A stretch of 64,000 bases of DNA from NCBI RefSeq assembly GCF_003610015.1, contig NZ_AP018933.1:682001-746000 (forward strand). The letters are read 5' to 3'. The translations under genes and the position numbers were made by a program. Under the pieces are notes generated by a model that saw only the letters and a list, made by a program, of their open reading frames with translations, was not told the origin of the DNA and ran no database searches. Positions 1-64,000 of this stretch are shown one piece after another. Each line of letters opens with the position of its first letter. Positions within the stretch are counted from its first letter, which is position 1. This stretch comes from Zymobacter palmae. GTDB taxonomy: Bacteria > Pseudomonadota > Gammaproteobacteria > Pseudomonadales > Halomonadaceae.

Positions 1-576
1 TTTTTCGTCGAATGTGGGTGCGCGCGGCTTCATAACCGCGATAAGTGATCATGATCAGCAATCGCTATTTTTATGTGATGAAATAAAAAAGAGGCTGATC
101 TGACGGCGTAGAACACGACGGTATGAAATAAATAACTTATTTAAGTGCGCGTTATTTACATATTCTTAAAACATATGACGTGGAGCGTCAATCGAGGGGC
201 TAGACGCATATGATCTTAAGATATAATGCGTGCAGTGTTTCTTTTACATGTGTGATAAAGGTTCATTGATGGCAACGGTGGTGGAACCGGCCGTTGCTTT
301 GGCGAGGCGCGATGACGATGGATGGCCTGCAGCCACAGCACACGATGGGTCACCAACGGCGCATACGGTGCTTTTCATTGACAGGATTTCATAAGGAAAT
401 AGGGACTAATCGCCTTATTTATCTTCATTGAATAATAAGAATAGAGCTGTCGTATTACCTATGATTAGCGTAGGAATAATACGGTTATGCAGGATACGCT
501 GATAATGAATGTCGCAGCAGTAAACGTATGGGGGATACCATGCGACATGTACGACATCTGTGCCGTTGCGTGGTAA
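1..576. other. Non-coding left edge
   Basis: I see no credible gene here. Reading frames are short and lack a ribosome binding site or recognisable protein. The stretch carries a stem-loop at 451-483 and ends at the insertion site of a small mobile repeat. A gene end from beyond the left edge cannot be excluded for the first ~100 bases, but nothing supports one. Confidence 0.5.
451..483. repeat. Imperfect inverted repeat / stem-loop
   Basis: CGTATTACCTA (451-461) is complementary to TAGG-AA-TAATACG (471-483), giving an 11-bp stem with a two-base bulge and a ~9-base loop. No T-run follows, so it is not a convincing terminator. It could be an operator or an RNA hairpin. Function unknown. Confidence 0.4.
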
Positions 577-696
577 GAGACGGTTTCATAACCTGAGCGA
601 TGGCTTTTACCCTCTCTAAAATAGACGGTTTCTACCGCAATTTTGTGGTTTGAAGTCCCTTCAATGATATGGGTATTGGGGTTATGAAATAGGCGC
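577..696 (-). mobile_element. MITE-like 120-bp element, copy 1
   Basis: This is a 120-bp element with inverted ends (GGTTTCATAACC at the left, GGTTATGAAATAGG at the right), flanked by TAA on both sides (574-576 and 697-699), i.e. a 3-bp target duplication. Its interior matches, in reverse orientation, the copies at 2475, 8580 and 47320. It has no coding capacity. GAG-type ends with a TNA duplication are what I know for the IS1031 group of the IS5 family, so it may be mobilised by such a transposase. None is encoded in this window. Confidence 0.75.
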
Positions 697-698
697 TA

Positions 699-820
699 AA
701 GAGCGGGTCATCCAATAGGCTCCACCACGTCGCCACACCATCTGTGCCGCTGCGCATGAAGAAGTGGATAATCCGATAGGCCTTACCGTGTTGCCACCGT
801 ATCCGCGCCACTACGCATGA
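699..820. repeat. Decayed tandem repeat, 61-bp unit x2
   Basis: Bases 699-759 and 760-820 align without gaps. By hand count 42 of 61 positions are identical, both units end in the same GCATGA, and many differences are transitions. A partial third copy (CATCTGTGCCGTTGCG, about 556-571) lies on the other side of the 120-bp element, which suggests that element inserted into an older repeat array. Function unknown. Confidence 0.5.
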
Positions 821-1100
821 GGGAGCGCTGCCATACGCTGAGCTCTCGTTGCTCGCGTAACGTCGTGCGTTGTGGTGAGGTTCGTAGTGTCGGGTAGGTA
901 GCCTGATGGCTGGCGGGAGCATTGATCGTCTGCTTGTATGCCGCTTCGTCGGGAGGAACAGGAACATGCCGACCACACCAGTGACTGTGTGGCATGGTGC
1001 GTAACGCTTGGCGCGTCGCCGCCTTGAGTGCTTATTGAGGAGCGCTCTTCGCCGCTATGGGAAGCGGCGGGGCGATTGTCAGGGATGTAGAGGGCGACTT

Positions 1101-1475
1101 TCAGGCCTGCTGGGCCTCGTCATAGGCCGTCTGGGCGGCGATGATGGCGTTCATGTTGTGTTCGGCCCAATGGGTGAGCACCGTGACGGTCTCCGTAAGC
1201 GTTTGGCCCAGTCTTGTCAGACTGTATTCAACCGTGACCGGTACAGTGGGCTGCACTTCGCGGTGAACTAGGCCATCGCGTTCAAGTCGACGCAGGGACT
1301 GCGTCAGCATTTTCTGTGAAATGCCCTGTATGTCGCGTCGCAGGCTGTTGAAGCGAACGGGTCCCTGTTCTAGCCGATCCAGAATCAGCAAGGCCCATTT
1401 GTCGGCAAGCCGTCCCAGCACTTCTCTGGCCGGGCAGCAGTCGTTGTAAATATCGTAGGTAAACCGTTCACTCAT
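1101..1475 (-). CDS. HxlR-family winged-helix regulator
   Basis: A DNA-binding transcriptional regulator of about 124 residues, the usual size for the HxlR family. The family's N-terminal cysteine is visible (NDCCPAREVLGRL), followed by ADKWALLILDRL, the winged-helix core (FNSLRRDIQGISQKMLTQSLRRLERDG) and the wing (REVQPTVPVTVEYSLT). I chose the ATG at 1475; a GTG two codons upstream (1481) is possible and neither has a strong ribosome binding site. It is divergent from the DoxX gene at 1834. HxlR/DoxX pairs often work in redox or electrophile responses, with the regulator controlling its neighbour, but that link is inference here. Confidence 0.88.
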   Translation of the reverse strand: MSERFTYDIYNDCCPAREVLGRLADKWALLILDRLEQGPVRFNSLRRDIQGISQKMLTQSLRRLERDGLVHREVQPTVPVTVEYSLTRLGQTLTETVTVLTHWAEHNMNAIIAAQTAYDEAQQA

Positions 1476-1565
1476 AACCACTGTGTTCTCTTGAGGTAGT
1501 CACTCGGAGGTAACGTAGTGTCGTGCAGGTGCCTTCTTTCACGACATTACCATTGTGTATAAGCT

Positions 1566-1584
1566 GAAAATGATTTTCATTGCC
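1566..1584. promoter_or_regulatory. Fur-box-like palindrome
   Basis: GAAAATGATTTTCATTGCC matches the 19-bp Fur consensus (GATAATGATAATCATTATC) at 14 positions and contains the palindrome TGAAAA-TGA-TTTTCA. It lies in the 352-bp divergent region between the HxlR regulator (1475) and DoxX (1834). I found no clear sigma70 promoter beside it, so a role in iron control is only a possibility. Confidence 0.35.
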
Positions 1585-1833
1585 TAGTAGGGCGTCTAGG
1601 TGTGTATCCGTCGTCTGCATCGGCGGCTGAAAGCGAGCTGTCTTGCAATGAACGCTAGGCCTATGCCTCTCGAGCGAGGACGCTGTTTTCCTGCACGAAG
1701 CGCGCCATTTTGACTATACCTACCTCTCTATGGGGTCGACAACGTTTAGCGACCATAAGGGTGCCTGACATCAGTAGGCACGTGAATGCTTTTTCATAGC
1801 GAATGACCTGACTGTAAACCTTAGGAGGTTTCC

Positions 1834-2256
1834 ATGCTGACTCGATTTAATACCGCAGTGGCTCACTCTGATTTTGGGCGACTTCTGCTGCGCCTGACGT
1901 TCGGCATCCTGATGTTGTTCCACGGTGTTTCAAAAGCCCAGCACGGTATCGGCTGGATCTCTGCCATGCTAGACGCCAAGGGCATCCCGGGGTTTATTGC
2001 TTACGGCGTCTTTATTGGTGAAATAGTTGCGCCGATTCTGATTATCATCGGTGTGCTGACGCGTCCTGCAGCGTTGGTATATGCCTTTAACCTGCTGGTT
2101 GCGACGCTGTTGGTGGGTATGGGACGTTTCTTCTCGCTGACGGACGTCGGTGCATGGGCTCTGGAAACCGAAGCGCTGTATTTCTTCGGCGGGCTTAGCA
2201 TCATGTTCCTGGGCGCTGGTCGCTATGCACTGGGGGCCAACTCACGCTGGTCATGA
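1834..2256 (+). CDS. DoxX-family inner-membrane protein
   Basis: A 140-residue integral membrane protein with about four hydrophobic segments (roughly 17-33, 57-76, 80-95, 113-130) and the DoxX-type N-terminus LLLRLTFGILMLFHGVSKA. A good ribosome binding site (TAGGAGG, 1822-1828) precedes the ATG. DoxX proteins are quinone- or thiol-linked membrane subunits, and their precise substrate is usually unknown. The divergent HxlR gene suggests stress-inducible expression (inference). Confidence 0.88.
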   Translation: MLTRFNTAVAHSDFGRLLLRLTFGILMLFHGVSKAQHGIGWISAMLDAKGIPGFIAYGVFIGEIVAPILIIIGVLTRPAALVYAFNLLVATLLVGMGRFFSLTDVGAWALETEALYFFGGLSIMFLGAGRYALGANSRWS

Positions 2257-2474
2257 CGGCGTGAAGGTGCGGCCGTCTGAATGTGCCATCATCAGGCGGC
2301 TGCACGAATGGTTCGCTAGAGCGCTAATCGTAGATGTATTGCGTCAGGCATGACGCAAGATTCAATGCGATGAGTGGACGATTTTTCTATACCGATATTT
2401 ATCGTCTATCAAACAGTAGCCGTATCGCCCTTAAGATGGAAAAGGACAATTGGCTGCCCTATGCTGTTGCCTTA

Positions 2475-2596
2475 ACGGCATGTATTCAGAACCTCAATGC
2501 CCACGTCATTGCGGGGGCTTTAACGCATCACATTGCGGTAAAAACCATCTGTCTTTAAAAGAGCAAAAGCGATCATTCAGGTAATGAAATAGTCTC
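2475..2596 (+). mobile_element. MITE-like element, degenerate copy 2
   Basis: This is ~122 bp and aligns along its length with the copies at 8580 and 47320 (shared blocks: AATGCCCA, ATTGCGGTA, AAACC, GTAATGAAAT, GTCTC). The left end is preceded by TTA (2472-2474), but the right flank is TAG, so the target duplication is lost or mutated. It occupies part of the otherwise empty 590-bp stretch 2257-2847, where I see no gene. Confidence 0.6.
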
Positions 2597-2847
2597 TAGA
2601 CACCCTGTCGTTCTACTTGCCTATGTCGTGAATGGCGCTTTCTTTTAGTGTTGCTCCTACTGTTATCCTGCCGCAAAAAACTTGGCGCAGCTGCGTTCAA
2701 AGCCGCATGCTTCTATATTGGCCAACGGCCTGAATCGCCAGTGTATGTACCCTCATGTATACCGACAAAACGTTTAGAAGGGCGAACATTCACTTGCTGG
2801 CTTCGTCCTAGGGGTGTGGCATCAGTGTGTAGGGGCGTAGACACCTG

Positions 2848-3471
2848 CTATTTCAATAACTGACTGAGCTGATCGTAGCCGTGCTCAATGGCTGAAGACA
2901 CCATCGCTTCGAGCAAGTGGATGTTGTCGCACGAGGCATAAGGCAGCTGATGGAACAGCCCATTACGCTGGCCGATGAACAGCTGGCCGTTGTTGCTCCA
3001 CAGGTCGACGCGATCCCATGTGAAGTAAAACATCTCCGACGGCCTTAACAGGCGAGGGCGCGAGATATACAGCCCTCGGTCGTCGATGACTGCACTTGAA
3101 AACCGGTAGCGCTTGCCGTGTTGCAGGCCTACCAGCAGCGAGATCATAAGGCGCGAACAGGCATGTTCCCACAGCTGCTCGACTATCTTCTTGTACACGC
3201 TCTTGCGGCGCGTCACGATCTGGGTTGGAAAGCGATCGCGGTCATCCTGCAGCAGAATGCAGTAGATCGTGCCGGTTGGGATGAAGCTGTAGATAGGGTA
3301 CAGCCCGCCCCAGCCGATTGCGGCAATGTCATTGAAATGGATAAAGCGGTTTTTCCACTGAAGTCCTTCTGCCGTGATGGTGAGCGTCTTCCTAAAAATC
3401 AGGCCAATTCTGGTGGTGTAGACGCTGTCCTGATGGTCATGGTGCGTGAATTCAACGAGTGCCCCTGTCAT
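2848..3471 (-). CDS. Hypothetical protein
   Basis: A 207-residue protein that I do not recognise. It appears soluble, with no signal peptide. The N-terminal half is rich in beta-type alternation (TTRIGLIFRKTLTITAEGL, IHFNDIAAIGW) and a similar pattern returns in the second half (YRFSSAVIDDRGLYI, MFYFTWDRVDLW), which hints at two pleckstrin-like or other small beta domains. I chose the ATG at 3471 because a strong AGGAGGGG precedes it. The longer frame back to 3552 has no ribosome binding site. It stands alone, convergent to nothing, with no informative neighbours. Confidence 0.7.
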   Translation of the reverse strand: MTGALVEFTHHDHQDSVYTTRIGLIFRKTLTITAEGLQWKNRFIHFNDIAAIGWGGLYPIYSFIPTGTIYCILLQDDRDRFPTQIVTRRKSVYKKIVEQLWEHACSRLMISLLVGLQHGKRYRFSSAVIDDRGLYISRPRLLRPSEMFYFTWDRVDLWSNNGQLFIGQRNGLFHQLPYASCDNIHLLEAMVSSAIEHGYDQLSQLLK

Positions 3472-3916
3472 TGCATCCCCTCCTGCCACCGCGGCTATGG
3501 TGTGCGGTGCCATTCTGAATATAAACATAGGTGTCGATTGATAGCGGTACATGCATCATTTAATTAAACAAAATGCTTTTTATCTGTGCATGTGATTTGG
3601 CATGGTGTTAATGATTATTGATATCGGCATAGATGCTATATAAGTTTGATATTTATTCTTCTTTATAATGCGGCGCGTTAAATGAGTGTAAGGGCTTACC
3701 GCTATTAATGAAGTATGATAATGACGATATTTCTGAATATTGAAGAATAAAAATATTATGAGGGAAAGGGGGCGCAGTTATAGTCGATCTGTCACTTTCA
3801 ATATGGATAGCTGATCCGCATAACAACCTTACCAATCAGTATTTCTGTTGATAGGGGATTGCTTCGTACACTCGAAGCAGGCCTTTCATCCATTACGGCA
3901 GCAGGAGTACGACAGC
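3472..3916. other. Intergenic, AT-rich
   Basis: A divergent region of 445 bp between the unknown gene and sbp, AT-rich at 3590-3780. It should contain the sbp promoter and a CysB-responsive site, but I could not pick a convincing -35/-10 pair. No gene is seen. Confidence 0.4.
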
Positions 3917-4981
3917 ATGGCATCGACATTCAAGAAAGTAGCATGGCTACTCCCGTTGTGGCTGGCTTACCAGCCAGTGGCGCATGCAGAGGATATTTCA
4001 CTGCTGAACGTGTCTTACGATCCGACGCGCGAGCTGTATCAGCAATACAACCAAGCTTTTAGCCAATGGTATCGCCAGCAGAGCGGCGATCAGGTGTCGA
4101 TTCGCCAAAGTCACGGAGGGTCGGGCACCCAAGCACGTAGCATCATTGAGGGGGCGCCTGCGGACGTGGCGACACTGGCTCTGGCCTACGATATCGACGC
4201 CATCGCGGAACGCGGACGCAAGCTGGTCGCGCCGGACTGGCAGAAGGCGTTGCCCGACCGCAGCTCTCCCTATACTTCCACGATCGTATTTTTAGTGCGC
4301 AAGGGCAATCCTAAGCACATTAAGGACTGGGATGATCTGATCAAGCCCGGCATCTCGGTGATCACGCCGAACCCCAAAACCTCCGGCGGCGCACGCTGGA
4401 ATTATCTGGCGGCATGGGGGTATGGGCTGAAGCAATCGTTGGGTGATCTGAAGGCCTTGCATGATCCGGCGCGCAAGGCGGATGTGGCAAAAGCGCAGGC
4501 CGATGCACAGGCGTTTGTGACGCAGTTGTTTAAGCATGTACCCGTGCTGGACAGTGGGGCGCGCGGTGCGACCAATACCTTTGTTCAGCGTGGGCTGGGG
4601 GATGTGCTGATTGCGTGGGAAAACGAAGCGTTCCTAGCATTGAAGGAATCGGGCGGGCAGGACTACGAGATCGTGACGCCGTCGATCAGCATTCTGACCG
4701 AGCCGCCCGTGGCGCTGGTCTCCGGTAACGTTGAGCGCAAAGGGCCGAAGGCCGAGCAGGCCGCCAAGGCTTATCTGGAGCATCTGTACTCTCCGGAAGG
4801 GCAGCGCATCGTGGCAGAGAACTTCTATCGTCCCCGCCGTACCGAAGGCGTTCCAAAAGCGCTGCTAGACCGGTTTCCAAACTTCCAGCTGACAACAGTC
4901 GACGATTTTGGCGGCTGGCAGACGGCGCAGAAGACCCACTTTGCCAACGGCGGTACCTTCGATCAGATCTACAAGCGCTGA
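3917..4981 (+). CDS. sbp: Periplasmic sulfate-binding protein
   Basis: The substrate-binding component of the sulfate/thiosulfate ABC importer. It has 354 residues; residues 1-24 form a signal peptide ending AHA-ED. The mature start ([17 protein letters not shown]) and the motifs [55 protein letters not shown] and [11 protein letters not shown] are those of Sbp rather than of thiosulfate-preferring CysP. The ATG at 3917 is preceded by CAGGAG; an upstream TTG (3848) is unlikely because the signal peptide begins here. Unusually, the gene is transcribed toward its partner genes cysTWA instead of heading their operon. Regulation by CysB is expected from the family. Confidence 0.95.
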
Positions 4982-5013
4982 TCGCGCACCGCCTCTGTTC
5001 GCTATCGTCATAG

Positions 5014-5040
5014 AAAAAGGGGCCTCTGGGGCCCCTTTTT
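5014..5040. terminator. Rho-independent terminator of sbp
   Basis: A GC-rich hairpin (AAAAAGGGGCC - TCTG - GGCCCC) followed by TTTTT, 33 bases after the sbp stop. The A-run on the left makes it usable in both directions, which fits the convergent cysA gene. Confidence 0.9.
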
Positions 5041-5177
5041 CTATTGTTATGGCGAGTCTAGCGTCTTGTGTGTTGATAGAAGTGAAGGGCTTTTTGCCGC
5101 CGGAACCTGTGGAGAAGGGCCTCCCGATCAATCCTCCGCGTTATCACGCGAGGGGTAATGAGGTGGGCCGCCGGTGC

Positions 5178-6215
5178 TTACATGGGAAAACTGAACAGGT
5201 GATGTGGCGTTGCGAAGACTCGCTCGCCGCGCGTGAAGCGCTGCTGTTCCGCGATATGGTGGGGCAGTAAGGCGTGCCAAGGGCGTTCCAGCCACGGTGC
5301 GTGCAACTCGACGCGGACATGCGCGCCCAACGATACAACGTCATGGATATCGACGGGCAGGTACGTATGAGATGCATCGGGCTGGCGGTCGAGTCCTAGG
5401 TCGTAGGGACGAATCTGCACCGTAGTGCTCTGGGCGGGCAGGTAGGCCTCACCGCATGTCAGTAGGCCGTCTGCCAACTGGCCCTTGAACAGGTTGCTTT
5501 CTCCTAAAAAATTGAACACGAACGTGTTGCTGGGGGCCTGATAGAGGGCTGTGGGCGTGTCGATCTGCTCAATGCGGCCGTGGCTCATCACTGCAACGCG
5601 GTCCGACAGTTCGAGCGCTTCCTCTTGATCGTGGGTGACGAAGACACAGGTGAATTTGAGCTTGTCATGCAGTGCTCGCAGCCAACGGCGCATCTCGACG
5701 CGCACCTGAGTATCGAGCGCGCCGAACGGTTCATCCATCAACAGTACCTTGGGCTCAACGGCCAGCGCGCGAGCCAGTGCCACACGCTGCTGTTGACCAC
5801 CGGACAGCTGAGCGGGCAGGCGTTTGGCCAGAGGCGATAGCTGGATGGTGTCCAACAGGCCATTCACTCGCTCGGCAATCGCCTGTGACGAAAGGCGCTG
5901 AGCGCGAGGCTGCACGCGAAGCCCGAACGCAATGTTTTCGAAGACTGTCATATGGCGGAACAAGGCATAGTGCTGGAATACGAAGCCGATTTGACGATGG
6001 CGTACGTGTACCGCCGTCATGTCCCGGTCACCGAAAAGGATGCGGCCCGCGGTGGGGTGTTCCAGACCGGCAATGATACGCAGCAGCGTCGTCTTGCCGG
6101 AGCCTGACGGTCCGAGTAGCCCAACCAGCTCTCCTTGTCTTATCTCCAGAGAGGTCGGATGCAGGGCCGTGACGTCCCCGAAGCGGCGTGCTACCTGATC
6201 TACGATGATGCTCAT
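5178..6215 (-). CDS. cysA: Sulfate ABC transporter ATP-binding protein
   Basis: The ATPase subunit that powers sulfate import, 345 residues. Walker A GPSGSGKT (35-42), Q-loop VFQHYALF (79-86), signature LSGGQQQR (137-144), Walker [13 protein letters not shown] (157-168) and switch His195 (FVTHDQEEA) are all present. A C-terminal TOBE-like region follows from about 240. It is the last gene of the cysT-cysW-cysA operon, three bases after cysW, and converges on sbp. Confidence 0.96.
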
Positions 6216-6218
6216 CCG

Positions 6219-7046
6219 TTACTCTCCTTCGGTGTGCTGCTGGGCATAACGATCCAGCAGCGCCTTAATCAACAGGGTGAGGACCGCCAGCAGTGCCAGT
6301 ATCAAGGCGCTCGCAAAGGCGCCTACGATGTTGTAGTCCTGATAGAGCTGCTGGACCTGTAGCGGCAGTGTGCTGGTGTCACCGCGAATAGCCCCAGATA
6401 CGATGGATACAGCTCCGAACTCGCCGATGGCGCGTGCATTGGTCAGCACTACACCGTACAGCAGCGCTAGACGAATATTGGGCAGCGTGATACGGAAGAA
6501 CAGCGTCCAGCCGTTGGCCCCTAGCGTCACGGCCGCTTCCTCTTCCAGACGTCCTTGTACCTGCATGACGGGAATGACCTCACGCGCGACGAACGGGCAG
6601 GTCACGAACAGCGTGACGAGCACAATGCCCGGCCATGCAAACATCAGCTGTATGTCGTGGTCTGCAAGCCAACCGCCCAGCCAGCCATTGGTGCCATACA
6701 GCAGCAGGTACAGTAGCCCCGCGATGACGGGGGACACCGCAAAGGGAATGTCGATCAGCGTCTGCAGCAGGCGGCGCCCGGGAAATGAGAATCGCGTGAT
6801 TAGCCATGCTAGCGTGACCCCGAACACCAGATTGATCGGCACGGTGATTACTGCCACCAGCAAGGTAAGCAGCAGTGCTTTGACCGTGTAGAGGTCGGTG
6901 ATACTGGCCCAGAACGGTTGAACCCCTTGCGCGAAGGCCTGCGCAACGATGGCGATGAGTGGCACTAGTAGCAGCCAGAGCGCTACTAGGCTGGCGGCAC
7001 CGATCAGTACGCGCCGTACCGTGCGCTGATAGCCGATTCTGATCAT
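6219..7046 (-). CDS. cysW: Sulfate ABC transporter permease CysW
   Basis: A 275-residue inner-membrane permease, one half of the CysT/CysW translocation channel. About six membrane segments are seen, with the coupling motif EEAAVTLGANGWTLFFRITLP (residues near 168-188) and the typical tail segment ARAIGEFGAVSIVSG. The start codon overlaps the cysT stop (ATGA, 7043-7046), so translation is coupled. Confidence 0.96.
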   Translation of the reverse strand: MIRIGYQRTVRRVLIGAASLVALWLLLVPLIAIVAQAFAQGVQPFWASITDLYTVKALLLTLLVAVITVPINLVFGVTLAWLITRFSFPGRRLLQTLIDIPFAVSPVIAGLLYLLLYGTNGWLGGWLADHDIQLMFAWPGIVLVTLFVTCPFVAREVIPVMQVQGRLEEEAAVTLGANGWTLFFRITLPNIRLALLYGVVLTNARAIGEFGAVSIVSGAIRGDTSTLPLQVQQLYQDYNIVGAFASALILALLAVLTLLIKALLDRYAQQHTEGE

Positions 7047-7891
7047 GCCTCACCTCCATGCAGACGGCGGAAGAAGCGGGCCTGCCACGCGTTGATGAAC
7101 AGTAGAAGCAGCAGCGATGAGGCCAGCACCAGCGATGCCAGTGCCGCAGCGTTGGTGTAGCTGTATTCTTCAAGCTGCGTGACGATCGCCAGCGACATCA
7201 CCTCGGTCTTGTAAGGGGTATTGCCTGCGATGAAAATCACTGCGCCGTACTCGCCCAGTGAGCGGGCCAGGCTTAGCGCACCACCTGTCAGTAGGGCGGG
7301 CCATACCATCGGAAACAGTGCACGCCAGAACGTCTGACGTTCGGTTGCGCCCAGCGACACAGCCGCTTCTTCGAGTGTCGCTGGCAGTTCTTCCAAAATG
7401 GGCTGCACGCTGCGTACCACGAAAGGCAGGCTCGTGAATACCATGGCCATGATGATGCCCAACGGCGAGTAAGACACCGTAATGCCCACTTTGGCCAGCC
7501 ATGCTCCCAGTGCACCGTTTGGTGCGTACAGTGTGGCCAGCGTGATGCCGGCAACGGCAGTGGGCAGCGCAAACGGCAGATCAATCAGCGCATCAAGCAG
7601 AGTGCGGCCGGGAAAGCGATAGCGCACCAATACCCAGGCCAGCAATAACCCCGTCAGCACATTGATGACTGACGCTGCCAGTGCAGTAAGAACCGTCACC
7701 TTGTAACTCGCGATGTTGCGTGAATCGGTAATGACCCCCCAGTACTCCGCCCAAGACAGCTGCGACAGCTGCCCAATCAGGCTGGTCAGTGGCAGCAGCA
7801 GGATCAGCGCGGCGTAAAGCAGCGTCGTGCCCAGCGACAAGGTAAACCCAGGCAGCACGCGACGCGTCGATAGCAAGGTTGAATTGCTCAT
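7043..7891 (-). CDS. cysT: Sulfate ABC transporter permease CysT (CysU)
   Basis: A 282-residue permease with about six hydrophobic segments and the EAA coupling loop EEAAVSLGATERQTFWRALFP, followed by LARSLGEYGAVIFIAGN, characteristic of CysT. I chose the ATG at 7891 over the in-frame start at 7951: it has an AGGAG upstream and forms an ATGA overlap with the preceding small ORF. It is the first transporter gene of the operon. Confidence 0.95.
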   Translation of the reverse strand: MSNSTLLSTRRVLPGFTLSLGTTLLYAALILLLPLTSLIGQLSQLSWAEYWGVITDSRNIASYKVTVLTALAASVINVLTGLLLAWVLVRYRFPGRTLLDALIDLPFALPTAVAGITLATLYAPNGALGAWLAKVGITVSYSPLGIIMAMVFTSLPFVVRSVQPILEELPATLEEAAVSLGATERQTFWRALFPMVWPALLTGGALSLARSLGEYGAVIFIAGNTPYKTEVMSLAIVTQLEEYSYTNAAALASLVLASSLLLLLFINAWQARFFRRLHGGEA

Positions 7892-8109
7892 TGGGACGCA
7901 GTGCTCCTGCGGCGGTCGTAGGGTGCCGTTTCGCGAGCCTGTGCTTGCCATAGCGATGGACTGAAGGTCGTCAGGCCGCCAAGACCCTCGTCTGCCAGCA
8001 TGAAAATGCGCGGGATGCCGCTCGCTGCGTGCTGTACCGCACTTTCTTCAAGGCGAACAACGCGAGCGATCTTCTGGAATAACGCGCGCAGTACGGATGA
8101 AAGTGTCAT
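7888..8109 (-). CDS. Small protein coupled to cysT
   Basis: A 73-residue ORF directly upstream of cysT. Its stop overlaps the cysT start by ATGA (7888-7891), the same arrangement as cysT/cysW, and its ATG is preceded by AGGGGGG. That organisation argues it is translated as the operon's first gene. The sequence (start MTLSSVLRALFQKIARVVRL) is basic and amphipathic, without a signal peptide, and I do not recognise its family. Some pseudomonads carry a small sulfur-starvation protein (OscA) next to sulfate transport genes, but I cannot see a convincing match. Confidence 0.55.
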   Translation of the reverse strand: MTLSSVLRALFQKIARVVRLEESAVQHAASGIPRIFMLADEGLGGLTTFSPSLWQAQARETAPYDRRRSTASQ

Positions 8110-8194
8110 GACGCCCCCCTGTCAGCCATGGCCGATGGCATAAGGCGACGCGGGCGTCCCTTCATGTCATCAAGTCATGAAATAATGAGGTTTT

Positions 8195-8224
8195 AGAGTA
8201 AACAGCTTTGTAATCGGCTGACAA
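8195..8224 (-). promoter_or_regulatory. Possible promoter of the cysTWA operon
   Basis: On the minus strand TTGTCA (8219-8224) is followed after 18 bases by TACTCT (8195-8200), about 85 bases before the small upstream ORF. The -10 match is weak. CysB would be expected to bind just upstream, but its site is too degenerate to call. Confidence 0.3.
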
Positions 8225-8579
8225 TTAACGGGCTAGTTCTTTTTTTCTAACCTTAGAAGCACGGTGATTCTATTACAGTAGAACAGGACGCTATAGAAGT
8301 ATGAATGCGAGCGTATTGGGGAAAAGTGCAGGAACGTGTAAATGGCGGGGCGGTAAGGCTCATAGTGACCGGGGGGACTATGGCTGGCGGTGACATGTAT
8401 CTGAATTATAAGAGTGGGTCACGATAGTAACCTTAATCTTTAAATATAAGTCATCACCTATATAACACGCTAATGGGCAGGCGAAACTGCATTGCGCATA
8501 GCCACTTATGGTTGAATTCTGTTGACGATCATCATTTAGCGCGAGAGATACCGGTGCTTGTCTGCATACAATAGCTTTA

Positions 8580-8699
8580 AAGCATGTTTCATAACCCTAA
8601 TACCCATGTCATTGAAGGGGCTTCAAGCCACAAAATTGCGGTAGAAACCGTCTATTTGGGGAAGGGTAGAAGCCATCACTCAGGTTATGAAACAGCCTC
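8580..8699 (+). mobile_element. MITE-like 120-bp element, copy 3
   Basis: A 120-bp element with inverted ends GCATGTTTCATAACC and GGTTATGAAACAGCC (13 of 15 pairing), flanked by TTA at 8577-8579 and 8700-8702. Internally it is closest to copy 1. It is non-coding and lies in the 793-bp gap 8110-8902, the rest of which (8225-8576, 8703-8902) shows no gene. Confidence 0.8.
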
Positions 8700-8902
8700 T
8701 TAGTGCCACAGCATTTTAGTGACTAGTCTGATGGCAAGGTGAGCGAGGCATCGCTGTCTTGCCATCAGATTCATACCGATACCGATGCTTATCCTGTCAG
8801 CACAAGGGATGCGGCGCGCATGATGAGAACGGCGCTGGGTAGCCCGGTGGCAGATGGGCCCACAGCCGCCGTGTATGCGATTTGCTGTGAGCCACCTAGG
8901 TG

Positions 8903-10975
8903 CTATCTATCGGCACATTGCAGCGCCCAGAGAATAAACGCGTCCTGTCGTGCGGTATCGCGCCATGCTTCGAAGCGCCCCGAGGCGCCACTGTGACCGG
9001 CATCCATTTCAGTGCGCATCAGCACGGGGCCTCGCGCCGTGCCGGCCTGCGTGATGCGGGCATAGAGCTTGGCGGGTTCCCAATAGGCCACGCGAGAGTC
9101 GTGCCAGCTGCCTTGAATGAACAGGGCGGGCCAGGGTTGATCACGCACGTTATCGAGCGGCGAGTAGGCCTTGATGCGCTCAAACACATCGGGTTGCTCG
9201 GGGTTACCCCATTCGGTGTATTCCGCCGTTGTCAGTGGCAGATCGGGGTTCTGCATCGTGCGCAGCACGTCGACAAACGGCACATCCAGTACGGCGGCGC
9301 AGAAGGCGTCCGGGGCCAGGTTAATGCTGGCACCTACCAGTAGCCCACCAGCACTGCCACCGTGGGCCACGACATGCTGCTCATCGCTGATGCCTTCATT
9401 GACCAATGCATCGCGAGCGGCAATGAAATCGGTGAACGTGTTGTGCTTGTGTTCTAACTTGCCAGCACGGTACCACGGTTCGCCGCAGTCACCGCCACCG
9501 CGGACATGGGCCACCGCAAAGGCGACACCGCGTTCGAGCAGCCCTAGCCGCGGAATGGAAAACCACGGATCGAGCGCTTCGCCATAGGCACCGTAGCCAT
9601 AGAGTAGTGTGGGCAGCGGCGCACCAGTGGCGGCTGCCGTTTTTGTCATCACGACCGATACCGGCACCTTTACGCCATCCGGTGCGGTGGCCCACAGGCG
9701 GCGTGCAACGAGATCGTTCGGTTGAAGATCACCATAGACGGGCTGCTGCTTCAACAGCGTGCGACTGCCCGTGTCGAGGTCGCAGGCAATATAGCGCGGT
9801 GGGGTGGTGAAACTCTCTTCGCGGATGCGCAGCGTGCGGCTGTTGAAATGCGGGATGTCCTCCAGCATCAGACTGGAAGGCGATTCTTCCAGCGGCAGCA
9901 GCGCATCATGGGTCACCGCAAAGGTTGCCGTTGATGCTGTGGCCGATGGCGTCCCTTCGATAATGCGTAGCCGTACCTGTGCATCCGCATGATAGCGCTC
10001 GGTCAGCACGATACCCCATTCGAAGGCATCTACGCCATCCAGCGTGACATCCTCGCGTGCTGGAAGCCAGGCGTGCCACTGTGCCGGAGCACTTTCCGGG
10101 GCCAGATCAAGCTGCCCCTGCGGTAGCGTGGTGTTATGCAGTACTAGAAATACACCGGGCATATGGTCCAGATGGTATTCGATACCCGTTTCACGTGGGC
10201 GAACACAGGTCAACGTGCGTGAAGACAGATCGGCCGGCAGCAGATGCGTCTCTGAGGTGTCCTTGGACGCGGTTTCGATCATTAGCCACTGGCGTGAACG
10301 CGTTTTGCCCAGCCCAACCCAGAATTCGGTATCGTCTTCTTCGAACAGGCAGAACGGCGCGTTGGCCTGCTGTGTATCCATCGCCCAGACGCTGGCCGGG
10401 CGCTGGGTGGCATCGTAGTGGCTATACAGCAAGTGGCGGTTATCTTCTGCCCAGATCAACTCGGGGCCGATGCCTTCGGCCAGCTTGATCGGTTCGCCTG
10501 AGGGCAGAGGGCGCATGTAGAGGTCGTAATATTCATCGCCGCGGGTATCGAGCGTCCAAGCTAGCCATTGTTCATCCGGTGAAATGGCCAAGTCGCCCAG
10601 TTCGGCAAATCCCGTTTCGCGGGCGAGGGTGGGCAGGTCGAGCAGCGTCTGGCGCTGTTCAGGCTGGCCAATGGGATGCCGATACCATATGGGGTATTCC
10701 GCCTCGGCTTCGGTGTGGTGCCAGTACACATGATGGCTCAGCGTGGTGGACAGGCTGGTGACGGCCAGCTCTCGGCGTTTTAGCTGCTGGTCATACAGCC
10801 GTTCGATCAGCGGTGTTAGCGGCGTAAACCAGGCGTTGGCTTCCTGATTGGCGGCCTCTAGAAAGCGCCGGACCTGCGGGTCTTCCCGCGATTCCAGCCA
10901 CAGCCACTCGGGATCGTGATCCTGAAAGAAAAGGTCAACGGGGCGTTCGGGTCTTGATGGAGACTGCGCTTTCAT
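8903..10975 (-). CDS. ptrB: Oligopeptidase B (S9 prolyl oligopeptidase family)
   Basis: A 690-residue cytoplasmic serine peptidase that cuts short peptides after basic residues. The N-terminal beta-propeller region is followed by the alpha/beta-hydrolase domain. The triad can be placed at Ser541 (HGGSAGG), Asp626 (GSWHDSRV) and His661 (DAGHSGASGR), close to the positions in E. coli oligopeptidase B. YGYGAYG and AHVRGGGDCGEPWY are also typical. I chose the ATG at 10975; the longer frame to 11056 runs into the promoter region of the divergent gene. Confidence 0.93.
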   Translation of the reverse strand: MKAQSPSRPERPVDLFFQDHDPEWLWLESREDPQVRRFLEAANQEANAWFTPLTPLIERLYDQQLKRRELAVTSLSTTLSHHVYWHHTEAEAEYPIWYRHPIGQPEQRQTLLDLPTLARETGFAELGDLAISPDEQWLAWTLDTRGDEYYDLYMRPLPSGEPIKLAEGIGPELIWAEDNRHLLYSHYDATQRPASVWAMDTQQANAPFCLFEEDDTEFWVGLGKTRSRQWLMIETASKDTSETHLLPADLSSRTLTCVRPRETGIEYHLDHMPGVFLVLHNTTLPQGQLDLAPESAPAQWHAWLPAREDVTLDGVDAFEWGIVLTERYHADAQVRLRIIEGTPSATASTATFAVTHDALLPLEESPSSLMLEDIPHFNSRTLRIREESFTTPPRYIACDLDTGSRTLLKQQPVYGDLQPNDLVARRLWATAPDGVKVPVSVVMTKTAAATGAPLPTLLYGYGAYGEALDPWFSIPRLGLLERGVAFAVAHVRGGGDCGEPWYRAGKLEHKHNTFTDFIAARDALVNEGISDEQHVVAHGGSAGGLLVGASINLAPDAFCAAVLDVPFVDVLRTMQNPDLPLTTAEYTEWGNPEQPDVFERIKAYSPLDNVRDQPWPALFIQGSWHDSRVAYWEPAKLYARITQAGTARGPVLMRTEMDAGHSGASGRFEAWRDTARQDAFILWALQCADR

Positions 10976-11000
10976 CACTGGGCGTGTACCATAGTCACTA

Positions 11001-11028
11001 TTGTTCGTTAAACATTGTTCGTTAAACG
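11001..11028. repeat. Two tandem 14-bp direct repeats in a divergent promoter
   Basis: TTGTTCGTTAAAC(A/G) occurs twice back to back in the 80-bp region between ptrB (start 10975) and the divergent membrane-protein gene (start 11056). The position and exact spacing suggest a regulator binding site or replication slippage. I do not recognise the motif. Confidence 0.45.
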
Positions 11029-11055
11029 TCTTGAAAACGAGGAGACATCCGTACA

Positions 11056-11475
11056 ATGGCTTCGGTGCTCAATTCTCTTCCTACTCTTTGGATGCTCTAC
11101 CTTGTGCTGTCCCTTATCGTACTGATAATGGGATGGCTCGGCACGCGCTGGTTGCCACGTACGCTGCAATGGGTGCTGGTCGGCATCGTGGCGGGCGTCT
11201 GCTGGATGCCGTGGAGCTTCCATGAAACCGCTACCGTCACCGACGATAGCTTCTCCGGTGTCGCGCCGGCGGTTATCGTCGCCATGATGGACGTTATGCG
11301 CCATCGTGCAAGCACGGCGTTGCTGGTCGTACTGCTGGCCGCCATCATTGGGGGAGCTGTGGGCGTTTTGTTCGGTGCATGGCGCGCACGTCATGCCTCG
11401 GGCGATGATCAGGACTCGAGTGGCTCGGCGCATGCTGAACCGCAGCGTCGTGAACGTCGCGAGCCAACGCTCTGA
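11056..11475 (+). CDS. Small membrane protein, unknown function
   Basis: 139 residues with three hydrophobic segments (about 10-31, 37-53, 87-109) and a charged, Ser/Asp/Arg/Glu-rich C-terminal tail (112-139) that is probably cytoplasmic. A good ribosome binding site (GAGGAGAC) precedes the ATG. I do not recognise the family. It is divergent from ptrB and convergent with cysK. Confidence 0.75.
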   Translation: MASVLNSLPTLWMLYLVLSLIVLIMGWLGTRWLPRTLQWVLVGIVAGVCWMPWSFHETATVTDDSFSGVAPAVIVAMMDVMRHRASTALLVVLLAAIIGGAVGVLFGAWRARHASGDDQDSSGSAHAEPQRRERREPTL

Positions 11476-11528
11476 ACGGTGGCCGATTCAACGCTATAGT
11501 GCAGCAGCTGATCGTCAGCACTGCAATG

Positions 11529-11557
11529 AAAAAGGCATCCTTTATGGATGCCTTTTT
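11529..11557. terminator. Bidirectional terminator
   Basis: AAAAGGCATCC-TTTAT-GGATGCCTTTT forms a perfect hairpin with A and T runs on either side. It lies between the convergent membrane-protein gene and cysK and can serve both. Confidence 0.92.
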
Positions 11558-11574
11558 GTTGGTGAAAAATGAGA

Positions 11575-12531
11575 TCAGTCGACGTTGAGGTCTGCAAATA
11601 GCGGGCTCGTCAGGTAGCGTTCACCGCCATCGGGCAGAATGACGGCAATCGAACGGTCCTGGAACTCAGGGCGTTCGGCTAGCCGAACGGCCGCTGCTAC
11701 CGCTGCACCACAGGAAATGCCGCACAGAATGCCTTCCTCGGTGGCCAAGCGACGGGCCATGGCAATCGCGTCTTCGCTGGTCACGGGCTGCACGTCATCG
11801 ACCAGCTCAAGGTCTAGGTTCTTCGGAATGAAGTTCGCACCGATTCCCTGAATCTTGTGTCCGGCGGGTGTCAGTGGTTGGCCCGCCAGCGCCTGACTGA
11901 TGATCGGGGATTCGGCCGGCTCCACCGCCACCGAGTGCAGCGGGCGTTTACGAGCATGCTCGAAATAGCGTGAAATTCCGGTCAGCGTTCCACCAGTGCC
12001 TACACCTGCCACTAACACGTCTAGCTCACCATCGGTTGCCTCCCACAGCTCTGGTCCGGTCGTTCGTTCATGAATCTCGGGGTTGGCCGGGTTTTCGAAC
12101 TGTTGCGGAAGATAATAGCATGCCGGGTCGCTGTCACGAATCTCGGTTGCCTTGTCGACGGCCCCCTGCATGCCTTTGGCCGGCTCGGTCAGTACCAGCT
12201 CGGCTCCCAGTGCCTTCAGTACCTTACGACGCTCAATGCTCATTGAAGAGGGCATGGTTAGGATGACCTTATAGCCGCGTGCGGCACCGGCAAAGGCCAA
12301 CGCGATTCCGGTATTGCCGGAGGTCGGCTCGACGATGCTCATGCCTTCCTTCAGTTCGCCTGATTGCTCAGCGCTCCACAGCAGGTTGGCGCCAACGCGG
12401 TCTTTGACCGAAAACGCAGGGTTGCGCGCTTCAATTTTGGCGTAGACGCGCGGATGCTGGGTCACGCGGCGCAGGCGGACCAGCGGTGTATTGCCAATGG
12501 TTTCCGTGTTGTCCTCGACGATACGGCTCAT
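11575..12531 (-). CDS. cysK: Cysteine synthase A (O-acetylserine sulfhydrylase)
   Basis: A PLP enzyme that makes L-cysteine from O-acetylserine and sulfide, 318 residues. Lys43 in NPAFSVKDR carries PLP, TSGNTG (70-75) binds substrate, and the glycine loop GVGTGGT binds the PLP phosphate. [12 protein letters not shown] is CysK-like. The ATG at 12531 has a GGAG upstream; the longer frame to 12585 lacks support. Expected to be in the CysB regulon with cysTWA and sbp. Confidence 0.94.
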
Positions 12532-12958
12532 GAGACGCTCCCTAGCAGCAAATGAAGTGGCTTGCAGTGGCATGCGGCTGCGCACGGCAACAAGCGATTG
12601 AATCCAGCCTAACGCCAGAGCAGAACCCGGGCAAAGAGAAAAAGGTTATGACCTTAGAGTCTATTCACATCCTTTGATATCAAGATAGGAAAGCCCGGAG
12701 GGCTTGGACAGCGTGCCGACCGATAACATCAAATGGCCGTGTGTTATTATTCATACTTCATTGTTTTTAAAATATAAAAATAGCGCATTTTTATCGAGTG
12801 GCATGTGCCGCTTCTCAACCGATCATGCAAGAGGTACCGCGGCTTGCCGATAGTTGAGAGAGCTTGCTCACGCCTATAGCGACAGGGAAACCCTTAGTAC
12901 TCGGCACGAGGCCGGTGACTGAACTCCCTTATCACAACACTACGGATGACGTGTACAA
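12532..12958. other. Intergenic
   Basis: A 427-bp divergent region between cysK and the lipoprotein operon, with an AT-rich core at 12730-12800. It must hold both promoters, but I cannot assign boxes with confidence. No gene is seen. Confidence 0.4.
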
Positions 12959-13636
12959 ATGAAAAAGACACTGGTTCTTGCTGGCGTTCTGGGGGCTGCA
13001 ACGCTGATGTCAGGCTGCGCCACTGAGTCTTCGCAGGCTTTGAAAGTCGAACAGGTCAACTCAGCACACAGCGACTATCACGGTCCACGCCAGCCGCTAG
13101 CGATCGGCAAGTTTGACAACCGTTCGAGCTACATGCGCGGACTGTTCTCGGACGGCACCGATCGTTTGGGCGGGCAGGCGCGCACCATTCTGGAAACGCA
13201 CCTGCAGCAGACCCACCATTTCTCGATGCTGAATCGCGACAATATGAATGAGCTGGCGCAGGAAAGCGCGTATTCGAAAAAGGCCCAGCAAGTGAAGGGG
13301 GCCCGCTATGTCGTGACTGGGGATGTGACCGAGTTTGGGCGTAAGGAAGTCGGTGATCATCAGCTCTTTGGCCTGCTGGGACGTGGCAAACAGCAGATCG
13401 CCTATGCCAAGGTCAACCTCAATATTATCGACGTGCGCACGTCCGAAGTGGTGTATTCCACGCAGGGGGCCGGAGAGTACAGCCTGTCTAACCGCGAAGT
13501 GATCGGTTTTGGTGGCACCGCCAGCTATGACGCCACGCTAAACGGCAAGGTGCTTGATCTGGCCATTCGTGAAGCCGTCAATCGCTTGGTAGAAGGCATC
13601 GACAGCGGGGCATGGGCTCCATCTCAGGCGCAATAA
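12959..13636 (+). CDS. CsgG/HfaB-family outer-membrane lipoprotein
   Basis: A 225-residue lipoprotein. The signal peptide ends in lipobox LMSGC (Cys20), followed by a CsgG-type domain (LAIGKFDNRS, GLFSDGTDRLGGQARTILETHL, FSMLNRDNM, ARYVVTGDVTEFG, NLNIIDVRTSEVVYSTQGAGEY). CsgG forms the curli secretion pore, but this shorter relative is followed by DUF4810 and DUF799 lipoproteins, an arrangement I know from the Neisseria NMB1164-1162 (GNA1162) locus. The three probably form one envelope assembly; their function is not established. Confidence 0.88.
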   Translation: MKKTLVLAGVLGAATLMSGCATESSQALKVEQVNSAHSDYHGPRQPLAIGKFDNRSSYMRGLFSDGTDRLGGQARTILETHLQQTHHFSMLNRDNMNELAQESAYSKKAQQVKGARYVVTGDVTEFGRKEVGDHQLFGLLGRGKQQIAYAKVNLNIIDVRTSEVVYSTQGAGEYSLSNREVIGFGGTASYDATLNGKVLDLAIREAVNRLVEGIDSGAWAPSQAQ

Positions 13637-13652
13637 CTTCGAGGAAGATGTC

Positions 13653-14033
13653 ATGGGACCAAGGGGGATCTGGGTGGGGCTGCTGGCGGGCATGGCGCTT
13701 TTAAGCGGCTGTGCCAGCAAGCCAGCGCCACTCTATTACTGGCCGGGCTATCAAGAACAGGTCTATGCCCACTTCCAGAACGAGACATCTGCCGAGCAGC
13801 AGATCGACATTCTGGAGAAACACTTGCAGAAGGCGCAGAGCAAGGGGATGACCCCGGCTCCGGGGTACTACGCTCAGCTGGGCATGCTTTACAGCCTGAC
13901 GGGGCGTATGGATGAAGCTGTTCCTGCTTTCGAACGCGAGCAGGCACTGTTTCCTGAGTCGGTGCCGTACATGCGCTTCCTGATGCGCAACATCAAGACC
14001 GATCACGGCAATGCCCGTGTTCATGGGAGCTGA
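13653..14033 (+). CDS. DUF4810 lipoprotein
   Basis: 126 residues. Its signal peptide ends in LLSGC (Cys20), followed by the DUF4810 signature PLYYWPGYQEQVYAHF and a helical, TPR-like segment (PGYYAQLGMLYSLTGRMDEAVPAFERE). It is the second gene of the lipoprotein operon, 16 bases after the CsgG-like gene and preceded by GAGGAAG. It may act as a small scaffold between its two partners (inference). Confidence 0.85.
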   Translation: MGPRGIWVGLLAGMALLSGCASKPAPLYYWPGYQEQVYAHFQNETSAEQQIDILEKHLQKAQSKGMTPAPGYYAQLGMLYSLTGRMDEAVPAFEREQALFPESVPYMRFLMRNIKTDHGNARVHGS

Positions 14034-14036
14034 TGC

Positions 14037-14714
14037 ATGCGAACTCTGTTCATAAAAGCGGTAGGTGTCGTTGTTGGTGCACTGTTGCTGTCAGGCTGTG
14101 CCCTGCCGTCCACGCCGTACGATTACACGGCATATCGTGCTAGTCGCCCCACATCGGTGCTGATCCTGCCACCGATCAACCACTCGCCTGAGGTCAAGGC
14201 CACCTATAGCGTGCTGGCGCAGCTGAGCCGTCCGCTGGGCGAAGCGGGCTATTACGTACTGCCCGTCGCATTGGTCGACGAAACGTTCCGTGGCAACGGC
14301 ATGACCACGCCCGAAGACATCCAGAGCATCCCGTTCGACAAGCTGCACGACACGTTTGGTGCCGACGCAGCGCTATACGTCGTGGTTGAGGACTATGGCA
14401 CTTCCTATCACGTCATTAACAGTGACACGACGGTGACGCTATCGGCGCGACTGGTGGATCTGCGGACGGGCACACTGCTGTGGCAAGGGGCAGGGTATGC
14501 TTCAACTGCAGAAGAGCGCGGCCAGAGCAGTAGTCTGGCGGGCATGCTGCTGAGCGCCATCATCAATCAGATCGTGGATTCCGTCAGCGATTACGGTCAT
14601 GAAGTGGCGGGGCGAGCCGATGAACGTTTGCTGAGCCCGCAGCGCGTCAATGGCATCCTGCCAGGGCCTCATTCCCCTACTTATGCGCAGGCGATGGCAG
14701 CCCCTACGCCGTAG
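14037..14714 (+). CDS. DUF799 (GNA1162-like) lipoprotein
   Basis: 225 residues, lipobox LLLSGC (Cys21) and the DUF799 hallmarks SVLILPPINHSPEVKATYSVL, PLGEAGYYVLPVALVDETF and GADAALYVVVEDYG. The fold is related to TolB-N/CsgG-type nucleotide-binding-like domains. Third gene of the operon, three bases after the DUF4810 gene; a terminator follows. Presumed periplasm-facing outer-membrane partner of the CsgG-like protein. Confidence 0.88.
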   Translation: MRTLFIKAVGVVVGALLLSGCALPSTPYDYTAYRASRPTSVLILPPINHSPEVKATYSVLAQLSRPLGEAGYYVLPVALVDETFRGNGMTTPEDIQSIPFDKLHDTFGADAALYVVVEDYGTSYHVINSDTTVTLSARLVDLRTGTLLWQGAGYASTAEERGQSSSLAGMLLSAIINQIVDSVSDYGHEVAGRADERLLSPQRVNGILPGPHSPTYAQAMAAPTP

Positions 14715-14747
14715 CGGCGTGATGTTCACTCTTATTAGGCTCTGAAC

Positions 14748-14773
14748 GGTCGCCATGATGGCGGCCTTTTTTT
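14748..14773 (+). terminator. Terminator of the lipoprotein operon
   Basis: GGTCGCC-ATGAT-GGCGGCC hairpin followed by seven T, 33 bases after the stop of the DUF799 gene. Confidence 0.9.
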
Positions 14774-15335
14774 GCTTATTTCTCAGTGTGATAGTGGGAT
14801 TTTTATTGCACTTCGATACAGGTTCCTTACCGTAACATTAGGTGTATCGTAACCGCGGCAGTCCGTCGAGCACATGACACTGACGCCACACGCCAACGGC
14901 GCTGTTGTGCGTGTCGTGATGGACATGGAGTCTGCGCAATCTCTGTATGGTGGCATCGCGTCAGGGTGCAGGGATGACAATCAGGGAATGGGCTTGCCAG
15001 TGTTGGATAGCGGCTTGAAATGGCGATGGCAGGGCAATACTACGGTTTTCGATCACTCGGTTGGGCATGCGCTAACAGGGTGCGCACCATTCAGTGCCTG
15101 ATCGTCCCGTTACCCTTTTGGCATGCGGCCAAATGCCCAAGTGATGTTACATTATTTCAAGCGTATGCTGTTCTTATGGACGGGAAGGGTTTTTGTCGCC
15201 CGTATGCGCACTAGCCCACCGGTATCCCCTGTTGCCTGCCTGTCCCGATGCGCAGTACCCGCGTGCTGCGTAACAGATCGGTCGGGGTATTGCTGTCCCC
15301 GCCACTCACCACGATTATCAGAGGGGCTGTCTTCA
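14774..15335. other. Long upstream region of adhB
   Basis: A 562-bp stretch with no credible gene. It contains the inverted repeat CGATACA (14814-14820) / TGTATCG (14843-14849), of unknown role. A reading frame runs in phase with adhB back to 15123 but has no ribosome binding site and poor composition. The length suggests a long leader or several regulatory sites for a strongly expressed gene. Confidence 0.4.
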
Positions 15336-16487
15336 ATGGCATCTTCAACATTCTATGTGCCACCAGTAAACGAAATGGGCGAAGGCTCTTTGGAAAAAGC
15401 CATCGGTGACCTGAAAGGCCGCGGTTTCAACCGTGCGCTGATCGTTACCGACGCGTTCATGAATTCCTGCGGTACGGCAGGTAAAGTGGCATCTCTGTTG
15501 GACGCGGCGGGTATCCCTTCCGTCATTTTTGATGGCGTTATGCCTAACCCGACAGTCGGCAGCGTGTTACAGGGTCTCGAACTGCTGAAAGAAAACGACG
15601 CTGATCTGGTTGTTTCCGTCGGTGGTGGTTCACCGCACGACTGCGCTAAAGCGGTTGCTCTGGTGGCTACCAACGGTGGTGAAGTCAAAGATTACGAAGG
15701 TATTGATCGTTCCAGCAAAGCCGCGCTGCCGCTGATCTCGATCAACACCACGGCCGGTACGGCGTCCGAAATGACGCGTTTCTGCATCATCACTGATGAA
15801 GAACGTCACGTGAAAATGGCGATCGTCGACCGTCATGTCACTCCGATCGTTTCCGTCAACGACCCGATTCTGATGATGGGCATGCCGAAAGGCCTGTCAG
15901 CGGCAACCGGTATGGATGCGCTGACGCACGCTTTCGAAGCCTACGTTTCTACCGCTGCAACGCCGCTGACCGACGTCTGCGCGCTGAAAGCGGCTGAACT
16001 GATCGCTCGTTTCCTGCCGATCGCTTGCGAAGACGGCAGCAACATGGAAGCGCGTGAAGCCATGGCTTACGCACAGTTCATGGCCGGTATGGCGTTCAAC
16101 AACGCCTCTCTGGGCTATGTACACGCCATGGCACACCAGCTGGGCGGTTACTACAACCTGCCTCACGGTGTTTGCAACGCCGTACTGCTGCCGCACGTAC
16201 TGCGCTACAACGCTGAAGTCGCCGCTGCTCGCATCAAGGATATGGGTGCTGCAATGGGCGTCGACGTTGCGGGTCTGAGTGACCGCGACGGTGCTAACGC
16301 CACTATCGCTGCCGTTGAAGCATTGTCCAAACGCATCGACATTCCGGCAACGCTGACGGATCTGGGTGCTAAACGTGAAGACGTCCAGATTCTGGCTGAC
16401 CACGCGCTGAAAGACGCTTGTGCACTGACCAACCCGCGTCAGGGTTCTCAGGAAGAAGTCGAAGCGCTGTTCCTGGAAGCGTTCTAA
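15336..16487 (+). CDS. adhB: Iron-containing alcohol dehydrogenase (AdhB type)
   Basis: An NAD-linked iron alcohol dehydrogenase (ADH II class) of 383 residues, reducing acetaldehyde to ethanol. The NAD loop [11 protein letters not shown], the signature [18 protein letters not shown] and the metal ligands in [35 protein letters not shown] (Asp/His/His/His set) are intact. From memory the protein follows Zymomonas mobilis AdhB nearly residue for residue over long blocks (for example CALTNPRQG near the end). Start ATG at 15336 with AGAGGGG upstream. The gene uses strongly biased codons (AAA, GAA, CGT, GGT, CTG), unlike its neighbours, as expected for a major fermentation enzyme. A pyruvate decarboxylase partner is not in this window. 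Confidence 0.95.
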
Positions 16488-16525
16488 GCGATTGAGAAAA
16501 TGCCTACGGGCATCACTCGACGCTG

Positions 16526-16560
16526 AAAAAGCCCGGCCTTTCTACAAGGTCGGGCTTTTT
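16526..16560 (+). terminator. Terminator of adhB
   Basis: AAAAAGCCCGGCCTT-TCTAC-AAGGTCGGGCTTTTT, a long hairpin with A and T runs, 39 bases after the adhB stop. Confidence 0.93.
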
Positions 16561-16812
16561 TGTGGCAGCAAGGAATGACGATCGATACTTGGCCTACTCT
16601 TCTTCGTTGAATGATGACGGCCTTCGCTATCCCCATTTACTTTGATATCAGTCTATTGGAGTGGGTTTTTCATGCTGTCATAACGGTAGGTTTGCGCATG
16701 GGGTAGGGATAACCTGCAATCCGCGATAAAATAGCGTTATCTTTGGCGCTTCGCATTGGGTCCTCGGCATTGGGGGAGCGGAAGCGCATCACCGATTTTC
16801 TGTGAGGCTGTC

Positions 16813-19800
16813 TTGAGCGATTCTCCTTCTGTGCCCCATCATTCTGACGCGGCCGACGCGCAGCTGGCTCGGTTGCAGCAGTGCTGCGATCAGCTTCCTC
16901 TGCGTGAAGCGGCCGATGTGCGCAAGCGCCTTTCCGCACTGCGGCGACGCGTTAAGCAAGGTCAGCCTGTCGACCGCTCGCTGGCGGCGCTGCAGGCGCA
17001 GTGCGATGCCAGTCTTCAACAGCTGGAGGCGCGGCTGTCTCGGCCCATCACTTTGCAGTATCCGCCAGAACTGCCCGTATCCGCGCGCCACGATGAAATA
17101 CTGAAGCTTCTGGAAGCGCATCAGGTTGTCGTGATCGCGGGGGAAACCGGTTCGGGGAAAACAACTCAGATTCCCAAGTTGTGTTTGGAAGCGGGCAGCG
17201 GTCGTCGTGGGCTGATTGGTCATACCCAGCCGCGGCGTCTTGCAGCGCGTAATGTGGCCGCACGTTTGGCCGAAGAGCTGCAGGTGCCGCTGGGTGAAAC
17301 GGTCGGCTTTCAGATGCGCTTTGCCGACAATACCAATGAGCACACGCGCATCAAGCTGATGACCGACGGTATTCTGTTGGCCGAAATTCAGCATGATCCT
17401 CAGCTGCTACGTTATGACACCCTTATCATCGATGAAGCGCACGAGCGCAGCCTTAACATCGACTTTCTGCTGGGCTATCTGCGCCAGCTGATTCAGCGTC
17501 GCCATGATCTCAAGATCGTCATCACCTCGGCGACCATCGACGTCGAACGCTTCGCCGAACATTTTGCTGATCCGCGTACGGGCAAGCCTGCACCGATCAT
17601 CGAGGTATCCGGGCGTACTTACCCGGTCGAGACGCGTTATCGTCCGCTGATGCGCGACAGTGCTGAAGAAAGCGACCTGACGCTGCAGGAAGGCATCCTT
17701 GAAGCTGTCGAAGAGATTGCGCATATCGAGCGTGAAAAGCGCTGGTTTACGGGGCCGCGTGACATTCTGGTCTTTCTGCCGGGCGAGCGTGAAATACGCG
17801 AGACAGCAGAAACGCTGCGCAAGGCACAACTACGTGATACTGAGATTCTGCCGCTGTATGCGCGCCTGTCGGTCAGCGAGCAGCAACGCATTTTCACGCC
17901 GTCCGTTGGGCGACGCATCGTGTTAGCCACTAACGTGGCGGAAACCTCGCTGACCGTACCGGGTATTCGCTATGTAATTGACCCCGGGCTTGCACGCATC
18001 AGTCGCTATAGCCCGCGGGCCAAGGTACAGCGGCTGCCGATCGAACCGATCAGTCAGGCCAGTGCGGAGCAGCGCAAGGGGCGCTGTGGTCGTATCAGCG
18101 AAGGGGCATGCATTCGTCTCTACAGTGAAGATGATTTCATCCTGCGACCGGCCTTTACCGAACCGGAGATTAGACGGACCAACCTGGCGGCGGTCATTCT
18201 GTCGATGCTGGCCCTGCGTCTGGGCAATATTGAAGCCTTCCCCTTTCTGGAGCCGCCCGAAAGCCGTGCGGTGCGCGATGGCTTCCGGCTGCTGAACGAG
18301 CTGGGGGCGGTCGACAGCAACGATCAGTTGACGCCGCTGGGGCGCAAGTTGGCGCGTCTGCCCATTGACCCGCGCCTAGCGCGCATGGTGTTGGCGGGGG
18401 CCGAATTCAAAGCGTTGCAGGAAGTGCTGATCGTCGTCAGTGCGCTGGCGGTGCAAGACCCTCGCGAGCGCCCGGCAGATCAGCGTGAGGCGGCGGATCA
18501 GAAGCACCGTGAGTGGGCCGATAAGGACTCCGATTTCGTCAGCTGGCTCAACCTGTGGAATGGCTTCGCGACCGCGCGCGATGATCTGTCATCGAGTGCG
18601 CTGCGACGCTGGTGTCGTACACACTTCTTGAGCTACATGCGTTTGCGCGAGTGGCACGATACCTTCCGTCAGCTGCGTCAGCTAGCACAGGAACTGAAGC
18701 TGGGCGAGGTGCATCCGCGTCTGGCGCGCGACGAAGAGGGCAAGCTGGCGATCGAAGTCGATGGCATGCACCGCGCGCTGCTGACAGGGCTACTGTCCAA
18801 CCTTGGGTTGCACCTTGAGAACCGCGAATACTTAGGGGCGCGCAACCGTCGTTTCATGATTCACCCCGGTTCGGGGCTGTCCAAGCGAACGCCGAAGTGG
18901 ATCATGGCCGCTGAAATGCTGGAAACCACCCGCTTATATGCGCGTGAAGTCTCGGGTATCAAGCCGCAATGGATCGAGCCGACGGCCGGTGAGCTGGTCA
19001 AGCGCAGCTATAGCGAACCGCATTGGGAGAAGAAGCGCGCACAGGTCGTGGCCTATGAACAGGTTACGCTGTTCGGGCTGCCCATCGTGACCCAGCGCAA
19101 GGTGCACTATGGCCCGATCGCACCGCAGGAATCGCGTGAAATCTTCATCCGCAGCGCGCTTGTCGAAGGCGAGTTTCGCACTCAGGGCAAGTTTTTCGCC
19201 CATAACCGCGCTCTGATTGGGGAAGTGGAGGCGTTGGAAGATAAGGCGCGCCGCCGCGACATTCTGGTCGATGAAGACACGCTGTTCGCGTTTTATGACG
19301 AACGCATTCCCGACAACATCACGAACGGTGCCAGCTTCGAGCGCTGGCGCAAGGATGTCGAACACAAAGCACCGGAAGCACTGTTCTTTGATTTGGATGC
19401 GCTGATGGCGCGTGAAGCCGAAGAAGTTACCGATCAGCGCTACCCCGAGCGACTGATGGTAGCCGACATGCAGCTTCCGCTGTCCTATCACTTTGCCCCT
19501 GGCGCTTCAGACGATGGAGTGACGGTGTCGGTGCCGGCGGTGATGCTCAGTACCCTGCCGCGTGAGGCGCTCGACTGGCTGGTGCCGGGGCTGCGGCGCG
19601 ACAAGGGCATTGCGCTGATGAAGTCACTGCCCAAGGCGCTGCGCCGTCAGGTCGTGCCGATCCCCGACTGGGTCGATGCGGCGCTGGAAGCGCTGACGCC
19701 GGGGCAGACCTACATGACCGAGGCGCTGGGCGAGTTCCTGCGCCGCCGTACCGGCGTGCGGTTGTCAGATGAGGATTGGCAGGTCGAACAGCTACCGCCT

Positions 19801-20796
19801 CATTTGATCATGAACATCCGTGTACTGGATCACAAAGGGAAAGTGCTCGGCGAGGGGCGTGATCTGGATGCGCTGATCGCGCGTTTCGAGCGACAGGCAG
19901 AAGAAGGCGCAGCGGCACTGGCCGATAGCCGCCAGCCGCGCACGGGGCTGACTGCATGGCCTTCACAGCGTCTGCCCGAACGCGAGCGCCGCGAACAAGC
20001 GGGCATCCGCGTTGAAGCCTATCCCGCACTGGTTGACGAAGGCGATAGCCTCGGGGTCGTACTATTCGACCACCCGGGCAAGGCTCACGAGCAGCATCGA
20101 CATGGGGTGAAACGCGCCGCCATGCAGGCGCTGCCGGAGCAGGTACGCTATTTTACGAAGTCGATGCCGAAACTGGATCGTTGTGCGCTGCTTTTCACCA
20201 AAGTCGGATCACGTCAGGCGCTGGCATCCGATATCGTAGATGCCCTGTTTCTACGGGCGTTCGCTTTCGATCCACTGCCCCGCAGTGCGGACGAAATGGC
20301 CGAACGTATCGAAGCGCGCCGCGGTGATCTGGGCGAACTGGCCGATATGCTGGCCGATGAGGTCGAAGCTGCTTTGAAGGGCTATCTTGACGTCACCAAG
20401 AAGCTGAAGGGCAACGTTAGCCTTCAGCTGGCGCGGGCCTATTCCGATCTGAAAGCACAGATGGCTCGATTGGTTCACCCAGGATTTGTCGTCGACGCAG
20501 GGGAGTGGCTGAGCCACTATCCTCGCTACATGCAGGCGGCACTGCTTCGCCTTGAGAAGCTGGGGCGCGACTATCGGCGCGATACCGTTGCAATGCAGGA
20601 AATCCACGATTTCGAAGCGCGTTGGGATGCGCGACGACAGAGCGTCAAGGGTGCCCTTGACCCCGCACTGGCCGAATTCCGCTGGTGGATTGAGGAACTG
20701 CGCGTCTCCCTGTTTGCCCAGCAGCTGGGCACACTGGACACCGTATCGGTCAAACGTTTGGAACGGCGCTGGCAGGAAATCATTGCCGGAGAATAA
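16813..20796 (+). CDS. hrpA: ATP-dependent RNA helicase HrpA
   Basis: A DEAH-box RNA helicase of about 1327 residues, close to E. coli HrpA (about 1300). Motifs are in order: Walker A GETGSGKTTQ (near 110-119), HTQPRRLAARN, DEAH (near 207), SATID, the RecA2 motif ATNVAETSLTVPGIRYVID, and QRKGRCGR; then winged-helix, HA2, OB and the long DUF3418 C-terminus. I propose a TTG start at 16813 (ttgagcgat) with GAGG 5-6 bases upstream; a more distant TTG at 16756 is less likely. HrpA acts in mRNA processing and in rescue of stalled ribosomes. Confidence 0.93.
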   Translation: MSDSPSVPHHSDAADAQLARLQQCCDQLPLREAADVRKRLSALRRRVKQGQPVDRSLAALQAQCDASLQQLEARLSRPITLQYPPELPVSARHDEILKLLEAHQVVVIAGETGSGKTTQIPKLCLEAGSGRRGLIGHTQPRRLAARNVAARLAEELQVPLGETVGFQMRFADNTNEHTRIKLMTDGILLAEIQHDPQLLRYDTLIIDEAHERSLNIDFLLGYLRQLIQRRHDLKIVITSATIDVERFAEHFADPRTGKPAPIIEVSGRTYPVETRYRPLMRDSAEESDLTLQEGILEAVEEIAHIEREKRWFTGPRDILVFLPGEREIRETAETLRKAQLRDTEILPLYARLSVSEQQRIFTPSVGRRIVLATNVAETSLTVPGIRYVIDPGLARISRYSPRAKVQRLPIEPISQASAEQRKGRCGRISEGACIRLYSEDDFILRPAFTEPEIRRTNLAAVILSMLALRLGNIEAFPFLEPPESRAVRDGFRLLNELGAVDSNDQLTPLGRKLARLPIDPRLARMVLAGAEFKALQEVLIVVSALAVQDPRERPADQREAADQKHREWADKDSDFVSWLNLWNGFATARDDLSSSALRRWCRTHFLSYMRLREWHDTFRQLRQLAQELKLGEVHPRLARDEEGKLAIEVDGMHRALLTGLLSNLGLHLENREYLGARNRRFMIHPGSGLSKRTPKWIMAAEMLETTRLYAREVSGIKPQWIEPTAGELVKRSYSEPHWEKKRAQVVAYEQVTLFGLPIVTQRKVHYGPIAPQESREIFIRSALVEGEFRTQGKFFAHNRALIGEVEALEDKARRRDILVDEDTLFAFYDERIPDNITNGASFERWRKDVEHKAPEALFFDLDALMAREAEEVTDQRYPERLMVADMQLPLSYHFAPGASDDGVTVSVPAVMLSTLPREALDWLVPGLRRDKGIALMKSLPKALRRQVVPIPDWVDAALEALTPGQTYMTEALGEFLRRRTGVRLSDEDWQVEQLPPHLIMNIRVLDHKGKVLGEGRDLDALIARFERQAEEGAAALADSRQPRTGLTAWPSQRLPERERREQAGIRVEAYPALVDEGDSLGVVLFDHPGKAHEQHRHGVKRAAMQALPEQVRYFTKSMPKLDRCALLFTKVGSRQALASDIVDALFLRAFAFDPLPRSADEMAERIEARRGDLGELADMLADEVEAALKGYLDVTKKLKGNVSLQLARAYSDLKAQMARLVHPGFVVDAGEWLSHYPRYMQAALLRLEKLGRDYRRDTVAMQEIHDFEARWDARRQSVKGALDPALAEFRWWIEELRVSLFAQQLGTLDTVSVKRLERRWQEIIAGE

Positions 20797-20946
20797 CGTT
20801 TGGATACGGAACTTCGCTCTGTTGTTTGCTTTTGTAAAAGGGCAGGGCCAACCGTATAAGCATCGTGATACGATGCCCACATATTTGCATGCCGTTGTGG
20901 ATGGGCACATGTCCGCAGGCATGCTTCAAGTGTCGAAGAGGCAGGC

Positions 20947-21708
20947 ATGAAGGCAGCAGGATTGAAATTCACGGCAGCAGCAGTGCTGGCGACCACGCTG
21001 AGCGGCTGTGCTGGCATGTACACACAGGACGGTGCGCCCAACGATCCATTAGAGCCAGTCAACCGTAAGGTGTTTGCGTTCAACGACGCGCTGGATGAGT
21101 ATGCGCTGCGCCCGGTCGCCAAGGGCTACAACGCAGTGACGCCTCAGCCGGTACAGGACGGGGTAACGAATTTCTTCGGTAACCTAGGCGAAGTCGGCAA
21201 CATGGCCAACGGCGTGCTGCAGGGCAACCCGAAAATACTGGGCATTTCGCTGTCGCGCTTTTTGATCAACACGACCCTCGGGCTGGGTGGGTTCCTCGAC
21301 CCCGCAACGCAGCTGGGTATCGAAGCGCGTCATGAAGACGTGGGCAAGACGCTGGCCGCATGGGGCTTCCGTTCAGGGCCTTTCCTGATGTTGCCCATCC
21401 TGGGGCCGAGTTCGCTGCGTGATACGGTCGGCAAGCCGGGTGACTGGTATGTCAGCCCAACGCACCAGATCAGCGATGACTATACGCGCTGGGGGCTGTA
21501 TGGCCTGAATACCGTCAATTGGCGTGCGAGCATGCTGGAGCAAGAAAAGCTGCTGCAAGGCGATCGCTATACGCTGCTGCGCGATGCGTGGATGCAGCGC
21601 CGTCAGTTTGAGATCGACGGTGGGCAGACAAAGCATGATCCTTTCGCCTCGGGCGATTTTGATTATGACGAACCGGCTGCCGGGGCCGTACCTGCCACAC
21701 AGAAGTAA
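20947..21708 (+). CDS. mlaA: Outer-membrane lipid asymmetry lipoprotein MlaA (VacJ)
   Basis: A 253-residue lipoprotein with lipobox TLSGC (Cys21) and the VacJ core NDPLEPVNRKVFAFNDALDEYALRPVAKGY. The helices NFFGNLGEVGNMANGVLQG and LSRFLINTTLGLGGFLDPA and the segment GPFLMLPILGPSSLRDTVG are typical. MlaA extracts misplaced phospholipids from the outer leaflet and passes them to MlaC. The ATG is preceded by GAAGAGG. The rest of the mla system is not in the window. Confidence 0.95.
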   Translation: MKAAGLKFTAAAVLATTLSGCAGMYTQDGAPNDPLEPVNRKVFAFNDALDEYALRPVAKGYNAVTPQPVQDGVTNFFGNLGEVGNMANGVLQGNPKILGISLSRFLINTTLGLGGFLDPATQLGIEARHEDVGKTLAAWGFRSGPFLMLPILGPSSLRDTVGKPGDWYVSPTHQISDDYTRWGLYGLNTVNWRASMLEQEKLLQGDRYTLLRDAWMQRRQFEIDGGQTKHDPFASGDFDYDEPAAGAVPATQK

Positions 21709-21729
21709 CCCGCACTTCACGATGTGATC

Positions 21730-21778
21730 ACCGTTCGAGAAAGTCGCTGCAATCAGCCTTTTTCGGACGGTCTTTTTT
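21730..21778 (+). terminator. Probable terminator of mlaA
   Basis: ACCGTTCGAGAAA pairs imperfectly with TTTTTCGGACGGT and is followed by a T-run (21773-21778). The loop is long, so confidence is moderate. The rest of the gap to 22070 shows no gene. Confidence 0.6.
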
Positions 21779-22070
21779 ACCCTTCTACGCGATGTCCGCA
21801 GAAGGGGGCTATCGTGCGCTCGAATCCCCATTTTTTCGATAAGAAACAGCGCGCGATGGACGCAGTATCTGATCCGCGGCCTATCGAGGGATGACGACCG
21901 CGAGATGAGGCGCTAGGGCCGTCGTGACAGGCGTTGACCCTGACAGGCAGATAGACCGTGACAGCACATGAAGTATGAGTGAAAGGCCTTGGCATAGGCC
22001 ATTGGCTGTCAGCAATGCTCCGACAGACTGCCTGGACATACTAATGATGAGAAAAAAAGGAGGTGCAGTC

Positions 22071-23324
22071 TTGAAACGTTTCGCCCCCCGCCGTCTGGCC
22101 CGCTTGCTGGCCCTGATGATGGCGTTGACACCTCTGGCAACGGATGCGTATCTCCCCGCCATTCCAGATATTGCTCGTTATCTAGGAACCGAAGCCAGTG
22201 CTGCCGCCAACTCTATGAGCCTCTATCTATTGGGCTTTGCCTGTGGTCAAGTTATCTTCGGTCCTATCTCTGACCGTATCGGTCGTCGCCCTGTCGCCAT
22301 CGGCGGTATCATCGTTTTCTTTCTTTCCAGCCTTGCCCTTGCCTTCTCAAGCAGCTTGATGATGTTCTGTTCGCTGCGTTTCGTCGAAGCCCTAGGGGGC
22401 GGTGCGTGCTCTGTGAATGCGGCTGCCGTCGTGCGCGACCGTTTTTCAGGGCGTGAATCGGCACGGATGATGTCGACCATGACGATGATCCTGTTGCTGG
22501 CCCCACTGGGTGCCCCGTCACTCGGTGCCTTGCTCAACAACTATGCAGGCGGCTGGCAGGCTATCTTCCTGTTCTTGGCGATCTATGCCTTGGTCGCACT
22601 GACACTGGTGAGTCGCAAGCTGCCAGAAACGGCGGTGCTGTCCGGGCATGCCGAAGGACTGGCAACCATTGCACGTCGTTACGGACGTGTGCTGGGGCAC
22701 CGTGCCGCGCTGGGCTACATCATTGCCGTGGCCTGCTCATACGCGGGTATCTTCTCGTTCCTGTCAGCGTCATCGTACCTGTGCATCAACTACTACAAGG
22801 TGCCCGAGTGGATCTATGGGTTGATGTTTACCGGCAACATCATTCTGGTGCTGGGGGCTAACCGCCTCAATCTATCGCTGCTGAAGCATCACTCGCCGCA
22901 TGACATTCTCAAGGTGGGGATGATGCTGCAGCTCGGCTTTGGGGTGATGGCGTTGCTGACGGTTGCATTGCGTCTGGATGCGGCTTGGACACTGATGCCG
23001 TTGGTCATTATTTTTAGCTCGATGAACGGCTTGATTACGGCCAATGCCATCTCGTCGATGCTGGACTATTTCCCCAGCATGAGTGCCACGGCAACAGCGG
23101 CGCTGGGATGCATCCAGTTCAGTTCCGGCGGTATCGGTAGCTTTATTGTCAATGCGTTTGGGGACTATGGCCCATGGCCGCTGGTCATTATGTTGACCAG
23201 CGTCGGCGTCATTTCCAACGTGATGTTTCGTCTGCTGTCCGAAGCGCATGCGCGCACCACGTCCAGAGAGGGGCTTGCAGAGAAACCGCATGCTGAGTTA
23301 GAGGACTCCTCTCTGCGCACTTGA
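22071..23324 (+). CDS. MFS multidrug efflux transporter, Bcr/CflA family
   Basis: A 417-residue drug:H+ antiporter with 12 predicted membrane segments. The motif TPLATDAYLPAIPDIA at the first helix and GPISDRIGRRPVAIGG (loop 2-3 motif A) mark the Bcr/CflA group. The start is decided by an almost perfect Shine-Dalgarno AAGGAGGT (22058-22065) six bases before TTG at 22071; upstream ATGs (22044, 22047) have none. The C-terminal tail after about 390 is polar. Substrate unknown. Confidence 0.92.
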   Translation: MKRFAPRRLARLLALMMALTPLATDAYLPAIPDIARYLGTEASAAANSMSLYLLGFACGQVIFGPISDRIGRRPVAIGGIIVFFLSSLALAFSSSLMMFCSLRFVEALGGGACSVNAAAVVRDRFSGRESARMMSTMTMILLLAPLGAPSLGALLNNYAGGWQAIFLFLAIYALVALTLVSRKLPETAVLSGHAEGLATIARRYGRVLGHRAALGYIIAVACSYAGIFSFLSASSYLCINYYKVPEWIYGLMFTGNIILVLGANRLNLSLLKHHSPHDILKVGMMLQLGFGVMALLTVALRLDAAWTLMPLVIIFSSMNGLITANAISSMLDYFPSMSATATAALGCIQFSSGGIGSFIVNAFGDYGPWPLVIMLTSVGVISNVMFRLLSEAHARTTSREGLAEKPHAELEDSSLRT

Positions 23325-23397
23325 TGAGAGGAGATGGCGTGCAAGGTTCATTGAAGAATGGGCCATCGACAAATGACTCATTCAAGCGCGCGATAGC

Positions 23398-23434
23398 AAG
23401 AAGGCCCCAGCTTCTATGAAGCTGGGGCCTTCTT
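23398..23434. terminator. Bidirectional terminator
   Basis: AAGAAGGCCCCAGCTTC-TATG-AAGCTGGGGCCTTCTT, a 16-bp near-perfect stem between the convergent MFS gene and trxA. Confidence 0.93.
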
Positions 23435-23467
23435 GTATAGAGACGTATCGTCAGTCGTTGCGAGCGA

Positions 23468-23797
23468 TCAGATATGCTGGTCGATGAACGCTTCGAGCTG
23501 TTGGCGGTTCAGGCCGCCGGTGACGGCCGCAACGCGCTGTCCTTTGTTGAACAGCATGACGGTGGGGACACCGCGAATGCTGAGTGCCTGCGTGACATTA
23601 ACGGCTTCATCGACGTTGATGTCGACGAAACGCAGGTCGTCATCGCTGCGTGCAGCGGCAACCTGTTCTGCGATCGGCGTCATGACCTTACACGGGCCAC
23701 ACCACGGCGCCCAGAACTTCACCAGCACGGGGGTGTCGGCGTATTCCAGTACGTCTTTCTGGAAATTGCTGTCATTGACGTCAATGAACTTGGACAT
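23468..23797 (-). CDS. trxA: Thioredoxin
   Basis: A 109-residue cytoplasmic disulfide reductase with the active site WCGPC (Cys33, Cys36) in VLVKFWAPWCGPCKVM and the conserved cis-proline in RGVPTVMLFNKG. Length and motifs match TrxA. It supplies electrons for ribonucleotide reductase and, in a sulfur-assimilating cell, PAPS reductase. The ATG at 23797 is preceded by AAGGAGAG. Confidence 0.96.
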   Translation of the reverse strand: MSKFIDVNDSNFQKDVLEYADTPVLVKFWAPWCGPCKVMTPIAEQVAAARSDDDLRFVDINVDEAVNVTQALSIRGVPTVMLFNKGQRVAAVTGGLNRQQLEAFIDQHI

Positions 23798-24275
23798 AAG
23801 GCTCTCCTTGAATTCGGTGGGGCAGGTTTAACCAACCGTTATAGTCAGATGGTAGCCTGATGTCAGAAGTGGAGCAAATACAACGCAGGCTATCTTTTTT
23901 ATCAACTTACTCTATATCAGGTCACTTGGCGGTGAACAAAAGAGGGCGCACACTCTTTTTTTATCAACGGTAATCATTTGCATCGGCTCACCGGGGCACG
24001 ACGAGTAGTTCCTCGAGCGGGTCATTATCATGTTAGCAGAGCATCTACCGCCCCATGACGATCAGCCGTCGTGGGGTGACAGATACGGGGGGCGATTCTA
24101 GAGGGTTGCCGGGGAGCAGGATGTCGTGCTTTGTGCTCATGATGACCTGATGGCGTGTACTGTAGTGGTTTCTACTCGTAGAGAGACTGCCTAATGTCCC
24201 GCGCTACAAGCCGCATAGATAGGCAGTCCCCTCACCAACGTGGGCTTAGAGTGACACCGTTTATAGTGACACTAT
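23798..24275. other. Intergenic
   Basis: 478 bp between trxA (upstream side) and the end of the TauE/SafE gene. Nothing coding or clearly structured is seen, apart from an AT-rich segment at 23880-23990 that probably includes the trxA promoter. Confidence 0.4.
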
Positions 24276-25058
24276 TTAGAGTGGCCACAGGTAATGCAGA
24301 CCCATGCCCAGCAAGATGACGGTCAGCACCCCACGTAGCAACTTGTCAGGCATGCGTCGTGCCATGCTGGCACCGAAGTAGACGGCAGGTACCGAACCGA
24401 TCAACAGGGCGCACAGCAGGAACCAGTCGATGCCGCCCATGAACATATGGCCCGAGCCGGCAACAAACGTCAGCGGCACGGCATGTGCGATATCGGTGCC
24501 CACGATATGGCGAGAGGGGTATTGGGCGTAGATCAGCATCAGAAGTGCCGTACCAATGACGCCTGCGCCGACCGAGGACAGCGTCACGCAGATACCCAGA
24601 AACAGTCCTGTCAGCACCGACAGCGTGGTGGCATGGCGCAACAGAACGCTGCCGTGTGCGTTGGCCCAGCGGTATAGGCGGGCGCGGAAGATCAACGTAA
24701 CAGCAGTCAACACCAGTAGGGCACCCAGTGAGCGGGTGATGAGCGCATCGCTGATGCCGCCTTCGGCCTGTAGATGGCGCAGCACGAACAGCGTGAGCAG
24801 CGAAGCAGGAATACTACCCAGCAGCAAGAAGGCCACCGTTTTCCAATCAATGTTGCGCTGACGCTGATGGGATACCACGGCACTGCACTTAGTGATTGAG
24901 GCGTACAGCAGGTCAGTGCCCACGGCCACTTGTGATGGGATTCCCATGAACAGCAGCACAGGCATCATCAGCGAGCCCCCGCCGATACCCGTGCACCCCA
25001 TACAGAATCCGATCGCCGCACCTGCTGCAATGAAAATTCCAAACGTTTCCAATGTCAT
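24276..25058 (-). CDS. TauE/SafE-family permease
   Basis: A 260-residue inner-membrane protein with about eight hydrophobic segments in two repeats. The family motif appears near the N-terminus (GFCMGCTGIGGGSLMMPVLLF) and again in the second half (LSSVGAGVIGTALLMLIYAQ). TauE/SafE members export sulfite, sulfoacetate or other organic anions. It lies directly upstream of, and divergent from, cysB, which supports a sulfur role (inference). Confidence 0.9.
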   Translation of the reverse strand: MTLETFGIFIAAGAAIGFCMGCTGIGGGSLMMPVLLFMGIPSQVAVGTDLLYASITKCSAVVSHQRQRNIDWKTVAFLLLGSIPASLLTLFVLRHLQAEGGISDALITRSLGALLVLTAVTLIFRARLYRWANAHGSVLLRHATTLSVLTGLFLGICVTLSSVGAGVIGTALLMLIYAQYPSRHIVGTDIAHAVPLTFVAGSGHMFMGGIDWFLLCALLIGSVPAVYFGASMARRMPDKLLRGVLTVILLGMGLHYLWPL

Positions 25059-25187
25059 GAAAGGCCTCTCCGCTCACACGGTGCGAATATCACTTGCCAT
25101 CGTGGAAAAAGAATGTTGACACTGTAGGCGCAATTTCTTATATCAAAAAGTATCGTTTGTTCATTATCTTATTCCCTGATAGCTTGA

Positions 25188-26192
<1,005 letters not shown>

Positions 26193-26246
26193 TACGCGAT
26201 ATGGATACATGTTGCTGTGTGACAGACAGAGAACAGCCCCGAATGA

Positions 26247-26280
26247 CATAGCGCCAAGCCCTTGCGGACCTGGCGCTATG
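26247..26280 (+). terminator. Hairpin after cysB, possible terminator
   Basis: CATAGCGCCA (26247-26256) and TGGCGCTATG (26271-26280) form a perfect 10-bp stem with a 14-base loop, about 55 bases after the cysB stop. No T-run follows, so it may rather stabilise the mRNA end. Confidence 0.45.
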
Positions 26281-26338
26281 CACATGCGGTGTCTATCGCG
26301 ATCATCGACGACGCCTAAAAGGCGTCCCAGAGTGGCGC

Positions 26339-27127
26339 TTAATAATGGCGCAGACGAGCGATGAATTCGTGTGCGCTGGCCACGAGGGCATTGTGGTTCA
26401 GGTCAATGCTGTCTTCCTGTGCCAGCGGGAATTCGATGGAGCGCAGAGTATTGGGCTTGAAGGCGGTCCACAACGTTGACCACGCCGCCAGATGCGGTGC
26501 GCGCGGCTGACAGACTCGCGGCTGGTCGTGAACGATATCAATGCTTTTGCAGTGGATGTACTCGACCCGGGCGCCGAGCTGACGTGCCGCGTCAATCGGG
26601 TTCTCGCCCACCCAGTACCAGTTGCCAGTATCGAAGGTCAGTCCAGCTTCTATGCCCGCTTCGGCCAACAAGGCCAGAGCCCTTTCCATGACCTCAATGT
26701 CACCGCCCTCAGGGGTCTGATCGTTTTCGATCACCAAGCGAACCGAGCTCTGTTTGAGGCGAGCCGCTACGGTTTCCAGCTCTTCACGTGAGAGCGACGG
26801 ATCGGCGGGTAGGGCCCCAATGCTGACTTTCAGCAAGCGTGCGCCCAGTTCTTCCGCGATCTCCAGTGCCTTGAGCAGCCCTTCTTTGTCACAGTGTTCG
26901 TAGTTCCACACGTGCACCTTGGCAGAGAACGTGCAGCCCAGCTGCAGATTGTCGAGCACGTTCTTGAGCGAGGAAAGCGGATAATCAGCCGGTGTCATTA
27001 GTTCTTGGCGAACCTCAAGGCCAGCGGCACCGGCGCGGGAAGCCAAGTTGGCTGCCGTGGCGTGACCGTGGTGTTTGACGAACACGGGACCGAATGCGTT
27101 GGCACAGATGAAGACGGGAGCACTCAT
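26339..27127 (-). CDS. Sugar phosphate isomerase/epimerase-like TIM-barrel protein
   Basis: A 262-residue protein of the AP-endonuclease/xylose-isomerase-like superfamily. The barrel elements are LEVRQEL (metal-side Glu), LLKVSIGAL, VRLVIENDQTPEGGD (Glu/His-type metal ligand strand), GLTFDTGNWYWVGENP and VEYIHCKS. The real substrate is unknown; family members act on sugars and inositols. The ATG at 27127 has AGGA upstream. It sits alone, opposite to cysB. Confidence 0.85.
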   Translation of the reverse strand: MSAPVFICANAFGPVFVKHHGHATAANLASRAGAAGLEVRQELMTPADYPLSSLKNVLDNLQLGCTFSAKVHVWNYEHCDKEGLLKALEIAEELGARLLKVSIGALPADPSLSREELETVAARLKQSSVRLVIENDQTPEGGDIEVMERALALLAEAGIEAGLTFDTGNWYWVGENPIDAARQLGARVEYIHCKSIDIVHDQPRVCQPRAPHLAAWSTLWTAFKPNTLRSIEFPLAQEDSIDLNHNALVASAHEFIARLRHY

Positions 27128-27364
27128 GGCGAATTCCTGCAGTGAACGGTGAGAAAAAAGCACCTAGCGATAGCGGGGTAGTCGAGCGGCCCTCTGTCAC
27201 TAATGGAAAGCATGCTTCGAAGATGTACCGAACTACCGCACTTATCAAGTGCCTGCGACTACAGTATGACGGCAATGGTACAGGATGCCAGCCTTTTGCC
27301 GGGGGTACCTGTTCCGCGCCAATAGCGCATCGGCCGCTATGAAAACATAGGGGCACGAATACGC

Positions 27365-27390
27365 AAAAGGCACCCCGAAGGGTGCCTTTT
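27365..27390. terminator. Terminator of ndh
   Basis: AAAAGGCACCC-CGAA-GGGTGCCTTTT hairpin 19 bases beyond the ndh stop, symmetrical so usable from both sides. Confidence 0.9.
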
Positions 27391-27408
27391 CAACGTCGAG
27401 CCGCGCGA

Positions 27409-28713
27409 TCAGTGCAGCTTGAGGCGCGGGCGCAGCCAGTGGTTCAGGCGGTCGACAACGATCTTCGCCAGCATGCGTGGCGTACCGTAGATCGCCTGCT
27501 GGTGCATGCGGTACAGCGATGTATAGAAGGTGCGCGCCAACCAGCCTTCGATGAACAGACCACGTGTAGATGCGCCGCGCATCAGGCGGCCTGCTGCGTG
27601 GAAGTGCGACAGCGATACCAGTGCGCCCAGATCGCGGTATTCGAACGGCTTCATTTCCTTACCGTTGATCAGCGCGACCAAGTTTTTGTACATGGTGCTG
27701 GCCATCTGGTGGGCGGCTTGAGCACGCGGCGGAACGAATTTGTCATCCGCTTGCGGGCAGGCGGCGCAGTCGCCGATCGCAAAGATATGCGGATCATCGA
27801 CGCTCTGCATGGTCTGATGCACTTCAATCTGGTTGTTGCGGCGCGTGCTCAGGCCCAGCTCTGACAGGAACTTCGGTGCCATGACACCCGCTGCCCATAC
27901 CAGCAAGTCTGCATCAATGCGCTCACCCGTTGAGGTCTCGAAGCCGTGTTCATCGGCCTTGGCAACCATCGTCTTGGTGTGAATCTGAACGCCAAGGCGT
28001 GTCAGTTCCTGATGAACGTTGCTGCTGATACGTTCGGCCAGTGCCGGCAGAATGCGGTCGGCTGCTTCGATGATATGCACCTTGAGGCGCTGGCGATCAA
28101 CGCCTGTCACGCGATAGCTGTGCAGCATCTCGACGGCGTTGAACAGCTCGGCGGACAGCTCCACGCCGGTTGCGCCTGCGCCTACGATGGCAATAGTCAG
28201 TTCCTTGTCACCGTCCTGACCGTTGTCGGCCGGAGCGTTCTTCAGGAATGCGCTCAGCATTGCTTGGCGGAAACTTTCTGCCTGCTGTGGGCTGTCGAGG
28301 AAGTAGCAGTTATCGCGAACGCCCGGAGTACCAAAGTCGTTCGAGATGCTGCCTACCGCCATCACCAGATAGTCATAGTTGAGCGAACGCTCACCGATGA
28401 TGACCTTGCCTTCTTCATCATTGATCGGCGCCAGCGTCAGCGTACGAGTTTCCTTGTCCAGCCCCGTCAGGGTGCCGCGCTGGAAGTAGTAGCCGTTCTG
28501 GCGCGCATGGCTCTGATACGACACCGCGTCGAGGTCAGTATCGAGTGCGCCGACAGCGACTTCATGCAGAAGCGGTTTCCAGATGTGCGTCGGATTACGG
28601 TCGACGAGAATGATGTCGGCGCGCTTGCGTTTGCCCAGCGTGCGACCTAGGCGAGTGGCGAGTTCAAGGCCGCCAGCGCCTCCGCCAACGACAACGATTC
28701 GGGGGCATGTCAT
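27409..28713 (-). CDS. ndh: Type II NADH dehydrogenase
   Basis: A 434-residue FAD enzyme that passes electrons from NADH to quinone without proton pumping. The FAD motif VVVGGGAGGLELA is at 7-19, the NADH motif IAIVGAGATGVELSAEL lies mid-protein, and GDCAACPQ and the quinone-side APPRAQAAHQMA-like segment (VPPRAQAAHQMA) follow. The C-terminal amphipathic helices (LARTFYTSLYRMHQQAIYG) anchor it to the membrane. The ATG at 28713 has AAGGAA; the longer frame to 28815 lacks support. It suits a fermentative organism that re-oxidises NADH without energy coupling. Confidence 0.95.
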   Translation of the reverse strand: MTCPRIVVVGGGAGGLELATRLGRTLGKRKRADIILVDRNPTHIWKPLLHEVAVGALDTDLDAVSYQSHARQNGYYFQRGTLTGLDKETRTLTLAPINDEEGKVIIGERSLNYDYLVMAVGSISNDFGTPGVRDNCYFLDSPQQAESFRQAMLSAFLKNAPADNGQDGDKELTIAIVGAGATGVELSAELFNAVEMLHSYRVTGVDRQRLKVHIIEAADRILPALAERISSNVHQELTRLGVQIHTKTMVAKADEHGFETSTGERIDADLLVWAAGVMAPKFLSELGLSTRRNNQIEVHQTMQSVDDPHIFAIGDCAACPQADDKFVPPRAQAAHQMASTMYKNLVALINGKEMKPFEYRDLGALVSLSHFHAAGRLMRGASTRGLFIEGWLARTFYTSLYRMHQQAIYGTPRMLAKIVVDRLNHWLRPRLKLH

Positions 28714-28928
28714 GGAATGTTCCTTCGAGCGCTGATGAAAAATAATCGAACGGCGGCCGATCCCCGCATACGGCGGCTGAAAGACCGGTACTTGCCGTCC
28801 CACGATAGAGGTCAAGCTTCAGTGCCTAAACTGCAGTGTAGTAGTGGGCACTGGCTTGTGCTTGAATACTCTGGCTGTAGCCAATAACTGATCATAATAC
28901 TACAGCTATATGTGACATTATGCCGCGA

Positions 28929-28958
28929 ATTGAACGAATACGGTATGGGCAATGTCAA
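28929..28958 (-). promoter_or_regulatory. Candidate ndh promoter
   Basis: On the minus strand a perfect TTGACA (28953-28958) is followed after 18 bases by TTCAAT (28929-28934). It lies about 215 bp upstream of the ndh start in the 613-bp ndh/trpE divergent gap, which otherwise shows no gene. Confidence 0.35.
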
Positions 28959-29326
28959 CTTTATCGACAAGCGATAAGCCTTCTTTATCTAAAAATCGCG
29001 CAAAGGCAGTGGGTTGGCGGGATAAAAAAAGTGAACGCTGCCGCTTAGTCGATACCGCCCCCACGCTGCGTCAGCAACGGGTTATCGGCCTATCCCAATA
29101 AGTCTTCATGACGTCGCTGCCAATGCCAGAAGCCTTCCTCGGTTGAATCACCCCATCGACTCGTTTAGTGTCACTAGGATGCCCGCGGCTGCGCGGCAGG
29201 CGGCCAATACGCCTTGCAGCGGCTCTCCTGCGCTCTTCTCACCGGATGTGCGCTACGATTCCGTATGGGCATTCTGTATTTGGTGCCGTGTATACCTTTC
29301 TTTTCGAATAATGAGAGCGCTGTCAC

Positions 29327-30814
29327 ATGATGACCCCAGAGCGTTTTGCTTCTCTTGCAGAAGCAGGCTACAACCGGATTCCAGTGACTCGAGAGTTGCT
29401 GGCTGATCTGGACACACCGCTTTCCACCTACATGAAACTGGCAGATGCGCCTTGGAGCTTTCTGCTGGAATCCGTTCAGGGGGATGAAAAGTGGGGGCGC
29501 TACTCTTGGATAGGCTTGCCGTGTCGTGAGCGTATTGAAGTGCGTGGTCACGTGGTACGCCGCTTCAAGGACGGGTATCAGGTGGGAGCCACTGAAGTGG
29601 CCGATCCTCTGGAATGGATTGAGCAGTTCCGTTTGCGCTTTAAAGTGCCCGAAGAGCCGGATAGTCGACTCAACGGGGGGCTAGTGGGTTATTTCGGTTA
29701 CGACACCGTACGCTATATCGAGCCTCGCTTGGCGGGCATCGAAAAACCCGACCCGCTTGAAATCCCCGATATTTTGCTGCTGGTTGCTAACGATTTCGTG
29801 GTCTTCGATAGTTTCAGCAATAGCCTGAAGCTGATGACCTATGTCGATCCGAGCGAAGACAATGCCTATGGCCGCGCGCAGGAGTACCTGTCCACGCTGG
29901 AGCATCAACTGCGCGACAGCGTGCTGACGCCCGAGCAGACCAAAGCGGGCGTGGTCAGTGACCCTACGAGCGAAGACGACTTCTTCTCCAGCTTTTCACA
30001 GCAGGATTACGAAGCGGCGGTCGAGCGGATCAAGGAATACATCCGCGCCGGGGACCTGATGCAGTGCGTGCCTTCGCAGCGCATGTCGACCCGCTGCAAG
30101 GTGTCGCCGCTGGTGCTGTATCGCGCCCTGCGCAACATCAGCCCGTCGCCGTATATGTTCTACTTCAACTTTGAAGATCATCACGTGGTCGGAGCGTCGC
30201 CCGAGATACTGGCGCGCGTCGAGAACGGGCAGGTGACGGTGCGACCGATTGCGGGCACCATCAAGCGCGGCCGCAATGCGGAAGAGGACAGTGCGCAGGC
30301 GGAGGCGCTGATCAACGATCCCAAAGAACGTGCCGAACACGTTATGTTGATCGACCTCGGGCGTAACGATGTTGGGCGCATCAGCGAAGACGGTTCAGTA
30401 TCAGTCACTGATACGATGGTGATCGAACGTTATTCCCATGTCATGCATATCACCTCGAATGTGGTGGGAACGCTGCGTAAGAACCTTGGCCCGATGGACG
30501 TATTGCGAGCCACGTTCCCAGCCGGCACGCTCAGCGGTGCACCGAAAATCCGTGCGCTGGAAATCATCGATGAACTGGAACCCGTCAAACGTGGTATCTA
30601 TTCCGGTGCCATTGGGTATTTGGCATGGCAGGGCAACATGGACATGGCCATCGGCATTCGTACAGCCGTCATCAAGGATGGCAACCTGCATCTGCAGGCG
30701 GGGGCGGGCATCGTGGCCGATTCTGTTCCTGAAAAGGAATGGGAAGAAACGCTTAACAAACGTGCCGCAATGTTCAAGGCGATCGAACTGGCGGAGCGTG
30801 GCCTGAATCTCTGA
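29327..30814 (+). CDS. trpE: Anthranilate synthase component I
   Basis: A 495-residue enzyme that converts chorismate and ammonia to anthranilate, working with TrpG. The N-terminal tryptophan-sensing domain includes [18 protein letters not shown] (residues 45-62). The catalytic C-terminal domain shows [48 protein letters not shown] and [14 protein letters not shown]. The start could be either of two adjacent ATGs (29327, 29330). No leader peptide or attenuator is seen upstream, unlike trpG. It is separated from trpG by 1.8 kb holding two secreted-protein genes. Confidence 0.96.
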
Positions 30815-30833
30815 TGGGTTCATGCCATATGAC

Positions 30834-30872
30834 GAAAGGGCGGGGTCTGTCTTCTTCAGGCTCCGCCCTTTC
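30834..30872 (+). terminator. Terminator of trpE
   Basis: GAAAGGGCGGGGTCTG and CAGGCTCCGCCCTTTC pair with few mismatches around TCTTCTT; a short T stretch lies in the 3' arm. It separates trpE from the downstream secreted-protein genes. Confidence 0.8.
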
Positions 30873-31043
30873 ATTACCGTGTGTCGGTGAATACGGAAGA
30901 ACGTGAAAGCATATTGTAGAACAGCAGTTTAGGGGTGAGATGCCCGGTGCTATCCCGTATGATCGACGACACGCACAAGATGGATTTTGTACTGAACGGC
31001 AGCCCTGCGGGTGCTGCCGAGCTGATTAAAACGAGGGGCTTCA

Positions 31044-31454
31044 ATGAAAATCAAAATGATGCTGGGTTCTATCGTGCTGGCGACCACCAGCCTGATGACC
31101 ATCAGCGCACAGGCTGCGGTTGCAACGACACCGGAACAGGCCGTCCAAGGCTACTTTAGTACGCTGGAGCGCGGCGATGAAAATGGCTTCTTTGAGCTGA
31201 TGAAGATGCCAGAAGCTATGAACAAGCTGCCAGCGCAACAGCAGACCGAAGCCAAACACCAGGTCTTCGCGGGCATGCAGGGGGCGGTCAAGCAGGAAGG
31301 CGGTCTCAAGTCGCTGGAAGTCTCTAAGGCTCAGGCCGGTCAGGACAGCGCGCACATGATCGTGCACTACAAGGCCGTTACGAACAGCGGCCAGACGCAC
31401 GAAGAAGACGTTCCGGTCGTCAAGGTGGGTACATACTGGAAGGTCGGCCAATAA
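31044..31454 (+). CDS. Secreted DUF4878-like protein, paralog 1
   Basis: 136 residues. A signal peptide (MKIKMMLGSIVLATTSLMTI, cleavage after AQA) precedes a compact domain starting TPEQAVQGYFSTLERGDENGFFELM and ending PVVKVGTYWKVGQ. That layout (TPE..V..Y...L..GD, closing with V...W.V) resembles NTF2-like DUF4878/lumazine-binding-type proteins. Ribosome binding site GAGGGG. Closely related in sequence and length to the next gene, so the pair arose by tandem duplication. Periplasmic; function unknown. Confidence 0.82.
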   Translation: MKIKMMLGSIVLATTSLMTISAQAAVATTPEQAVQGYFSTLERGDENGFFELMKMPEAMNKLPAQQQTEAKHQVFAGMQGAVKQEGGLKSLEVSKAQAGQDSAHMIVHYKAVTNSGQTHEEDVPVVKVGTYWKVGQ

Positions 31455-31579
31455 GCCCGATATCGGGCGTGTCCGCGCACCTTGCCTTGCGTAATGTCGT
31501 GCAGTGACATGCCCGACCGTTGAAAGCGGACCGTTTCATGGTTGTTCGCCTACGTTAGCAATATAGGGATGATAATTTT

Positions 31580-31990
31580 ATGAAGATCAAGACACTGTTG
31601 GGTGCCATCGTTCTGACGGGTAGCAGCCTGCTGGCCGTTACCGCTCAGGCAGCCACTATTGCCACGCCTGAACAGGCAGTAAAAAGCTACTTCAACGCTG
31701 TGGATAAAGGTGACGAAGCGGGCTTCAATGATCTGATGCAGTTCCCTGATGTCCTGGCACAGCTGCCGGCAGAGCAATCTCAGCAGATCCGTCACGACAT
31801 GTTCCAGCAGATGCAGGCCAGCTTGAAGAACGAAGGCGGGCTGAAAGCGTTGGAGGTCTCCAACGCCCAAAAAGGCGCTGATGTTAGCCATATGACGGTG
31901 CACATCAAGGGGTCTACCCGCAACGGTGAAACGCACGAAGCGGATGTACCGGTCGTGAAAGTCGGCAAAGGCTGGAAGGTCGGTCAGTAA
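31580..31990 (+). CDS. Secreted DUF4878-like protein, paralog 2
   Basis: 136 residues, the same length as its upstream neighbour and alignable along its whole length (MKIKTLLGAIVLTGSSLL.., TPEQAVKSYFNAVDKGDEAGF, LKALEVSNAQKGADVSHM, ending VGKGWKVGQ). Signal peptide cleavage is predicted after AQA. The 125-bp gap to paralog 1 has no strong terminator, so co-transcription is possible; a terminator follows at 32092. Function unknown. Confidence 0.82.
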   Translation: MKIKTLLGAIVLTGSSLLAVTAQAATIATPEQAVKSYFNAVDKGDEAGFNDLMQFPDVLAQLPAEQSQQIRHDMFQQMQASLKNEGGLKALEVSNAQKGADVSHMTVHIKGSTRNGETHEADVPVVKVGKGWKVGQ

Positions 31991-32091
31991 GTCTGCCGAG
32001 TGGTATACCGCACGCATAATGGGCCGCCCAGTATGATGTTGATCCTCTGCGGGTAGCACGGATGGCCTTTTCTGTGATGGGGCGCTTGATG

Positions 32092-32129
32092 AGCGATGGT
32101 CGTGATGTATCACGGTCATCGCTTTTTTA
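32092..32129 (+). terminator. Terminator after the paralog pair
   Basis: AGCGATGGTCGTGAT and ATCACGGTCATCGCT pair around GT and are followed by six T. Confidence 0.85.
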
Positions 32130-32406
32130 TGTGTGATAGATATTGATAATCCCTTAAAAGCATGGGAATGAACGCCCTATGAACGCTGATGGGAAGCGCT
32201 GCGGTGAACTGACGATCGCACCGCTGGCGAAATATCTGTAGCGTCGTGACAGAGCACGACAAAGTGCTCGGCAGGCTGATCAAACTGGGAATCGATAGGG
32301 TGTTTTTAACGAAACCTGTACTCGGAGTGTTCCATCGTCATGTCGCTGCGCTTGCGACAGTCTTCAGGCGCTTGACAGGTCTGGCCGGATGTAGCATTTT
32401 GAGCAT

Positions 32407-32463
32407 ATGAACAATTTTATACGTAACACTCTGACTAACGGTAATTGGTGGCGCTCCTCTTAA
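32407..32463 (+). CDS. trpL: trp leader peptide with tandem Trp codons
   Basis: An 18-codon ORF encoding MNNFIRNTLTNGNWWRSS and ending in TAA. Two adjacent TGG codons (32446-32451) lie five codons before the stop, and a rho-independent hairpin (32502-32529) follows 38 bases later. That is the classic layout of trp attenuation. The ribosome binding site is weak (GAG nine bases upstream). A perfect TTGACA is at 32372-32377 but no good -10 box follows, so the transcription start is uncertain. It lies 174 bases before trpG, so it should control trpGDC, not trpE. Confidence 0.82.
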   Translation: MNNFIRNTLTNGNWWRSS

Positions 32464-32501
32464 CTGGTGCGGCGCTAACGTATGTCCGAATGAAACGTTC
32501 G

Positions 32502-32529
32502 AATGCCGCCCCTTTGAGGCGGCATTTTT
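32502..32529 (+). promoter_or_regulatory. trp attenuator terminator
   Basis: AATGCCGCC-CCTTTGA-GGCGGCATT forms a 9-bp hairpin ending in a T-run (32525-32529). A competing pairing is visible: GCGGC (32469-32473), just after the leader stop, is complementary to GCCGC (32505-32509) in the terminator's left arm. A ribosome stalled on the Trp codons would leave GCGGC free to break the terminator. The pairing was found by eye and not energy-tested. Confidence 0.82.
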
Positions 32530-32637
32530 GCGTTTATGGCTTCAAAGGGAACGGCTCGTAATGCGGGCAATATCTGCATCCAGCGCATTTAGCGACTATC
32601 AATAAAAAGGGTGCAGGGTTCACTGAGGATAACCGCC

Positions 32638-33243
32638 ATGAATGTACTGATGATCGACAACTACGACAGTTTTACCTTCAACATCGTCCAGTACTTGGGT
32701 GAACTGGGCGCGAAGGTAGAGGTTATTCGCAACGACGCTGAAACGATCGAACAGCTTGCCCAGCGTGATTTTTCCCACCTCGTTATTTCTCCTGGCCCGT
32801 GCTCTCCCAATGAAGCGGGCGTTTCCATGGCGGCCATCGAACATTTTGCCGGACAGGTGCCAATTCTTGGCGTGTGCCTTGGCCATCAAGCCATTGGTCA
32901 GGTCTTCGGCGGCCGTGTCGTGCGCGCCCCACGTGTCATGCACGGCAAAACGTCGCTTGTCGATCACACTGATAGCGGTGTCTTCGAAGGACTCGATAAC
33001 CCACTCGAAGTGACGCGCTATCACTCACTGATCGTCGACCGTGACACGCTGCCCGAATGTCTGGAAATTACGGCTGTTACTGCGGCCGACGATATCACTC
33101 CCGGGCTGATCATGGGGCTGCGCCACCGTACGCTGGATATCGAGGGCGTTCAGTTCCACCCCGAGTCGATTCTGTCCCGCCAGGGCCATGAGCTGCTGGG
33201 CAATTTCCTCAAGCGACGCCCCGTCGGCAACGCTGCCGCCTAA
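32638..33243 (+). CDS. trpG: Anthranilate synthase component II (glutamine amidotransferase)
   Basis: A 201-residue class I glutamine amidotransferase that supplies ammonia to TrpE. The catalytic triad is Cys80 (LGVCLGHQ), His174 and Glu176 (VQFHPES); [11 protein letters not shown] forms the oxyanion strand. The ATG at 32638 has TGAGGAT upstream; an in-frame earlier start (32611) is not supported. First structural gene of the attenuator-controlled trpGDC unit. It could also serve PabA function, as in many bacteria. Confidence 0.95.
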
Positions 33244-33401
33244 CCGGCTTGCATCATTGATGCGCGGTGAGCGTCAAGGATCAACGCGGTAGAGACGCCA
33301 AGCGGTACCGCTGACGCAGGCATCGTCAGTATGGTTTGCCGATGCGATTCACTTCGGCTGGCTTCATAGGAATAACAGGACCAATAACAAGAGAGAGTGA
33401 A

Positions 33402-34418
33402 ATGAAGAAAATACTGGCGTCTTTGATTGAGGGGACAACGCTGTCGCGTGATCAGATGCATAAGGTGATGCAAACCATCATGTCCGGCAGCGCACAGCCC
33501 GAGCAGATTGCGGGTGTGCTGGTCGCGCTGGCAGCCAAGGGGGAAACCAGTCTTGAGATATCGGCGGCGGCGGAAGTGCTGCGTGAGTTGATGGTTCCCG
33601 TGGAACTGCAGGCCTCCGCACCCGCGATTGATATCGTGGGAACGGGCGGCGATGGTGCCAACCTATTCAACGTGTCGACGGCGGCCTGTTTCGTGGTGGC
33701 GGCAGCGGGTGTACCGGTGGCTAAGCACGGCAATGTCGCGGTGTCATCGTCTTCTGGCAGCGCCAATCTGTTTCGTACACTAGGGTTGGACTTATCGCTG
33801 TCACCCGAGCAAATCGGGCGCTGTATCAATGACGTTGGTATCGGCTTTATGTTCGCGCCTCAGCACCACCCGGCCATGAAGCATGTCGCGCCGGTGCGCA
33901 AAGCGCTGGGTGTCAGAACGCTCTTTAATGTGCTGGGGCCGCTGATCAATCCTGCTCGCGTCAGGCATCATGTGATCGGGGTCTATGCGCCAGAACTGCT
34001 GACGGTCATGGCCGAAGCTCTGCGTGATTTGGGCAGCGAGCGAGCGCTCATCGTTCATTCCGAAGATGGTCTGGATGAGCTGTCGATTGCGGCACCGTCC
34101 CAGATGGTGATGCTCGATCACGGTGAGATTACGCTGTGCGATTTTGACCCTGCATCGGTAGGCATTTTAGGGTCGCTGGAGCCGCTGGTCGTCGATTCAG
34201 CGGAACAGAGTCTAGCGCTGATTCAGGCTGCCTTCGCCGGGGAGCCGGGACCCGCTGCTGATATCATTGCCTTGAATGCAGGGGCGGCATTGTGTGTTGC
34301 ACAGCGAGCAGGCACTATTGCTGAGGGGGTTGCCATGGCACGTTCTCTGATGACGAACGGGGCCGCCGCCGAACGCGTCCGACAGCTACAAGCTTTTGCG
34401 CCGGCCGTGTCGGCCTGA
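33402..34418 (+). CDS. trpD: Anthranilate phosphoribosyltransferase
   Basis: A 338-residue enzyme joining anthranilate to PRPP. PRPP/metal motifs GTGGDG (80-85), [13 protein letters not shown] (108-111) and [32 protein letters not shown] segments are intact. The ATG at 33402 has AGAGAG upstream. It follows trpG by 158 bp and runs into trpC, with a possible TGATG overlap. Confidence 0.95.
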
Positions 34419-34474
34419 TGGCAAAAGACTATTCAGAGGGGCCGTTTGCCCGCTCGACCGAGGAACCAGGTACC

Positions 34475-35287
34475 ATGACACAACAACCTACCGTACTGAC
34501 GCGCATCATCGCGGCCACACGCAAGCTGATCGACGCGCGTCAGCAGCAGGTCTCGTTGGCCGAGCTGAAGCATGCCAGCGAACAGGCAGCACCGCGCCGC
34601 GGTTTTGCTCAAGCGCTGAACGCACGCATCGCTCGCGGGGAACCGGCCGTCATTGCCGAAATCAAGCGCAGCTCGCCCTCCAAGGGGCGTATCCGCGAGC
34701 ATTTCGAACCTGCGGATATCGCACAGAGCTATGAACAAGGGGGCGCTGCCTGCCTGTCCGTACTGACCGAGCCTCACTTCTTCGAAGGCAGCCCTGAATA
34801 TCTGCAAGATGCGCGCGCGGCGTGTGCGTTGCCCGTGCTGCGTAAGGATTTCATCGTCAGTGCTTATCAGGTACATGAAGCCTGTGTGATGGGGGCTGAT
34901 GCGATCCTGCTGATCGTCGCCGCGCTGGATGACAAGGCGCTGCACTCTTTGCATGCGCTGGCACTGTCGCTGGGCATGGACGTGCTGGTCGAAGTGCACA
35001 ATGATGAAGAGCTGACCCGAGCGCTGACGATTCCGTCACTGGCACTGCTGGGTATCAACAACCGCAACCTGCATACCTTCGATGTCAGCCTCGATACGAC
35101 ACTGACGTTGCGTGATCGCGTGCCTGAAGGCGTGACGCTGATTACCGAGTCCGGCATTCTGGATCGCGCCGATGTCGAGCAGATGCTGGCTGCCGACGTT
35201 TACGGTTTCCTGGTCGGTGAGGCCTTCATGCGCGCCGACGTACCGGGCGATGCACTGCAGGCGCTGTTCTTCCCGCCGCAGTCGTAA
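34475..35287 (+). CDS. trpC: Indole-3-glycerol phosphate synthase
   Basis: A 270-residue TIM-barrel enzyme that closes the indole ring. [11 protein letters not shown] (61-71), [12 protein letters not shown] (121-132), [12 protein letters not shown] and [11 protein letters not shown] mark the active site. I prefer the ATG at 34475 (GAGGAA ten bases upstream; PTVLTRII aligns with the usual N-terminus). An ATG at 34418 overlapping the trpD stop would add 19 residues. trpF, trpB and trpA are not adjacent. Confidence 0.94.
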
Positions 35288-35290
35288 TAC

Positions 35291-35331
35291 ACAAAGATGC
35301 CGCTGGAGCGAAAGTTCAGCGGCATCTTTGT
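35291..35331. terminator. Terminator of trpGDC
   Basis: ACAAAGATGCCGCTG and CAGCGGCATCTTTGT form a 15-bp perfect stem around a GAGCGAAAGTT loop, immediately after trpC. The convergent ugpQ gene ends 50 bases away and could share it. Confidence 0.92.
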
Positions 35332-35380
35332 GACATGTGGGCTATCCGTCTAAAGAGCATGGATACCTTGATGGATGGGG

Positions 35381-36208
35381 CTATCGGTGGCGTCGAAACA
35401 GTCGGCGCAGGCCGGGGATACGCATGTTGACGGGGCAGCGTGCGCCCAGTTCGCGTTCGCGGCTGTCGAAGCTCTCCGGGTCCATGTCGTATTGATGAAA
35501 CAGCAGCGGGTCATCGGAGATCACGCTGTCCACACCGCGCTTCCACCACGGAGCGAACGCTTTCGGGTCATTGATCGTATAGCAGACCATGGTCAGCCCC
35601 GCCGTCTTGATTTCTTTCATCTGTTCCGCATTGATATGTTCCCAGTTGGCATGAACGCCAACCGCATTGACGCGCTCGACGTCCCATGTCCATGTACGCG
35701 GCACCTTCTCGTCGTAGATGATGCTGAGCGGCAGTGCATGATCGAGTTTGCGCGCCTGATACAGCGCATCCTGACTGTAGCTGGCTACCAACAGACGATC
35801 TTGCAGCTTGCCTTTCAGGCGCGGAACGACCTGATTAGCAAGACGAATGGGGTCGCGGGCAAGGCATACTTTCAGTTCAAGGTTCAAGCCCATATCGAGG
35901 CGTTCGATTTCTTCTAGCGCCTCATCAAGGGTGACGATGCGTTCGTTCGAAAACGCAGGATCGAACCAGCTGCCCACGTCATAGCGGCGCGCCTGCTCTA
36001 GTGTAAGGTGAGCGAGCAGGGCGCGGCCATTGCTGCAGCGTGCCATATGCGCATCGTGCCAGATGACCGGCGTGCCGTCGGCCAGACACTGGACGTCCAG
36101 CTCGACCCAGCGAATGCCCGCTTCCGCGGCAGCACGAATGGCGGCCAGCGTGTTCTCGGGCGCTCGTGCCGAATAGCCGCGATGAGCGATAAGCGCTGGA
36201 AGTTTCAT
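35381..36208 (-). CDS. ugpQ: Glycerophosphodiester phosphodiesterase
   Basis: A 275-residue cytoplasmic enzyme that releases glycerol-3-phosphate from phospholipid head-group diesters. Signatures: AHRGYSARAPENT (8-20, His9/Arg10), WVELDVQ (metal Glu/Asp), PVIWHDAHMAR (second catalytic His) and MGLNLELK. No signal peptide, so UgpQ-like rather than the periplasmic GlpQ. The ATG at 36208 has AGGAG upstream. The C-terminus is Arg-rich (RIPGLRRLFRRHR). Confidence 0.92.
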   Translation of the reverse strand: MKLPALIAHRGYSARAPENTLAAIRAAAEAGIRWVELDVQCLADGTPVIWHDAHMARCSNGRALLAHLTLEQARRYDVGSWFDPAFSNERIVTLDEALEEIERLDMGLNLELKVCLARDPIRLANQVVPRLKGKLQDRLLVASYSQDALYQARKLDHALPLSIIYDEKVPRTWTWDVERVNAVGVHANWEHINAEQMKEIKTAGLTMVCYTINDPKAFAPWWKRGVDSVISDDPLLFHQYDMDPESFDSRERELGARCPVNMRIPGLRRLFRRHR

Positions 36209-36467
36209 GAGTGCTCCTGCTGGAAGAGAAAGGCCGCAGACGGCCGACCTCGACATGTACGAACCGTGTGCCTATGGCAATCGGAGACAGTGTGGCAATA
36301 TGGAGGTCTTGGCGTGCGAAACGCACCTGTTAGCTGTCTTTGTTCAGTCAGACTATCTTCATCAAGAGTAGCCTTTCTTGGACTGTGAAGTACAGTCGAG
36401 GTGCTTCAGGTTCATATCGTGCAGCCTTTCTTCTACTTAGCAGAACCCGCAAGGAATTTCGTCTTAC

Positions 36468-37022
36468 ATGCATCTGATCGAACTGGGCGCTGACGAGCGT
36501 CGCGACGACAGTGTGGCGCTTTTGTGTGCCAATACTTATGGACAACAGGCCGGGCTGGCACCGCTGCTCGCTTACACCGGTGCACTGACCCAGTGGCTGC
36601 CACGTGATCAGGCTCGCGTGCTAGCGCTGGTCGATGCCGAGGAACGCATTCTCTGTGTGGCACTGCTCGTGTTGGAAGAAGGGGGCAAAGGGGCTGAACT
36701 CAAGTGGCTGACGACGCCCGAACCGCTGCGGGGCCGTGGTTATGCGCGTGCGCTGGTGTCCCGTCTTACCAAGCGAATGCGTCTGAAGGTAGTGGCTACC
36801 GAAGCTCATGAGCGCTGGCTGCGCGATGCCGGTTTCAAGCGTTGGAGTTGGCGGGATAGCGGTGAACGGATCGGCTTTACCCGTGGTACGCGCGAGTACA
36901 GTGCTACGCTGATGGTAGATGAAGACCGCATCATGCAGCAGTTCAAGACGGATCGTGCACTGTTTGAACGTCTCTCGGCGCGTTTCGTCAAAGGGCTAGA
37001 GCGTTTTGCCAGTGCCGAATAA
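36468..37022 (+). CDS. GNAT-like acetyltransferase family protein
   Basis: 184 residues. The middle region carries a GNAT core: a beta-strand pair (RVLALVDAEERILCVALLVL, AELKWLTTP) and the acetyl-CoA loop RGRGYARALVSRL, then helix and strand (LKVVATEAHERWLRDAGFKRW), where the 'WLRDAGF' segment is typical of GNAT C-termini. The C-terminal 40 residues are outside the usual fold. No ribosome binding site stands out. Substrate unknown. Confidence 0.8.
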   Translation: MHLIELGADERRDDSVALLCANTYGQQAGLAPLLAYTGALTQWLPRDQARVLALVDAEERILCVALLVLEEGGKGAELKWLTTPEPLRGRGYARALVSRLTKRMRLKVVATEAHERWLRDAGFKRWSWRDSGERIGFTRGTREYSATLMVDEDRIMQQFKTDRALFERLSARFVKGLERFASAE

Positions 37023-37320
37023 GGCCTGAGTGACGCGTGACGTGGATGCAATTGAAGGTTCGCGGCAGGCTGCGACGCAGGGAGAAGGCTATCTATCAGT
37101 TCGGCTGAGTGACCCACGGGAAAAGAATCCCGAAGGTGCGAAAAAGATAAGCGCGGCCACTCGGCCGGTTTTGTCAGTCCAGCAGCCGTAGATAGATGGC
37201 CTTGACGACGGCTGATATCTTGTTGGGCGCGTCCAGTTTCAGCATTGTATTGCGCAGGTGGAAATTGACCGGCCCTACGCTTAGCGACAGGATGATGACA
37301 ATTTCCTCTGCCGTTTTGCC

Positions 37321-37849
37321 ATCGACGCTCCACTTGAGTATTTCCTGTTCTCATAACGTTAACGCGTGTGCTTTGCACTCTGGATGCGCAGCATGCTGCA
37401 ATGCACGGTCGTTGCGATTCATTACATGTCCAGCTCGACGGCCTGCAGCCAAACTCTGGCTTGTATCCGCAATAATAAAGACACCGCAAGTGTTTAGGCT
37501 GTAAAAGGCCGACTGCACACACCCGCCTTGATGTCCCCCTCCATAGTATTCTTCGAACAGTTCCGGTGCCTGCTTGAAAATGCTGTCGCTGGTGGTGCTG
37601 CACCAGTGGAACGGCATAGTCGAGCGTGAACAGTGCTGCATCAAGGCGACTGATCATAACCGCCTTCGCATCCTTTCCTGTGTACCTCATCGTCCGTCGA
37701 AGGCAGACAGACCGAACGAGCGCTGCTGCGTCAGCGGTATGGGGCGCTGTGTCGCCAAGCACAGAACTCGGCCCCCAGTTTCTATGCCGCTTTGGTGGCG
37801 ATGTCGAGCACGTCTTGCATGTCGTCCAGATTATAGAGCGCATTCAGAA
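37321..37849 (-). repeat. Tandem duplication unit A, 529 bp
   Basis: This block is repeated immediately at 37850-38378 with a constant 529-bp offset. By reading, the two are identical (all embedded reading frames translate identically), so the duplication is recent and post-dates the gene's decay. The unit covers the LuxR remnant from about codon 7 to the start of the helix-turn-helix. Confidence 0.9.
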
Positions 37850-38378
37850 ATCGACGCTCCACTTGAGTATTTCCTGTTCTCATAACGTTAACGCGTGTGC
37901 TTTGCACTCTGGATGCGCAGCATGCTGCAATGCACGGTCGTTGCGATTCATTACATGTCCAGCTCGACGGCCTGCAGCCAAACTCTGGCTTGTATCCGCA
38001 ATAATAAAGACACCGCAAGTGTTTAGGCTGTAAAAGGCCGACTGCACACACCCGCCTTGATGTCCCCCTCCATAGTATTCTTCGAACAGTTCCGGTGCCT
38101 GCTTGAAAATGCTGTCGCTGGTGGTGCTGCACCAGTGGAACGGCATAGTCGAGCGTGAACAGTGCTGCATCAAGGCGACTGATCATAACCGCCTTCGCAT
38201 CCTTTCCTGTGTACCTCATCGTCCGTCGAAGGCAGACAGACCGAACGAGCGCTGCTGCGTCAGCGGTATGGGGCGCTGTGTCGCCAAGCACAGAACTCGG
38301 CCCCCAGTTTCTATGCCGCTTTGGTGGCGATGTCGAGCACGTCTTGCATGTCGTCCAGATTATAGAGCGCATTCAGAA
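37850..38378 (-). repeat. Tandem duplication unit B, 529 bp
   Basis: Second, adjacent copy of 37321-37849. The junction joins the helix-turn-helix start (CTCAAGTGGAGCGTCGAT) directly to the N-terminal segment (TTCTGAATGCGC). Only short identity (AT) flanks the units, pointing to an illegitimate event rather than recombination between long repeats. Confidence 0.9.
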
Positions 38379-38424
38379 ATGCCATTTGCCATGGGGGCAT
38401 GACGGAAAGCTCCCCTCAACGCAC

Positions 38425-39111
38425 TCAATCCAGTAGGCCGAAGAACAGCGCCTTGGCGACCGCCTGCTGCGGATCAGGTGTCTGAAGCTTATATTCGGCG
38501 GTTTCCACATGGAACGCTGTTGTTTCGAAGCTCAGCCGCATATGGTCGGCAATCTCTTCGATCGTCAGGCCGTTACCGATATGCATCAGCACATTCTGTT
38601 CGCGCAGGGTTAGGGCCTGATCCTGGCGTACCGGCATGTACAGCATGCTGGCGTGCACGGCGGCCGCGATCCACTGCAGGTTGGCAGCCGCATGCTGGAG
38701 TTGTTCCTGTGACAGCGGCGAGAGGCTGTTGGCATAGAAGACGCAGTAGGCGCCGGTATGGGTATCGCGAACCGAATGGCACCAGCGGCTGTGAACGCTA
38801 TCTGGCGTCGTGTCGTCATCTACCAGTTCGGGCGCTTTGGCATAAAGCTCGTCGCGTGTCATGCCGGCCCACAGCGTAGTGCAAGAAGAGGGCAGTGATG
38901 CTTGGCCATCCACGACGTGGTCGTAGAGATCTTCATCGGCAGAGGCCACTGTCAGCACCTTCTGACGGATAGAGGGATGTGACAGTCGTATCTTCCAGCC
39001 ACAGTAGTCGAAGTCATGGTGACGAACGGCTTCGGCGGCCGTGTCGATGATGTCTTCCATGCCGCTGGCCTGTGACAGCCCTGTAAACAGTGCAAGTTTC
39101 CAGTCATTCAT
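38425..39111 (-). CDS. LuxR-type solo regulator, paralog 1
   Basis: 228 residues with the array's N-terminus (MNDWKLALFTGLSQASGMED, HDFDYCGWK) and a C-terminal GerE-type helix-turn-helix (LTLREQNVLMHIGNGLTIEEIADHMRLSFETTAFHV). It is the most divergent in its ligand-binding part: the HC..S..PI.W block of the others is reduced to SSCTTLWAG and the EEYY..GHRGGWAQS segment is replaced. It lies 24 bases before the decayed copy. No LuxI-type synthase is in the window. Confidence 0.85.
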   Translation of the reverse strand: MNDWKLALFTGLSQASGMEDIIDTAAEAVRHHDFDYCGWKIRLSHPSIRQKVLTVASADEDLYDHVVDGQASLPSSCTTLWAGMTRDELYAKAPELVDDDTTPDSVHSRWCHSVRDTHTGAYCVFYANSLSPLSQEQLQHAAANLQWIAAAVHASMLYMPVRQDQALTLREQNVLMHIGNGLTIEEIADHMRLSFETTAFHVETAEYKLQTPDPQQAVAKALFFGLLD

Positions 39112-39247
39112 ATGTATGCCCCCCTGGGGATCCTTGTCGTGATGAACGGCGTGATTCTTGTGATAATCGCACTAGGATAGAAGTCATGCCGTCAGGATAC
39201 ACTCTGTACCTGAAGACAGGCGCGGCCGAGCTATCTGTATCTCGCCT

Positions 39248-39952
39248 TTAGTGCAGAAAGCCCATGAAGGATGCCTGAGCTATGGCCGTGCGGATATCAG
39301 GAATTTCCAGCTTATAAAGCGCATTTTCAAGATGGAACTCTACCGTTTCGGTGCTGAGCTTCATTTTCAGGCAGATGTCCGGTAGATCGAACCCTTCGCC
39401 AAGATAGCGCAGGATATCGCGTTCCCGAAATGTCAGCGTGACCGACGACGGTGTCTTGAAGGCCAGCATGCGGGCATGTACCGCAGCGGCAACCCAGGTC
39501 AGGTGCGGTGAGCGCTGTTCGAGTTCGTGCATGGGAATTTCATCGCGGCTGTCTGTATAGAACATATAGCTCAAACCATCATCAAGGATGACAGACTGGG
39601 CCCAGCCTCCGCGGTGACCGCTACTGTAGTACTCTTCGGCGATTTCAGGGATCTGCAGGAACACGCTGTCGTTTGTTCCGCCCGTCCACATGAAGGGGCT
39701 GGTCTTGGCCGCGCAATGGCGACGCGCGGGCGTTTCATCATAGCGCCCTTGGCGGATGCGTTCGTGAACAGCGTCTTCGGTAGAGGTGAAGCAAAGATGG
39801 CCTACCTTGGGCAGCGGCTGTGCCAGCTGCGATAGCCAACCACAGTAGTTGAACCCTAAGGCATGCGCGGCCCGTGTGGCCGTACCCAGCACGTCCTGCA
39901 TGGTGCTGACGTTACCCAGTCCGGTGAAAAGGTCGTACTTCCAGTTGTTCAT
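39248..39952 (-). CDS. LuxR-type solo regulator, paralog 2
   Basis: 234 residues. The N-terminal sensor-like domain shows LGFNYCGW, YDETPARRHCAAKTSPFMW and IAEEYYSSGHRGGWAQS; the C-terminal helix-turn-helix is LTFRERDILRYLGEGFDLPDICLKMKLSTETVEFHLENALYKL. Relative to acyl-homoserine-lactone receptors, the Asp of the DP motif is replaced by Thr (by-eye alignment). It is 37 bases downstream of paralog 3 and likely co-transcribed with it. A 136-bp gap to paralog 1 follows. Confidence 0.87.
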   Translation of the reverse strand: MNNWKYDLFTGLGNVSTMQDVLGTATRAAHALGFNYCGWLSQLAQPLPKVGHLCFTSTEDAVHERIRQGRYDETPARRHCAAKTSPFMWTGGTNDSVFLQIPEIAEEYYSSGHRGGWAQSVILDDGLSYMFYTDSRDEIPMHELEQRSPHLTWVAAAVHARMLAFKTPSSVTLTFRERDILRYLGEGFDLPDICLKMKLSTETVEFHLENALYKLEIPDIRTAIAQASFMGFLH

Positions 39953-39989
39953 CGTATAGCTCCTCCTTTTGTTATACGTGCGCCGCTAC

Positions 39990-40688
39990 CTACAGCAGTC
40001 CCAGAAAAACGGCGCGCGCCACGGCCGCCTGTCGCGTAGAGGCCTTGAGTTTCACCATCGCGGAGCGCAGGTGCATGTGTATTAGATAGACCGAGGTCGT
40101 CATACGTTTGGCGATCTGTTCATCGTCCAGTCCTTCGCACAGCCAGCGCAGGATGTCGTGTTCGACGGGGGCAAGACGCACGGAATCGGACTGTTTGACC
40201 TCATCCATGCGACAGAGCACGGCAGCCGTGATCCAGCGCAGATTCGTATCGACATGCAGAAGATCATCGGGATACAGCACGTGCGAGCTGTCCATATACA
40301 GCATGCTGAAGTTTCCCTCGCCTGACAGCAGAGACTGTGCCCAACCGCCATAGTGACCGCATTCGTAATACTCTTCCCACAACAGCGGCGCTTTCATGAA
40401 CAGCGGGTCTTCGGTTGTGCCTTGCCATGAGATAGGGTCCGTTGACTGCGCGCAGTGCTGAGGAACCGGCGCGTCGTCATAGCGCCCATCGTGTTCCTTA
40501 CGAACGAAACTGTCTTCCCATGAGTGCAGCAGCGTATAACGGCCAATAGGTGCCGTCGGCACTAGGGCTCTCCAGCCGCAGTTCTCAAACCCGAACGGAC
40601 GGATGACCTTGAGAGCGACGTCCAGAACACCATGCATGTCCTGGGCCGAATCGAGTCCCGAAAAAAGGTCCAGTCGCCAGTTGTGCAT
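39990..40688 (-). CDS. LuxR-type solo regulator, paralog 3
   Basis: 232 residues. FGFENCGW, YDDAPVPQHCAQSTDPISWQG and LLWEEYYECGHYGGWAQSLL mark the sensor-like domain, with Ala in place of the usual ligand-contacting Asp. The helix-turn-helix (LAPVEHDILRWLCEGLDDEQIAKRMTTSVYLIHMHLRSAMVKL) is somewhat diverged. It starts 15 bases after paralog 4, indicating one transcript. Confidence 0.87.
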   Translation of the reverse strand: MHNWRLDLFSGLDSAQDMHGVLDVALKVIRPFGFENCGWRALVPTAPIGRYTLLHSWEDSFVRKEHDGRYDDAPVPQHCAQSTDPISWQGTTEDPLFMKAPLLWEEYYECGHYGGWAQSLLSGEGNFSMLYMDSSHVLYPDDLLHVDTNLRWITAAVLCRMDEVKQSDSVRLAPVEHDILRWLCEGLDDEQIAKRMTTSVYLIHMHLRSAMVKLKASTRQAAVARAVFLGLL

Positions 40689-40703
40689 AAGCGTCTCTAT
40701 ATC

Positions 40704-41408
40704 TTAATAAAGAAGGCCTAGAAATATGGCCCGCACGACGGCCGCGGTTTTGTTCGGAGCATCTAGCTTCATCATGGCATTGCGCAGATGGAAGTTGATG
40801 GTGCTGGCGCTGATCGACAGGATGCTCGATATCTGCTCGACGGTTTTGCCATCACCGGTCCAACGCAGGATTTCCTGTTCGCGTAACGAAAGCTTGATAT
40901 CCGACCGTTCTCGAATCTGATTCATGCGTCCCAGTACAGCCATGGCGACCCACTGCATGTCCCTTGAACTGTTCTGCAGATCCTGCCGCGTAAACGTATT
41001 GATGCTGTCGGCATGGAACAGACTGAAAGTGCCGACCCGGCCAAACACGGACTGGGCCCATCCACCGCGATGGTTGAAACTGTAATACTCTTCCATCAGC
41101 GCGGGGTCCTGCAGGAAGGTTTCATCATCGGTCGTGCCTTTCCAGAGCAGCGGGGTAGTTGTGCTCGAGCAGTGGCGAATGAGCGGTGAATCGAGATAGG
41201 CACCGCTGGAGATTTTGCTGTCGACTTCATCTTCCACCGTGGTGAGCGAAGCGAGCCTAGGGCGCGTGAGTGGCAGCGGCAGCTGGGACTGCCAGCCGCA
41301 ATAGTCGAACCCCATGGGCTTGATGACTTTCAGAGCGACATCCAGGACATCCTGCATGCTGTCGGCGTCATTCAAACCGGTGAACAGGTCGATCTGCAGA
41401 GTATTCAT
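40704..41408 (-). CDS. LuxR-type solo regulator, paralog 4
   Basis: 234 residues from the ATG at 41408 (GGAGGCC upstream; a start at 41429 would add seven residues). Sensor-like part: MGFDYCGWQSQLPLPL, YLDSPLIRHCSSTTTPLLWKG, MEEYYSFNHRGGWAQSVF. The helix-turn-helix LSLREQEILRWTGDGKTVEQISSILSISASTINFHLRNAMMKLDAPNKTAAVVRA is a textbook GerE domain and nearly the same as in paralog 5, so these two are the most recent functional duplicates. Confidence 0.9.
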   Translation of the reverse strand: MNTLQIDLFTGLNDADSMQDVLDVALKVIKPMGFDYCGWQSQLPLPLTRPRLASLTTVEDEVDSKISSGAYLDSPLIRHCSSTTTPLLWKGTTDDETFLQDPALMEEYYSFNHRGGWAQSVFGRVGTFSLFHADSINTFTRQDLQNSSRDMQWVAMAVLGRMNQIRERSDIKLSLREQEILRWTGDGKTVEQISSILSISASTINFHLRNAMMKLDAPNKTAAVVRAIFLGLLY

Positions 41409-41461
41409 GGAGGCCTCCTTCGGCATCATGGGCGTGTGGTGGAACCGTACTTGCAGTGCGA

Positions 41462-42166
41462 TCAGTGCAGTAGGCCAAGGTAGATGGCGCGAACGACGGC
41501 CGCTGTCTTGTTGGGCGCATCCAGCTTGGTCATAGCATTGCGCAGATGGAAATTGACGGTGCTTTGGCTGAGCGACAATATTTGGGAAATCTGGTCAGCC
41601 GTTTTGCCATCGCCAGTCCAGCGTAGGATTTCCTTTTCACGCAGTGAAAGCGTGATGTTGGATTTCGTTCTGACCTGATTCATGCGACTAAGCACAGCCG
41701 TTGAAATCCACTGCATCTCGTAATAGATGTTGTCGATATCGGCCTTCTGAATAGGGTTAGATGTATCGACCCAGAACATGCTGTATATGGACTTGCTTTC
41801 TACCAGTGATTGAGCCCAGCCGCCGAACCGACCCCAGCTGTAATACTCTTCCATGGTGTCCGGTATCGCTTTAAACAGCCAGTCTTCCGTTGTGCCCAGC
41901 CACGATATGGGATCCATTGATCGAGAGCAGTGGGTGGGGACTGGTGCGTCGTCGTAGCCGCCATTGGCTGTTTTTTCCAGCGCGTGATCTTCGGCCGTGT
42001 TCAATGCCAGCGTCTTTTTGGCGGACATGGGAAGAGGAAGCTCTGTTCTCCACCCGACATAGTCAAAACCAAAGGGCTTGACTATTTTCAAGGTGGCATC
42101 CAGCACATCTTGCATGTTGGTCGACGTATCTAGTCCTGTGAATAAATCTATCTGCCAATTGTTCAT
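41462..42166 (-). CDS. LuxR-type solo regulator, paralog 5
   Basis: 234 residues, head of the compact run 42166-37174. Sensor-like part: FGFDYVGWRTELPLP, YDDAPVPTHCSRSMDPISWLG, MEEYYSWGRFGGWAQSLV. Helix-turn-helix LSLREKEILRWTGDGKTADQISQILSLSQSTVNFHLRNAMTKLDAPNK. The ligand-contacting Asp of canonical LuxR receptors is Ala here. A 649-bp intergenic region precedes it, probably holding the operon's promoter. Confidence 0.9.
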   Translation of the reverse strand: MNNWQIDLFTGLDTSTNMQDVLDATLKIVKPFGFDYVGWRTELPLPMSAKKTLALNTAEDHALEKTANGGYDDAPVPTHCSRSMDPISWLGTTEDWLFKAIPDTMEEYYSWGRFGGWAQSLVESKSIYSMFWVDTSNPIQKADIDNIYYEMQWISTAVLSRMNQVRTKSNITLSLREKEILRWTGDGKTADQISQILSLSQSTVNFHLRNAMTKLDAPNKTAAVVRAIYLGLLH

Positions 42167-42815
42167 GATAAATATCCTTTAGTCGACAGGCGTTTATAGA
42201 ACTGTTTGCGATATCAAGATGGTAGGACCGTAATGGAGATGACGGGCTTTCTTATACAGAAAGTGTGTTATTTGAGTCGAGTCAGTATAAACAGTGCCGA
42301 AATCGCGTTTCTTTCTATCCTGTTACTCTAGAGAAATGGCAGAAGGTACAGCTACTGTCTGTAGGTTCAGGTGAGGTGTCGTTGGCTTGATAGCGCCTTG
42401 TGCGGCGGGTAGATGCGACAAGGTGTCCTTGCAAAAAACAGGTTGCTACAAGGCGGTCGTGAGGCGGGGGCTGCTGTCTCGAGCATTTAAGTGACCTGAC
42501 GGTTCGATACGACGTGTTTTCTTATACAAAAAATACGTTGGTTGGAAATAGAGAGTGACCTGTCCTATTGTAGGGTTTCTGCCTGTCTTATTTATGATTT
42601 AACGGCGCTCACTAAATCCGTTGATGGCATCGAATAAAAATAATAATTGATCGCTACTACATTGAATTTATATTGGTGTAGTGTGCTGATTATATATGAG
42701 GTTGGTGCAATATTAACCCGCATATGCAATGGCGGACTATTGATAATAGTGGGCATCGATAATAGCTCGTATATTTCATATGCTGTGTCAGCTCAGGCAT
42801 AAATCCGTGTTCCAT
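42167..42815. other. Long intergenic region inside the LuxR array
   Basis: 649 bp, AT-rich toward 42580-42780, with no gene seen. A similar motif occurs twice: TTTCTTATACAGAAAG (near 42249-42264) and TTTTCTTATACAAAAAA (near 42518-42534), with TTTCT/AGAAA inverted arms in the first. These could be operator sites for one of the regulators. Confidence 0.35.
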
Positions 42816-43535
42816 TCAGGATATCAGCCCAAGAAACGTCGCTCGTGTGATTACGCTATGCAGGTCACGACACTCCAGCTTTTTCTTTATCGTCTTGAGG
42901 CTGGCAATGAGCGGATTTATGTTCCATCCAGTATGTTCTACCGTCTTTTTGATACTGCCGTTGGTTTCTGACAGCACCCTCAGTAGCTCCTTTTCCTTAC
43001 GGGTAACCGTTGCCGGCAGTTCTTCCTTTATCTCATTGATTTTCATACAGGCTGCGGCACTTACCCAGGGCATGTGCTGTTCGGCGTGATACAGATCGGA
43101 TTGAGAGAGCGTGTGCTGGCTTTCGACATAGAACATGCCCCGAGTGCCATCTGGTGCGATGGTGGTGATTGCCCAGCCACCCCGGTGTCCAAGGCCATAG
43201 TAGGATTCCATAAGCTCGGGGGACTGCATGAACATGTCGTCTTCGAACGTGCCCTGCCATGAAATGGGCGTTGTCGAATGGGCGCAGTGGCGGGGAATGG
43301 GACCCTTTTCGTAGCCGCCACGCACCACCGTGCAATAGACCTCATCTTCGACGGCGTTCAACGCGGTGATGCCACTGTGCTTGACCTTGCCTTCTAAAGG
43401 GAGATCTGTGCGCCAGCCACAATAGTCGAAGCCAAAGGGTCGGATCGCGTTCAAAGCGGCCTGCATGACCGATTGAAATGAATGGGCCGAGTCCAAGGAT
43501 GTAAACAGGTCAATCTTCCAGTTGTTCGTGTTCAT
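42816..43535 (-). CDS. LuxR-type solo regulator, paralog 6, divergent DNA-binding domain
   Basis: 239 residues, the most upstream member, set apart by 649 bp. The sensor-like part is clearly of the family: FGFDYCGWRTDLPL, YEKGPIPRHCAHSTTPISWQG, MESYYGLGHRGGWAITTI. The C-terminus keeps length and TRKEKELLRVL but lacks the GKT..EI..IL.IS..TV.FHL core of the others (VEHTGWNINPLIASLKTIKKKL instead), so DNA binding may be altered or lost. The final segment AVITRATFLGL-type (HSVITRATFLGLIS) is retained. Confidence 0.82.
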   Translation of the reverse strand: MNTNNWKIDLFTSLDSAHSFQSVMQAALNAIRPFGFDYCGWRTDLPLEGKVKHSGITALNAVEDEVYCTVVRGGYEKGPIPRHCAHSTTPISWQGTFEDDMFMQSPELMESYYGLGHRGGWAITTIAPDGTRGMFYVESQHTLSQSDLYHAEQHMPWVSAAACMKINEIKEELPATVTRKEKELLRVLSETNGSIKKTVEHTGWNINPLIASLKTIKKKLECRDLHSVITRATFLGLIS

Positions 43536-43875
43536 GACCCTGCCTCTTTATCGTATTCAGGTTCCATTCTGCCTGCCTATTCTGTCAGGTTACTTTAGGA
43601 AACTATGAAAGGTCTTTACTACTGTTCTTTAGTCTAGTTGGTGGCAGGTTTCGCAATGCGCCAATTATTGTAATGTTTTGTTTTTAATTGGCTTTTGGAA
43701 TGAGGCCTGATGGAATGCTTCAGAACATCAGGCAGATTACGCGCCGATTCATCGGGATGTGCTTCATGAAAATGAATTGAGCGAACCGGTCGGTAATGGC
43801 TTGAGATAAATATGAATTGCAAGGCGCACCTGTATTATCAAAGCATGCTTGATATTAGTGCGCCTTACTCATCCA

Positions 43876-45540
43876 TCAGCTGTCGGCATGCAAGCGGTAG
43901 GAAGGGGCTGTGCTGCGGGCCAGTGGCGCTTTTCCTCGAATTCTATCGGCTATCAGCTCCGCCATCATAAGGGTCGTCGCATGCTGGTTGCCGGTCACGA
44001 GAGTGGGCATCAGCGAAGCATCAATGACGCGCAGGTGATCAGTGCCGTGTACGCGCCCCTGTGCATCGGTTACGGCCTCATCGCCTTCCCCCATCCGACA
44101 GGAGCCGCCTAGGTGGTGAGCGCTGACAGCATGAGCCTGCACGAACGCATCAATCGCGTCATCTGTTGTGCAATCCGGACCCGGCACTATTTCCTGCACC
44201 TGCCAGTTTTCGACAGCCGATTGTTGGAGAATGCGGCGAACGATACGGATGCCACGACGAAGCCTTTCCCTGTCCTGAGCGGTGCTTGCATAAGCAAGCT
44301 GAATGCGAGGGGAGGAATGCGGGTCGCGGGAGGTGATGTCGACCCGCCCACGGCTGTCCGAACGTACCAAGGTGATCACGACCTGAAAGCCACCATGAAC
44401 CGCACTTTGGGAGCTTTGCAGCGGTTGCAAGCGGTATTGAATATCAGGAGAGTGTTCTTGCTCATCCGTACGGATGAAACCACCTGCCTCTATCTGGTTG
44501 CTAACGCTTGGGCCGATGCCTTTGAAAAGCCACTGTGCGGTGGCTTGAAAGCGTTTCATGCGAGACAGAGTGGCGTACAGTGCGGGCGGTGGTGTACAGC
44601 GATACTGCATACTGACGTCCAGATGGTCTTGAAGGTGCTTGCCTACGCTGGAAAGGGGGTGTACCACCTCAATGCCGAGTGAGGACAACAGTGCGGGGTC
44701 GCCGACACCAGAACGCTGCAGTAACGCAGGAGACGCGATAGCGCCTGCGCAGATGATGACGTCGCTTTGTGCGAATGCGTCTCTGGTCTGGCCGTGCTGC
44801 TGATAGCGCACCCCGATCGCCCGCGTGCCATCAAACAGTATGCGGTCTGCGGTAGCCTGCGTTTCGACGCTCAGATTGCTGCGGCCCTTAGCGATATCCA
44901 GATAGCTACGTGCAGTGGAGGCGCGGCGTCCTTCATGCGTCGTGAGGCGGTCGATGGGGCCGAAACCTTCTTGGCGGTAGCCGTTCATATCAGCAGTTTC
45001 TGCATAGCCCGCCTGCTTGGCCGCTTCGATAAAGGCGCGATTCAGCGGGTAGGCGTCGATATCTGCAGTGGTTACTGACAGCGGACCTTCGTCGCCGTGG
45101 TAATCGTTTGGCCCGATATCACGGTTTTCAGCCTTGCGATAGTAGGGCAGACAGTCGGCGTAGTGCCAGTCGGAAAGCCCGTCCAAGGTTGCCCAGTGCT
45201 CTAGGTCCTGCGCATTGCCACGTAGATAGCACATGTTGTTGATCAGAGATGACCCGCCCAACCCTTTGCCGTGAACGCAGGTGATCCGCCTGTTATTCAA
45301 ATGAGGCTCAGGCGCTGTATGGTATTCCCAGTGATGACGGCTGCCGTGATCAGTATCAATGTGTGCGGCCGGCATTTGGGTATTGAGATCGAAGCGGCGC
45401 TCGGCATCGCCCGCCTCCAGCAGCAGTACACGCGCATGACTGTCTTCTGTCAGGCGCATGGCGATTACGCTGCCGGCGGAGCCAGCACCAACAATGATGT
45501 AATCGTATTCGCGATGCTGACCGCGAGATGTGTTCGACAT
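43876..45540 (-). CDS. GMC-family FAD oxidoreductase (choline-dehydrogenase-like)
   Basis: A 554-residue flavoprotein of the glucose-methanol-choline family, acting on an alcohol group. The FAD motif [17 protein letters not shown] is at 14-30, the GMC signature [19 protein letters not shown] follows, and [17 protein letters not shown] is signature 2. The C-terminal catalytic His ([10 protein letters not shown]) and [12 protein letters not shown] complete it. The ATG at 45540 has a strong GAGGAGGT; the longer frame to 45630 is not supported. No betaine aldehyde dehydrogenase is adjacent, so choline is not established as substrate. Confidence 0.92.
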
Positions 45541-45917
45541 GACGGACCTCCTCTGGGTCAGTGTGCGAAGGGTGGCTTCTAATGCAAGGTCATACCGTAA
45601 GGGCACCGTAGCGGTGGTGGATGGACCCACTGCCTAAAGGGTGCGGATGGATCGTTGGCGCTGAGTATGACACAGCTGTTATGGCAGACTGAATCTATCG
45701 GGGATGCAACGAGCCCCGAGAATGCCGGCCGATGACCCAGAAAGGCTCTGGATGTTCATGATTCAAGGGCGAACCCTGGGTAGGCAAAAATGTCGAAAAT
45801 ATAGTCGATCATGTCCGCGATAGGTGTTTTGCTGGTGGCGCGAGAATGCGGAGGCTGGTAGGCAGCGCTGATGTCGTCTGGCTTCCGATATTTTTAACGA
45901 AATCGGTGACATCCCTG

Positions 45918-45945
45918 TTGACGTTTTCGATCGGCTGCGTATAAT
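45918..45945 (+). promoter_or_regulatory. Sigma70 promoter of the tRNA-Asn pair
   Basis: TTGACG (45918-45923), 16 bases, then a perfect TATAAT (45940-45945), 24 bases before the first tRNA. A strong promoter in the right place. The rest of the 429-bp gap after the GMC gene shows no gene. Confidence 0.85.
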
Positions 45946-45969
45946 ACGCCTCGTGCTTAGGCAAGATGT

Positions 45970-46045
45970 TCCTCGATAGCTCAGTTGGTAGAGCAAATGA
46001 CTGTTAATCATTGGGTCACAGGTTCGAGTCCTGTTCGAGGAGCCA
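45970..46045 (+). tRNA. tRNA-Asn (GTT)
   Basis: 76 bases including an encoded CCA. The acceptor stem TCCTCGA/TCGAGGA, D arm AGCTCAGTTGGTAGAGC, anticodon loop CTGTTAA with GTT and T arm ACAGG-TTCGAGT-CCTGT all pair. It is the first of two tandem copies. Confidence 0.98.
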
Positions 46046-46077
46046 AGCGCCTTACACACTGCTAGACAATCAGATAT

Positions 46078-46153
46078 TCCTCGATAGCTCAGTTGGTAGA
46101 GCAAATGACTGTTAATCATTGGGTCGCAGGTTCGAGTCCTGCTCGAGGAGCCA
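46078..46153 (+). tRNA. tRNA-Asn (GTT), integration target
   Basis: Same fold as the first copy, with the T arm GCAGG-TTCGAGT-CCTGC and CCA encoded. Its 3' half, from the anticodon loop on, is repeated at 52277, showing that a mobile element integrated here and restored the tRNA. Confidence 0.98.
46109..46139 (+). repeat. attL core (31 bp)
   Basis: CTGTTAATC...GAGTCC inside the second tRNA-Asn is identical to 52277-52307. Weaker identity continues past the tRNA end (GAGCCATCTGAA.CCC). Confidence 0.9.
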
Positions 46154-46249
46154 TCTGAATCCCCTTGTTTTCCCTTCCTTTTTGATACATCCCTGTATCG
46201 TATTTCTTCCCTGAAATTCTCAAACTACATAGATTTTTCCGTAATATTC

Positions 46250-46501
46250 CTACTCGGGTTCAGTCTCCGCTTTCGTAGTTTCTGGCGTTGATACCAGCGG
46301 AATGCTCAAATCGTAGATATCCATCATTGTACTGCTTCTATGCCCCAACGCTTCCTGTTTGTCATAGCGTGTGCTGGGCATGTCTGTAATTCCCTGACTT
46401 TTTAAGCCGTAGATGCCAAATCGTTGTGAGGAGTGAACCACTTCTTCATGCAGTAGCAGGGCAATGAAGTGGAGGTAAGCCTGTTCCATTACGATCCACA
46501 T
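46250..46501 (-). pseudogene. Tyrosine integrase, C-terminal fragment
   Basis: 83 residues readable from 46501 to the stop at 46250. YGLKSQGITD corresponds to the box-II region, and ALGHRSSTMMDIYDLSIPLV contains the GH motif and the nucleophilic tyrosine (MDIYD) of phage integrases. The N-terminal ~300 residues are missing; upstream sequence to 46900 has no matching frame. Its position beside attL with the C-terminus facing it is usual for int. It cannot be active as it stands. Confidence 0.72.
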
Positions 46502-46965
46502 GTCAGCAGGGTAAGCATTGGCCTATCCTCATGGCTCCTTCGGTGTAAGGCTGCCGCTTTCGATAGGTATATCGGGTGGCATCGTCTCATTGCTAATGCG
46601 CAAGGTAGATGTTGGATGCTGCTCGAATTAGCGGAATTGAAGTTGGATATTGCTATGCGGTCATCGTGGGGTGGAGATGCTCATGCGAAAAAGGCCTGCC
46701 GCGTGCTTCGTTATCTGCCTTTGGGGAATGAAGGTGCCTCATGTCGGTTGGACAGGTGGCGGCATTGCGTGCGCCCAGCTGAGTGCTGAGCTTGGTAGCG
46801 TGTGCACTCTAAATTCCCGTCGTGTTGGTGTCAAAGAACTTCTTCAGCCCCTTGTGTTAGAGACTTTTGATCATGCATATAGCGCATATATGCGTTATGC
46901 AGCTGTCTGTTACCCGCAGTGAGGCCCATGGTGTCAAAAACATATCCACGCGGAATGATGTTATG
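46502..46965. other. Non-coding island segment
   Basis: About 460 bp without a recognisable gene, presumably where the rest of the integrase and early phage genes were lost. Short frames on the plus strand (46469-46789, 46650-46922) have unconvincing composition. Confidence 0.4.
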
Positions 46966-46996
46966 AAAAAGCCTGCGCTCTATACGCGGGCTTTTT
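46966..46996. terminator. Terminator of the small membrane-protein gene
   Basis: AAAAAGCCTGCG-CTCTATA-CGCGGGCTTTTT hairpin with A and T runs, 20 bases beyond the stop of the minus-strand gene at 47016. Confidence 0.88.
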
Positions 46997-47015
46997 ACTA
47001 TCGCGAGGCGCAAGT

Positions 47016-47300
47016 TTAGCGCGTGACGCAGTAGGTCACGACGGCTACTGCCATCAGCAAAAGCGCAAGCTTACGTTCATGGCGTCGTTGAGCCACTCCC
47101 AGTATGATGGTCTGCAAAATCACCATGCAGGTGACCATCATGACTTTTACAGTGGCCCTGTCGCCTGAATCATCGACAATGTCACCAGGCTGAATGGAAG
47201 GATCTATCTCTGACATCCAGTCGTACTTTGCACCCTGTAGTGCAATCAGCAGTAGCCATAGATAGCCATAGTGTATAAGGTTGATAAAAAACTTGATCAT
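47016..47300 (-). CDS. Small membrane protein, unknown
   Basis: 94 residues with two or three hydrophobic segments (about 3-22, 51-69, 76-92) separated by an acidic periplasmic-looking loop (EIDPSIQPGDIVDDSGDRA). It is followed by its own terminator. I do not recognise it. In a prophage setting, membrane proteins of this size can be superinfection-exclusion or holin-like factors, but nothing specific supports that. Confidence 0.65.
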   Translation of the reverse strand: MIKFFINLIHYGYLWLLLIALQGAKYDWMSEIDPSIQPGDIVDDSGDRATVKVMMVTCMVILQTIILGVAQRRHERKLALLLMAVAVVTYCVTR

Positions 47301-47319
47301 AGTTATCTAAGTCCGCTTA

Positions 47320-47438
47320 GAGCATGTTTAATAACTCCAATGCCCATGTCGTTGAAGAGACGTCAAGTCACAATATGGCGGCAGAAACTGTCTATTTTAG
47401 AAAAGGTAAAACAACCACTCAGGTTATGAAACAGTCTC
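47320..47438 (+). mobile_element. MITE-like 119-bp element, copy 4
   Basis: 119 bp with ends GAGCATGTTTAATAAC and GTTATGAAACAGTCTC, flanked by TTA on both sides (47317-47319, 47439-47441). Its interior matches the copies at 577, 2475 and 8580. Since it sits inside the prophage remnant, it moved after that element integrated, or arrived with it. Confidence 0.82.
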
Positions 47439-47582
47439 TTAGCTGTAGGGATAACCAGCACGTTGCCATTCATTGGAGTGAGGGCAAAGCTATACAGGCA
47501 TAAATGTATATCCCTTTGACATATCCATCTTATGTGGCAGGTTTGGATATACGTAAGGTATATACGCTGGAGGCGTGCCGTT

Positions 47583-47810
47583 ATGCAAACAACGATCTTC
47601 AAAAGTAATCGCAGTCAGGCGGTACGGCTGCCTAAAGCTGTGGCTCTTCCTGATGATGTCAAATACGTCGAAGTCATCGCAGTAGGCCATACGCGCATCA
47701 TCACGCCGGCCAACAAGGTCTGGGATGAGTGGTTCGACGGCGAAAGCATTGGGTCTGACTATATGGCAGATCGTGAGCAGCCATCAGATCAGCCGCGTGA
47801 GGTGTTTTGA
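47583..47810 (+). CDS. vapB: VapB-type antitoxin
   Basis: A 75-residue AbrB/SpoVT-fold antitoxin: MQTTIFKSNRSQAVRLPKA is the swapped-hairpin DNA-binding part and the acidic C-terminus (WDEWFDGESIGSDYMADRE) wraps the toxin. The ATG at 47583 has TGGAGG upstream. The stop overlaps the vapC start (TGATG). It normally represses its own operon. Confidence 0.92.
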   Translation: MQTTIFKSNRSQAVRLPKAVALPDDVKYVEVIAVGHTRIITPANKVWDEWFDGESIGSDYMADREQPSDQPREVF

Positions 47811-48217
47811 TGCTCAAATACATGCTGGATACCAACATCTGTATTTTTACGATCAAGAACAGACCTTCTCATATACGTGATCTGTTCAACCTCCATCATG
47901 GCAGAATGTGCATCAGTACAGTCACGCTCATGGAGCTTATCTACGGCGCAGAGAAAAGTGCTTGTCCTGAACGCAATCTCTCAGTGGTTGAAGGGTTCGC
48001 TGCCAGAGTGACGGTGTTGACGTATGACACACTGGCCGCCGAGCATACAGGGCAATTACGTGCTGAGCAGGCAAAGATAGGTCGCCCTATTGGGCCCTAT
48101 GATCAAATGGTTGCTGGACATGCGCGCAGCCTAGGTTTGATTGTGGTCACGAATAATCGGCGCGAGTTCGACCAAGTCCCAGGACTACGCGTGGAAGACT
48201 GGACACAATCAGTATGA
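47810..48217 (+). CDS. vapC: VapC-type PIN-domain toxin ribonuclease
   Basis: A 135-residue PIN RNase. Acidic residues Asp7 (MLDTNI), Glu42 (TLMELIYG) and Asp98 (GPYDQMVAGHA), with TNNRREF near 114-120, form the metal site. The ATG at 47810 overlaps the vapB stop. Chromosomal VapCs usually cut initiator tRNA or rRNA; here it may stabilise the island. Confidence 0.94.
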   Translation: MLKYMLDTNICIFTIKNRPSHIRDLFNLHHGRMCISTVTLMELIYGAEKSACPERNLSVVEGFAARVTVLTYDTLAAEHTGQLRAEQAKIGRPIGPYDQMVAGHARSLGLIVVTNNRREFDQVPGLRVEDWTQSV

Positions 48218-48220
48218 ATT

Positions 48221-48252
48221 AAACGCTCTGGCAACAACCGGGGCGTTTTTTT
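48221..48252 (+). terminator. Terminator of vapBC
   Basis: AAACGCTCTGG-CAACAA-CCGGGGCGTTTTTTT with one mismatch in the stem and a seven-T run, directly after vapC. From here to about 48480 I see no gene. Confidence 0.8.
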
Positions 48253-48488
48253 ATTTTCACAAGATAGGTTTATCTGTGATATCTGCCGGCAGGTGGTGCG
48301 ACCGTGTCAGACGATGTGACCGGCGATGTTGCTTCACGCGCGGGCTGGACATGTATAAGCCGTCATGTTGATTACTCCCCCTGCCCAAGTAAGAAGTTAT
48401 CACCTTATTATTTCCTTAGCAGAATACTGCCGGAGGCGACTTGCCGTATCTTCGGTGTGACCCCCAATAGCTGACGCGCGTCCTATTT

Positions 48489-49462
48489 ATGCGTGCGGGG
48501 CTTGCGGCGGTCGAGCTTGTCGCACAGGCCGAGTTCATCGAACGCGTGACCAAGCCTACAACGTCGAGCACATCGGTATCGACGTCACTGGCATGGGGGG
48601 ACTCCGTGGCCCAGCTGGTCGAGATGTTCTTTCCCAACGTCACTCGTTACCGCTATACGCCGGATCTCAAGTCGGCGATGGTACGCCAGACCCAGCAGAT
48701 TATCCGCAAACAGCGCCAGCAGTTCACTGCGCTGGCACTGGACTTTTTGACCTTCGGCAACGCTACCTGCACCCGATCTATAGCCGCCTTGGCAACCTGA
48801 TGGCCCTTGATGTGCCGCGCGCCAAGTACGTGCGCCGTGGCCTTGATCTTGACACCTACTATTGGGTGCCGCTGTACGGACAAGAAGAAGCCTTTACCAC
48901 CCCGCCGTGGCACCTGATGCAACCAGGCATTGATCAAGAGGTCTACGGCGAGCCGGACTATATCGGCGCGCTGGACTCAATCCAACTCAACAAGGAAGCG
49001 ACCACGTTCCGCCTGCGCTACTACCGCAACGGCAGCCATGCGGGGTTCATTCTGTACACCACCGGCGACAAGATTGATCCCACTGATCAGGACAACATGC
49101 GCAAGGCATTGAAGGACTCGAAAGGCCCCGGCAACTTCCGCAACTTCTACATGCACATCACCGATGGCAACAAAGACTCGGTGAACCTAATCCCGATCAG
49201 TGAGATTGCGGCAAAGGATGATTTTCAAGCGATCAAAGGGCAGACCCGCGACGACCAGCTGGCCGCACATCGCGTACCGCCGCAGCTGATGGGGATCATC
49301 CCCAACAATACCGGCGGCTTTGGGGACATTGAGAAAGCGGCGGCCGTGTTCGTGGCCAACGAACTGGAACCGCTGCAGGAAACGCTATCGGAGTTCAACG
49401 ATATGATTGGGCAAGAGGTGGTCCGCTTCGCCCCGTTCAGCCTTAGCCAGCCCCGTTCATAG
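48489..49462 (+). pseudogene. Fused remnant of P2-type terminase (gpP) and portal (gpQ)
   Basis: The first part resembles the C-terminal nuclease region of P2 gpP, split by frame changes: VAQAEFIERVT (to ~48555), then YNVEHIGIDVTGMG in another frame, then back after a six-G run to VAQLVEMFFPNVTRYRYTPDLK. At about 48715 it jumps into gpQ (FTALALDFLTFGNA), shifts frame again near 48770, and continues to the true portal end: AKYVRRGLDLDTYYWVP, INQEVYG-like (IDQEVYGEPDYIGALD), GDIEKAAAVFVANELEPLQ, stop at 49462. P then Q in the same direction is the P2 gene order, so an internal deletion joined them. Not functional. Confidence 0.85.
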
Positions 49463-49484
49463 TCCCTGCGTTATACCGATATCT

Positions 49485-49510
49485 AAGCCGCCCGCGAGGC
49501 GGCTTTTTTT
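49485..49510 (+). terminator. Terminator after the portal remnant
   Basis: AAGCCGCC-CGCGA-GGCGGCTT followed by a long T-run, 22 bases after the portal stop. Confidence 0.88.
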
Positions 49511-49808
49511 CGTCTGTTCGACAGCGAGACCCTCCCCCCCACCACCTCGGCGAGACCTCAACGCCACACGCCACCACGCGCAGTTGCCCCCCGCGCCTGC
49601 GGTTTCTAAATAGGTCGATTTTTATGCAGGGGGGAAGGATACGAAACAGCCCGCATGATGCGGGCTGTAGCGAAATTTTGAGGGCAAAAAAATTATGCGG
49701 ATTTATGCGTTTTGAAAAAAACTTATCATTTACTATCCTTGACTAGTCTAGTGTGAAAAATTTTGTTCTAGATAGTTTGGTGCTATCAATTATTATGGGA
49801 GTAGTGAG
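49511..49808. other. Junction region between portal remnant and SIR2 gene
   Basis: Composition drops sharply here. The left part is C-rich (CCTCCCCCCCCACCACCTC at 49529-49548), where P2-type phages would carry their cos site just past Q. A hairpin ACAGCCCGC-ATGAT-GCGGGCTGT lies at about 49646-49668. The right part is AT-rich with TTGACT at 49739-49744 as a possible -35 for the next gene. No cos core could be identified with certainty. Confidence 0.4.
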
Positions 49809-52184
49809 ATGAAAATAATGGATGTTAACTCTGCTGAGTTTAAAGAAATGATTAAACTATGTATAAATACCACAGGGTTAATTCCTGTTATCGGCGCCGG
49901 ATTTACCAAAGGTGAGAAGGCTCTAGGAGGAACAGTACCTGATGGCAATGGACTAATAGATTTGATGATAGGTAGATTGAAAAAAGAAGGTAATCTAGAA
50001 GAAAGTAAGATATCTCGACTTTGTGAAAAAAAAGATTTTAAGTCAGTTTCAAGGTACTATTTATCTCAACGTTATGTTTCTAGGGAATCTTTTGTTGAAG
50101 ATATAAAAAATAATTTCACAAAAGTTGAGCTTAGTTATTTGAAAAAAAGATTTATCGAAAATAAATGGAGATATGTATATACTTTAAATATTGATGATGC
50201 TATCGAAAGGCAAAACAAAAATCTAACCAAAATACTGCCATATAAGAAAATAGAAAAACGAGCAAATGATATAAACCTTGTTTATAAGGTGCATGGGTGT
50301 GCGATGGAAGAATGTACTTATATTCAAGAAAGTACACTTGTTTTTACAGATCTTCAATATGTGAGAAGCTTGATAAAAAATGAGCATATATTGCAAGCGC
50401 TAAGATCTGATATGTTAGAAAGTAACATGCTATACATCGGGTGTAGTCTAAGCAGAGAAATTGACTTGATGTATTCTGTTTCAGGTGAAAAAGAAGATGA
50501 TTTTATTGAGTCTAAAAAAATCTTTATAACTCGAAATTGCCCAGATGAAATGATGATGGATGAAATAGAAGATTATGGCATAAATGTAGTGGGGCTTCTT
50601 GAAAATTATGATGATATATATCGAGTAGTAAATGAAGCATTTCTATTCGGAGCTGGAGATGAAACCTCGATATTCGATAACTTTGACAGTAAAAATATAA
50701 AAAAAATAAGCAGTGAAAAAAACTCTAATATATCTTTTATGTTACAAGGAGGCGCTGTTTTTAAAGAAGGAGACAATAGCAATAAAAATTTTAGTATTCC
50801 TTGTTATAGCATCGATAGAAGCCTTACTCCCGACGTGATAAAGTCAATCTTGTCTACACCATTTACCATAATAAAAGGTAGGCGTTTTTCAGGCAAGTCC
50901 CTATTTCTTAAAAATTTATCTCAAAAAATAAAAGATAAAAAAGTTTATTTTGTTCCGTCTTCTTTTTCTCTTAATGTAAATGAAATAGAGAAAATATGCA
51001 GCGTGAAAGACTCCATATTTTTAATAGATAGTAATGTTATTACATATCTGGAAGCATCAAAAATAAGAGCTTTTAAAAAACAAATAATTGATAGTGGCGT
51101 TAAGTTTTTAATAGCATGCAATCCTACGGAAATAGATGTGGCAAATACTTTTAGCAGCCTAGAAATAGAAACAGGTTTTTTCGAGTTAAAAAATAGGTTC
51201 GATCTTGATGAGTTACAGAATTTTAATGAGAAAGTATCAGAATTGGGAATAATCGAGTGGAAAAAGGATTGTAATTTTTTAGATAATTCTTATGCAACTG
51301 CAAGAAATTATCCTCAGATGAAACAGGAAATATTTGATTATCCAAAAATAAATAAAAAAGAATTTAAATTGTTAATACTTCTTGCTCTTTTGGATAAAGT
51401 GTATATTTCTCTTGGACGCGAGATAGGTTTCGGAAATAATGAAGCTAATGATTTTAGTAAAAAATATAGCCCCATAGTGGAAATTATAGAAACGACAAAA
51501 GAAGAAGAAAACCACAAATCTAAATTTAAACTGGTATCAAATTCCAAGACTTGGCTATTTAGTATAATTAAAGACTATATGACGGATAGTCTGAAAGATA
51601 ATGAATTGTCAGAAGTTATGATCGAAATGATCTCTCATTTTTATAAAAATAAACAACTTGAAGAAGTTGGAAAGAAACTCATTATGTTTGATACTGTCAA
51701 CCAGTTTTTTTCAAGAGAAAGAGGTGCCGGAAGGCTTTTAATAAAACTTTACGAAGATTTGCAGCCAATTTTGAGTCATGATCCTGATTACTGGCTACAA
51801 AGAGCCAAAGCAATGGGCAAAATAGTAAAAGATCCCCGTCATATATTTGACGCCATAGATTATGCAAAAAAAGCATATAACGATGGGAAAAGGAGTAAGA
51901 CATTAACAAATGCAGAGTTTACCATTGCAAACTTATATGGATTGCTTTGTAATCAAGATGGATATAAAGATGAAAATATTATTAGCAGTGCAATAGGTTG
52001 GTATTATTCTGCGATAAAAAACCATAATTATAATAAAAGTTATTTGGAATCTATGCTGGAAATTACAAAAGATAAAAAAGGCAATCTATACAATCTGTGT
52101 TCAAAAATAATGTCTAACAATATAAAATTAGACTCTGAAGCAAGAGAGAGTTACAATGAAATAATGCGTTTTATACGGCAATAG
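49809..52184 (+). CDS. SIR2-domain / P-loop protein, putative anti-phage defence
   Basis: 791 residues, strongly AT-rich and AT-codon-biased compared with all neighbours, a sign of recent transfer. Residues 1-285 form a SIR2-like domain: GLIPVIGAGFTKG (23-35, NAD-binding GAG at 29-31), YTLNIDD (124-130), VHG (His162) and LYIGCSLS (208-215). About 350-410 carries a P-loop-like GRRFSGKS (357-364) and a Walker-B-like SIFLIDSN (402-409). The rest is helical with TPR-like stretches (DPDYWLQRAKAMGKI, HIFDAIDYAKKAYNDG). This order resembles SIR2-STAND/Avs and DSR proteins, which destroy NAD when a phage is sensed. The ATG has GGGAGTAGTGAG upstream. It stands alone beside the portal remnant. Confidence 0.85.
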   Translation: MKIMDVNSAEFKEMIKLCINTTGLIPVIGAGFTKGEKALGGTVPDGNGLIDLMIGRLKKEGNLEESKISRLCEKKDFKSVSRYYLSQRYVSRESFVEDIKNNFTKVELSYLKKRFIENKWRYVYTLNIDDAIERQNKNLTKILPYKKIEKRANDINLVYKVHGCAMEECTYIQESTLVFTDLQYVRSLIKNEHILQALRSDMLESNMLYIGCSLSREIDLMYSVSGEKEDDFIESKKIFITRNCPDEMMMDEIEDYGINVVGLLENYDDIYRVVNEAFLFGAGDETSIFDNFDSKNIKKISSEKNSNISFMLQGGAVFKEGDNSNKNFSIPCYSIDRSLTPDVIKSILSTPFTIIKGRRFSGKSLFLKNLSQKIKDKKVYFVPSSFSLNVNEIEKICSVKDSIFLIDSNVITYLEASKIRAFKKQIIDSGVKFLIACNPTEIDVANTFSSLEIETGFFELKNRFDLDELQNFNEKVSELGIIEWKKDCNFLDNSYATARNYPQMKQEIFDYPKINKKEFKLLILLALLDKVYISLGREIGFGNNEANDFSKKYSPIVEIIETTKEEENHKSKFKLVSNSKTWLFSIIKDYMTDSLKDNELSEVMIEMISHFYKNKQLEEVGKKLIMFDTVNQFFSRERGAGRLLIKLYEDLQPILSHDPDYWLQRAKAMGKIVKDPRHIFDAIDYAKKAYNDGKRSKTLTNAEFTIANLYGLLCNQDGYKDENIISSAIGWYYSAIKNHNYNKSYLESMLEITKDKKGNLYNLCSKIMSNNIKLDSEARESYNEIMRFIRQ

Positions 52185-52197
52185 ATCGAGATATTTT

Positions 52198-52229
52198 GGC
52201 ACTTATATGGTGGTATAAGTGCCTTTTTA
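52198..52229 (+). terminator. Terminator of the SIR2 gene
   Basis: GGCACTTATA-TGGTGG-TATAAGTGCC followed by TTTTTAT, a perfect 10-bp stem 14 bases after the stop. Confidence 0.93.
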
Positions 52230-52276
52230 TTTTGCTAAATACAAGCAATGCTGTTATATGTTGAGTTCTAGTGTGG

Positions 52277-52307
52277 CTGTTAATCATTGGGTCGCAGGTT
52301 CGAGTCC
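52277..52307 (+). repeat. attR core (31 bp), tRNA-Asn 3' remnant
   Basis: Identical to 46109-46139, from the anticodon loop to the T arm. The following bases (AGTCAGGGGAGCCATCTGAA) diverge from a real acceptor stem, so it is not a functional tRNA. It marks the right boundary of the island. Confidence 0.88.
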
Positions 52308-52843
52308 AGTCAGGGGAGCCATCTGAACCCCTTTGTTTTTCCTGCCGTTTAATATTTTACAGCGCCATCTTTCCCCTCAGTCCTTTGCGCCTTCACATAA
52401 ATCCCTTCGTGCTGCTTACATTCTGCATTTCTCTCATCCACGAACCTCCATACTCCTCATGCATCCGTCCCAGTCGTTGCTGATCATTGAGGCCGAATGT
52501 CTGCAGAACATGAATCATCCCCTCTTGCTTGTATAGCCGCTAACAATAGCCGCAGTGTTACAGGCCGTAGGCTCTCTGGCTTTTTGCAGTGAGTCTTCAA
52601 GCCGTATATGATCGGGCGCGATCGCCAAGAGTCTGATCTATAAGGATCTGTAGGCTTCTGGAGTGTTTCTCTTTATGTCCATATGCGGGCGGCATTGCGC
52701 GTGCCGATATTATGTGGACATGTGTACGTCCTGTCCTGTGGATCACGAACAATCAGGCCGTGAAGGCTGCGTCATCTTTATTTAGCGGGTCCGCCACTGC
52801 TGTTAGGCGTGGGTCCGTTACCATTCACGAATAGGGGATATTC
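52308..52843. other. Intergenic right of the island
   Basis: About 540 bp without a convincing gene, beyond the att remnant. Two overlapping short frames (52271-52483, 52333-52536) have no ribosome binding site or recognisable sequence. Confidence 0.4.
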
Positions 52844-53356
52844 ATGAAATTGAAATTAGCGACTTTGGCCGTGCTGGCGTCTTTATCCGTGCATGCGAAT
52901 GCGGAATGGATGGTCAGTCTGGATCCTTCAGCGTTCTCTGATAAGGAAGAGGGGTTCATCACCAGTGACGACGACAGCGATCAGTCCATCATCTTTGACT
53001 GTGAAGACGATACGCTGTCGGTGTCCTTGATCGAAGAGTATGAGGAGCGGGCGGATGAAGAGCTCAATTCTGATCTGAGTTCTGCCATGCGCTTGAAGGT
53101 CGGTCAGGAAACGCTCGATTTCGGGCCGACGGAGATCGTGCGCCGTAACAGTCACTATGTGGGGGTGGAATCCCAGCGTGAAAAGGATGCGGTGCGGGCG
53201 CTCTATATGGTGCGCAATGCCAAGGGGCCGATCACCATGGGGGTCAAGCTGGATGGGGAGCCTCTCAGCATGACCGTATCCTCGGCGGGGGCTCGCAATG
53301 CGGCCGATCGGATTGCGAAGGCGTGCCATATCGACCTGACCAATAAGACGTGGTGA
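52844..53356 (+). CDS. Secreted protein, unknown
   Basis: 170 residues. A signal peptide (MKLKLATLAVLASLSVHANA, cleaved before EWMVS) is followed by an acidic domain with two cysteines (FDCEDDTL and KACHIDL) that could form a disulfide. The closing AADRIAKACHIDL resembles the tail of small periplasmic proteins seen in some secretion loci, but I cannot name a family. The ATG lies after AGGGGA. Standalone gene. Confidence 0.75.
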   Translation: MKLKLATLAVLASLSVHANAEWMVSLDPSAFSDKEEGFITSDDDSDQSIIFDCEDDTLSVSLIEEYEERADEELNSDLSSAMRLKVGQETLDFGPTEIVRRNSHYVGVESQREKDAVRALYMVRNAKGPITMGVKLDGEPLSMTVSSAGARNAADRIAKACHIDLTNKTW

Positions 53357-53600
53357 AAGATCGTACGACCCTAATCTAACCCGATAGCGCCTTGGTGTGC
53401 CGAGGTGTGCCCGTATCTTTTGCCGGTATTGTTGCTTGCCTTGATAAGGGCACGAAACGCCCACGCTATGGGCTTGCCGTGAGTTATTCTCGGCAGCAAC
53501 CGATCTGGTGATCAAGGCGATACGGCTATAAAGGCGAAGGAGTATCAATAGCAAGGCACTCTTGTGGTGTCTTGGTACGATATCCACGCTCCTTTATATA

Positions 53601-53636
53601 AGAAGGCCTATATCATTCAGGATATAGGCCTTCTTG
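53601..53636. terminator. Bidirectional terminator
   Basis: AAGAAGGCCTATATC-ATTCAG-GATATAGGCCTTCTT, a perfect 15-bp stem just before the end of the minus-strand DUF2501 gene. Confidence 0.92.
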
Positions 53637-53647
53637 TTATCACATGC

Positions 53648-54163
53648 TCAATTAATGAAGTTCTTGCCCTGCTTCAGGATGATATCACACGCTTTTGTTC
53701 GAGCTTTCTTGGCAACAGGAGTGTTCTTGAGGCTGTCCAGATTGATCTGTTGTCCGTTACTGGTATTAAGAATACCCGCCAGCCCTTGGGTATAGTCGGT
53801 CTGCTGCTCCTGTTCCTGCGTGCCTGTCAGGCCCAGTTTGTTCATTAGCTGCGTCTTGACGTTTTCGGCATTGGTGGCCGATACCAGTTTCTGCTGCATG
53901 CAGTATTGCAGTACGCCGGTGGCGTTGCTCATGGTGCCGGAGCTCAGTGTCTGGTTGTTACCGTTCAGCAGCCCTGTCAGGGCGCTTCCCGCCGTGGCGG
54001 TGGTTGAGGCCGACGTGGTGGCCGATGATGTGTTGCTTTGTGTTTGGCCGAGCTGGCCAAGTGCTCCGGAAAGGGAGTCCTGCAGGCTTACGGCCTGTAC
54101 GCCGCTTGCCGCCAGTGCGGCCGCGATACCGAGGGCGCTCGCGATGCCTTTGATTGATTTCAT
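53648..54163 (-). CDS. DUF2501 (YjjA-like) secreted protein
   Basis: 171 residues from the ATG at 54163 (CAGGAG upstream). A signal peptide ends near GVQA-VS. A Ser/Thr/Ala-rich linker (about 42-62) precedes the conserved DUF2501 C-terminus: ATGVLQYCMQQKLV, VKTQLMNKLGL, YTQGLAGIL, VAKKARTKACDIILKQGKNFI, with two cysteines. Periplasmic; function unknown. It is downstream of the levansucrase gene but separated by a terminator. Confidence 0.86.
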   Translation of the reverse strand: MKSIKGIASALGIAAALAASGVQAVSLQDSLSGALGQLGQTQSNTSSATTSASTTATAGSALTGLLNGNNQTLSSGTMSNATGVLQYCMQQKLVSATNAENVKTQLMNKLGLTGTQEQEQQTDYTQGLAGILNTSNGQQINLDSLKNTPVAKKARTKACDIILKQGKNFIN

Positions 54164-54217
54164 CGTATGGAACTCCTGTTCTTTGATGGAAAAATAGGAT
54201 ATCGCTTGGGGTAGGTA

Positions 54218-54252
54218 AACGCGAGCCAACCGCTCTGGTTGGCTCGCGTTTT
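54218..54252. terminator. Terminator of the levansucrase gene
   Basis: AAACGCGAGCCAACC-GCTCT-GGTTGGCTCGCGTTT, a long perfect hairpin 35 bases beyond the levansucrase stop on the minus strand. Confidence 0.92.
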
Positions 54253-54286
54253 ATTGATATGGCGTTGCTTAAACGGTGTGTAACCA

Positions 54287-55675
54287 CTATGCCGTGGTGA
54301 TGCTTTCCATGCTATCCCGTGTGCTTTTCTCTGCGCTATCGGGCAGGGGCAGGATCGTGTATTTCATGCCGACTACGCGGCTTTCCAACCCTTTCAGCCA
54401 TACCTGCACCGTAGGACCGGCCGTCTTGACCGCCTTGCTCTGCCCCGTTGCGGTATCAAACGAGTAGTTAGCGTAGCTGATACAGTCGAATACGTCGGGA
54501 TTGTGCGTGGGAATCAGCATCCAGCTGTAGACGTACTGTGTGTTCTGCTCCTGCCCTTGATAGGGGGCCCCTAGCGATTTCTGCTGTACGACGACGCCGG
54601 AGTCATTGAGCGGGGTCAGGGAGCCGAGGAAGTGGTCGGCACGGAAGCCCAGCAGGTAGTCGCGGTTGGACAGGGCGGGGTAGTGCGTCACCAAGGTGTT
54701 CTTGTTGCCGTGCCCGACCACAAATAGGTACACGTGGTCATCGTGGTCGATGATGTTGATGCGCTCGATCTCATCAGTCACGAGGTTGGCGGTCAGCCAC
54801 GGGGGCAGGAACTCACCGTGGGTGCAGTCTTCATCCTGCAATTCGAGTACACCGACGCAACCGTTGGCCTTAAGGTCATCGATGGTGGGTTGGTAGTCCG
54901 GTTCGAAGTCATTGCTGCCGATGTAGTCGCGCTTGACGCTGCCTGCCGGACAGAGGGCTGTGGCAGTGTTCGCTTCGAACAGCAGATAGTGTTTGCCAGT
55001 ATGCGGATCGACGTACTTGTGCGGATCGCGGAAGCAGCTGTTTTCGCTCTGGTCAGAGCCAAGGCTGCGGTCATGGGCCGTTGGGTAGTGGGACTCGCGC
55101 AGGCTGGCCTGTTCCGCTGTTTCGTAATAAACACCATCGGGTTCGGCCAGTACGTCATGATAGGTCGGGGCGCTGATGATCAGTTTGCCGCCGGTGCTGC
55201 TAAGGGGCTGAAGCGCGGTGGCGAAGCGTTGGCGGGTTTGCCAGTTGCCGTTCAGTTCAACGCTCTGGGCCAGCGTATAGAACGTCTGCAGGCGGCCGTC
55301 GTCGCGCAGCACCGTCGAGCCGCTCCATTCCTGGCAGTCATCGTACAGCTTGCTTTCGAACAGGAAACCACCGGGAGTGTAGTGTTCACCATCGGCCGAG
55401 TAGAAGTATGCGATGCGGGCATTGGCGCTTTCGTTATCCTCGACGGGGCGTACCAGTGCGATCAGCACCTTAAACCCTTTGACGCTGGCAATCTGCCCGG
55501 CTTCCGTCATAACGAACCAGCTGTCCCAGACATGGTAGCCGGGCATCAAGGGCAGCACCTTCGCCAAGTTGAAGGGCGGAAAGGTGTTGGTCGAACTGGC
55601 TTGGATTCTGGCGGCGGTCTCGCGCGTCCAATGTGAAGGCTGTGTCGTTGCGTTCGTCGTCGTTGATGTCGTCAT
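54287..55675 (-). CDS. sacB: Levansucrase (GH68)
   Basis: A 462-residue glycoside hydrolase family 68 enzyme that splits sucrose and polymerises fructose into levan (or hydrolyses it). The catalytic set is visible: nucleophile Asp51 in HVWDSW, WSGS (117-120), stabilising Asp217 in FRDP, and acid/base Glu304 in DEIER (301-305). There is no cleavable signal peptide; the N-terminus is Thr-rich and polar, as in levansucrases of Zymomonas and relatives, which leave the cell by a non-classical route. The ATG at 55675 has AAAGGGG; the longer frame to 55732 is unlikely. Confidence 0.94.
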   Translation of the reverse strand: MTTSTTTNATTQPSHWTRETAARIQASSTNTFPPFNLAKVLPLMPGYHVWDSWFVMTEAGQIASVKGFKVLIALVRPVEDNESANARIAYFYSADGEHYTPGGFLFESKLYDDCQEWSGSTVLRDDGRLQTFYTLAQSVELNGNWQTRQRFATALQPLSSTGGKLIISAPTYHDVLAEPDGVYYETAEQASLRESHYPTAHDRSLGSDQSENSCFRDPHKYVDPHTGKHYLLFEANTATALCPAGSVKRDYIGSNDFEPDYQPTIDDLKANGCVGVLELQDEDCTHGEFLPPWLTANLVTDEIERINIIDHDDHVYLFVVGHGNKNTLVTHYPALSNRDYLLGFRADHFLGSLTPLNDSGVVVQQKSLGAPYQGQEQNTQYVYSWMLIPTHNPDVFDCISYANYSFDTATGQSKAVKTAGPTVQVWLKGLESRVVGMKYTILPLPDSAEKSTRDSMESITTA

Positions 55676-56662
55676 ACATACCCCTTTGAACGGATACAGG
55701 ATCGCCTGTGAAGCACGGCAAGCGTGGGTCATCGGTTTGCTCTTTCACAGGCGGTGCGCTGCTTGGAAAGATACTGGCGATGTTCGCAGTATGTTTTCGA
55801 GCAGCCGGTAGTAAGACGCATAACAGATATAAGCGGTTCCTGCGCTGGAGTTTGATCACGATTTCATGCTGATTGTGAAACGGCCATGTTCAATGGCGTC
55901 ATCAAGGCTGAAGGCCGGTGTGGTTATTGGCTGATAGTAATGTCGTGTAGGTAATTGAAAGTACGTGTTTTTCATCTTTTATTGCTAGATGTTGAATGTG
56001 CTTGTTCAAAAGAAGAGTCCGCGGTTCAAGCGGCATTGATTGCACTTTCATAAGAAAATATAAGTCTTGCTGATAAGAATTATGGATGCGTTGTTATCTT
56101 GCGATAATGGCGCGTGTTATGTAAGCGTTCTGAATAAATAATTATCGTGACTTGCCCGATATTATGGGGCGGCTTTTATCCTTTCTCGTGTTCTGTATAT
56201 CCATTTTCCCTCCTCAATCCCTTCTGCGGCACAGGCGTGTTCCGATCGGTTTTCCTGATAAGACATGGTGTGTTGTGGGGGGCGGTAGCCTAGTCGTTGA
56301 TGATCCAAGGGCTGCGTGAGCATGCAGGACAGCCCTTGCTTGCACGTTTTATGGGGGCGTGGGGCCGTCGTTATGCTGAGGTCAACTCAATGTGTCTATC
56401 GCAAACAGGCGGAAATACAAGAGGCTACCGTGAGTCATCCGCCGAGTGTGCAGAGATATTCTGACGTTAATATCTTTCTATAGCTGTGAACGTGCACAAA
56501 ATTAGTCGAAATTTTGCAATTTTGTCAGCCTGACCAATACTTCAATCGCCTGCTGCTTCCGGGCTTCTGAGCACGTTTAAGCCCGGAGGGTGGGCGTTTG
56601 TTTGTCATGAACAAGGATGTGACCCTCTTCAAGAGGGCACCATGAATGTCAGGAGCATAACG
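55676..56662. other. Long regulatory region between levansucrase and the fimbrial operon
   Basis: Nearly 1 kb without a gene, AT-rich at 55920-56170. Structures seen toward the fimbrial side: ACAAAATT (56496-56503) / AATTTTGT (56518-56525), and the stem-loops listed separately. The length fits a complex fimbrial promoter, but I see no phase-variation inverted repeat. Confidence 0.45.
56558..56587 (+). promoter_or_regulatory. Stem-loop in the fimbrial leader
   Basis: TCCGGGCTT (56558-56566) and AAGCCCGGA (56579-56587) form a perfect 9-bp stem with a 12-base loop, about 75 bases before the first fimbrial gene. A second palindrome, CCCTCTT/AAGAGGG (56623-56637), follows. They lie in the probable 5' leader and may influence mRNA stability or translation. 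No T-run, so not plain terminators. Confidence 0.45.
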
Positions 56663-57214
56663 ATGAAAAGAATCGCATGGCTGGGCGCGGTTGCGCTGGC
56701 AGGCGTGCTGCCGTTGGCGGCTTCTGCAGCGGACACGCCCGCTGCATCGCAGACGGCACCGGGCGGCAAAATCCATTTCGTGGGCACGGCGGTCAATGCG
56801 GCCTGCGCGGTGGATGCCAACAGTGTCAATCAGGAAGTCCAGCTGGGTCAGGTGCGTACGGCCAAGCTGACTAAGAATGCGCTGTCTTCTAGTCGCATTC
56901 CCTTCAAGATCATGCTAGGCGACTGCGATACCAGCACCTATAAATCTGCAGCGGTATCGTTCACCGGTACGGCTGCTACAGGCTACACCAACGTACTTCA
57001 GGCCGGCGAAGGCAGTAGCGCTGCGACCGGTGTAGGTATCCAGATCTTCGACAGCACGGGTACCGCTGTGACGCTTGGCACGCCGTCAAGCACCTTCTCG
57101 CTTAACAATGGCAGCAACGAGCTGGACTTCAACGCCAGTTTCTACGGCACCTCTGACGCGGCTACCGCGGGGGATGCCAGCGCGACCGCCAACTTCAACA
57201 TTACCTATTCCTGA
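56663..57214 (+). CDS. fimA: Major fimbrial subunit (type 1 family)
   Basis: A 183-residue pilin. The signal peptide is cleaved near ASA-ADT, and the pilin domain begins GKIHFVGTAVNAACAVD with the conserved first cysteine; the second cysteine is in IMLGDCDTS. The C-terminal donor-strand-type beta motif ends ATANFNITYS. The start at 56663 has AGGAG seven bases upstream; the earlier in-frame ATG (56642) lacks one. Assembled by the chaperone and usher encoded next. Confidence 0.9.
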   Translation: MKRIAWLGAVALAGVLPLAASAADTPAASQTAPGGKIHFVGTAVNAACAVDANSVNQEVQLGQVRTAKLTKNALSSSRIPFKIMLGDCDTSTYKSAAVSFTGTAATGYTNVLQAGEGSSAATGVGIQIFDSTGTAVTLGTPSSTFSLNNGSNELDFNASFYGTSDAATAGDASATANFNITYS

Positions 57215-57344
57215 TGCCTGTCAGGCGCACATGGCAATGAGTTAAATCTGTGGGCGCAGAGATGTCGGTGGTAACACCGGCATCTTCTTGCGTCATTCAT
57301 CGGCGCGCGTTGGTCGCGATAGCCGTAAGTGGGGAGGGGATGTC

Positions 57345-58061
57345 ATGCCAATAGCAAAGGGACGTGATCTGTGCCGCCGGGCTGCGCTGTCAGCGGGTGC
57401 GGTGGTGATGGCCGTCGCGGGGCTGAATGCGTCGGCACATGCCGGCGGGGTGGCACTGGGGGCTACGCGGTTGGTTTACAACGCCAGCGAGCGCCAAGCG
57501 TCGCTGCCCGTTATCAACAGCGATACGCAACATGTCTTTCTATTACAGTCGTGGATCGAAGATATCGACGGCAAGCGCAGCGGTGATTTCGCGGTGACGC
57601 CACCGCTGTTTGTTATCAAACCGGGCAGCGAGAACACGCTGCGCTTGATTCACGTGGGGGCGCCGCTGCCTGCTGACCGTGAGACGGCCTACTGGATCAG
57701 CGTCAAGGCAATACCTGCACGCGATCAGAATCGGCCTGCTGATCAGAGCACCTTGCAGCTGTCGTTCACCAGTCGAATTAAACTGTTCTATCGTCCCGAG
57801 GGGCTTCAGCCAAGTGCTGATGATGCGCAGTCGATGCTGGCGCTTGCGCGTGAGCAAGGGGCTATCGTGGCACATAATCCGACGCCTTATTACATAACGA
57901 TGGTTAATGTGCGTCTTGATAGCCGTGATGCGGCCAGTGTGATGGTGCCGCCTAAGGGCACGGCATCGTTGCCGGATAGTGCGACGTCTCATACGGTAGC
58001 GTTTCAGACCATTAATGACTATGGCGCGGTGACGCGCGTGCAGCAAAAGACGCTGCCGTAG
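57345..58061 (+). CDS. fimC: Periplasmic fimbrial chaperone
   Basis: 238 residues. A signal peptide ends near AHA-GG; two immunoglobulin-like domains follow. Domain 1 has GATRLVYNASERQASLPV (with the conserved Arg), FLLQSWIED, FVITPPLF-like (DFAVTPPLFVIKPG) and NTLRLI. FTSRIKLFYRP links to domain 2, with ending NDYGAVTRVQ. It caps pilin subunits by donor-strand complementation and hands them to the usher. The ATG at 57345 has GGGGAGGGG. Confidence 0.92.
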   Translation: MPIAKGRDLCRRAALSAGAVVMAVAGLNASAHAGGVALGATRLVYNASERQASLPVINSDTQHVFLLQSWIEDIDGKRSGDFAVTPPLFVIKPGSENTLRLIHVGAPLPADRETAYWISVKAIPARDQNRPADQSTLQLSFTSRIKLFYRPEGLQPSADDAQSMLALAREQGAIVAHNPTPYYITMVNVRLDSRDAASVMVPPKGTASLPDSATSHTVAFQTINDYGAVTRVQQKTLP

Positions 58062-58187
58062 GCGGAGTCATTGGCGCAGCGGATGGCTGCGCCCAAGGGG
58101 TGATCGCCGGATGGAAGCGGCCTGCAAGGATGCAGGGCGTGGCGGTCAGAACGGTCATCGCTGGGCCGTCAGCCGTATGGGGTACGC

Positions 58188-60890
58188 ATGCCGCTGAGCG
58201 CCAGCGCTGTGTGGCAGTCGATCATGACATATGAATCGCCTGGCGTTGTGCGACAGGGCCACGGACGGCCGCGCCAGCAGAGAAAAACGAACAACGACAC
58301 GCCATGGTTAATCCGCATCGCCGCCGTCGCGGTGCTATGGCCTGCCTTGGGGCATGCGGCGCCGGTGTTCAATCCGGCCTTTCTTGCCGGTGACAGTGGG
58401 GCCGTGGCCGATCTGACGCCCATCGAGCAAGGGGCCGTTATTCCTCCCGGGCGCTACCGGGTGATGGTGTACGTCAATCAGCACTATCTGGCGCCCTACG
58501 ACCTGACCTTCGCGCCACTGAGTACGCTGCGTCGAGATGAACCGCGCTATCTGCCGCTACTGCTGGGTGTGGGGGATATGGACGTGTGTCTGCCCGCGTC
58601 AGTGGTGGCGCAGTTCGGGCTGCGTGAAGATGTCTGGCCCGCTGCAGAGATGTCATCTATGGCGTGCGTGTCGCTGAAGCAGTATGTGCCCGAGGCGGGC
58701 GGCAGCTTCGAGGCGGGCCATCAGCGGCTCGATATCACTCTGCCGCAGGCCTCGTTGGCGCATCGTCCGCGTGGCTATGTATCGCCGCAGGAGTGGGATG
58801 ATGGCATCAATGCGGCCATGGTCAGCTACTCGTTCAACGGTGCGCATCAGCGCGGCGACTACCGCTACGATGACTATTTCCTCACCCTTCAGAACCGTAT
58901 CAATGTGGGCGCACTGCGCTTTCACGATGACATGACGTGGCGTCATGGGCGGTCGGGGTCGCAGTGGACCCATATCAAGACCTTTATGGAGATGCCGCTG
59001 CCCGCGTGGGAAAGCGATCTTGTCGTGGGGGAAAGTTTCTCTCCGGCGGACGTGTTCGACGGGTTGGGGTTCAAAGGGGTTCAGCTGGCGTCCGATGATA
59101 GCGCCCTGCCTGACAGTCGACGTGGCTATGCGCCCACGGTGAGGGGCATTGCCCGCAGTAATGCACGAGTGACGGTGCGCCAGAACGGCTATGTCGTCTA
59201 CGAAAGCAGTGTGGCTCCGGGACCGTTCGAGATCACTGACCTGTACCCGGCCAGCAGCAGTGGCGACCTGACCGTCAGCGTGCAGGAAAATGATGGTGAA
59301 ACGCACTCCTTCATTATCCCTTATTCAGCAGTGCCGATCCTACAGCGTCAAGGGCGTATCAAGTACGCCGTGACGGCGGGGCGCTTGCGTGGCAATACCG
59401 ATCAGAGCAGTCCTTCGTTTGGGCAGGCGTCGCTGATCTATGGACTGCCGCATGGCATGACGGTCTTCGGCGGCGCGCAGTACGCCGATCGCTACCGGGC
59501 GCTGGCGCTGGGCTGGGGCCAGAACATGGGCGAATTCGGGGCCTTTTCGGTGAGCGGTACACAGGCGCACAGCGAGCTGGTGGACGGTTCCGAGCACAGT
59601 GGGCAGTCGTGGTCATTCCTGTATTCCAAATCACTTAACGAGCTGGGCACGACCTTTCAGCTGTTGGGCTATCGCTATTCCTCAAAAGGGTTCTATACCC
59701 TTGATCAGACCGCCAATCGCCATATGAGCGGCGGGGTCGTGCTCGACGACGAGCAGCGCCGCGAACGAGACCCCGCTTGGGTCGCCGATGCGCTCGATTA
59801 CTACAATCTGCATCACTCGCGCCGCTCACGCATTCAGCTGAGTGTTTCCCAACGCATTCCCGGCGCAGGGACGCTATTTATCAGCGGTAGCGAAGAAGCC
59901 TACTGGCACATGGAACGTAAGAACCGACTGTGGCAGATGGGGTACTCGGACAGCGTGGGGTCGCTCAACTACTCATTGGCCTTCAGTGATAGCCGCAGCG
60001 CATGGAGTGCGCGCGACAACCAGCTGTACACCGTGTCGCTGTCGTATCCGATTGGGCGGCTGGGCGGTAGGCCTGGAGATTCCTCTCCGTGGCTGTCGTG
60101 GACCACGACCCGCGATGATGATGGGCGCATGAACCACAGTGCGATCCTGTCCGGCACGGCGCTGGCGGATAACAATCTGGGCTACAGCGTGCGCCAATCC
60201 TATGCCAATCAGGGCAATGGCTATAACGGTGGGGTTAGTCTGGACTATCACGGTGCGCTGGCAGAAAGCCAACTGGGGTACAGCTACGACCGTGACAGCC
60301 GGCAGATCAGTTATGTGCTGCGCGGAAGCGCCGTAGCGCACCGCGATGGCCTGACGCTGGGGCGGCAGCTGGGCGATGCCAACATTTTGGTCAAGGCGCC
60401 CGGTGCACAGCACGTGAAGATCGAAGACAACAGCGGCCTGACCACCGACAGCCGGGGGTATGCCATCGTGCCGTATGCCTCTCTCTATCGTCGCAATCGT
60501 GTAGCACTGGATATCAACACCCTGCACAACAACGTCGAACTGACTGATGCCGTGACGCACGTGGTACCGACGCGAGGAGCACTGGTGCGTGCCGAGTTTG
60601 ATGTCCGCACGGGCATGCGCAGCCTGATCACCCTACGGCAGCCGGGGGGGCAGCCTGTGCCTTTTGGGGCAACCGTGACGCTGGTGCCGCGGCGCAGCGA
60701 TCCGCGTACGGTGTCCGAAGGAATCGTCGATGACCACAGCCAGGCATATATGGCGGGCCTGCCGCTGCGCGGTCGCTTGTGGGTACGGTGGGGAGACGCG
60801 GAGGATCAACAGTGCCATATCGACTATCTGCTGCCTGAATCCGTGCTGGAAGACCCCTTGACCTACATTACGTCGGAGTGTGCACCATGA
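58188..60890 (+). CDS. fimD: Fimbrial usher
   Basis: A 900-residue outer-membrane pore that assembles fimbriae. A long N-terminal leader with a hydrophobic signal core (LIRIAAVAVLWPALGHAAPV, about 41-60) precedes the N-domain (FNPAFL, PGRYRVMVYVNQ). The 24-strand barrel contains the plug, with GYAPTVRGIARSNARVTVRQ-type usher signature. The C-terminal domains carry KIEDNSGLTTDSRGYAIVPY and PFGATVTL. The start may be at 58188 or the ATG 12 codons later; the leader is unusually long. The stop overlaps the next gene by ATGA. Confidence 0.92.
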   Translation: MPLSASAVWQSIMTYESPGVVRQGHGRPRQQRKTNNDTPWLIRIAAVAVLWPALGHAAPVFNPAFLAGDSGAVADLTPIEQGAVIPPGRYRVMVYVNQHYLAPYDLTFAPLSTLRRDEPRYLPLLLGVGDMDVCLPASVVAQFGLREDVWPAAEMSSMACVSLKQYVPEAGGSFEAGHQRLDITLPQASLAHRPRGYVSPQEWDDGINAAMVSYSFNGAHQRGDYRYDDYFLTLQNRINVGALRFHDDMTWRHGRSGSQWTHIKTFMEMPLPAWESDLVVGESFSPADVFDGLGFKGVQLASDDSALPDSRRGYAPTVRGIARSNARVTVRQNGYVVYESSVAPGPFEITDLYPASSSGDLTVSVQENDGETHSFIIPYSAVPILQRQGRIKYAVTAGRLRGNTDQSSPSFGQASLIYGLPHGMTVFGGAQYADRYRALALGWGQNMGEFGAFSVSGTQAHSELVDGSEHSGQSWSFLYSKSLNELGTTFQLLGYRYSSKGFYTLDQTANRHMSGGVVLDDEQRRERDPAWVADALDYYNLHHSRRSRIQLSVSQRIPGAGTLFISGSEEAYWHMERKNRLWQMGYSDSVGSLNYSLAFSDSRSAWSARDNQLYTVSLSYPIGRLGGRPGDSSPWLSWTTTRDDDGRMNHSAILSGTALADNNLGYSVRQSYANQGNGYNGGVSLDYHGALAESQLGYSYDRDSRQISYVLRGSAVAHRDGLTLGRQLGDANILVKAPGAQHVKIEDNSGLTTDSRGYAIVPYASLYRRNRVALDINTLHNNVELTDAVTHVVPTRGALVRAEFDVRTGMRSLITLRQPGGQPVPFGATVTLVPRRSDPRTVSEGIVDDHSQAYMAGLPLRGRLWVRWGDAEDQQCHIDYLLPESVLEDPLTYITSECAP

Positions 60891-61399
60891 AGCGATGGCT
60901 ATGGGGGCTGCTGGCCCTGACCGTTGTCACTGTGCCCGTCGAGGCGGCTGACGTACTGATTCGTGTCACTGGAAACGTCAAGGTGAACACGTGCGAGCTG
61001 AGCAGTGCGGCGCAGGAAATGACGGTGCCGATGAAGAGCGCCCTGTTGGGTAAGGCGCGTTATCAGATCGGGGATGTCTTCGAGCCGACGCTCTTCACTA
61101 TCGGTATTGCCAAGTGCAACAGCGCAACCGCTAAGGCACGAGTGACCTTTTCAGGCACCGCCAGCACGCAGGACAGCCAGGTGTTAGCGCTGAGCGAAGG
61201 CGGGGCAAGCGGGTTGGGCATTCAGCTGCGAGATGCACAGGGAACGCTAGTGGGACTGAATCAACCCAGCAGTGCCTATGCGCTGCTGCCGGATATTACC
61301 AATACGCTGACTTTCACCGCGCGCTATGTGGCGACGGATACCGTACTGCAGCCGGGTCAGGCAGATGCCGTGGTCGATTTCGCCATTGAATATGAATAG
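60887..61399 (+). CDS. Minor fimbrial subunit
   Basis: 170 residues, signal peptide cleaved near VEAA-DV, then a pilin domain (VTGNVKVNTCELSSAAQEM, GIAKCNSATAKARVTFSG, ending ADAVVDFAIEYE) with the conserved cysteine pair. Its ATG overlaps the usher stop (ATGA), so translation is coupled. Probably a tip or adaptor subunit between the rod and the adhesin that follows. Confidence 0.88.
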   Translation: MKRWLWGLLALTVVTVPVEAADVLIRVTGNVKVNTCELSSAAQEMTVPMKSALLGKARYQIGDVFEPTLFTIGIAKCNSATAKARVTFSGTASTQDSQVLALSEGGASGLGIQLRDAQGTLVGLNQPSSAYALLPDITNTLTFTARYVATDTVLQPGQADAVVDFAIEYE

Positions 61400-61412
61400 T
61401 AAGGACAGTTGG

Positions 61413-62486
61413 ATGGACAAGCATCGACATTGCAATCACGCCGGATGGCGCTGTCTGGCGGGTGTCTTGGCGCTGTGTCTTGCCGTATGGTCGGGGGCTG
61501 CCAGCGCATGGGTCACGGTTCAGGACCCGCTGACGCTGACTCCCGCCCCCAAAAGCTACTCAGGTCCCAGTGACAGCGCCGAGTTAGGGGGGCTGATCGC
61601 CGATGACTGGGTGACCACTGGCAGTGAATGGAACATGTTTTCCTGCGGGCCTGCGCTTGTCGTGTTGGGGCAGTGCGATGAGTCATGGATATGGCCAGTG
61701 AAGGCCCCTTTACCCTTGACGACGACTTGGAACGGTGTGAGCTATTCCGTCTTTGACACCGGAGTGCCCGGCATTGGTTATATCGTTGGCATTAAAGATA
61801 CTCATGCGACGGCCTACACCCCAATGGGCAGCAGTGCCAACCAGTCTTTCAGTCGTAAGCTGCTACAGCTGGTGCTGTATACCATTGGCTTCAACGCTCA
61901 TATCACATTCGTGAAGACGACCGGCCATTTACAGAGCGGCACCTATGTCATTCCCGCACAGTCCATCGCCTATGTGAGCGCCAAAGATCAGGTAGGAACC
62001 GAGAAAACCTCCACGATTGATATTTCGTCGACCACGCTAACCATCAAGGCCCGTGCCTGCACGGTCGGTTCGGTCCAGCAGAACGTCGATCTCGGTACGG
62101 TTACCCCCAGCGATCTGCCCAGCGTTGGCAGTGTGTCGGCGGCGAAGGAGGTTCCGATCGGGCTGACCTGTGACGATCAGGTGCATCTGAATGCCACGGT
62201 GTCGGACCAGTCGAATCTTGCCAATACTTCGCAGGTGGTGTCACTGAGCAGCGATTCGACTGGTGGTGGCGTCGGGGTTCAGGTGCTGTACGGTGACAGC
62301 GACGTACCGCTCGAACTGGGGCCCGATGACAGCTCCGAAGGGGCTGTCCACCAGTTTAAGATTACTGATGTGAGTGGTGATGGTGCTTCTGTTACGGTGC
62401 CGCTACGCGTGCGCTATGTCCGCACGGGGGACTTGAAGGGCGGCACGGCCAATGCGCTGGCGGGCGTCACGTTTTCCTATCAGTAG
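61413..62486 (+). CDS. Fimbrial tip adhesin
   Basis: 357 residues, about twice a pilin's length. A signal peptide (to AASA-WV) precedes an N-terminal receptor-binding-type domain (about 30-215, with one cysteine pair in FSCGP and LGQCDES) and a C-terminal pilin domain (from about 215: LTIKARACTVGSVQQNVDLG, IGLTCDDQVHLNATVSD, ending LAGVTFSYQ). This is the two-domain layout of FimH-like adhesins; the ligand is unknown. I chose the ATG at 61413 (AAGGAC upstream) over one at 61392 that overlaps the previous gene. Confidence 0.85.
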   Translation: MDKHRHCNHAGWRCLAGVLALCLAVWSGAASAWVTVQDPLTLTPAPKSYSGPSDSAELGGLIADDWVTTGSEWNMFSCGPALVVLGQCDESWIWPVKAPLPLTTTWNGVSYSVFDTGVPGIGYIVGIKDTHATAYTPMGSSANQSFSRKLLQLVLYTIGFNAHITFVKTTGHLQSGTYVIPAQSIAYVSAKDQVGTEKTSTIDISSTTLTIKARACTVGSVQQNVDLGTVTPSDLPSVGSVSAAKEVPIGLTCDDQVHLNATVSDQSNLANTSQVVSLSSDSTGGGVGVQVLYGDSDVPLELGPDDSSEGAVHQFKITDVSGDGASVTVPLRVRYVRTGDLKGGTANALAGVTFSYQ

Positions 62487-62620
62487 CGGCTAGTGCATTG
62501 GCCGGGACAAAAAGAAAGGGATTATTAGCCTAGGCAAAAAGGTTATTGGCATTGTCGGGAATATAAATGCTATTCCTCAAGGATAACCCGACACGCTGAC
62601 ACTGAAATGAAGGAGCACGC

Positions 62621-64000
62621 ATGCCTCATTCCTCTGCACCGCCGAGTGGGCTTCCCGCACTGGAGGCCCGCCTACAGCAGGATCTGGAGTGGCTGGCTCT
62701 GCCAGCCGGCCGCTGGACCCCTCGCGTGCAGCGTGATGGACAGCCCGTTCAGGACGTCGTGGTGATCGGGGCCGGCATGGCGGGACTGGCCGCTGCCGCG
62801 GCGCTGCAGTTACAGGGTGTTCACGCCGTGCTGTACGACAGAGCCGCTCGTGATTATGAAGGGCCGTGGGCCACTATTGCGCGCATGGAAACCCTGCGCT
62901 CTCCCAAGCACCTTACCGGGCCAGCGCTGGGGCTTCCTTCGCTGACGTTTCGAGCTTGGTATGAAGCCCAGTTTGGCCGCGAAGCATGGGATGCACTCGA
63001 CAAGATTCCGCGTCTGCAATGGATGGATTATCTGCGCTGGTATCGGCGGGTGCTGACGCTTGATGTGCGCAACGAGCATGAGCTGATCTCGCTGGTACCG
63101 CGTGATGATGGCGTGACGGCGCTAACGCTGAGCCATCGCGGTGAACGGCATACTGTGATGGCACGCCATGTGGTACTGGCATTGGGGATGGATGCCTTTG
63201 GCGGCCCGTCGCTACCCGATGTTGTGCGTGATGTGCCGCAGCGCTACTGGTCGCACACCTCGGCACCGCCGGACTATGCGGCCTTGAAGGGGAAGCGGGT
63301 GGCCGTGGTCGGTGGCAGTGCCTCCGCGATGGATGCCGCTGCAACGTCGCTGGAAGCGGGAGCCAGTGAGGTGGAGATTCTGATTCGACGCCCTGACTTT
63401 CCGCGCTTCAACCGCACCAAAGGGGTCAGTAACCCCGGCTTCCGACAGGGCTACGCAGCACTGCCGGATGCTTGGAAGTGGCAGCTTGAGCATGCGCTGC
63501 TGACCGAGCAGATTGCGCCGCCGCATGGCAGCACACTGCGCGTCTCGCGGCACGACAATGTGTGGTTCAACTTCAGCAGTCCCGTAACGCGTATCCGGCC
63601 GCGCCAGCATGACGTTCTGGTGCACACCCCGAAAGGGGATATCGCCGTCGACCATGTGATTCTGGCAACCGGATATCGGCTCGACTGGGCGGCCCAGCCT
63701 GCATTTTCAGCCCTAGTACCGCATATCAAACGTTGGGGGGACGCCTTCCAGCCGACACCCGATCAGCAGCATGAACAGTTGACCGAATACCCTTATCTCA
63801 ATGATGACTTTTCGTTTCAGCCGCGCAGCGCACAAGCCCCCGCCGCGATATCGAATGTCTACTGCTTCTGCCATCCGGCACACCTAAGCAACGGACATGT
63901 GATTGGTCTGATTCCCGGTATTAGTCAGGCGGCACGCACGGTAGCAGAAGCCATTGTCGGCAAGCTGTATGTCGAGGACCGGGATCATCATTATCAAGGC
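62621..64000 (+). CDS. FAD/NAD(P)-dependent monooxygenase-like flavoprotein (partial)
   Basis: Open from the ATG at 62621 (AAGGAG upstream) to the right edge, at least 460 residues and truncated by the window. The FAD motif VVVIGAGMAGLAAAAAL is near 46-62, and a second nucleotide motif VAVVGGSASAMDAAA comes mid-protein. VILATGYRLDW is the flavin-monooxygenase/reductase hallmark, and SNGHVIGLIPGISQAARTVAEAI closes the visible part. It resembles flavin-containing monooxygenases (e.g. N-hydroxylating or Baeyer-Villiger types), but the substrate cannot be told. Confidence 0.88.
   Translation, partial: MPHSSAPPSGLPALEARLQQDLEWLALPAGRWTPRVQRDGQPVQDVVVIGAGMAGLAAAAALQLQGVHAVLYDRAARDYEGPWATIARMETLRSPKHLTGPALGLPSLTFRAWYEAQFGREAWDALDKIPRLQWMDYLRWYRRVLTLDVRNEHELISLVPRDDGVTALTLSHRGERHTVMARHVVLALGMDAFGGPSLPDVVRDVPQRYWSHTSAPPDYAALKGKRVAVVGGSASAMDAAATSLEAGASEVEILIRRPDFPRFNRTKGVSNPGFRQGYAALPDAWKWQLEHALLTEQIAPPHGSTLRVSRHDNVWFNFSSPVTRIRPRQHDVLVHTPKGDIAVDHVILATGYRLDWAAQPAFSALVPHIKRWGDAFQPTPDQQHEQLTEYPYLNDDFSFQPRSAQAPAAISNVYCFCHPAHLSNGHVIGLIPGISQAARTVAEAIVGKLYVEDRDHHYQG

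Follow-up and report, generated by a model that had tools for sequence, protein, structure and literature searches.

The gene at positions 49809 to 52184 (plus strand) of the window, by which we mean the whole 64,000-nucleotide stretch of the Zymobacter palmae genome analysed here (contig NZ_AP018933.1, positions 682,001 to 746,000), very probably encodes an antiphage NLR-like protein, a single-gene system of the Avs5 (AVAST type 5) family, and sits as cargo in the portal-side hotspot of a P2-type prophage of which decay has left about 6 kb, bounded by a tRNA-Asn gene and an imperfect copy of the tRNA 3' part. Full-length membership of the family is demonstrated by profile, sequence and predicted fold, the catalytic and nucleotide-binding residues are retained, and the gene is sited behind a P2-type portal remnant. 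Judged from its sequence and fold model, the product is a full-length but sequence-divergent Avs5 (SIR2-STAND) protein of an already known family. The open reading frame starts with ATG and runs for 791 codons with zero internal stops, at 30.3% GC against 54.2% in its flanks, in agreement with an earlier, sequence-only reading of this DNA that had described an AT-rich, standalone gene of 791 residues, and a search of the 3.03-Mb genome found it in one copy. The AT-richness is not peculiar to the window copy, because the extracted open reading frame had a lower GC content than its flanks at all 47 related loci that we collected (seven of which were later set aside).

Avs5 is the sole PADLOC family listed for the protein at E ≤ 1 (PDLC02170, residues 7-789 against profile positions 7-764 of 771, E 3.2e-71), and the NCBIfam Avs5 model (NF041814) matches residues 4-787 (E 6.1e-97, 325.3 bits). 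Both matches are near full length, and they bear out the sequence-only reading, which had suggested an Avs5-type SIR2-STAND gene and proposed the PADLOC run. The NCBIfam score is far below the NCBI-curated cut-off for equivalog naming, 1000 bits, and the protein therefore lies outside that narrow equivalog group. Pfam finds SIR2_2 (E 1.5e-10) and, below threshold, nSTAND_NTPase5 (22.4 against a gathering score of 34), an NTPase subtype label that differs from the nSTAND3 named for PaAvs5 in the available text of PMC12931631. Among solved structures the top sequence match is PDB 9nah/9nc9 (residues 11-788, E 4.1e-43), the 9nc9 entry being titled 'Helical assembly of AVAST5 filament'. A second structure, 9jap, titled EfAvs5(SIR2-STAND), is reached by a profile of our 24-row alignment at E 1.8e-17 and is absent at E ≤ 1 from the single-sequence search.

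The AlphaFold2 model of the protein (mean pLDDT 83.5, pTM 0.55) leads to the same structures. Foldseek ranks six 9nc9 chains first (best E 2.1e-36) and 9jap seventh (E 1.8e-22), followed by human SAMD9 and DSR2. In VIA-align, 749 residues of 9nc9 align with Z 29.7 and 687 residues of 9jap with Z 21.6. In these whole-length Avs5 matches the rmsd is large, at 16-26 Å, since the domains agree and their mutual placement does not, and the placement of domains in the model is accordingly unreliable. The SIR2 fold that had been expected from sequence is present in the model (Z 22.3 to ThsA 8btp). Approximate domain limits taken from the model place a SIR2 NADase at residues 1-285, a linker at 286-335, a P-loop STAND NTPase at 336-500, a region of helices and strands at 500-580 and a helical-repeat region, the predicted sensor, at 580-791. 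The model has helices from about residue 580 to 790, which upholds the helical part of the earlier description of a TPR-like helical tail; for the TPR-like part, Pfam returned neither TPR nor any other named repeat family in the C-terminus at E ≤ 1, and the profile gave one weak match, between columns 718-790 and the designed TPR protein 7obi (E 5e-4), with no single stretch passing alone. A C-terminal helical-repeat region is thus present in the model, and its role as sensor is predicted.

To place the individual motifs we compared the protein with relatives from 47 loci, 44 from a scan of genome contigs, which spans several phyla and includes Rheinheimera nanhaiensis (48% identity) and Chlorobaculum (39%), and three from viral contigs. 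Five loci (L038, L041, L043, L051 and L054) had come out of the extraction short or disrupted and were dropped, as were L052 and L053, which matched only residues 6-218 or so, and 40 relatives were kept; L052 and L053 are open reading frames of 815 residues whose match to the query is limited to the SIR2 part. Every motif numbered in the sequence-only reading proved to be correctly positioned. The GAG of the SIR2 NAD-binding loop (residues 29-31, positions 49893..49901, plus strand as for all motifs here) keeps both glycines, G29 and G31, in 38 of 40 relatives. TLNIDD (125-130, 50181..50198) supplies the catalytic Asn127 and Asp129, His162-Gly163 (50292..50297) is the catalytic HG of SIR2, and GCSLSREID (211-219, 50439..50465), which begins with the earlier GCS 211-213, contains Glu217 and Asp219. 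Ten SIR2 columns (N127, D129, E133, K160, H162, G163, G211, L214, E217 and D219) are invariant in all 40 full-length relatives, a count that the search itself partly builds in, as the relatives had been found with patterns on NxDDxIE, GCSLxxExD or, for three loci, KxHG, which contained those residues. Residue 164, a cysteine in the window protein, is D in 34 relatives, C in four and T in two.

The Walker motifs were independent of these search patterns. Walker A, GRRFSGKS (357-364, 50877..50900), has G357, S361 and G362 in 40/40 relatives, K363 in 37 (R in the other three) and R359 in 33, and the Walker B strand SIFLIDSN (402-409, 51012..51035) has its one acid, Asp407, in all 40; the solved protein 9nah carries the identical GRRFSGKS and an F-D-S-N Walker B. 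Arg337 is likewise present in 40/40 relatives; the arginine finger of PaAvs5-1 is Arg438. As a single-acid Walker B is also described for PaAvs5-1 in the portion of PMC12931631 at hand, the motifs tested do not point to an incomplete NTPase. The earlier suggestion that the P-loop part lacks expected STAND motifs, and so may mark a distinct subtype, is not supported, as between 33 and 40 of the 40 relatives retain the residues of these motifs, 9nah has both motifs and, by that published description, PaAvs5-1 has the Walker B.

Compared with the characterised proteins, the window protein is closest to the Avs5 of the AVAST5 filament (9nah/9nc9; 769 residues), with which it shares its full length, domain order, Walker A, single-acid Walker B and SIR2 catalytic set. 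It differs in having only 21-22% identity in the fold alignments and in belonging to another clade of the tree, in which the solved protein is placed through the viral-contig relative L010. EfAvs5, which has been tested, has the same fold and domain order but is the more distant of these two from the window protein (16-17% identity). By its published description (PMC12931631, consulted in part) PaAvs5-1, which senses JADA of jumbo phages, is similar in its SIR2-STAND-repeat architecture, in the location of Walker A at 357-364 and in its single-acid Walker B, whereas it has NG and GPAGSGKT where the window protein has HG and GRRFSGKS.

The gene begins 346 bp past the stop of a P2-type portal (gpQ) remnant (48593..49462, plus strand; phrog_68, E 2.9e-92), which in the matched frame covers profile positions 109-341 of 344 only. 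The best phage match of this remnant is a Halomonas phage portal, 61% identical over 79% of the query; one of its matches carries the annotation portal vertex protein Q, and Peduovirus is the name on 18 of 333 records. Some 6 kb in all separate two candidate attachment sites. Of two tRNA-Asn genes, with ends at 46045 and 46153, the second contributes its 3' part, together with the following 29 nt, to an attL-like copy (46106..46182, plus strand). This recurs as an attR-like copy (52274..52350, plus strand) with 66 of 77 nt identical; over the 29 nt that follow the tRNA the two agree at 24, and no other place in the window (plus strand, ungapped) exceeds 18 of 29. Between the repeats lie a phage integrase C-terminal remnant beside the tRNA (46253..46522, minus strand), a vapBC toxin-antitoxin pair (47583..48217, plus strand; NCBIfam VapB 2.7e-30, VapC 1.2e-70), the portal remnant and the Avs5 gene; this VapC belongs to the tRNA-fMet endonuclease subfamily. 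The integrase remnant was recognised by tblastn, with 10 records in all, among them Pseudomonas phage Dobby (51%) and Stenotrophomonas phage Smp131 (35%), the latter of which we take to be P2-type. It also matches phrog_14425, of unknown function, and a Pfam search of it gave no match. As read from the sequence, the element is a P2-type prophage of which decay would have left about 6 kb, flanked on one side by tRNA-Asn and on the other by a 77-nt imperfect repeat of the tRNA 3' part. The portal and integrase remnants thereby substantiate the P2-type prophage remnant in which the sequence-only reading had set the gene.

The portal side of such phages is a recognised site for cargo. The accessible part of PMC9122126 describes the gpQ-gpA region of P2-like phages as a defence hotspot and reports SIR2 and NLR-like cargo in it. 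In the window, too, the cargo adjoins portal gene Q, on the side where this hotspot lies, but the phage is identified by portal and integrase remnants alone. The same genome has a second, fuller P2-type portal (C1:2863243-2864220, minus strand, within C1:2854000-2867000). A post-portal stretch with a terminator-like hairpin (49463..49512, plus strand) is common to the two, which diverge just after it when compared by eye; behind the second portal, after the shared hairpin, lies an open reading frame of 149 residues at 49% GC on the opposite strand.

The state of the element raises the question of whether the gene it carries still functions. Its portal and integrase are truncated and only about 6 kb of it persists, and the Avs5 gene might by the same token be a decaying passenger, a view that concerns function and is compatible with Avs5 identity. 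We consider this unlikely, as 791 codons are free of stops, the protein aligns to its relatives over its full length and the catalytic columns are kept.

A second alternative bears on identity: the protein might belong to a separate SIR2-STAND subtype and not to Avs5, its P-loop domain being partial and unable to act as a STAND switch. Twenty-three of the 40 relatives, hand-picked for spread, were aligned with the window protein in 24 rows. The window protein groups with L008, a relative from an IMG/VR viral contig (support 100/98), then with Rheinheimera L011 (100/100) and then with Chlorobaculum L012 (100/97), apart from a six-row clade (100/100) that contains L010 and also L040. With 1292 bits to 9nah over residues 1-768, the L010 protein is closely related to the solved AVAST5 protein. 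This well-supported clade of its own, separate from that of the solved protein's close relative, and the score below the NCBIfam equivalog cut-off are what a distinct subtype has in its favour. Against it, the same Walker motifs run through the 40 relatives, the L010/L040 clade included, and occur in 9nah, both the PADLOC and the NCBIfam Avs5 models match all 24 members of the alignment, the window protein among them, and the solved AVAST5 protein is nearer to the window protein than is EfAvs5, a tested family member. We therefore reject this alternative, which the Walker motifs common to the relatives largely refute and which we regard as very improbable.

The SIR2 domain speaks for a protein of DSR1/DSR2 or Thoeris ThsA type, aligning alone to ThsA, KomC and DSR2 chains (Z 18-23, about 250 residues, rmsd about 3-4 Å), along with full-length DSR2 chains that align over 336-369 residues but at 14-16 Å rmsd and ThsA PADLOC models that match 11 of the 24 alignment members, and this we dismiss as having next to no chance of being right, since no DSR or ThsA PADLOC model matches the window protein at E ≤ 1 and its P-loop domain and full-length matches point to Avs5. 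DSR1 and DSR2 are not known to have a P-loop NTPase, and membership of that group was rejected on the absence of a DSR model, the presence of the P-loop and a close DSR2 fold match over SIR2 only. Thoeris ThsA consists of a SIR2 domain followed by a STALD/SLOG domain, and membership there was rejected as neither Pfam nor PADLOC finds such a domain at E ≤ 1 and a P-loop domain is present instead.

With the protein assigned to Avs5, its action is most likely that of the tested family members, namely sensing of a phage protein, STAND-driven assembly and NAD hydrolysis by SIR2. By analogy the helical C-terminus would keep the protein inactive and would sense a protein that the phage makes during infection. 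STAND domains with bound nucleotide would drive assembly, into filaments in the solved Avs5, and the packed SIR2 domains would hydrolyse NAD+ to ADP-ribose and nicotinamide, so that NAD falls and infection aborts. In the window copy the anatomy and the kept residues are observed; we infer sensing, assembly and NAD loss from the tested Avs5 proteins. Filament activation of Avs5 is described in the text seen of PMC12700824. According to the sections of PMC12931631 available to us, PaAvs5 needs SIR2 residues N110, D112 and E202, Walker A residues G362 and K363 and the C-terminal helices, with a threefold drop in NAD and a rise in ADPR. That paper uses 335 sequences, and published Avs5 falls into four clades. 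Tested Avs5 proteins differ in phage range, all three PaAvs5 proteins tested giving strong protection from jumbo phage Pa36.

The relatives on viral contigs indicate how such genes travel. An alignment-based scan found three, L008 (53% identity, residues 1-789), L009 (29%) and L010 (27%), where a single-sequence scan of the viral contigs found no relatives and a direct search of phage records no match. The neighbours of L008 and L009 include Psu-like and integrase genes, to which L008 adds genes for an excisionase and a transcriptional regulator, and we presume both to be P4-like satellites; L008, 52-53% identical to the window protein and its sister in the tree, would thus reside in a P4-like satellite and not in a P2-type phage. 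The L010 gene sits between tail fibre and tail/tape-measure genes. A relative in Halomonas organivorans, at 25% identity, groups with the satellite-borne L009, apart from the window protein. Plasmid records gave three matches at 26-28% (two in Enterococcus, one in Vibrio). The Vibrio anguillarum plasmid p292 has an Avs5-like open reading frame (5995-8019) among IS elements, which in the listed frame lacks about the first 120 query residues.

At E ≤ 1e-10 the samples of 369 genomes from the class and 398 from the phylum yielded a match in the own genome alone, and 14 control genomes yielded none. Both samples are thin even draws in which the own genome is included, and with the controls at 0/14 the numbers give no firm frequency. 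A protein query of 97 genomes (the own genome, 60 from its family and 36 from its order) found two others, with partial, SIR2-level matches only (177 and 145 query residues), and just one of the 60 other family genomes gave even a partial match; the genomes drawn for it included no other member of the genus. None of the papers listed on AVAST in Halomonas appears to concern the window gene. Tentatively, and with the odds somewhat against it, the window protein, L008, Rheinheimera L011 and Chlorobaculum L012 may be a clade of Avs5 with no member tested so far, tuned to a phage trigger other than those of known Avs5 proteins and spread by P2/P4-type elements.

The window gene leaves the known Avs5 mechanism unchanged, adding a member to a known family and no new kind of system. 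It locates Avs5-type genes behind a P2-type portal remnant as well as in presumed P4-like satellites, and it adds a divergent Avs5 clade, whose window member has 52-53% identity to L008 and 21-22% to the solved protein, which bears on how Avs5 sensors diversify.
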